Assembly: GCF_037860755.1 (NCBI RefSeq)
Contig: NZ_JBBEOI010000017.1
Coordinates: 1 to 34,420, forward strand
Length of the DNA: 34,420 nucleotides
Direction: 5' to 3'
DNA from: Aquipuribacter hungaricus
Lineage (GTDB): Bacteria > Actinomycetota > Actinomycetes > Actinomycetales > JBBAYJ01
Made by a program: the position numbers and the translations under genes. Under the pieces are notes generated by a model, which saw only the letters and a list, made by a program, of their open reading frames with translations, ran no database searches and was not told where the DNA came from. Below, piece after piece: positions 1 through 34,420 of this stretch. How positions within the stretch are numbered: position 1 is the first letter of the stretch; each line of letters begins with the position of its first letter.

Positions 1-289
1 CGGGGGCCCCGGCCGGCCGCGGGGCGCCGGCCGGCCGCGGGGCGGGGCGGGCGCGACGGAGCCGGACCAGGGCCACGACGCCGATGACGACCCACACCGT
101 GTTGAGCGCGGCCGATGGCCAGGCGCCGTGGTGCGCCCCGTTGACGAGCAGCCCTGCCGCGCCGCCGAGGTTGAGCAGCTGGAAGCCCGTGCTGCGCCCG
201 TCCAGGCGACCGGCCGAGACCAGGCCGTAGGCCAGCAGCAGCGCGGTGGCCCCGACCCACCCCGCCCCGTCGACGAGCACCGCCGTCAT
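1..289 (-). CDS. CBU_0592-like small membrane protein (C-terminus cut by window edge)
   Basis: An open frame starts at ATG 289 and stays open to the left edge, so only about 96 residues are visible. Three hydrophobic stretches can be read: roughly residues 8-22 (GATALLLAYGLVSA), 34-48 (LLNLGGAAGLLVNGA) and 54-72, including the pattern HHGAWPSAALNTVWVVIG. Short hydrophobic segments with 'LLN..G..GL..N...HGAWP.A.LN..W' are typical of CBU_0592-type membrane proteins, whose function is unknown. The visible end is an Ala/Pro/Arg tail containing a six-residue repeat. It starts 26 nt after the stop of the cyclase gene, on the same strand, so it may share that transcript. The family call comes from pattern memory; the membrane character is seen directly. 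Confidence 0.6.
   Translation of the reverse strand, partial: MTAVLVDGAGWVGATALLLAYGLVSAGRLDGRSTGFQLLNLGGAAGLLVNGAHHGAWPSAALNTVWVVIGVVALVRLRRARPAPRPAGAPRPAGAP
9..44. repeat. Perfect 18-bp tandem duplication
   Basis: The 18-bp unit CCGGCCGGCCGCGGGGCG occurs twice, head to tail, at 9-26 and 27-44. It is a multiple of three and encodes a repeated six-residue Ala/Pro/Arg/Gly unit in the tail of the small membrane protein, so copy number can change without shifting the frame. Confidence 0.8.
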
Positions 290-314
290 GCCGGACCGTC
301 GACGAGAGGCGCTG

Positions 315-983
315 TCACGCCGGGCCGTCGACGAGCGCGTAGGCGCGTACCGGCCAGGTGCCGAGCCCGTGCCACGCCAGCGGCACCGCGTGCAGCCGGG
401 CGCCCCGGGCGGGCAGCGCTGCCAGGCCGGTGAGGTGCTCGAGCACGAGGACGCCGGCCCCCAGGAGGGTGGTGTGCACGGGGCGGACGGTGTCGTCCAG
501 GTCGTCGATGTTCACCGAGTCGATGCCGACCAGGGTCGGCCGTCGCTCCGCCAGCCAGGCCGCCGCGTCGCCGGTGAGGAAGGGCGCGTCGGCCGCGTAG
601 GCCTCCGAGCCCCACCGGGCGTCCCCGTCGGTGCGCACGAGGACAGCCGCGCCTTCGACGTCCTCGTCACCGAGGGCCCCCGCCAGCACGTCGGCGCCGA
701 CGGCCCGCCCGCCGCGGGCGTCGACGAGGACGAGCGGGACGTCGGCCACGGCGGCCAGCGGGACACCGGCGAGGTCGGTGCCGTCGGCGAAGCGGTGGAA
801 CGGGCTGTCGAGGTAGGTGCCGGTGTTGCCGACCATGCAGACCCGGTCGACCTGGAACGTCGTGCCGGTGCTCCGCCGGTAGTCCTCGCGGCTGCGGAAC
901 GCCTCGTGCTCCGGCCCGGGCAGCCCGGGGTGGGTGTACATGCCGGGGGCGAGGTCGTGCGAGAGGTCGAGGATCTGCGTCAT
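315..983 (-). CDS. Cyclase family protein (kynurenine formamidase-like amidohydrolase)
   Basis: The 222-residue product has the opening ILDLSHDLAPGMYTHPGLP and the GTxLDxPxH core of the PF04199 cyclase / kynurenine formamidase (KynB-like) family, which hydrolyse N-formyl or cyclic amides with divalent metal. Length is normal for the family. The signature HxGTHxDxPxH appears here as N53-T-G55-T-Y57-L-D59-S-P-F-H63: the Asp and last His are kept, but the first two His are Asn and Tyr. Metal binding may therefore be altered or the protein may belong to a divergent subgroup; the substrate is unknown. ATG 983 is the first good start, with only a weak GGGCAG upstream. The gene lies 69 nt after the LysR-type gene on the same strand, and a dyad sits in that gap, so LysR control is plausible. 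Confidence 0.8.
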   Translation of the reverse strand: MTQILDLSHDLAPGMYTHPGLPGPEHEAFRSREDYRRSTGTTFQVDRVCMVGNTGTYLDSPFHRFADGTDLAGVPLAAVADVPLVLVDARGGRAVGADVLAGALGDEDVEGAAVLVRTDGDARWGSEAYAADAPFLTGDAAAWLAERRPTLVGIDSVNIDDLDDTVRPVHTTLLGAGVLVLEHLTGLAALPARGARLHAVPLAWHGLGTWPVRAYALVDGPA

Positions 984-1034
984 GGCACCAGGCTGCCCGC
1001 CCCTGGCGCGGTCGGACAGCGGCCTCCTCGCGGG

Positions 1035-1055
1035 TGAAGATTCAGTGCGGCTTCA
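1035..1055. promoter_or_regulatory. Candidate LysR-type T-N11-A dyad
   Basis: TGAAG-N11-CTTCA is a perfect 5-bp inverted repeat with an 11-bp spacer, the geometry of LysR-family boxes. It lies between the cyclase start and the end of the lysR-type gene, covering its stop codon. It may be the binding site used to control the cyclase gene. Short dyads arise by chance, so confidence is low. Confidence 0.3.
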
Positions 1056-2054
1056 GGCCCCGCCGGGGCGGGCGGCCTGTCGGCGCAGCGCGGCGAGCAC
1101 CACCTCTGCGGCGGCCGTCGGCTCGTGGCGGCCCTCGCGGTGGGCGACGGTCAGCACCCTGGCCCCGGCGTCGAGGCCGTCTGTGAGGCCGGCGCCGGTG
1201 GTACCGGCCGTCCCGGGCGTGGCGATGGCGTCGTCGTGGGCGGAGCCCTGGACCGGCGGGGCGCCCGGCGCCCCGTGGGTGCGGACGTCGGGGTGGCGGA
1301 GCTGGTCCAGCGCGAGGTCGGGGACGAGGGCGGCCCCCAGCCCGGCACCGACCAGGGCGAGGACGGCGGGGTACTCCAGGCAGACGTGGGCGACGGCGGG
1401 GCCCCGGCCGCCGACGAGCCGGTCCAGCGCGGCCCGCGCGGTGCTGCCCGGGGGGCCGGCCACCCACGGCCCGGAGAGGACCTCTGCCGTCGTGCGGGCG
1501 GGCCACGAGGTCGGCACGACGACCCGGTAGGGGTCGCGCAGCAGCGGGCGGACGACCACGCCCGGGGTGCTGCCGACCGGGGCGTCACCGTCGCGCTCGA
1601 GGACCGCGACGTCGAGGCGTCCCGCGGCCAGGTCGTGGGTGGCGGCGGGGTCGCTGGCCTCGACCACCCGGGGCCGGACCGCGGGGTGGCTGGTCAGCAG
1701 CCCGGCGACGGCCGGCGCGACGAGCCGGCGGAGGGCGGTGGGGAAGGCACCCACCACGACGGGCCCGGCAGCCGCGCCGCGCAGGGTGGACACCGTCTGC
1801 TCCGCGGCCTCGAGGGCTGCCGCCAGGTCGTCGGCGTGCGCGCTGACCGCCTGGCCGACCGCGGTGAGGGCCAGGCTGCGCCCGCCGCCCAGGCGGGACC
1901 GGTCGACCAGCGCGAGCCCCGTCTCGGCCTCGAGCCGGGCCAGGTGCTGGCTGACGGCGGACGGCGTGAGGCCGAGACGTTCGGCAGCGGCGAGCACGCC
2001 GCCGTGCCGGTGCACGGCGCGCAGCACGAGCAGGCGCCGGGGGTCGAGCGTCAT
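1053..2054 (-). CDS. LysR-family transcriptional regulator
   Basis: The 333-residue protein begins MTLDPRRLLVLRAVHRHGG and has the LysR winged helix-turn-helix at about residues 4-62 (AAERLGLTPSAVSQHLARLE), followed by a periplasmic-binding-like effector domain from about residue 85 (VVVGAFPTALRRLVAP). ATG 2054 is chosen because it puts the helix-turn-helix at the N-terminus; an upstream in-frame start would add about 35 low-complexity residues that belong to recD coding DNA. The gene begins 16 nt after the recD stop on the same strand, and no terminator is seen between them, so it is probably also read from the recBCD transcript. Its likeliest target is the neighbouring cyclase gene. Ligand unknown. 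Confidence 0.88.
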   Translation of the reverse strand: MTLDPRRLLVLRAVHRHGGVLAAAERLGLTPSAVSQHLARLEAETGLALVDRSRLGGGRSLALTAVGQAVSAHADDLAAALEAAEQTVSTLRGAAAGPVVVGAFPTALRRLVAPAVAGLLTSHPAVRPRVVEASDPAATHDLAAGRLDVAVLERDGDAPVGSTPGVVVRPLLRDPYRVVVPTSWPARTTAEVLSGPWVAGPPGSTARAALDRLVGGRGPAVAHVCLEYPAVLALVGAGLGAALVPDLALDQLRHPDVRTHGAPGAPPVQGSAHDDAIATPGTAGTTGAGLTDGLDAGARVLTVAHREGRHEPTAAAEVVLAALRRQAARPGGA

Positions 2055-2070
2055 GCGGGCACCCGGTCCG

Positions 2071-3965
2071 TCAGAGGCGTTCGCGCAGGCCGGTCGCCCG
2101 GGCGGCCGGGCGGTCGACGGACGCGGCGAACGCCTCGGCGGAGCCGACGACACGGACATGGCGGACGGCGCGGGTGATGGCCGTGTACAGCGTCTCCCGG
2201 GTGGCCAGGGGCGACGCGGCGGTCGGCAGCACGACGGTCACGCGGTCGAACTGCGACCCCTGGCTGCGGTGGACCGTCATGGCGTGGACCGGTCGCACGT
2301 CGCCGAGCCGGGCGAGCGCCACCGGCGTCGGCTCGCCGCCGCGGGCGAACCAGGCACGCATCCCGCCGCCCGGGTCCGCCACGACGACCCCGGTGTCGCC
2401 GTTGAACAGGTTGGTCTCGTAGTCGTTGGTCGTGACGAGCAGCGGCTCGCCCGGGTGGTGGCCGTCGGCCCGCTGCCCCCCGAGGTCTGCGGGGTCGTCG
2501 CTGCGGTCCTCGGCGAGCCAGCGGGTGGTGAGCCACTCCCAGTGCTGCACGCCTCGGGGTCCCCGCCGGTGGGCGCAGAGCAGGCGGTGGGCGTCGAGGG
2601 CCTCGAGCGCCGCGGACGGGTCCCCGGCCAGGGCGGTCCGGCGCAGAGCCGCCCCCCACGCCCGCACGTCGGTCTCGACGGGCGCCAGGAGCGCCGGGGT
2701 CAGCGGGTCGTCGTCGGCGACCTCGAGCAGCTCGACACCCTCCCCGCCGGAGCGCAGCAGGTCCACGGCGCGGTCGACGTCACCGGCGCGGACGGCGTCG
2801 GCGAGCCCGCCGATGGCCGACCCCGCGGCGAACCGGTGGTTGACCGTGAGCGCCGCGATCCCGTCCCGCACCCGTGCCGCGGGGCCGGGTGGTGCCGGCG
2901 CCGAGCCGTGGTCCGGCGACACCGCGTCCAGGGCGGCGGTCATGGCCGGGGTGCGCGCGCCCAGCGAGGCCCGGTCCACCAGGTCACCGAGCACCGCGCC
3001 GGCCTCGACCGAGGCGAGCTGGTCGGGGTCGCCGACCAGCACGAGGCGGGTGTCCTCGCGCAGCGCCTCGAGAAGCCGGGCCATCATCGTCAGCGGCACC
3101 ATCGACGCCTCGTCCACCACGACCACCTCGACGGGGAGCCGGTTGGTCGCGTCGTGCCGGAAGCGGCTGCGGGAGCCGGGGCGCCATCCGAGCAGGCGGT
3201 GCAGCGTGACGCCGGTGAGCCCGTCGACACCCCGGCGGTCGGCCTCGGACGGGAGCTGGGACGCCGAGCGGCGGACGGCCTCCTCCAGCCGGGCGGCGGC
3301 CTTGCCCGTCGGCGCCGCGAGGGCCACCCGCCACGTCGGGTGCTGCTCGGTGACCAGGGCCAGCAGGCGCGCCACCGTGGTGGTCTTGCCCGTGCCGGGC
3401 CCGCCGGCGAGCACGGACACCCGCGACAGGGCGCACACCGCCGCGGCCCGCCGCTGGTCGGCGTCCCCGGACCGGGGGAACAGCCTGTCCAGCCCGCCCG
3501 CGAGCCGGTCGAGGTCCAGGTCGTCGGGCAGCTCGGCCGTCCGGCGGCGCAGCTCGTCGACCACCTGCTGCTCCTGGGCGTCGTAGCGGGCCAGCCAGAG
3601 CCGGGAGCCGCGCTGGCGCAGAGGGGCACCGGGCCCGCGGGTGAGCGGGCTGGCCGCGCAGGCCTGCACCCAGCCGGCGACGTCGGGCCACGGCAGGTCG
3701 GGCGGGAGCGTGACCAGGTCGGCGGCGGCCTCGTCCACGTCGGGCACGGCCGTCTCCGCCACGGTCGCGAGGTCGACGACGACCGACCCGGCACGCGTGG
3801 ACCGGACGGTGAGGGCAGCGGCGAGCAGCACCTGCTCGTCCGTCTCCTGCACGAGCGCGCCCAGCCGGCGGGCGACGTGCACGTCGGCCGCGGTGAGCAC
3901 GCCGGCGACGTTGAGCTCGGCGAGCAGGCCGTCGGCGCGCAGCGCGAGCTCGGGGGAGTGCACGC

Positions 3966-3969
<4 letters not shown>
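2071..3969 (-). CDS. recD: Exodeoxyribonuclease V alpha subunit RecD
   Basis: The 632-residue product is the RecD helicase of RecBCD, a 5'-3' SF1 helicase that works with RecB and RecC on double-strand DNA ends. Walker A is GGPGTGKTT (K195, T196), followed by TGKAAARLEEAVRR, the DEAS Walker B box (VVVVDEASMVPL), the VLVGDPDQLASVEAGAVLGD motif and the C-terminal UvrD-like HAMTVHRSQGSQFDRV motif with YTAITRAVRHVRVVG. All helicase motifs look intact. The start ATG (3967-3969) overlaps the recB stop in an ATGA, indicating translational coupling. It is the last rec gene of recC-recB-recD, and a lysR-type gene follows after 16 nt. Confidence 0.95.
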
Positions 3970-7393
<3,424 letters not shown>

Positions 7394-7397
<4 letters not shown>

Positions 7398-10300
7398 GCG
7401 GACACCTCGCTGACCTCGTGCGCGATGAGTGGCCCCCACACCCGGCGGGCGAGGACGCCGAAGCGGTCGCCCTCCTCGTCGTGCGGCCAGCCCCGGGCGT
7501 CGTGGTCGGAGGGCTCGGCACGCTCGGCCACCAGGTCCTCGAGCCCCGCGGCCCCGCCGAGCAGCAGCTGGTGCTCGGGGTCGGAGCGCTCGCCGGGGAA
7601 CCTGCCGTCGTCCCACATCGTCGCCGCGGCCGTCCGGGCGCTCGCGGGCCGCCGCCCCCGGGAACGGTGGGCGGCATACGTCTCGCCCGTCTTGAGGGGG
7701 AGCGGCAGGGGGCGCGCCAGCCCGGCCCGGTGCACCTGCACCATCTGGCGCAGCAGGTCCAGCGCGACGGGACCGTCCACCGGGCCGAGGGTGCTCGTCG
7801 CGCAGGCGTCCTTGTCCCTGCCGCTGCCCCGCCCGACGGTGACGGCACGCCACTGCCGCTGCGGGTGGCAGGCCGCGAGCGCCAGCAGGTGCAGCCAGGC
7901 GGTCAGCCGGTGCTTGGGACCGAGCGTGGAGTAGACGACGCCCACCAGCGTCCCGTCGTGCACGCCGGCGACCGTGCCGGTCAGCAGGGTCCCGTCGCCC
8001 AGGTCGACGCTGACGTCGACGGCGTCGGGGTCGGCCTGCAGGAGCGGCCCGGCGCACCCGGCCAGCACCTCGACCCGCGGCCCCAGCGTGCGGAGGACCG
8101 TCCCGCCGAGGGGTCCGGGAGGCAGCACCGCACGCCCGCGCTCGAGCGTCATGACCTGCTGCGGGTCGAGCCCGGCCAGCCGGTCGGCGAGCATCCGGTC
8201 GCCGACGCCCCACTGCTGCAGCGCGTCGAGGTCCACGGCGAGCGCGTCGTCGGGGTCCCCGTCGCGCTCCCCGAGCGTGATCTGCAGCCGCTGGCGAAGG
8301 TATCCCTTGGCGGGGTGCACGAGCATGCGCACGAGGTCGTCGAGGGCGACATCACCGGGCTCCACCGGTGGCAGCGGCCGGCTGAAGAGCGGCGGCGGCT
8401 CCTGGCGCTCGCGGACGGCGGCGACGGCACCGCAGTGGGCCCGCGGGTCGAAGCTGAACGGCCCGGGTCGGCCCAGCGCCCCGGGGACGAAGCTGCGGGC
8501 GTCGAACGGCTGCAGCGGGTGGCGGGTGGTGACCGCGTCGCGGACCCGGCCGCCGCCGGGCACGGCCGCCGTGCGGTCGAGGGCGTCGAGGAGCTCGCCG
8601 AGGGGGACCGCGGGCGGCACGGCCGCACCCGTCCGCTCGTCGGCCCCGGTGTAGGTGATGACGAGGGTGTCGCCGGCGGCGCACACGGCGTCCAGGAGCA
8701 GCTGCCGGTCCTCGCTGCGCGGGTCCCGGTCGCCCACCTCGGGGTCGCGGGCGAGCAGGTCGTCGCCGTCGCGCACCGTCTGCCGCGGGAACGTGCCGTC
8801 GTCCAGCCCCAGCAGCACGACCACCCGGTGGGGGACCGAGCGCATCGGCACGAGGGTGCAGACCGTCAGCGCGCCGGTGCGGAACCCGGCCTTGGTCGGC
8901 CGCCCGGCCAGGGCACCTCGCAGCACCGGTCGCAGCTCGACCAGCGAGAGCGACGCGCCGGGACGGTCGGCCGCGGTGCCCGCCCCGGAGCCCACGCCCG
9001 TGCTGGCTCCGTCCTCGTCACCCTCCGCCCCCTCGACCAGCGCCTCGAGGAGCACGTCGCGGAGCTGGAGCTCCTGCCACGCCCCGTCGGCCTCGTGCGC
9101 CGCGAGCTGCAGGACGGCCTCCTCGAGCAGGTCGGCCCAGGCCTCCGGCGTGCGGGCGACCGCCATGCCGGCGTGCGCCGCGTCGAGACGGTCGAGCAGC
9201 TCGGCGAAGCGCCCCGCCAGGTCGATGTCGCTGGAGTCGACGTCGTCGAGCGGGACGAGCCCGCCGAGGGTGGCGGCCTCCATACCCTGGCCGGGGTCGA
9301 CGGCAGCGCCGAGAAGGATGCGGTCGATCCCGCGGCGCCAGGTTCCGTCCGGCACCCGCTGCAGCGACCAGCCGGCGCGGTGCCCCTCGTGCAGGCCCCA
9401 CCGGGTCCCGCTCGCCGCCGTCCAGTCCCGGAGGCGCTCGAGCTCGTCGTCGTCGAAGCCGAAGCGCCGGGCCACGGCCGGGTGGCCGGCGAGGTCCAGC
9501 ACCTCGGTCGCGGTGAGGCGTGCGGTGCCGAGGTCGAGCAGCCGGTCCAGGACGGCCAGCAGGGGGTTGGCCTGGTGCAGCGCCCGGTCGGCGACCCGCA
9601 CGCGCAGCCGGGCGGCGGGGTGGGTGCCGTCGGTGCTGCCGGCCTCCTCGCCGCGCGTCGCGAAGGCGGCGGCGAGCAGCGGCGCGAAGGCCTCGACGTC
9701 CGGGCACATGACGAGGACGTCGCGCGGCTCGAGGGTCGGGTCGTCGGCGAGCAGCCCGACGACCACCTCGCGCAGCACCTCCACCTGCCGGGTCCGGCCG
9801 TGGCACGCGTGCACCTGCACGCTGCGGTCGGCGGGGTCGAGCGCCGGCGGGTCCGCCGGGACGCGGTCGAGCGCCAGGTCCTCGCGCAGCCGCGAGAGCA
9901 GGTCGGACCCCGCCCGTCCGGAGGGGTGGTGCACGTCGGCGTGGTCCGGGACGTGGGCCCCCAGGAGGTGCTGCAGCTCCCGGAGGTCCCGTGACAGCGA
10001 GGCCAGCAGGGGGTTGCCGAGGGACGTCCCCGTGTTGTCGTCGGCGCGGCGCACGACCGGGCCGGACCCGGCAACGTGCTCCCACAGGGCCGGGGAGGCG
10101 TGGTGCAGCCACAGGTGCACCTCCCGGTGCTCCGCGAGGGCAGCCATGACGTCCAGGTCGACCCGGCTGAGACGGCTGGCGCCGAACACCGAGACCCGGC
10201 GGGGGACGTCGAGGTCGTCCGGCCGGCGGCGGACGACGTCGCAGACCTCGGCCTGCAGGTCGACCGGTGAGGTCCCGAGCTCCTCGCGCAGCCGGTTCCA

Positions 10301-10855
10301 CAGCAGGTGCTGCCACAGCTCGTACGTGCCCAGCGGGCCCCCGTCGGGCAGGACGGGGTGCCCGGCGGCCCACCGACGCAGCATCTGCGGCCGGTTGCGG
10401 GCGTAGGAGTGGAAGAGGCGGGCGACCGAGGCGGCCAGGCTCAGGCGGCGTCCGGTGCTCTGGGACGGGACCGGCTGGCCCTCCAGGTAGAGGTGGCGGC
10501 GCAGGACCCGGGCCCAGTCCTCGGTCACGGCGTCGTCGACCGCCCGCAGCAGGGGCCACACCAGCCGTTCGGGGGTCCAGGCCTGCAGGGCCTCCGTCTG
10601 CTCGGGGGCCACGGTCGCCGTGGCCCGGGTCAGCAGGCGGTACGGGGAGGGGAACTCCACGCCGGCGCAGACGCCGTCCTGCGAGCCGGACGCCCCGAGA
10701 CGGTGGGCCAGCCGCTGTGCCAGCCACCGCTCGACACCCCGCGCCGGGACGGCGACGAGCTCGGTGGCGAACGGGTCGTCCAGGGGGGTGGCGAGCAGCT
10801 CGGCGAGCGCGTCGGCGAGCACGGTCGCGCTCTCGGCGCGATGCACCACCAGCAC
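7394..10855 (-). CDS. recC: Exodeoxyribonuclease V gamma subunit RecC
   Basis: The 1153-residue product is the RecC scaffold of RecBCD, an inactive helicase/nuclease-fold subunit that splits the duplex and, in studied bacteria, scans for Chi. It opens MLVVHRAESATVLADALAELL, then has the family patterns VPARGVERWLAQRLAHRLG, FSPYRLL-like FPSPYRLL, VMCPDVEAFAPLL and VVLLGLDDGTFPR. GTG 10855 is chosen because a strong AGGAGG (10865-10870 on the complement) stands 9 nt before it. It is the first gene of the recC-recB-recD operon. No classical RecC nuclease residues are expected. No frameshift was seen through about 3.5 kb. Confidence 0.95.
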
Positions 10856-10864
10856 CCGTCACCA

Positions 10865-10870
10865 CCTCCT
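10865..10870 (-). promoter_or_regulatory. Ribosome binding site of recC
   Basis: AGGAGG on the minus strand, 9 nt before GTG 10855, fixes the recC start. Further upstream on the same strand, TACGGT (10887-10892) is a possible -10 element, but no well-spaced -35 box is clear. Confidence 0.7.
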
Positions 10871-10931
10871 CTCGTCGTCGCCCCGCACCGTACAGAGCGG
10901 CCGGGACACAACCCGGCGGCCATCCACGGAC

Positions 10932-10952
10932 CCCGCCCGTCCACAGGGCGGG
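10932..10952 (-). terminator. Hairpin directly after the beta-lactamase gene
   Basis: CCCGCCC (10932-10938) pairs with GGGCGGG (10946-10952) around a 7-nt loop, immediately after the beta-lactamase stop codon on the minus strand. No T-run follows, which is usual in GC-rich actinobacteria. A second 6-bp hairpin (10900-10905 / 10912-10917) lies just beyond it. Confidence 0.55.
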
Positions 10953-11951
10953 TCAGCCGACGAGGGTCTCCAGCACGCGCGCCGCGGCCGCGGCCACGAG
11001 CGCGTCGCTGCGCTCGGCGTCCTCCTCGGCCCTGCTCGTCATGACGGCCACCACCACTGGGCCGCCGCCGGGAGGGCGCACCACGGCGATGTCGTTGCGC
11101 GTGCCGTACCGCCCCGACCCGGACTTGTCACCGACGGTCCAGCCCTCCGGGACGGCCGCACGCACCAGAGCCGCGCCGGTGGTGCTGCCCTCGAGCCAGT
11201 CGTTCAGGACAGCCCGGTCCGCGTCGTCGAGGGCGTCCCCCACGGCGAGGGCCGCCAGCGTGGTCGCCATGGCGCGGGGGCTGCTCGTGTCACGGGGGTC
11301 CCCGGGCACCGCCTCGTTGAGGCCGGGCTCCAGGCGGTCGACCTCCGTCACGGTGTCGCCGAGCGACCGCAGGGCCTGCTCCAGACCTGCGGGCCCGCCC
11401 AGGCGAGCGATGACCATGTTGGCGGCGGAGTTGTCGCTCTCCTGCGCGGCCGCGGCGGCCAGCTCGTCGAGGGTCATCGTCGTGCCGACTCGCCGCTCGG
11501 TGACGGGGGAGTAGGGAGCGGTGATGTCGGCCGCCGTGACGGGTACCGGCTCGTACAGCTGCTCCGGTGTGGTGCGGTCGAGGAGCACGCCGACCGCGAG
11601 GGCCTTGATGGTGGAGGCGTAGGCGAAGCGCTCGTCCGCGCGGTGCTCGACGCTGCGACCGGTGACGGTGTCGACCGCGTAGACGCCGATGCGGGCGTCG
11701 TGCTTGTCCTCGAGGTCGGCCAGGTCGACGACGACCGGGGCGGGGGCCACGCTCGCGGTCGGGTCCGAAGGAAGTGCGCTACCCGACACAGCCGGCTCCG
11801 GAACCGGACCGCTCGCTGCGGGCGACGGACCTGGAGCGCTGGCCGCCCGCTCTCGCGGCTCTCGTGGGTCCGCGTCGAGGGAGCAGGCCGTCAGGACGCC
11901 GGCTGCCGCGAACAGCGCCGCGGCTGTGGCAACTCGGCGTCCGAGCGTCAT
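10953..11951 (-). CDS. Class A beta-lactamase, predicted lipoprotein
   Basis: The 332-residue product hydrolyses beta-lactams by an acyl-serine mechanism. The active-site motifs are present: S113-T-I-K116 (SxxK), S172-D-N174 (SDN), E208-P-G-L-N212 (the omega-loop ExxLN) and K276-S-G278 (KTG box, with Ser for Thr). The N-terminus carries R5-R6, a hydrophobic stretch and the lipobox LTAC (C23), so the enzyme should be anchored to the outer face of the membrane. A Pro/Ala/Ser linker runs from about residue 28 to 75. ATG 11951 overlaps the stop of the PKD-protein gene (ATGA), so translation is coupled to an exported non-enzymatic partner. No BlaI/BlaR-type or AmpR-type regulator is nearby. Confidence 0.92.
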   Translation of the reverse strand: MTLGRRVATAAALFAAAGVLTACSLDADPREPRERAASAPGPSPAASGPVPEPAVSGSALPSDPTASVAPAPVVVDLADLEDKHDARIGVYAVDTVTGRSVEHRADERFAYASTIKALAVGVLLDRTTPEQLYEPVPVTAADITAPYSPVTERRVGTTMTLDELAAAAAQESDNSAANMVIARLGGPAGLEQALRSLGDTVTEVDRLEPGLNEAVPGDPRDTSSPRAMATTLAALAVGDALDDADRAVLNDWLEGSTTGAALVRAAVPEGWTVGDKSGSGRYGTRNDIAVVRPPGGGPVVVAVMTSRAEEDAERSDALVAAAAARVLETLVG

Positions 11952-12877
11952 CCGGTGAGGCGGTTGCTGCTCGTGAGCAGACGCAACGGCTGCGGCGGGC
12001 TGTCCACCTCGGCGGTCCCGGGGATCGCGATCCACGGCCCGCCCGCGACGGAGTACTCGCCGGTGTAGGACGTGGTGAGGGTGATGGCCACTTCGCCGGG
12101 GTCGCTGTACTCGTGCCACGTCGTGAGGTCCGGGTAGGGGGCGCCCGGGTCGGTCGTGGTCACCGGGGCGCTGCCGTCGCCGTAGTCCCAGGTGTACGAC
12201 GCAGGGGTGGCGCGCACCCGGACCGGCGTGCCCAGCAGGGTGATGTCGAACGTCTGCTGCCCGGTCGATACCGGGTCGACGTAGGCGTTGGTGCGCATGC
12301 GGATGAGCGCCTCGCCGCCGGCGGGCTGGATCGCGGCCTGTGACGCCGGCAGCGGGAGGCGGCGGAAGTCGGCGAGGGTGACCACGGGCTGGGGGGCGGG
12401 CGCCTCCGCGACTGCAGGAGAGAGGCACAGTGCGCCGTCAAGGCTCCAACCACCTCCTGGTGGAGGCACCGCTTCGTTGGACATGATGGACGTTGTCCAG
12501 CGCAGATAGAGTCTGTCGGTCACGTTCACCGTGCAATTCTGCACGGCTGCTTCGCACGACAGATTGATGGGCGGATCTACCAAATACGAGTTGCCGGGGC
12601 AGGCGAACGTGTAGCGCGTGACTGTGACGAGTGTGGGTGCGGCGGCGATGGGCGATGACCCACCTCCGTTGGTCCCGCCGCCCCCGTTGCCCGAACCGCC
12701 ATCGATGACAATGCTGTCGCCGTCATTGTTGCCGTCGATTCGTCCGCCGCCATTGCCATCTGGTTGCGGCGCTGCGCTGGCGGAGGCCGGCAGCACCAGT
12801 AGGACGAGCGTTGCAGCCACAACGGCGACCAGCGATCGGACTGTCAATTTGTGCGACAGAAGCTGCTTATCCTTCAT
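11948..12877 (-). CDS. Secreted PKD-domain-like protein
   Basis: The 309-residue product starts with a Lys/Arg-containing signal peptide (hydrophobic 13-30, ASASAAP cleavage area about residues 31-37), followed by a Gly/Asn/Asp-rich linker (about 38-75). Four cysteines (93, 108, 115, 151) could form two disulfides outside the cell. The C-terminal part has the PKD signature YTWDYGDGS (228-236) followed by WHEYSDPGEVAITLTT, a beta-sandwich usually used for protein or polysaccharide contact. ATG 12877 is used because it gives the signal peptide and overlaps the DUF6318 stop in ATGA. The stop overlaps the beta-lactamase start. The N-terminal half lies in unusually GC-poor DNA. Function is unknown; a surface role with its operon partners is inferred. 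Confidence 0.82.
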   Translation of the reverse strand: MKDKQLLSHKLTVRSLVAVVAATLVLLVLPASASAAPQPDGNGGGRIDGNNDGDSIVIDGGSGNGGGGTNGGGSSPIAAAPTLVTVTRYTFACPGNSYLVDPPINLSCEAAVQNCTVNVTDRLYLRWTTSIMSNEAVPPPGGGWSLDGALCLSPAVAEAPAPQPVVTLADFRRLPLPASQAAIQPAGGEALIRMRTNAYVDPVSTGQQTFDITLLGTPVRVRATPASYTWDYGDGSAPVTTTDPGAPYPDLTTWHEYSDPGEVAITLTTSYTGEYSVAGGPWIAIPGTAEVDSPPQPLRLLTSSNRLTG

Positions 12878-13137
12878 GAGGCCAGTCCTCCGGCGCGCCA
12901 ACCAGCAGGATCAAGCAGGGCGGTGAAGGTGATGACTGCGGAATCAGGTTCGAAGGAGCCAGTGACCGCGCCTTGGTCATCGAAGACCTGCATCGCTTGC
13001 GAGTCTGCATATACAGCTAGCCGCACGCCGAGATCCTGGATTGCGCCTGCTGGGTCAACTCGAACGGTGAAGAGACCGCCCTCGATGGCACCACCAGCAC
13101 CGTATGCCGCGTCGATCTCCTCAATGTAGTTCTGGCA
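12440..13137. other. GC-poor mosaic segment inside an operon
   Basis: Hand counts of individual 60-nt lines give about 52 % (12481-12540), 57 % (12841-12900) and 58 % (13081-13140), while lines just outside are near 75-80 %. The right change is abrupt, near 13137. The segment covers the first ~145 codons of the PKD-like gene and the last ~88 codons of the DUF6318 gene, with both frames intact. It looks like a replaced block inside otherwise native genes. Confidence 0.6.
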
Positions 13138-13521
13138 CGTCCCGCACCCCGGGTCTGACGCCGCCCGCAACCCCGCCGTGTCCCCGGTCGCCGTCGCGTA
13201 GTTGAGCGTGTCGAACCACCACTGCGTGAACGCGACCGCCCCCTCGGGCGTCTGTTGCGTCGCGAGCTCGGGTAGCACCGGCGCCGTCACCGGCCCGTCC
13301 GACGGCAAGCCCGCCCCGCCCGACGGCTCGGCTGACGACGACGGCCCGGACGACGGCCCGGACGCGGACGACCCCGACGACGGTTCCGACGACGGCTGCG
13401 GCGACGCGCTCTCGAACACCGGCGCGGTCACATCGTCCCCGGGCTCGCCCTGGGTGCACGCCCCCGTGCCGACCGCGAGCAGGACCACGATCGCGGGCGC
13501 CCACGCACGACCCAGCCGCAC
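12874..13521 (-). CDS. DUF6318-family lipoprotein
   Basis: The 215-residue product begins with a signal peptide ending in lipobox TGAC (C22), then a Ser/Pro/Gly/Asp linker (about 23-85) and a C-terminal domain with LPELATQQTPEGAVAFTQWW and the paired-cysteine CGTC motif characteristic of DUF6318, known mainly from actinobacteria and without assigned function. GTG 13521 is chosen because GCAGGGAC lies 5-12 nt upstream and because it puts the signal peptide at the N-terminus; two further GTG codons lie 8 and 7 codons upstream. The stop overlaps the PKD-protein start (ATGA). The DUF6318 domain half is in GC-poor DNA while the signal peptide and linker are GC-rich. Confidence 0.8.
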   Translation of the reverse strand: MRLGRAWAPAIVVLLAVGTGACTQGEPGDDVTAPVFESASPQPSSEPSSGSSASGPSSGPSSSAEPSGGAGLPSDGPVTAPVLPELATQQTPEGAVAFTQWWFDTLNYATATGDTAGLRAASDPGCGTCQNYIEEIDAAYGAGGAIEGGLFTVRVDPAGAIQDLGVRLAVYADSQAMQVFDDQGAVTGSFEPDSAVITFTALLDPAGWRAGGLAS

Positions 13522-13555
13522 GGCGTCCCTGCCCTCGCCCACCACGCCGCGAAGG

Positions 13556-14609
13556 CTAGCCGCGCCCCGCCCCCGGCGAGGGGTGGTCGCGGGAGCCTGT
13601 GGACGGCACCGTGAGCACCACCCGTCCGGCGGCGCGCCCGCTGGCCAGGTAGGCCATCGCGCCGGCGGCGTCGTGCAGCGGGAACGTCCGGTCGACGACA
13701 GGGCGCACGGCCCCCTCCTCCAGCAGCCGGGCGAGGTGCTCGAGCCGCTGGAGCCGGGGCGTCGAGCGGCCGGGCAGGTGCAGCTCGGGCGTGAACGGGG
13801 CCCGCACGACGAGCGCGAGGACCGACGGCATGCTGCCCAGCACCCGGTGCATGCCGGCGCCGTAGTGGTCGTGCCCGACGCGGACGTACGTCCCCCGGGC
13901 GCCACGACCTGCCGCCACTTCCGGAACGGCCGCGTGCTGGCCACGTCGACCACCACGTCCACAGGGGCGACGGCCGTCGGGTCCTCGGTCAGGTGGTCGA
14001 CGACCTCGTGGACGCCGAGGCTGCGCAGCAGGTCGAGCGTGCCGGCCCGGTCGACGGCGACCACGCGTGGTGCTCCTAGCGCGAGCGCGAGCTGGACGAC
14101 CCACAGCCCGAGCGCGCCGGCGGCGCCGTTGACCAGGACGGACTGCCCGGCACGGAAGCCGGCCTGGTCGCGCAGCACCTGGTACGCCAGCACCGCGGGC
14201 GTGCCCACGGCGGCCGCCTGCTCCGGGGTCAGCCCTGCGGGCGTGCGCACCAGGCCGTCCTCGGGCGCGGCCACCAGCTCGGCCCAGGCGCCGCCGTTGC
14301 GCCACTGGATGCCGCGCACCGTCTCGCCCATGACCGCGTCCCCGGGGCGGAACCGCGTCACCTCAGGCCCTATGGCCACGACGACCCCGGCGACGTCGGT
14401 CCCGGGGACGGGGCGGGACGGGCGCCGCGCGCCGCCGCCCATGAGCCGCAGCGCGTACGGCAGCCCGGTGAGCGTGTGCCAGACGTCGACGTGGACGGAG
14501 GTCGCCTGCACCCGGACGAGCACCTCGTCCGGCTTGGCACGGGAGCGTCGACCTCGGCCACGCGCAGCAGGTCCACCGGGCCGTACCGGTCCTGCGCGAC
14601 TGCGTCCAC
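13556..14609 (-). pseudogene. MDR-family NAD(P)-dependent alcohol dehydrogenase, broken by two frameshifts
   Basis: Three consecutive frames together give a complete medium-chain dehydrogenase/reductase: GTG 14609 onward (AQDRYGPVDLLRVAEVDAPVP), then DEVLVRVQATSVHVDVWHTL with GTDVAGVVVAIGPEV and the Rossmann NGAAGALGLWVVQLALALG, then YVRVGHDHYGAGMHRVLGSM to the TAG at 13556. Each junction needs one inserted base: at about 14533-14536 (AAG would become AAAG-like on the coding strand) and in a G run at 13892-13896. Repaired, the protein would be about 351 residues, a normal family length. A good GAGGAGGAGG precedes the start. Either the gene is dying or both homopolymer indels are sequencing errors; long neighbouring genes show no such breaks. 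It leads directly, after 34 nt, into the DUF6318 gene. Confidence 0.8.
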
Positions 14610-14713
14610 GGGCGCCTCCTCCTCGGGGCCGGAGGACCCGCAGGACGAGGCTGCTCCTGCCGCGGCGCCCCGGACATGGGGGCAGCCCCCGTCGGTGGGC
14701 GGTACCCGGGACA

Positions 14714-14758
14714 CCGAGGGCCCCGCACCGCCAGGACAGGCGGGTACGGGGCCCTCGG
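14714..14758 (-). terminator. Strong hairpin after the MDR oxidoreductase gene
   Basis: CCGAGGGCCCCG (14714-14725) pairs perfectly with CGGGGCCCTCGG (14747-14758), and the 21-nt loop holds an inner CCGCC/GGCGG stem. It lies 13 nt after the stop of the intact oxidoreductase on the minus strand and separates it from the broken paralogue. Confidence 0.75.
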
Positions 14759-14770
14759 GCGGGTGGCGGG

Positions 14771-15697
14771 TCAGACGGTGACGACGACCTTGCCGCGCCC
14801 GTGCCCGGTCTCGGAGCGCCGGTGCGCCTCGGCGACGTCGGCCAGGTCGTACGTGCCGGCGACCTCGACGTGCAGGGACCCGTCGGCGACCAGGCGGGCG
14901 AGCTCGCCGAGCTGCGCGCTGTCCGGGCGGACGAAGACGTACCGACCGCCGCCGGCGAGGGCCTGCGCGCCGTCGGTGACCGTGACGACCCGGGAGGGGT
15001 CCTCGACCAGTGCGAAGGAGTCGGCGATGGCGTCGCCGCCGACCAGGTCGACCGCCGCCGTCACGGGCGCGCCGCCCAGCAGGTCGCGCACGCGCTCTTG
15101 CAGGCCGTCGCCGTAGGTCACCGGCTCGGCGCCGAGCGAGCGGAGGAAGTCGGCGTTGCCCTCCGACGCGGTGCCCAGGACGCGGGCGCCGCGGCTGACG
15201 GCGAGCTGGACAGCGAAGGCGCCCACCCCGCCGGCGGCGGCGTGGACGAGGACGGTGTCGCCCTCGCCGACGGCCACGGCCTCCAGGGCCTGCAGGGCGG
15301 TGAGCCCCGCCAGCGGGATGCCGCCGGCGACCTCGAAGCCGACCCCGTCGGGGAGCGGCGCCAGGTGCCGGACCGCCGCACGGACCAGCTCGGCGGTCGT
15401 GCCGTGCTGCACGTGGTCCTTGCGGACGTAGCCCAGGACCCGGTCGCCGACGGCGTAGTCCGTCACCGCGGGCCCGACGGCCTCGACGGTCCCGGCGACG
15501 TCCCACCCGGGCACGACCGGTAGGTGCGAGGGGAAGGCGTCCTGCAGGTAGCCCTGGCGGACCTTCCAGTCCACGGGGTTGACCCCGGCCGCGGCGACGC
15601 GGACGAGGACGTCGTCAGGGCCGGTCACGGGGTCGGGGAGCTCCCCGACCTGCAGGACGTCGGCGGATCCGTACTCGGTGTAGAAGGCTGCTCTCAC
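14771..15697 (-). CDS. Zinc-free MDR NAD(P)H oxidoreductase (quinone reductase-like)
   Basis: The 308-residue product begins MRAAFYTEYGSADVLQVGE and has the GroES-like fold (VLVRVAAAGVNPVDWKVRQG; VVPGWDVAGTVEAVG) and the Rossmann motif HAAAGGVGAFAVQLAVSRG of QOR-type medium-chain reductases, which reduce quinones or enones with NADPH. No structural-zinc cysteine cluster is present. GTG 15697 is preferred because homologues start MRA..; a GTG three codons upstream (15706) is also possible, and neither has a clear ribosome site. A terminator follows. A palindrome at 15770-15785 upstream may be its operator. The broken gene downstream is a distant paralogue of the same superfamily. Confidence 0.88.
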   Translation of the reverse strand: MRAAFYTEYGSADVLQVGELPDPVTGPDDVLVRVAAAGVNPVDWKVRQGYLQDAFPSHLPVVPGWDVAGTVEAVGPAVTDYAVGDRVLGYVRKDHVQHGTTAELVRAAVRHLAPLPDGVGFEVAGGIPLAGLTALQALEAVAVGEGDTVLVHAAAGGVGAFAVQLAVSRGARVLGTASEGNADFLRSLGAEPVTYGDGLQERVRDLLGGAPVTAAVDLVGGDAIADSFALVEDPSRVVTVTDGAQALAGGGRYVFVRPDSAQLGELARLVADGSLHVEVAGTYDLADVAEAHRRSETGHGRGKVVVTV

Positions 15698-15769
15698 CCC
15701 CCGCACAGGGCCGCCGGGACGCCCGGTATTCCTGCGGCGGAGCCGGTACCCGACGTGTCCTGACCGCGA

Positions 15770-15785
15770 GTGACCGACCGGTCAC
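15770..15785. promoter_or_regulatory. GTGACC-N4-GGTCAC palindrome, candidate repressor site
   Basis: GTGACCGACCGGTCAC has perfect 6-bp arms around GACC. It lies 73 nt before the oxidoreductase start (minus) and 132 nt before the beta-helix gene (plus), in their shared divergent intergenic region. The GACCGACCGGTC core resembles TetR-family operators of actinobacteria. No regulator gene is adjacent. Confidence 0.4.
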
Positions 15786-15916
15786 AGACGGCCCCGTGCG
15801 GCCATGTCATGTTCACCGACAGGTTGCGAAAGTGGTCCGAGCAAACCCTTGACCTTGCGACCCGCGACCGCGAGTGTTCACGCGTCCGTACTGCTCTGCT
15901 TCGAAGGGGTCACGAA

Positions 15917-16969
15917 GTGTCCACAAAGAAGGCCGCCCTCGTGGCGTCCGCAGCCCTGGCTGCAAGCTCGCTGTTCCTCGTCGCCCAGCCCGCCTCCGGC
16001 GCGCTGGTCACCACGTGCCGCGGCGCCGCCGGCGCCGTCACGGTCCCCGGGGACCTCGTCGTCCCGCGCAACGCGGACTGCACGCTGGTCGGCACCACGG
16101 TCACCGGCAACGTCAAGGTCGACGCCAACGCCGACCTCCTCCTGGAGGGCGCCACCGTCGGTGGCGAGATTTACGTGACCCGCAACGGCTACGTCGAGGC
16201 CTTCGGCGGCTCGACGGTCGACGGCCAGGTCCGCGGCCGCGACGCCTTCGGTGTCTTCGTCGAGGAGTCCAACATCGGCGGGAACGTCCTGCAGTCCAGC
16301 CCCAACACCACCGCCACGGAGCCCTTCACCTACCTGTTCTCCGCCGCCGTCGGCGGGGGCCTGGACTCCAGCGCCGGTGAGGTCATCATCGAGTCCACCG
16401 AGGTGGCCGGTGCCGTCTCCGCCCGCAACGGCGAGTACGCGGACATCATCGACTCGGTGCTCGGCGCGGGCCTCACGGTCCGCAACAACGCCTTCGGTGC
16501 CTTCGTCTGCGAGAGCGAGATCTACGGCGACTCGCTGTTCCGCGACAACAAGTCGACCCTGCAGATCGGCGGCAGCGGCGAGGCCGGCGCCTGCGACGGG
16601 GCCAGCTACTGGGGCGGCAACGTGACGTTCACCGGCAACACGGCGACCGACACGGGCTTCGACATCACCAACAACATCGTCGCGGGCAACCTGACCGGCT
16701 CGGGCAACGACCCGCTGCCGACGGGTGCGGGCAACCGTGTCCGTGGCGACATCACGCTCGAGTTCGCCGCGGCGGACGACGAGGGTGCGCGCGTGTCCCT
16801 GCAGAGCCAGTCGGCCGAGTCGGTCGAGACGGGCTCGGAGGCCGCCGTCGTCGTCGACGAGCGCGTCGCCGAGGTCACGGCCAAGGTCGAGAGCCGTCGT
16901 GCGTCCGCGCTCGCCGGTGCGGCCGCGGTCCCCAGCGCCCAGGCGCTGTCCCCGGCCCCCCAGGGCTGA
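15917..16969 (+). CDS. Secreted protein with right-handed beta-helix-like repeats
   Basis: GTG 15917, with GAAGGGG 8 nt upstream, gives a 350-residue protein with a signal peptide (TKKAALVASAALAASSLFLV, cleavage near QPASGA). Earlier in-frame starts would hide the signal peptide. The body is a run of short strand-turn units such as VTGNVKVDANADLLLEGATV, GGEIYVTRNGYVEAFGGSTV, DGQVRGRDAFGVFVEESNI, GGNVLQ, each about 20-25 residues with G-N/G-x-V and polar turns. This pattern suggests a right-handed parallel beta-helix, as in polymer-forming or adhesin-like surface proteins. No catalytic motif is recognised. The C-terminal ~60 residues are Ala/Ser/Glu-rich and non-repetitive. A strong terminator follows. 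The fold is inferred from the repeats only. Confidence 0.7.
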   Translation: MSTKKAALVASAALAASSLFLVAQPASGALVTTCRGAAGAVTVPGDLVVPRNADCTLVGTTVTGNVKVDANADLLLEGATVGGEIYVTRNGYVEAFGGSTVDGQVRGRDAFGVFVEESNIGGNVLQSSPNTTATEPFTYLFSAAVGGGLDSSAGEVIIESTEVAGAVSARNGEYADIIDSVLGAGLTVRNNAFGAFVCESEIYGDSLFRDNKSTLQIGGSGEAGACDGASYWGGNVTFTGNTATDTGFDITNNIVAGNLTGSGNDPLPTGAGNRVRGDITLEFAAADDEGARVSLQSQSAESVETGSEAAVVVDERVAEVTAKVESRRASALAGAAAVPSAQALSPAPQG

Positions 16970-16999
16970 GGAGCTCCACCAGCACCACCGGTCACATGA

Positions 17000-17037
17000 C
17001 GACGGGCGGTCCGACCTCACGGTCGGGCCGCCCGTCG
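17000..17037 (+). terminator. Long hairpin after the beta-helix protein gene
   Basis: A 17-bp stem, 17000-17016 with 17021-17037 (CGACGGGCGG paired with CCGCCCGTCG, one G-U pair, then CCGACC with GGTCGG), closes on a TCAC loop. It stands between the plus-strand beta-helix gene and the end of the minus-strand 56-residue gene, so it may stop transcription from both sides. Confidence 0.8.
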
Positions 17038-17077
17038 GCGTCTGCCCCGCAGCCCGGGACCAGGGTGGGGCGGTAGG

Positions 17078-17248
17078 TCAGCGCCGGCGGTCGGGGCGGA
17101 CGGCCGAGCCGATGGCCCGCAGGCCGCGGGCGGCGCGCGACTGGGGTCCCCGCCGTGCCTCGACGACGTCGGCGACCTTCTTGAGGCCGGTGGCTGCCAG
17201 CGGGACGGCGACGGCCAGGACGGCCCAGCGGACGATTCGTGCGCGCAT
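17078..17248 (-). CDS. 56-residue basic small protein with one hydrophobic helix
   Basis: ATG 17248 is preceded by GAGGAGAAC at ideal spacing and opens a 56-codon frame ending TGA 17078. The N-terminus is MRARIVRWAVLAVAVPLAAT, a likely membrane or signal-anchor segment (about 6-20), followed by a charged amphipathic part with KKVADVVEARRGPQ and a C-terminal RPDRRR. It is not recognised. A convincing stress-sigma-type promoter (17308-17333) precedes it and a terminator-like hairpin follows, so it has the marks of a real single-gene unit. It is divergent from topoisomerase IB. Confidence 0.7.
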   Translation of the reverse strand: MRARIVRWAVLAVAVPLAATGLKKVADVVEARRGPQSRAARGLRAIGSAVRPDRRR

Positions 17249-17307
17249 GCGTTCTCCTCGGGACGGGCGTACGGGACCGGACCGGCTCCGGACGTGACCG
17301 CCTGGAG

Positions 17308-17333
17308 GTACCCGGGCCCAGGAACCGCGAAAC
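17308..17333 (-). promoter_or_regulatory. SigB/SigF-type promoter of the 56-residue protein
   Basis: Read on the minus strand: GTTT (17333-17330), 16 nt, GGGTAC (17313-17308). This fits the GTTT-N(14-17)-GGGTA consensus of actinobacterial SigB/SigF general-stress sigma factors. The -10 lies about 60 nt before the start codon. Confidence 0.55.
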
Positions 17334-17388
17334 GACGGGGCCCGGCCCGGCCCGCATGGGGCGGACCACCGCCGGGTACCCGGCGCCC

Positions 17389-18528
17389 GTGCCCCGTCTG
17401 CGGCGGTCCCGCCCCTCCTCGCCCGGCCTCACCCGCCGGCGCGCCGGCTCGGGCTGGTCCTACCGGGACGAGCACGGCGACCGCGTCACCGACCCTGCCG
17501 TCCTCGAGCGCTGCCGCTCGCTGGTCATCCCGCCCGCGTGGCGGGACGTGTGGATCTGCCCGTGGCCCAACGGGCACCTGCAGGCCCTCGGCACCGACGA
17601 CGCCGGGCGCCGGCAGTACCTGTACCACCCGGACTGGCGCGCGGCCCGCGACCAGGCCAAGCACCAGCGCGTGCTCGAGGTGGCGGCGCGGCTGCCCGAG
17701 GCCCGGCGCACCGTGGCCGAGCACCTGGGGCTCGGTGACATGTCCCGCCACCACGTCCTCGCCACCGCCTTCCGGCTCCTGGACCTGGGCCTGTTCCGGG
17801 TCGGCGGGGAGACCTACGCCACCGACAACGGGTCCTTCGGCCTGGCGACGGTCGAGCGCCGCCACGTCCGGGTCGGGGCCGAGGGCATCTCGTTCGACTA
17901 CGTCGCCAAGTCCGGCAAGCGCCGCCGCATCGTCCTGCAGGACGAGCAGTGCGCCGCGGTCGTCCGCACCCTCAAGCGGCGCCGCGACAGCGGCGAGGAC
18001 CTGCTCGCCTGGCGCGTCGTCGAGGGCGGCCGGACCCGCTGGCGGGACGTGACGAGCACCGACATCAACGACTACGTGCACGAGGTGGTCGGTCCCGGGA
18101 CGAGCGCCAAGGACTTCCGGACCTGGCACGGCACGGTCCTGGCCGCCCGCGCCCTCGCGGTGGCCGGCCCCGCGGGGGAGATGTCTCGGACGGCGCGGAC
18201 CCGGGCCGTCACCACCGTCATGCGCGAGGTGTCCGAGCACCTGGGCAACACCCCGACCGTGGCGCGCGCCTCCTACGTCGACCCCCGCGTGGTGGACCTG
18301 TGGGAGGACGGCATCACCGTCTCCCCGGTGGTCCGGGCGCTGGGTGCCGAGGGGGCCGCCGACGTCGCGCCGGGGGAGCGGTCGGAGGACGCGCAGGAGG
18401 CGCTGGAGCGGGCGGTCCTGGAGCTGCTCACCCTGCCGCCGCTCAAGGCCCAGGCCACCATCCGCAAGACCGCGCGGGCCGTCGCCGCCGGGCCGGTCGC
18501 CCGGCGGCGGGACCGCTCGGTCGCCTAG
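17389..18528 (+). CDS. DNA topoisomerase IB (poxvirus-like)
   Basis: The 379-residue product relaxes supercoils through a 3'-phosphotyrosine intermediate without ATP. It starts RLRRSRPSSPGLTRRRAGSG, then GWSYRD, VIPPAWRDVWICP and GHLQALGTDDAGRRQYLYHP, all typical of bacterial topoisomerase IB. The catalytic domain has RHHVLATAFRLLDLGLFRVG, KSGKRR, KDFRTWHGTVLAA and the active tyrosine Y296 in ARASYVDPRVVDLW. GTG 17389 is chosen because homologues begin at this motif; ATG 17356 would add 11 residues, and neither has a good ribosome site. The stop TAG at 18526-18528 shares a CTAG with the stop of the convergent downstream gene. A dispensable supercoil-relaxing role is usual in bacteria. Confidence 0.92.
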   Translation: MPRLRRSRPSSPGLTRRRAGSGWSYRDEHGDRVTDPAVLERCRSLVIPPAWRDVWICPWPNGHLQALGTDDAGRRQYLYHPDWRAARDQAKHQRVLEVAARLPEARRTVAEHLGLGDMSRHHVLATAFRLLDLGLFRVGGETYATDNGSFGLATVERRHVRVGAEGISFDYVAKSGKRRRIVLQDEQCAAVVRTLKRRRDSGEDLLAWRVVEGGRTRWRDVTSTDINDYVHEVVGPGTSAKDFRTWHGTVLAARALAVAGPAGEMSRTARTRAVTTVMREVSEHLGNTPTVARASYVDPRVVDLWEDGITVSPVVRALGAEGAADVAPGERSEDAQEALERAVLELLTLPPLKAQATIRKTARAVAAGPVARRRDRSVA

Positions 18529-19190
18529 CCCGCCGCGGCGTCGGCCGCGCGCTGCACCTGCTCGACCTCGGCCTTCTCCTCCTCGCGCTCCTCGGCGCGG
18601 CGGCGGACGAACCCCATGCCGGGCAGGCCCTCGACCATGAGGCGCAGGTCCTGCACGGTGTCCAGCAGCGAGTGCACGTCCGGCCCCACGTGGTCCAGCT
18701 GGCGCAGCATCGGCAGGATGTCGCCCTCCACGCTCTGCAACAGCTCCGGCAGCCGGTCGACCAGGCCCTTGGCGGCGTCGACCTCCTGGGTGCCGAAGGC
18801 GTCGACCAGCTGCGTCACCGCGGGCAGGGCCTTGGCCGCGACGGGCTCGACCTGCACGAGCAGGCCGCCGGCGCGCTCGACGAGGCCCTGGGCGGAGTCG
18901 CGGGTCCGGGACGCCGCGGTGGCCACCCGGTCCACGTGCTCGACCTGCTCGGCGGCCGCCGAGCGCACGGCGTCGACGCCCGTGACGGCGCGCTCGGCGT
19001 CGGCGACGACGAGGTCGACGCGGGCCAGGAGGCCCTGGGCCTCGGTGGCGACGGTGTCGATGCGGGAGACCACGCCCTCGACGCGGCTGAGCAGCGCGTC
19101 GACCCGGCCGACGAGGCCGAAGGCGGTGCCCACGAGGTCGGTGCCGGAGCTCACGAGCTCGGACAGGAGGCGGTCGGGGCGCGGGATCAT
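18525..19190 (-). CDS. Coiled-coil protein of unknown function
   Basis: The 221-residue product starts MIPRPDRLLSELVSSGTD. It is a nearly continuous run of amphipathic heptads (RVDALLSRVEGVVSRIDTVA, RVDLVVADAERAVTGVDAV, EVDAAKGLVDRLPELLQSVE) without signal peptide, membrane span or cysteine, ending in a charged segment (RRRAEEREEEKAEVEQ). It resembles phasin-like or apolipoprotein-like helical bundles, but no family is firmly recognised. No ribosome site precedes ATG 19190; a candidate promoter -10 (19205-19200) would give a nearly leaderless mRNA. The stop codon shares CTAG with the topoisomerase stop, so convergent transcripts overlap. Confidence 0.72.
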   Translation of the reverse strand: MIPRPDRLLSELVSSGTDLVGTAFGLVGRVDALLSRVEGVVSRIDTVATEAQGLLARVDLVVADAERAVTGVDAVRSAAAEQVEHVDRVATAASRTRDSAQGLVERAGGLLVQVEPVAAKALPAVTQLVDAFGTQEVDAAKGLVDRLPELLQSVEGDILPMLRQLDHVGPDVHSLLDTVQDLRLMVEGLPGMGFVRRRAEEREEEKAEVEQVQRAADAAAG

Positions 19191-19199
19191 GATGTGCTC

Positions 19200-19225
19200 A
19201 CACCCCGATGGTCCGCGGCGGGAAC
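19200..19225 (-). promoter_or_regulatory. Candidate SigB-like promoter of the coiled-coil gene
   Basis: On the minus strand, GTTC (19225-19222), 16 nt, GGGTGT (19205-19200). The -35 lies in the left arm of the inverted repeat. Transcription would begin almost at ATG 19190, matching the lack of a ribosome site. Confidence 0.35.
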
Positions 19226-19284
19226 CACGATCTGCAACAACCCCTGCGCTCCTGCATCCCTGACCTGCGGTTCCCGCCGCGGAC
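19211..19284. repeat. Perfect 16-bp inverted repeat, 42-bp spacer
   Basis: GTCCGCGGCGGGAACC (19211-19226) is exactly inverted at 19269-19284. There is no flanking target duplication (CCCGATG-like left flank, GAGGCTGG right flank) to mark a mobile element. Each arm, read outward, carries GGTTCC where a stress-sigma -35 would be. Confidence 0.85.
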
Positions 19285-19297
19285 GAGGCTGGGGTAC
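19270..19297 (+). promoter_or_regulatory. Candidate SigB-like promoter toward the subtilase
   Basis: GTTC (19270-19273), 18 nt, GGGTAC (19292-19297). The -35 lies in the right arm of the inverted repeat. The spacing is one base longer than the usual range, and the start codon is about 200 nt away. Confidence 0.3.
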
Positions 19298-19455
19298 CCC
19301 CGGCCCGGCGCGCCAAACACCGCCCGGGCGGGGCCGGGCGGACCGGTCGACGGGGGCACGGCGGGCTGCCCGCCGGCGCGCCGTGTATTACGACCAGATA
19401 AACACAGTCATCCCCGTCTTGACTCTGCGGGGACCCTGACAGAGGGTGCGAGGGT

Positions 19456-19473
19456 CTGCCCGTCCACGGGCAG
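19456..19473. promoter_or_regulatory. Dyad in the subtilase leader
   Basis: CTGCCCGT-CC-ACGGGCAG is a perfect 8-bp inverted repeat just before the AAGGAG ribosome site. An outer pair, GACTCTGC (19421-19428) and GCAGAGTC (19470-19477), offers an alternative fold. It could be an operator or an mRNA structure that affects translation of the protease. Confidence 0.4.
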
Positions 19474-19495
19474 AGTCGAGAAGGAGTCCTGCCAC

Positions 19496-22400
19496 GTGAC
19501 AACCCACACCACCCGGGGACGGCGCGTCGTCGCCGTCCTCGCCGGCGCGGCCACCGCTGCCGCCGGTGCTGTCGCCGTCACCGCACCGGCGACCGCCGAA
19601 CCCCTGCCGTACACCGACGGCAGCTACGTCGTCCTGCTCGACGACCCCGCGCTGGCCTCCTACACCGGTGGCATCCCCGGTCTCGAGGCGACCCGGCCCG
19701 GGGCGGGGGAGTCCGTCGACCTGACCGGCGCCGCCGCGAAGGAGTACGCCGGCTACCTCGCCGACACCCAGGCCGACCTGCTGGCCGCCGTGGACGCCGA
19801 GGCCACGTACACCTACCAGGTCGCCTTCAACGGCTTCGCGGCCGAGCTCGACGGCGCCCGCGCCACCAAGCTGGCCGGGCTGCCGGGCGTGCGCGCCGTG
19901 CTCCCGGACGAGGAGCGCTCCCTCGACACCGTGCAGACCCCGGACATCCTGGGCCTCACCGGCGACGACGGCGTGTGGGCGGACCTCGGCGGCACCGACG
20001 CCGCGGGCGAGGGCGTCGTGGTCGGCGTCGTCGACTCCGGCGTCTGGCCCGAGAACCCCTCCTTCGCGGGGGCGAGCCTGCGCCAGGGCAAGGCACCGCT
20101 CACCGACGGCAAGGGCCGCGCGGTCAGCCGCAACCCGCTCATGGGCAAGCCGTTCATCACGCCCGCGGGCGAGGTCGTCATGCGCAAGGCCGACGGCACC
20201 CTGTTCCGCGGGGCCTGCCAGACCGGCGAGGCCTGGGACTCGGCGACGCTGTGCAACGACAAGCTCATCACCGCCCGCTACTTCGCCGACAGCTTCCTGC
20301 GGACCGTGCCGGCCGCGAACCGGGCCGAGTTCGAGTTCATCTCCGCGCGCGACGGCGACGGCCACGGCTCCCACACCGCCTCCACGGCGGCCGGCAACGA
20401 CGGCGTGCCGATGAGCATCGACGGCCAGGACCTGGGCGAGGGCTCGGGCATGGCGCCCGGCGCCAAGCTCGCCGTCTACAAGGTGTGCTGGGAGGACGAC
20501 GACCCGGACACCGGCGGCTGCTACACCGCGGACTCGGTCAAGGCGATCGACCAGGCCGTCAAGGACGGCGTCGACGTCCTCAACTTCTCGATCTCCGGCT
20601 CCACCACGACGGTCGTCGACGCGGTCGAGCTGGCGTTCTACAACGCCGCCAACGCCGGCGTCTTCGTCGCCGCCTCGGCCGGCAACTCCGGCCCCGGCGC
20701 CTCGACCGTCGCGCACAACAGCCCGTGGGTGACCACGGTCGCCGCCACGACGTTCAAGCGCGACGAGGCCACCGTCCTGCTCGGCGACGGCACCCGTCAC
20801 AAGGGCGCCTCCGTCACCCGCACCGGTCTGCCGTCCTCGCCTCTCGTGCTGTCGACCGCGGCCCTGCTCGCCGGCCGGCCCGCCGAGGAGGCGCGCCTGT
20901 GCTACCCCGGCGCCCTCGACCCCGCCGTCGTCACCGGCACCGTCGTGGTCTGCGACCGCGGCGTCACCGACCGGGTCTCCAAGTCCGCGGCCGTCAGGGC
21001 CGCCGGCGGTATCGGCATGGTCCTCACCAACACCGCGCCGGGCAGCCTCGACCCCGACTTCCACGCGGTCCCCACGGTCCACGTCGACGAGGTCGCCGGT
21101 GCGGCGATCAAGGCGTACGTGCGCAGCACCGCCGGCGCCACGGCGGCCCTCGAGGCCGGCGACACGACCGGCGGCACGCCCACGCCGGTCCCGCAGGCCG
21201 CGGGCTTCTCCTCGCGCGGCCCGGCGCTGTCCAGCGGCAGCGACCTGCTCAAGCCCGACATCACCGCGCCCGGCGTGGCGGTCGTCGCGGCCTACGCGCC
21301 CGGCGCCACCGGCAACAGCTTCAACGCCATCTCGGGCACCTCGATGTCCAGCCCGCACGTCGCCGGCCTGGCCGCGCTCGTGCTCGGCGAGAACCCGCTC
21401 TGGCACCCCAGCGTCGTCAAGTCCGCGATGATGACCACCGCGGTCGACATCCTCGGCGCGGACGGTGCCCCCGCCACCGACCCGTTCGCCCAGGGCGCCG
21501 GGTTCGTCAACCCGTCCTCGATGTTCTCGCCGGGGCTCGTGCTGCCGGCCGACGAGGACGACTGGGGCGGCTTCTACGCCGGCCAGGGGCTGCAGCTCGG
21601 CGACACCGGCGAGGAGTTCGAGCCGGTAGAGCCGTCGGACCTCAACTACCCCTCGGTCGCCATCGGCCAGCAGGCCGGCCCGCAGACCGTGACGCGCACG
21701 TTCCAGGCCCTGCAGGCCGGGACCTGGACGGTCGACGCGGACGTGCCCGGCTACGAGGTGAGCAGCTCGGTCGCCACGGTGACCGGGAACGCGGGCGGGA
21801 AGAGGACCACCTCCGTCGACTTCACGTTCACCCGCACCGACGCCGACCTCGCGCAGTTCGCCACCGGCTTCATCACCCTGACCGGGCCCACCACGGTCCG
21901 GATGCCGGTCGCCCTGCGCCCGGTCTCCGTCGCCGCCCCGGCCGAGGTGGAGGCCGCCGTCGCCGACGGCTCCGTCGAGATCACGGTCACCGCCGGCTTC
22001 GACGGCGAGCTCGACCTCACCTCGCAGGGCCTCGCCGAGGGCGTCACCCGCACGGGGACCATCGCGGCCACGGTGCGCTCGGCGTCGGTCTCCGAGGTCC
22101 CGGCCGGGACGTCGCTGGCCCGGTTCGACCTGGACTCGGCCGACGACGCCGGGGACTTCGACCTGGTCGTCTACCGGATGAACGACGCCGGCACCGCCCT
22201 GGTCGCGGTCGCCGGTCAGTCCGCGACCGGTGCCGCCGACGAGCGGGTCGACCTGCTCGACCCCGCCCCGGGGCTGTACTACTCGGTGGTCGAGAACTAC
22301 GCCAACGCCCCCGGCGCGACCACCGGTGCGTTCTCGTTCACGACCTACGCGGTGACCCCGTCGACCACGCTCGGCGGGTTCACCACCGAGCCCGGGTCGC

Positions 22401-22528
22401 TCACGGTCACCGCCGGCGAGGACGCCACGTACGACGCGGTCTGGTCCGGGCTCGAGCCCGGCTCCCGCTACCTCGGCTGGGTCGCCTACGAGGGCGCGCT
22501 CGCACCCACGGTGGTGACGGTCGGCTGA
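19496..22528 (+). CDS. Secreted subtilisin-like serine protease (S8) with PA domain
   Basis: GTG 19496 follows AAGGAG by 9 nt and opens a 1010-residue protein. A signal peptide (about 1-34, ending ATAEP) is followed by an I9-type inhibitor propeptide (about 42-145, YVVLLDDP ... FNGFAAEL). The catalytic domain has D180 (GVVDSGVWPE), H290 (DGHGSHTAST), oxyanion N397 (SAGNSGPGAS) and S616 (GTSMSSPHVAGL). A PA domain is inserted at about 445-545 (GTVVVCDRGV ... VPTVHVDE), as in large pyrolysin-like subtilases, followed by beta-rich fibronectin-like C-terminal domains (about 690-1010). All catalytic residues are present. It is likely an extracellular nutritional or processing protease. A strong terminator follows. 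Confidence 0.95.
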   Translation: MTTHTTRGRRVVAVLAGAATAAAGAVAVTAPATAEPLPYTDGSYVVLLDDPALASYTGGIPGLEATRPGAGESVDLTGAAAKEYAGYLADTQADLLAAVDAEATYTYQVAFNGFAAELDGARATKLAGLPGVRAVLPDEERSLDTVQTPDILGLTGDDGVWADLGGTDAAGEGVVVGVVDSGVWPENPSFAGASLRQGKAPLTDGKGRAVSRNPLMGKPFITPAGEVVMRKADGTLFRGACQTGEAWDSATLCNDKLITARYFADSFLRTVPAANRAEFEFISARDGDGHGSHTASTAAGNDGVPMSIDGQDLGEGSGMAPGAKLAVYKVCWEDDDPDTGGCYTADSVKAIDQAVKDGVDVLNFSISGSTTTVVDAVELAFYNAANAGVFVAASAGNSGPGASTVAHNSPWVTTVAATTFKRDEATVLLGDGTRHKGASVTRTGLPSSPLVLSTAALLAGRPAEEARLCYPGALDPAVVTGTVVVCDRGVTDRVSKSAAVRAAGGIGMVLTNTAPGSLDPDFHAVPTVHVDEVAGAAIKAYVRSTAGATAALEAGDTTGGTPTPVPQAAGFSSRGPALSSGSDLLKPDITAPGVAVVAAYAPGATGNSFNAISGTSMSSPHVAGLAALVLGENPLWHPSVVKSAMMTTAVDILGADGAPATDPFAQGAGFVNPSSMFSPGLVLPADEDDWGGFYAGQGLQLGDTGEEFEPVEPSDLNYPSVAIGQQAGPQTVTRTFQALQAGTWTVDADVPGYEVSSSVATVTGNAGGKRTTSVDFTFTRTDADLAQFATGFITLTGPTTVRMPVALRPVSVAAPAEVEAAVADGSVEITVTAGFDGELDLTSQGLAEGVTRTGTIAATVRSASVSEVPAGTSLARFDLDSADDAGDFDLVVYRMNDAGTALVAVAGQSATGAADERVDLLDPAPGLYYSVVENYANAPGATTGAFSFTTYAVTPSTTLGGFTTEPGSLTVTAGEDATYDAVWSGLEPGSRYLGWVAYEGALAPTVVTVG

Positions 22529-22543
22529 CCCCTCCCGTCCCGC

Positions 22544-22585
22544 ACGCCGCGGCCCCCCGTCCTGCTGGGCGGGGGGCCGCGGCGT
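22544..22585 (+). terminator. Terminator of the subtilase gene
   Basis: A perfect 15-bp stem, ACGCCGCGGCCCCCC (22544-22558) with GGGGGGCCGCGGCGT (22571-22585), and a 12-nt loop, 16 nt after the subtilase stop. It insulates the arabinose operon. Confidence 0.85.
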
Positions 22586-22621
22586 CGGTGGCGGTCGTGG
22601 CGCGCAGCCCTCGTGCGCTGC

Positions 22622-22638
22622 TATGTTCACGTTCACAT
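22622..22638 (+). promoter_or_regulatory. LacI-type operator over the -10 of the ara operon
   Basis: ATGTTCACGTTCACAT (22623-22638) is a 12-of-16 palindrome (ATGT..AC|GT..ACAT) with the central CG of LacI-family operators. A -10-like TATGTT (22622-22627) overlaps it, so bound repressor would block RNA polymerase. It lies 43 nt before the repressor start. No clear -35 box is seen. Confidence 0.6.
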
Positions 22639-22681
22639 CAGGGGCCGGCAGCCCCGACCGGACGACACGACGAGGTGCCGT

Positions 22682-23749
22682 ATGAGCAGCACGAGCCGCC
22701 CCGCGGCGCCGGGGCTGCACGACGTCGCCCGCCTGGCGGGGGTCTCGCACCAGACCGTCTCCCGCGTGCTCAACGACCGCCCCCACGTCAGGCCCGACAC
22801 CCGGGCGCGGGTGGAGCGCGCGGTCGCCGAGCTCGGCTACCGCCCCAACGTCGCCGCGCGGACGCTGGTCACCCGGCGCGCGACCACGCTCGGCATCGTC
22901 GCCGTCCGCACCACGTACTTCGGCCCCGCCAGCCTGCTGGCCGCCATCGAGCAGGCCGCGCGCGCCGAGGGGTGGTTCGTCAGCATCGTCGCCCTGCAGG
23001 ACCTCGACGGTCCCGCGCTGGCCGGCGCGCTCGACCAGCTGCAGCAGCTCGCGGTCGCGGGCGTCGTCGTCATCGCCCCGCAGCGCTCGGCCGCCCAGGA
23101 GCTGCGCGAGCGGCCGCCCGTGGTCCCGGTCGTCGCCGTCGACGGCGGGCTCGAGGCCGACCTGCCGGTGGTCTGCGTCGACCAGGCCGCCGGGGCGCGC
23201 GTGCTCACCGAGCACCTGCTGGGCCTCGGGCACCGCACGGTGCACCACGTCGCCGGCCCCGAGGGCTGGCTCGACGCCGAGCAGCGTGTCGCCGGCTGGT
23301 CGGGCGCGCTGCAGGACGCCGGGGCCCCCGTGCCCCCGACCGTCCGGGGGGACTGGACCCCGGCGTCGGGGTACGCCGCCGGCCTGGCGCTCGCCGTCGA
23401 CCCCGAGGTCACCGCCGTCTTCGCCGGCAACGACCAGATGGCCCTCGGGGTGGTCCGGGCGCTGCAGGCCTGCCGCCGGCGCGTGCCGCAGGACGTCAGC
23501 GTCGTCGGCTTCGACGACGTGCCCGAGGCCGAGTTCGTCGGTCCCGGCCTGACGACCATCCACCAGAACTTCGCCGAGGTCGGCCGCCGGAGCATCCGGC
23601 ACCTGCTGGCCCTCGTCCACGGCGGGCAGGCGCCGCCGGACGGCGTCGTCGCCCCCGAGCTCGTCGTCCGCGACAGCACCGGCCCCCCACCAGCCCACGC
23701 ACCCCACCGCACAGCCCCAGGACCGCACGAGAGGACCAGCGCACCATGA
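22682..23749 (+). CDS. LacI-family repressor of the arabinose operon
   Basis: The 355-residue product has the LacI helix-turn-helix at about residues 11-58 (GLHDVARLAGVSHQTVSRVL, hinge region YRPNVAARTLVTRR) and a periplasmic-binding-like sugar domain (TLGIVAVRTTYFGP; VFAGNDQMALGVVRAL; VSVVGFDDVPEAEFVGPGLT). ATG 22682 follows GAGGTG at good spacing. The stop overlaps the araB start (ATGA). As first gene downstream of its own probable operator, it should repress itself and araBDA until L-arabinose or a derivative binds. It acts as the araR equivalent of this operon, although it belongs to the LacI rather than the GntR/LacI hybrid AraR type. The C-terminal ~25 residues are Pro/His-rich. Confidence 0.9.
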   Translation: MSSTSRPAAPGLHDVARLAGVSHQTVSRVLNDRPHVRPDTRARVERAVAELGYRPNVAARTLVTRRATTLGIVAVRTTYFGPASLLAAIEQAARAEGWFVSIVALQDLDGPALAGALDQLQQLAVAGVVVIAPQRSAAQELRERPPVVPVVAVDGGLEADLPVVCVDQAAGARVLTEHLLGLGHRTVHHVAGPEGWLDAEQRVAGWSGALQDAGAPVPPTVRGDWTPASGYAAGLALAVDPEVTAVFAGNDQMALGVVRALQACRRRVPQDVSVVGFDDVPEAEFVGPGLTTIHQNFAEVGRRSIRHLLALVHGGQAPPDGVVAPELVVRDSTGPPPAHAPHRTAPGPHERTSAP

Positions 23750-25491
23750 GCGAGCACAGCACGGGGGCACCCCCCGTCGAGCAGGACCAGGACACCTACG
23801 TCGTCGGCGTCGACTACGGCACCCTCAGCGGCCGCGCCGTCGTCGTCCGGGTGCGCGACGGCGCCCAGCTCGGCACCGCCGTCACGCCGTACGCCCACGA
23901 GGTCATGGAGCGCGAGCTCGCCCCGACCGGTGCCGCGCTGCCGCCGGACTGGGCGCTGCAGGTCCCCCAGGACTACGTGGCGGTGCTCAAGGAGTCCGTG
24001 CCGGCCGCGCTCGCGGCCTCCGGCGTCGACCCCTCGCGGGTGGTCGGGATCGCCACGGACTTCACCGCGTGCACCGTGCTGCCCGTCCTGGCCGACGGCA
24101 CCCCGCTGTGCGAGGTCGAGGGCTTCGAGGACCGGCCCCACGCCTACGTCAAGCTGTGGAAGCACCACGCCGCCCAGTCCCACGCCGACCGGATCAACGA
24201 GCTCGCGCACGCCCGCGGCGAGTCCTGGATCGGCCGCTACGGCGGGAAGATCTCCAGCGAGTGGGAGTACGCCAAGGCGCTGCAGCTGCTCGAGGAGGAC
24301 CGCGAGGTCTACGACCGGATGGACGCCTGGGTCGAGGCGGCCGACTGGATCGTCTGGCAGCTGTGCGGCAGCTACGTCCGCAACGCCTGCACGGCCGGCT
24401 ACAAGGGGATCTACCAGGACGGGCAGTACCCGTCGCGCGACTACCTGGCCGCGCTGCACCCCGACTTCGCCTCCTTCGCCGAGGACAAGCTCGACGCCAC
24501 GATCGGCCAGCTCGGCGAGCGCGCCGGCGGGCTCACCGCGGAGGCCGCTGCCTGGACCGGGCTGCCCGAGGGCATCGCCGTCGCCGTCGGCAACGTCGAC
24601 GCCCACGTCACCGCCCCGGCCGCGCAGGCCGTCGGCCCCGGCCAGATGGTCGCGATCATGGGCACGTCCACCTGCCACGTCATGAACTCCGACGTCCTCG
24701 CCGAGGTCGACGGGATGTGCGGTGTCGTCGAGGGCGGCATCAGCCCCGGCGCCTACGGCTACGAGGCCGGCCAGAGCGGCGTCGGCGACATCTTCGGCTG
24801 GTTCGTCCGCAGCCAGGTCCCCGCGTCCTACGAGGCGGCCGCCCAGGCCGCCGGCCAGGACGTCCACGAGCACCTCACCAGCCTGGCCGCGGCCCAGGAG
24901 GTCGGGCAGCACGGCCTCGTGGTGCTGGACTGGCACAACGGCAACCGGTCGGTCCTCGTCGACCACTCCCTGTCCGGCGTCGTCGTCGGCCAGACGCTGC
25001 AGACCCAGCCCGAGGACACCTACCGGGCCCTGCTCGAGGCGACGGCCTTCGGTACCCGGACCATCGTCGAGGCCTTCGAGGCCGCCGGCGTCGCGGTGAC
25101 CGAGCTCGTCGTCGCGGGCGGGCTGCTCAAGAACCCGCTGCTCATGCAGATCTATGCCGACGTGTGCCGCCGGCCGCTGAGCCTGCTCGACGTCGACCAG
25201 GGCCCTGCCCTGGGCTCGGCCATCCACGCCGCGGTCGCGGCGGGGGAGTACCCGGACGTCCACGCGGCCTCCGCGGCGATGGGCAAGGTCGTCCGCGGCG
25301 CCTACACGCCGGACCCGGCGCGCGCCGACGCCTACGACGAGCTGTTCGCGGAGTACACGCTGCTCCACGACTACTTCGGCCGCGGCGGCAACGACGTCAT
25401 GAAGCGGCTGCGCGCCCTGCGGACGAGGGCGCACGGCGCCCGCACCCCGGACGCTGTCGTCGTCGACGAGGTCGAGGCGGCGGTCCGGTGA
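23746..25491 (+). CDS. araB: L-ribulokinase
   Basis: The 581-residue product phosphorylates L-ribulose to L-ribulose-5-phosphate. It is an FGGY kinase: [18 protein letters not shown] near the N-terminus, [55 protein letters not shown] and [16 protein letters not shown], all diagnostic for AraB. The length is typical. GAGAGGACC precedes the ATG, which overlaps the lacI stop; its own stop overlaps the araD start (GTGA). Confidence 0.97.
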
Positions 25492-26213
25492 GCACCGCCG
25501 AGCTGCTGCAGACGCTGCGCCGCCAGGTCTCCGACCTGCACCGCGAGCTGGTCCGCTACGACCTCGTCGCCTGGACGGCCGGGAACGTGTCCGGCCGCGT
25601 CCCGGGCGAGGACCTCATGGTCATCAAGCCCAGCGGGGTCTCCTACGACGACCTCACGCCGGAGTCGATGATCGTCTGCGACCTCGACGGCACGGTGGTC
25701 GAGGGCGACCTCAGCCCGTCCAGCGACACCGCGGCGCACGCCTACGTGTACCGCCACATGCCCGACGTCGGCGGGGTGGTGCACACCCACTCCACGTACG
25801 CGGCGGCCTGGGCGGCGCGCGCCGAGCCGGTGCCGTGCGTGCTCACCGCCATGGCCGACGAGTTCGGTGGGCCGATCCCGATCGGGCCGTTCGCCCTCAT
25901 CGGCGACGACTCCATCGGCCGCGGCATCGTCCAGACCCTCCAGGGGCACCGCTCGCCCGCGGTGATCATGCAGAACCACGGCGTCTTCTCCATCGGCAAG
26001 GACGCCCGCGCGGCCGTCAAGGCGGCCGTCATGTGCGAGGACGTGTCGCGCAGCGTCCACCTCGCGCGGGTGCTCGGGCCCGTCGTGCCGATCGCCCAGG
26101 CCGACATCGACAGGCTGTACGACCGCTACCAGAACGTCTACGGGCAGCAGCCCACGGACGCCCCCCCGACCGAGGACGAGGCCGTCCCCGCCGCACCGAA
26201 GGAGCACGCATGA
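25488..26213 (+). CDS. araD: L-ribulose-5-phosphate 4-epimerase
   Basis: The 241-residue product converts L-ribulose-5-phosphate to D-xylulose-5-phosphate, which enters the pentose phosphate pathway. It is a class II aldolase-fold enzyme: [23 protein letters not shown], the zinc ligands H99-T-H101 in [10 protein letters not shown] and H164 in MQNHGVF are present. GTG 25488 overlaps the araB stop. The C-terminal tail (about 220-241) is acidic and Pro-rich. Its stop overlaps the araA start. Confidence 0.96.
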
Positions 26214-27721
26214 GCAGCCCGCTGCAGTCCCCCGAGCGGGAGGTCTGGTTCCTCACCGGGAGCCAGGGCCTGTACGGCCCGGAGACCCTCGACCAGGTCG
26301 CCGAGCAGTCCCGCGCCATCGCCGAGGAGCTCGGCGCCAGCCCGGAGATCGCCGTGCGCGTGGTGTGGAAGCCGGTGCTCACCGACTCCGACGCCATCGA
26401 GCGCGTCGCCATGGAGGCCAACGCCGACCGCGCCTGCGTCGGGGTCATCGCCTGGATGCACACGTTCTCGCCCGCGCGGATGTGGATCGCCGGGCTGGAC
26501 GCGCTGCGCACCCCGCTGCTGCACCTGCACACGCAGGCCAACGTGTCGCTGCCGTGGCAGACGATCGACATGGACTTCATGAACCTCAACCAGGCCGCCC
26601 ACGGCGACCGGGAGTTCGGCTACATCCAGACCCGGCTCGGCGTGGTCCGCAAGACCGTCGCCGGCCACGTCAGCGACCCCCGCGTGCAGCAGCGCGTCGG
26701 GGTGTGGACCCGGGCCGCCTGCGCCTGGGCCGAGGGCCGCTCGCTGCACCTGGCGCGCTTCGGCGACACCATGCGCGACGTCGCCGTCACCGAGGGGGAC
26801 CGGACCGAGGCGCAGTGGCGCTGGGGCGTCACGGTCAACGGCTACGCCGTCACCGACCTGGCCGCCGCCGTCCACGACAGCGCGGACGCCGACGTCGACA
26901 CCCTGGTCGCGGAGTACGAGGACCTCTACGACGTGGCGCCGGAGCTGCGCCGCGGCGGGGAGCGCCACGACGCGCTGCGGTACTCCGCGGCGATCGAGCT
27001 GGGCCTGCGCCGGATGCTGGAGGAGTCCGGCAGCCGCGCGTTCACGTCGAACTTCGAGGACCTCGCGTCGCTGCGGCAGCTGCCCGGCATGGCGGTCCAG
27101 CGGCTCATGGCCGACGGATACGGCTTCGCGGGCGAGGGCGACTGGAAGACCGCCGCCCTGCTCCGCCTGCTCAAGGTCGCCAGCGAGGGCCGCCCCGGCG
27201 GCACCTCGTTCATGGAGGACTACACGTACCACCTGGGCCCGGGCCCGCAGCGGATCCTCGGGGCGCACATGCTCGAGGTGTGCCCGACGATCGCCGCCGG
27301 CACCCCCCGCGTGGAGATCCACCCGCTCGGCATCGGCGGCAAGGAGGACCCGGTCCGCATGGTGTTCTCCGCCGTCACCGGCCCCGGCGTGGTCGCCGGC
27401 CTGTCCGACATGGGCGACCGGTTCCGCCTGGTCGCCAACGAGGTCACCCTCGTCGAGCCGGACGAGCCGCTGCGCTCGCTGCCCGTCGCGTGCGCGGTGT
27501 GGGAGCCGCACCCCGACCTCGGCACCTCCGCCGAGGCCTGGATCATGGCCGGCGCCCCGCACCACACGGTGCTGTCGACCGCGATCACCGTCGAGGAGAT
27601 CCATGACCTCGCCGAGCTGGCCCGCACCGAGCTCGTCGTCATCGACAAGGACACGACGCCCCGCGGCTTCGCCAAGGAGCTCCGCTGGAACGCCGCGGCC
27701 CTGTCGGGCGGGTACCGCTGA
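26210..27721 (+). CDS. araA: L-arabinose isomerase
   Basis: The 503-residue product isomerises L-arabinose to L-ribulose, the first step of the pathway. The opening [20 protein letters not shown] and [12 protein letters not shown] are signatures of AraA. The metal and catalytic positions match E. coli AraA with an offset of about 3: E309 (GEGDWKTA), E336 (FMEDYTYH), H353 (LGAHMLEV) and H452 (GAPHHTVLS). GAAGGAG precedes ATG 26210. The stop TGA shares its A with the ATG of the next gene. Confidence 0.97.
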
Positions 27722-28755
27722 TGCGCTACCGCACCCTGGGCGGCAGCGGCTGCTCGGTCTCCGTGCTCGCGCTGGGGACCATGACGTTCGGCCGCGAGAC
27801 GGACGAGGCGGGCTCGGTCGAGCAGCTCGACGCGTTCGTCGCGGCGGGCGGCACGTTCGTCGACACCGCCGACGTGTACTCCGGCACCGAGTCTGAGGCC
27901 ATCGTCGGGCGCTGGCTCGCCTCGGCCCCCGCCGAGGTCCGTTCCCAGGTCGTGCTCGCGACCAAGGGGCGCTTCCCCACCGGCCCGGGCCCCAACGACC
28001 TGGGCCTGTCGCGCCGGCACCTGCAGACCGCGCTCGACGCGTCGCTGCGACGGCTGCAGGTGGAGACCGTGGACCTGTACCAGGTGCACGCCTGGGACGC
28101 GCTGACCCCGGTCGAGGAAACCCTCCGCTTCCTCGACGACGCGGTGTCGGCGGGCAAGATCCGCTACGTCGGGCTGTCCAACTACACGGGCTGGCAGCTC
28201 ACCAAGGCCGTGGAGCGGAGCCGGCAGCACGGCTGGGCGCCGCCGGTCACACTGCAGCCGCAGTACAACCTGCTCGCCCGCGAGATCGAGTGGGAGGTCG
28301 TGCCTGCCTGCCTGGACGCCGGTCTCGGCCTGCTGCCGTGGTCGCCGCTGGGCGGCGGGTGGCTGACCGGCAAGTACACCCGCGGCTCGCGCCCGGAGGG
28401 GGAGACCCGTCTCGGCGAGAACCCGGAGGCCGGTGTCGAGGGCTGGTCGCGGCGCTCGTCGGTCGAGCGCACCTGGGACGTCGTGGACGCGGTCCGCGAG
28501 GTCGCGGCGGCGCACGACGTGCCGATGGGGCAGGTGGCGCTGGCGTGGCTGCTCGGCCGGCCCGCGGTCACCTCGGTCATCCTCGGCGCCCGGACCACGG
28601 CGCAGCTGACCGAGAACCTCGGCAGCGTCGACCTGGAGCTCACCGAGGACGAGGTCGCCCGGCTCGACGCCGCCAGCGACCCCGAGGTGGGGGACTACCC
28701 CTACGGCGAGCCCGGCGTGCAGCAGCGGCACCGGAAGATCGAGGGCGGGCGCTGA
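27721..28755 (+). CDS. Aldo/keto reductase
   Basis: The 344-residue product is a TIM-barrel NADPH-dependent reductase. The catalytic tetrad is present as D48 and Y53 (FVDTADVYSG), K82 (VLATKGRF) and H123 (LYQVHAWD); IRYVGLSNYTGWQ and GARTTAQLTENL are typical of the YajO/Tas-like (AKR11/12) branch. The start overlaps the araA stop by one base (TGATG), so it is translated from the same mRNA and is last in the operon. It is not part of the standard arabinose isomerase pathway; a sugar aldehyde or ketose side reaction is possible but unproved. Confidence 0.9.
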   Translation: MRYRTLGGSGCSVSVLALGTMTFGRETDEAGSVEQLDAFVAAGGTFVDTADVYSGTESEAIVGRWLASAPAEVRSQVVLATKGRFPTGPGPNDLGLSRRHLQTALDASLRRLQVETVDLYQVHAWDALTPVEETLRFLDDAVSAGKIRYVGLSNYTGWQLTKAVERSRQHGWAPPVTLQPQYNLLAREIEWEVVPACLDAGLGLLPWSPLGGGWLTGKYTRGSRPEGETRLGENPEAGVEGWSRRSSVERTWDVVDAVREVAAAHDVPMGQVALAWLLGRPAVTSVILGARTTAQLTENLGSVDLELTEDEVARLDAASDPEVGDYPYGEPGVQQRHRKIEGGR

Positions 28756-28779
28756 CGCGACCGGCCGTCCCGACCAGCT

Positions 28780-28834
28780 GAGGGCGGGGTCCCTCCCCGG
28801 CACGCCGCGCGTGCCGGGGCGCGACCCCGCCCTC
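28780..28834. terminator. Nested two-way terminator
   Basis: An outer stem GAGGGCGGGGTC (28780-28791) / GACCCCGCCCTC (28823-28834) encloses an inner perfect stem CCCCGGCACGC (28795-28805) / GCGTGCCGGGG (28809-28819) with a 3-nt loop. It lies between convergent genes, 25 nt after the aldo/keto reductase and 18 nt after the binding-protein gene on the other strand, so it can serve both. Confidence 0.88.
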
Positions 28835-28851
28835 GTCCGTGGGTCAGGGGG

Positions 28852-29994
28852 TCACTCGCCGCCCTCGGCCAGCTCGACCACGCCCTTCTCGAAGTCCTCG
28901 CCGCGGACGTCGAGGCCCTCCTCCTCCAGAGCCGCCACGGCCGCCTCGGCGAAGCTGCTGTCGTACACGTCGTCGCCGACCTCGGCGCCCTCGAGCTCCG
29001 GGATCTGCGTGGTCGCGACCTCGACGGTCTGCGCCCACGCGGCCGGGTCCATGACGCCGATGCCCTGCGGCGACGGCCAGATGAGCGCGTTGACCTCGTT
29101 GAGCTGCCACGCCTGGTGGCTCGCGCCCAGCGTCGGGCCGGCGTCCAGGACGTGGTCCAGGCACGCGTCGCCCTCGTCCCGGCAGAACACCCAGCCCTTG
29201 GCGGTCCCGCGCAGGAACGCCTCGATGGTGTCGCCCTCGCTCGCGGCGTAGTCCTCGGTGACCCACAGGGAGTCCTGGAGCATGGCCGTGCCGACCTCGT
29301 TGAAGTCGATGACGGTGAAGTCCTCGGGCGTGTACAGCTCGCCGGTCTCGGGGTCGACCGCCTCGAGCAGCTGCGCGTACTCGTTGTAGACCATGGCCTC
29401 CGCGGCGTCGAGCTCGCCGGACAGCAGCCCCTCCATGTCGAAGTTCTGGGCGACGAGCTCGACGTCGGACAGCCCGGCCTGCTCGATGGCGGCCGTCAGC
29501 TCGTACTCGTTGCCGAAGCCCCAGTTGCCGACCGTCTTCCCGGCCCAGTCCTCGGGCGCCTCGATGCCGTCCTCGGCCCGGCTCACCATGAGGGTGCCGG
29601 AGCGCTGGTACACCTGCCCGACGTTGACCAGACCGGCGTCCTCGGTGTTGCTCACCAGCGCCTTGGGCACCCACGCGATGCCGAACTCGGCGCCGCCGGT
29701 GGCCACGACCTGCTGCGGGACGATGTCCACCGCGCCCTCGATGATCTCGACGTCGAGGCCCTCCTCCTCGTAGAAGCCCTCGGCGACGGCGGCGTAGTAG
29801 CCGGCGAACTGGGCCTGGGCGAACCACTGCAGCTGCAGGCTGACGGGGGTGAGCTCGTCGCCCGCCGCCCCGCTCGCGTCGCTGCCGGCCTCGGCGGGCT
29901 CGTCGGTGTCGCCCCCGCCGCAGGCGGCCAGGGCGAGCGAGGCGACGGCGGCCAGGGCGACGACCTGGCCGAGCGTGCGAGAGCGTGCTGTCAC
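28852..29994 (-). CDS. ABC transporter substrate-binding lipoprotein, NMT1/ThiY-like
   Basis: The 380-residue product has a signal peptide with lipobox LAAC (C25), an acidic linker, then LQLQWFAQAQFAGYYAAVAE and GFYEEEGLDVEI, the hallmark of the NMT1/THI5-like binding proteins (ThiY and relatives) that bind pyrimidine-type thiamine precursors, riboflavin or other heterocycles. GGAGG lies 7 nt before GTG 29994. It is the last gene of a four-gene importer operon, 52 nt after the second permease. No TPP riboswitch precedes the operon and no thiamine gene is near, so the ligand is open. Confidence 0.85.
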   Translation of the reverse strand: MTARSRTLGQVVALAAVASLALAACGGGDTDEPAEAGSDASGAAGDELTPVSLQLQWFAQAQFAGYYAAVAEGFYEEEGLDVEIIEGAVDIVPQQVVATGGAEFGIAWVPKALVSNTEDAGLVNVGQVYQRSGTLMVSRAEDGIEAPEDWAGKTVGNWGFGNEYELTAAIEQAGLSDVELVAQNFDMEGLLSGELDAAEAMVYNEYAQLLEAVDPETGELYTPEDFTVIDFNEVGTAMLQDSLWVTEDYAASEGDTIEAFLRGTAKGWVFCRDEGDACLDHVLDAGPTLGASHQAWQLNEVNALIWPSPQGIGVMDPAAWAQTVEVATTQIPELEGAEVGDDVYDSSFAEAAVAALEEEGLDVRGEDFEKGVVELAEGGE

Positions 29995-30046
29995 GTGGGA
30001 CCTCCGGGGTGGCGGGGCAGGTAGGGGACCGTGCGGGCCCGGCGGC

Positions 30047-30826
30047 TCACGCCGCGGACCGGACCGAGACGTGCCAGGGCATCGTGCGGCGCTCCAGGAG
30101 GACGACCGCCACGTACAGCGCGATGCCGAAGCACGAGGCGAGGACGATGGCCGCCCAGGCGTCGGGGAACTGGAAGAGGGCCGCCTTGCTGGTGATGTAC
30201 TGCCCGAGCCGGTCCTGCGGGCCGCCGAAGTACTCCTTGACGATCGCCCCGATGAGGCTGAGCGGGGCGGCGACCTTGAGCGCGGAGAACAGGAACGGCA
30301 GCGCGGTCGGCAGCTGCAGGCGCAGCAGGTCGGAGCGGCGGCTGCTGGCGTAGGAGGCCATGAGCTCGCGCTGCGACGTCGTCGACGACAGCAGCCCGCG
30401 GAGCATGTTGATCATCACGGGGAAGAAGACGAGGACCGCGACCACCCCGACCGTCCCGAACGGGTTGAGCAGGCCGAACCAGGCGTTGGCGACCGGGGCC
30501 AGGACGATGATCGGCATGGAGTTCAGCGCCACGGCCAGCGGCAGGGCGCCGCGCCTGACGCCCGCCCAGCGTGCCGAGGCGAAGGCGGCCAGCACGGCGA
30601 GCACGGACCCGAGCAGCAGCCCGCCGACCGCTCCGGCGAAGGTGGCCAGCCCGGCCGTGCCCAGGGTCGGCCACTCCTCCACCATCGCGAGCACCACCCG
30701 CGACGGGGCCGGCAGGACGAACGACGGCACCCCGCCCAGACGGAGGGCGACCTCGAGCACGACCAGCGTGCCGACGAAGAGCACGAGCGCCGGCGCGGCC
30801 GCCCGCAGCCTCGTCGTGGTGCTCAC
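30047..30826 (-). CDS. ABC importer permease (second of two)
   Basis: The 259-residue product has about six hydrophobic spans and the permease coupling motif region ELMASYASSRRSDLLRLQLP (EAA-loop), typical of the SsuC/TauC/ThiX group. GTG 30826 overlaps the ATPase stop (GTGA). It differs clearly from the first permease of the operon, suggesting a heterodimeric channel. Confidence 0.88.
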   Translation of the reverse strand: MSTTTRLRAAAPALVLFVGTLVVLEVALRLGGVPSFVLPAPSRVVLAMVEEWPTLGTAGLATFAGAVGGLLLGSVLAVLAAFASARWAGVRRGALPLAVALNSMPIIVLAPVANAWFGLLNPFGTVGVVAVLVFFPVMINMLRGLLSSTTSQRELMASYASSRRSDLLRLQLPTALPFLFSALKVAAPLSLIGAIVKEYFGGPQDRLGQYITSKAALFQFPDAWAAIVLASCFGIALYVAVVLLERRTMPWHVSVRSAA

Positions 30827-31662
30827 GCGGGCGCCGGTCCCGCCGCGGCGCGGGAGAGCGCGTCGACGTGGCGCAGGGCGTCCCGCACCCGCGTCGTCAG
30901 CTCGAAGAAGTGCTGCTCCTCGCGCGTGCCGTCGTCGCGCTCGCGGGGCAGGTCGACGTCCACGACCTCGGCGATCCGGCCGGGCCGCGGCGACATGACG
31001 ACCACCCGGGTCGACAGGAAGACCGCCTCGGGGATGGAGTGCGTGACGAAGACGATGGTCGTGCCGCTGTCGCGCCAGATCTGCAGCAGCTCGGCCTGCA
31101 TCCGCTCGCGGGTCATCTCGTCCAGGGCACCGAACGGCTCGTCCATGAGCAGGATCGCGGGCCGGAACGCCAGCGCCCGGGCGATCGCCACGCGCTGCTG
31201 CATCCCGCCGGACAGCTGCCAGGGGTAGGCGTCGGCGAAGTCCCCGAGCCCGACCAGGCGGAGCATCTCCAGCGCACGGGCACGTCGCTCCGCCTTCGCG
31301 ACGCCCATGATCACCAGCGGCAGCTCGACGTTGGCGGCGACCTTGCGCCAGTCCAGCAGCGTCGCGGCCTGGAAGACCATCCCGTACCGCCGGCCGAGGC
31401 GGGCCTGCGCGGCGGTGCCGCCGTTGACCTGCAGCTCGCCGGAGGTGGGGACGAGCAGGTCCGCGAGCAGCCGCAGCAGCGTGGACTTGCCGCAGCCGGA
31501 CGGGCCGATGAGGGACACGAGCTCGCCGGGGGCGACGGTGAGGTCGATGCCCTCCAGCGCGGTGACCGGCCGGGGGCCGCCGGCGCCGAAGACCATGCCG
31601 ACGTCGCGCAGCCGCAGCGCCGGGGTGCCGGCCGGGGTGCCGGCGGCGGGGACGGCGCTCAC
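30823..31662 (-). CDS. ABC importer ATP-binding protein
   Basis: The 279-residue product energises the importer. It has Walker A GPSGCGKST (53-61), a Q-loop (MVFQAATLLDWRKV), the signature LSGGMQQRVAIARAL, Walker B ILLMDEPFGALDE and the switch histidine (VTHSIPEAVF), all of the SsuB/TauB/ThiZ type. GTG 31662 overlaps the first permease's stop; its stop overlaps the second permease's start, so all three are translationally coupled. Confidence 0.94.
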   Translation of the reverse strand: MSAVPAAGTPAGTPALRLRDVGMVFGAGGPRPVTALEGIDLTVAPGELVSLIGPSGCGKSTLLRLLADLLVPTSGELQVNGGTAAQARLGRRYGMVFQAATLLDWRKVAANVELPLVIMGVAKAERRARALEMLRLVGLGDFADAYPWQLSGGMQQRVAIARALAFRPAILLMDEPFGALDEMTRERMQAELLQIWRDSGTTIVFVTHSIPEAVFLSTRVVVMSPRPGRIAEVVDVDLPRERDDGTREEQHFFELTTRVRDALRHVDALSRAAAGPAPA

Positions 31663-32624
31663 CGGGCGCCCGCCGCGACGGGGGCTGCGGGGGCGGTGGG
31701 GATCACGGGCACGAGCGTGGTCATGGCGACGGTCTCCGTCGGGTCGTCGTGGCGGAGCGGGGCGGGGACGACGAGCCGCTCGACGAGGGCCACGAGGCCG
31801 ACGAAGACGATGCCGAGCAGCGCGGACACGAGCACCGAGGCGAACAGCTTCTCGGGGGCGGCGGAGAAGCTCGACGCGAAGCCGAGGATCGCCCGGCCGA
31901 GGCCCTCCGACTGCCCGGCCGGCAGCTCGCCGACGATGGCGCCGATGATCGACGCGGTCGCGGCGATGCGCAGGGCCGGGAACAGGTAGGGCAGCGCAGC
32001 GGGCAGCTGGAGCTGCAGCAGGACCGTGCGGGGCGGGGCGGCGTAGGAGCGCATGAGCTCCGTGGCGGTGGCGGCGGGGGAGCGCAGGCCGCGGACGGCG
32101 CCGATGGTCACCGGGTAGAAGCTGAGGTACGCCGAGACGAACGCGACCGCGCACCACGTCGGCAGCCCGGCCCGCCCGCCCCAGATGACGACGATCGGGG
32201 CGATGGCGAGGATCGGCACGGTCTGGCTGCCGATGACGTAGGGCAGCAGGCTCCGCTCGGCGAGCCTCGACCGGACCAGCAGGACGGCGACCAGCAGGCC
32301 GACGACCGAGCCGACGACGAAGCCGACGAGCGCGATCCGCCAGGTGAACAGCGCCGCCTGGAGCAGGATCGTGCCGAGCAGGTCCTCGCCGCCGCGGCGG
32401 GCGGGGGCGAACAGGACGGCGACGATCTCCCAGACGTGGGGCATCGAGCGGTCGTCGGGACGCACCGGCAGGCGGACCCCGGTGCCGGGCCACACCCCGC
32501 CGAGCGCCTGGCCGACGGCCTTGTAGCCCTCCCACAGCAGGGCGCCGACGAGCAGCAGGGCGGCGACGGAGCCGCCGGTCCGCAGGGCGGTGCCGGCGCC
32601 CGCCGGAGGTCTGCTGGCTGCCAC
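31659..32624 (-). CDS. ABC importer permease (first of two)
   Basis: The 321-residue product has a first membrane span at about 16-32, a 50-residue outside loop, then five more spans with the coupling loop ELMRSYAAPPRTVLLQLQLP. The C-terminal ~30 residues are an Ala/Pro/Val tail. GTG 32624 starts the operon permease-ATPase-permease-binding protein. Upstream on the minus strand, TTGTCA, a 17-nt spacer and CAGGTT form a weak candidate promoter. No riboswitch was recognised in the 160 nt before it. Confidence 0.86.
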   Translation of the reverse strand: MAASRPPAGAGTALRTGGSVAALLLVGALLWEGYKAVGQALGGVWPGTGVRLPVRPDDRSMPHVWEIVAVLFAPARRGGEDLLGTILLQAALFTWRIALVGFVVGSVVGLLVAVLLVRSRLAERSLLPYVIGSQTVPILAIAPIVVIWGGRAGLPTWCAVAFVSAYLSFYPVTIGAVRGLRSPAATATELMRSYAAPPRTVLLQLQLPAALPYLFPALRIAATASIIGAIVGELPAGQSEGLGRAILGFASSFSAAPEKLFASVLVSALLGIVFVGLVALVERLVVPAPLRHDDPTETVAMTTLVPVIPTAPAAPVAAGAR

Positions 32625-32766
32625 GGCGTCAACCTGTCGCAGCCGGTGCGCCGTGACAAGGTCCCCGAGGTTCCATTCGTGTGACGGCTGGTCCCGGCTT
32701 CGACGCCGGGCCCGCGGACGGGCCGGTCGGGTCAGCGCGGGACGCGTGCGGGGGACCGTGCCGTAT

Positions 32767-32783
32767 CGGGCCGGGTCGGCCCG
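32767..32783 (-). terminator. Small hairpin after the pseudo-helicase gene
   Basis: CGGGCC (32767-32772) pairs with GGCCCG (32778-32783) around a 5-nt loop, 3 nt after the stop of the minus-strand gene. A second stem, CCCGGC (32693-32698) / GCCGGG (32705-32710), follows further on. Confidence 0.45.
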
Positions 32784-32786
32784 TGC

Positions 32787-34420
32787 TCAGCCGACGTGGA
32801 CGACGCCGCCGGAGAAGTAGGGGTCGGTGCGGCGGACGAGCCCGTCGTCGCCGCGCCGGTAGCCGGCGCTGAGGCCGAGCCGCCAGTCGCAGCGGTCGTC
32901 GAGCGCGGGGGACAGGCTGGGGGCGCCGAAGCGTTCGGCGTCGACGGCTACCAGCAGCTCGGCGGCGGGCCTGGCCCGGGTCTCGTCCCGGGCGTGGGCG
33001 CGCGCGGTCGTCACCAGGACCTCGCGGGGGCCGGGCGCGTCGCCGGGGCGCGGGGTGCCGGTGAGGACGTCGGCGTGGGGCAGGTGCTCGCGGAGCGCGT
33101 CGGCCCACACCGTGACGTCCTGGCGGCGGGGGGCCACCACGACGACCGGCCGGCCGCGGCCGGCGACGTGGTGCAGCGCGGCGACGCCGAGCAGGAGGCG
33201 CTGCCGGTCGTCCGCGGCCACGACGACGCCGCGGCCGCCGGCGAGCACCCACTGCTGGAGGGCGAGCAGGCCGGCCTCGTCGAGCCCGACCTCCTCGGCC
33301 GAGGCGACGAACGCGTGCGAGGCGGCGGTGCCCAGGCGCGTCGCGCGCCGGGCGAGGTCGTCGGCGTGGTCCTGCAGGACGGCGCGGGTGACGCCGAGCA
33401 GACCGGCGGCCGGGCGTGCGCGCACCTCGGTGCGCAGCAGGGCGACCTCCTCGCGCAGGAGCACCGTCTCCGACCGGTGGCCGACGAGCAGCTCGGCGAG
33501 CAGACCGCGCGTGGCGGCGAGCTCGCCGGCGAGGAGCTCGACGGCGCGGGTGGCCGGGTCCGAGGGGGTGGTCGGGGCGCTCGTGGCGGTGGGGGCCACG
33601 GCGGTCGGGGTGGTGGTGGTCGGGGTGGTGGTGGTCGGGGTGCTGGCGGTCGACGTGATGGCGGGGTCGGCAACCGCGCCACCGGCCGGACCTGTCGGCG
33701 CGGTGACCGACTGCGTGGGGATCGAGGTGGCCGGCTGACGGGCGGGAGCGGAGGTCGCCACGTCCGTCGTGCGCGGGACGGGCGGAGCGGCCGGCGTCGG
33801 GATCGACGTCGGGGCGACGGGCTGCGCGGGGGCCGGCGCGGTGAGCCCCGGCGCGGTCCGTGCCGGCACGCCGGCGGCAGCCAGCCGGCCCTGGGCGACA
33901 GCACCGAGGAACGTCGCCGGCGAGGAGACGCCGGCGGGGAGGCCGGGCGCCTGTGCCGCTGCCCCGCCGGTCACGGCGGGCGCAGCAGCTGGCGGACGAG
34001 GAGTACCGGACGTCGCGGCCGCGATCGCCTCGGCCGCCGTGAGGGGCGGGGCTGCCGGCAGGGGGAAGACCGGCGGCACGGAGGGTCGTGTCCCGGCCGC
34101 GGGACGAGGCGCCCCTGCCGACGGCCCGGGTCGCGCGACACCGGGAGGCGAGGGACGGGGACCGCCCGGGGGAGGCCCGGGACGGGGTGCGACGGCACCA
34201 GGCGTGCTGCGCGCCGCCGCCGAGGACTGGACGTCCGAGGTCCGGAGGGCGCCGGGCGCAGGGGCCGGCGCGTCCGTGGCCGGGCGGGGAGAGCCCGGGG
34301 GAGCCGGTACAGGCCGGCCGGTCGACGACATGCTCAGCGACTGGCCGCCGGTGCTCAGCGGACGCGCTGCGCCCGCGGGCCCGTCGGACGGGGCGCTCCG
34401 AGGGGCGGGGGTGCGGACCG
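32787..34420 (-). CDS. Pro/Ala/Thr-rich protein with coiled coil and degenerate SF2-helicase N-lobe (5' end possibly outside window)
   Basis: The first ATG in the window is 34331, giving 514 residues, but the frame stays open to the right edge with the same Pro/Ser/Ala composition and no ribosome site precedes 34331, so the true start may lie outside. Numbering from 34331: residues 1-255 are disordered and Pro/Ala/Thr-rich; about 262-310 is a coiled coil (ELLAGELAATRGLLAELLVG); about 340-514 resembles the first RecA-like lobe of DEAD/DEAH SF2 helicases (VVVVAPRRQDVTVWADALRE, EVLVTTARAH). The expected ATP-binding GxGKT is missing (VVAADDRQRLLLG), the DExH box is D464-A-E-R467, and motif III SAT is S488-A-G490, within WRLGLSAGYRRGDDG and DPYFSGGVVHVG. 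It stops there, with no second helicase lobe. It is therefore probably not an ATPase; a nucleic-acid or protein-binding role is inferred. Confidence 0.7.
   Translation of the reverse strand, partial: VRTPAPRSAPSDGPAGAARPLSTGGQSLSMSSTGRPVPAPPGSPRPATDAPAPAPGALRTSDVQSSAAARSTPGAVAPRPGPPPGGPRPSPPGVARPGPSAGAPRPAAGTRPSVPPVFPLPAAPPLTAAEAIAAATSGTPRPPAAAPAVTGGAAAQAPGLPAGVSSPATFLGAVAQGRLAAAGVPARTAPGLTAPAPAQPVAPTSIPTPAAPPVPRTTDVATSAPARQPATSIPTQSVTAPTGPAGGAVADPAITSTASTPTTTTPTTTTPTAVAPTATSAPTTPSDPATRAVELLAGELAATRGLLAELLVGHRSETVLLREEVALLRTEVRARPAAGLLGVTRAVLQDHADDLARRATRLGTAASHAFVASAEEVGLDEAGLLALQQWVLAGGRGVVVAADDRQRLLLGVAALHHVAGRGRPVVVVAPRRQDVTVWADALREHLPHADVLTGTPRPGDAPGPREVLVTTARAHARDETRARPAAELLVAVDAERFGAPSLSPALDDRCDWRLGLSAGYRRGDDGLVRRTDPYFSGGVVHVG
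33604..33642. repeat. 15-bp tandem repeat in the Thr/Pro linker
   Basis: GTCGGGGTGGTGGTG occurs at 33604-33618 and 33619-33633, with a third partial copy from 33634. On the coding strand it makes a repeated TTTTP pentapeptide, frame-neutral if the copy number changes. Confidence 0.75.

Follow-up and report, generated by a model that had tools for sequence, protein, structure and literature searches.

A lone XPB/PbeA-like helicase lobe, apparently maintained but inactive, behind a coiled coil and a Pro/Ala/Thr-rich arm in one actinobacterial genus

The window, that is, the whole stretch of 34,420 nt that was analyzed, makes up all of G000:C17, one of the 547 contigs in an assembly of Aquipuribacter hungaricus. 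Near its end, it carries a minus-strand open reading frame (ORF) that encodes a Pro/Ala/Thr/Gly/Ser-rich arm, a predicted coiled coil, and a single helicase-like lobe, with the following features, of which the motifs were placed by alignment.

32787..34331, minus strand: whole ORF of the putative pseudohelicase, 514 aa counted from the ATG
33561..34331, minus strand: arm rich in Pro, Ala, Thr, Gly, and Ser, residues 1-257, with low conservation in the genus (28-41% pairwise identity)
33408..33560, minus strand: predicted coiled-coil helix, residues 258-308 (67-92% pairwise identity in the genus)
32790..33374, minus strand: helical linker and lone SF2 RecA-like lobe 1, residues 320-514
33195..33218, minus strand: erased Walker A/motif I, AADDRQRL, residues 372-379 (relatives, AVTGxGKT)
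32934..32945, minus strand: erased motif II, VDAE, residues 463-466 (relatives, DExH)
32862..32870, minus strand: altered motif III, SAG, residues 488-490 (relatives, (T/S)AT)
32847..32855, minus strand: RED-like motif R-G-D, residues 493-495, the Arg and Asp of which are shared by all 12 aligned relatives
32625..32786, no strand: 162 nt that separate the ORF from the next gene, not enough to encode a second lobe

The reading frame upstream of the ATG stays open up to the contig edge at 34418, and the gene is probably cut by the contig end, with its true start lying beyond it. Translation probably does not begin at the ATG at 34331, because the N-terminal PREPAVTVVP common to both orthologues in the genus is absent from the window. 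Matches to the missing N-terminus were all weak (best E = 0.226), and a contig-end candidate (C227) was rejected after its sequence was read. An open frame at such a G+C content proves little alone, and the proof is carried by homology and the orthologues. The amino acids P, A, T, G, and S make up 79% of the 257 residues of the arm, in agreement with the initial annotation, which had described an intact frame with a Pro/Ala/Thr arm and a coiled coil in front of the lobe. The coiled coil was predicted from hydrophobic spacing, and helicase homology starts at about residue 350 (33284).

Profile comparison indicated that the ORF ends in lobe 1 of an SF2 helicase of the XPB/PbeA type, which spans its last ~165 residues. 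Searches with the single sequence gave no match in the ORF for Pfam and nothing significant for the PDB (phmmer with the lobe), and that of NCBIfam gave only a weak helicase match (TIGR04095, E = 7.5e-4, residues 452-495); therefore, profiles were needed. The lobe as a query matched 16 of 297 genomes in a sample of the order, some of them weakly or by chance, and this search yielded two-lobed SF2 helicases with ~30% identity to the lobe. When a profile of six active two-lobed relatives with no row from the genus of the window (A4) was compared with the window's own genome, the lobe was the best match, with an E of 3.0e-25 over profile positions 6-182 of 448 and a score of 87.9 bits versus 6.7 bits for the best of 2000 shuffles. 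Alignment by hhalign gave a probability of 99 and an E of 9.1e-18, and XPB chains were the best matches when the PDB was searched with a family profile (A5). Thus, the assignment to the first SF2 lobe in the initial annotation was borne out, with its extent set at ~165 residues.

The predicted fold was in line with this assignment in one of two models. An AlphaFold2 model from an alignment of the window segment with 29 of the 30 named loci, helicase rows among them, was RecA-like (pLDDT 80, pTM 0.71), and its best VIA match was AfXPB (2fwr_B; Z 19.3, 2.8 Å, 160 residues); this fold is not independent of the alignment because the model leans on the helicase rows. The model from the single sequence was poor (pLDDT 57), with no significant fold match. 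The RecA-like fold expected from the initial annotation was, therefore, recovered with the alignment and not with the sequence alone.

The ATP-site motifs have been replaced. The initial annotation had stated that the Walker A motif is absent, and this agrees with the alignment, in which AADDRQRL stands in place of AVTGxGKT and both orthologues show DPDPQRRL, with GxGK(S/T) found in none of them. It had also proposed that the DExH box is DAER; the loss itself holds, whereas the register does not, as the alignment sets VDAE opposite motif II, one residue off, and L003 shows VDPE there. Motif III is indeed SAG, with SGG or SGS in the orthologues and (S/T)AT in none. The second RecA lobe and motif VI, of which the lobe had been reported missing, are absent from the window protein and the orthologues, and a search of the six frames of the window with the A4 profile did not find lobe 2.

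To compare the losses, we took the 38 lobe-1 residues that are unchanged in the six active relatives and divided them into 12 ATP-site and 26 other invariants by the Q motif and motifs I, II, and III, which we assigned to the ATP site. The genus keeps 0 of the 12 ATP-site invariants versus 17 of the 26 others (Fisher p = 2e-4), those lost among the latter including the T, L, and Q of motif Ia and one Ser further on. R493 and D495, which correspond to the outer RED residues of XPB in a register read by eye from archaeal alignment rows, are kept in all three genus members, with the middle Glu changed to Gly or Ser. In StXPB, DNA is contacted by the RED residues, and the affinity for DNA falls when they are mutated together (PMC7672443). 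The lobe has no basic excess (24 K+R vs. 26 D+E).

The gene was present in all three genus genomes examined, which are also all those examined from the family, with an intact frame and identical losses, and both orthologues are without lobe 2, like the window protein; neither, accordingly, has an intact Walker A or DExH motif. Pairwise identity within the genus was 63-86% for the lobe and 28-41% for the arm. The dN/dS comparison proposed in the initial annotation gave an omega of 0.093 for the lobe by the codon model (2dlnL 126 vs. omega 1), and values of 0.075 and 0.091 were obtained for the neighboring NMT1 protein and one permease. For the coiled coil, the grid optimum was near 0.1, as it was for one permease; the omega of 1.000 that IQ-TREE returned for these two was discarded as apparently an optimizer left at its start. 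The arm gave 0.158 from a saturated alignment (tree length 10.9), and this value was set aside. By NG86, which takes no account of the extreme third-position G+C, omega was 0.23-0.71 for the lobe versus 0.12-0.36 for the neighbors, and in pairs with the window, it was 0.53-0.71 versus 0.26-0.36, so that constraint seems looser than in the neighbors. Identity at codon positions 1 and 2 was above that at position 3 in every lobe pair. Thus, the lobe is under purifying selection by both the codon model and NG86, with the selection and conservation evidence resting on three genomes.

The gene neighborhood, with an ABC permease and an NMT1 protein, is conserved in the genus, and the two sister genomes also have PAP2-like and pyrimidine-catabolism-like genes nearby (names partly assigned by eye). 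In the window, the minus-strand segment 28852-32624 encodes an NMT1/THI5-type substrate-binding protein and two ABC permeases, which are conserved near the pseudohelicase gene in the sister genomes. Because the orthologues share the neighborhood, the frame, and the losses, and omega is about 0.09, the sequences indicate a maintained pseudoenzyme rather than a decaying gene, as the initial annotation had suggested for an inactive lobe. No paralogue was found in the window's own genome.

To date, the form with a coiled coil and a lone lobe has been observed in a single genus. Whole-profile matches were found in 3 of 396 genomes of the larger order sample, all of the genus. In samples of the class (394 genomes) and of the phylum (396 genomes), which were drawn evenly and may not include the sister genomes, only the window's own genome gave such a match. 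The other sample matches were helicases or weak rows, not every row having been inspected. The genus alignment (A2) gave no relative in a first profile scan of genome contigs, phage records held none, and a plasmid scan returned two records, both annotated as sigma factors. Active forms with two lobes were confined to other families.

The closest known systems are actinobacterial XPB/PbeA-like SF2 helicases, many of them fused to sigma-70 regions, from Arthrobacter, Brevibacterium, and Pseudoclavibacter (L055, L058-L073, and L076). Their lobe 1 aligns with the window lobe without large gaps at about 28-37% identity, with RGVV, P...W, RLGL, and RxD conserved, whereas they have motifs I, II, and III, lobe 2, and motif VI, none of which the window protein has, and many carry sigma regions where it has the coiled coil and arm. 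L055 (5737-8682, plus strand) combines an XPB/PbeA-like helicase with sigma-70 regions 1.2, 2, 3, and 4 in one protein, helicase-sigma-70 single proteins also occur at L058-L063, L065-L073, and L076, and the sigma region 2 signature string is present in 17 of the 30 named loci. Archaeal and eukaryotic XPB (2fwr, 6p4f, and TFIIH XPB) share the lobe 1 fold, by the alignment-based model, and the positions of the RED Arg and Asp; unlike the window protein, XPB itself is an active two-lobed ATPase with a thumb and a damage-recognition domain. PbeA, a component of the DndCDEA-PbeABCD phosphorothioation defence system, has PLD, Res, and helicase domains (PMC6459918). The PADLOC PbeA models matched L055 (E = 2.4e-56) and L022 (1.2e-40) and the window protein only weakly (0.0025), and the window protein differs in having no Pfam match in its ORF, no lobe 2, and no dndC in its genome (G000). 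A strong dndC homologue (L141; G001:C5:57602-58906) was found in one of the three genus genomes only, on another contig.

Given the established SF2 mechanism, the absence of motifs I and II together with that of lobe 2 implies that there is no motor, and we infer that the protein cannot hydrolyze ATP or translocate. An ATP-independent binding module, probably a dimer and probably with DNA as its ligand, is suggested by the preservation of the lobe, the retention of the RED residues, and the presence of the coiled coil; the repurposed binding module of the initial annotation is thus a reasonable reading, strengthened by the kept RED Arg and Asp. The explanation that we prefer, as quite possible if somewhat short of probable, is a genus-specific pseudohelicase in which lobe 1 of an XPB/PbeA-like helicase was kept without its ATP site or lobe 2 as an ATP-independent dimeric DNA tether. 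The coiled coil would pair two copies, the arm would serve as a spacer without fixed structure, and the face that is left, with the RED Arg and Asp in it, would let the dimer hold DNA without ATP, perhaps distorted or opened, so that it acts as a passive tether. Against this, an XPB-like grip on DNA without lobe 2 and the thumb would be weak, the lobe has no excess of basic residues, and several invariants usually placed on the nucleic-acid side are lost.

In a plausible, although less favored, alternative, the fold was kept as a protein-binding surface that does not bind DNA, with the coil and arm as a scaffold and, for example, RNA polymerase or a partner helicase as the ligand. The charge of the lobe fits such docking, and the fusion of two-lobed relatives to sigma-70 regions makes a transcription-side partner conceivable. 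Mfd has a UvrB-homology module without ATPase motifs, the domain D2 of which provides the docking surface for UvrA (PMC7835731). However, the RED Arg and Asp are kept, and the neighboring transport and pyrimidine-catabolism-like genes have no obvious link to such a role, and DNA as the ligand is slightly ahead of protein. It is very unlikely that the gene is instead a decaying helicase whose frame is intact only by chance, given the high G+C content: the loss of lobe 2 and of the ATPase motifs, the looser NG86 constraint, and the long branch would suit decay, whereas the intact frame and identical losses in three of three genomes, the codon-model omega, and the codon-position identities do not. 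A split helicase, with lobe 2 supplied in trans from another gene to complete the motor, is highly improbable, since motifs I and II both belong to lobe 1 and ATP hydrolysis could not be regained through a partner lobe 2; many lobe-2 matches exist in the genus genomes, but several adjoin a lobe-1 match and, thus, represent ordinary two-lobed helicases (e.g., G000:C156; rows partly checked). Chance resemblance without helicase ancestry can practically be dismissed, because the null results of Pfam and the single-sequence model, which would favor it, stand against the match to the genus-free profile, the shuffles far below it, and the hhalign result.

A helicase turned into a binding module has partial precedents. 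Utp25 is reported to be a pseudohelicase that keeps the helicase fold and both domains with its ATPase function lost, and D. radiodurans PriA is reported to have lost ATPase function and kept DNA binding; together with the Mfd module, these show that such helicase repurposing happens. Unlike Utp25 with its two domains, the window protein has a single lobe on a coil and a disordered arm and belongs to another SF2 branch. Pseudohelicases are already known, and it is the single dead lobe on a coil and disordered arm that looks new; our literature searches on sigma-helicase fusions and degenerate RecA-like domains found nothing on point. Named pseudohelicases are few, and a dead lobe under selection with active and half-degraded relatives offers a compact case for ATP-free functions of the lobe and for its preserved face. 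A doubtful extension is that the protein represents a new actinobacterial class of one-lobe pseudohelicases from the sigma-fused branch, namely, dimeric ATP-independent recognizers of opened or distorted DNA that would use the RED face and recruit partners through the arm; if so, they might act, for example, at promoters or damage.

Degraded forms also occur outside the genus. Motifs I and II are kept in 56 of 59 distinct full lobes there, a count that leaves out loci with an E over 1e-3, partial matches, duplicates, and loci from the A4 genus-genome, G399-copy, and missing-N-terminus searches; L066, which carries AVTGSGKT, is among the lobes with both motifs. The exceptions, from G059 (L011), G409 (L021), and G399 (L022), have both lobes. 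The lobe of L021 is identical to that of L057, a metagenome-assembled genome labeled Frankiaceae, and G399 has a second, more degraded, also two-lobed copy nearby (L034). L021/L057, L022, and L034 share with the window protein a Pro/Ala-rich N-terminus, a coiled-coil-like stretch, and damaged helicase motifs and differ from it in that both lobes are still present. The tree leaves the attachment of the genus clade unresolved (stem 2.9, a long branch) and does not join it to L021, L022, and L034. L011 (712-3357, minus strand) is a two-lobed helicase with the Walker A Lys replaced (AATGRVG), without the motif VI signature, and with DEVH kept. In L027 (1195-2709, plus strand), lobe 2 seems to shift frame near its end, possibly by a frameshift or sequencing error. 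The two nearby coiled-coil proteins of G399 (L094, 138-2354 and 3012-5951, minus strand) have two-lobed helicase domains that are progressively degraded, and this pair is a natural decay series.
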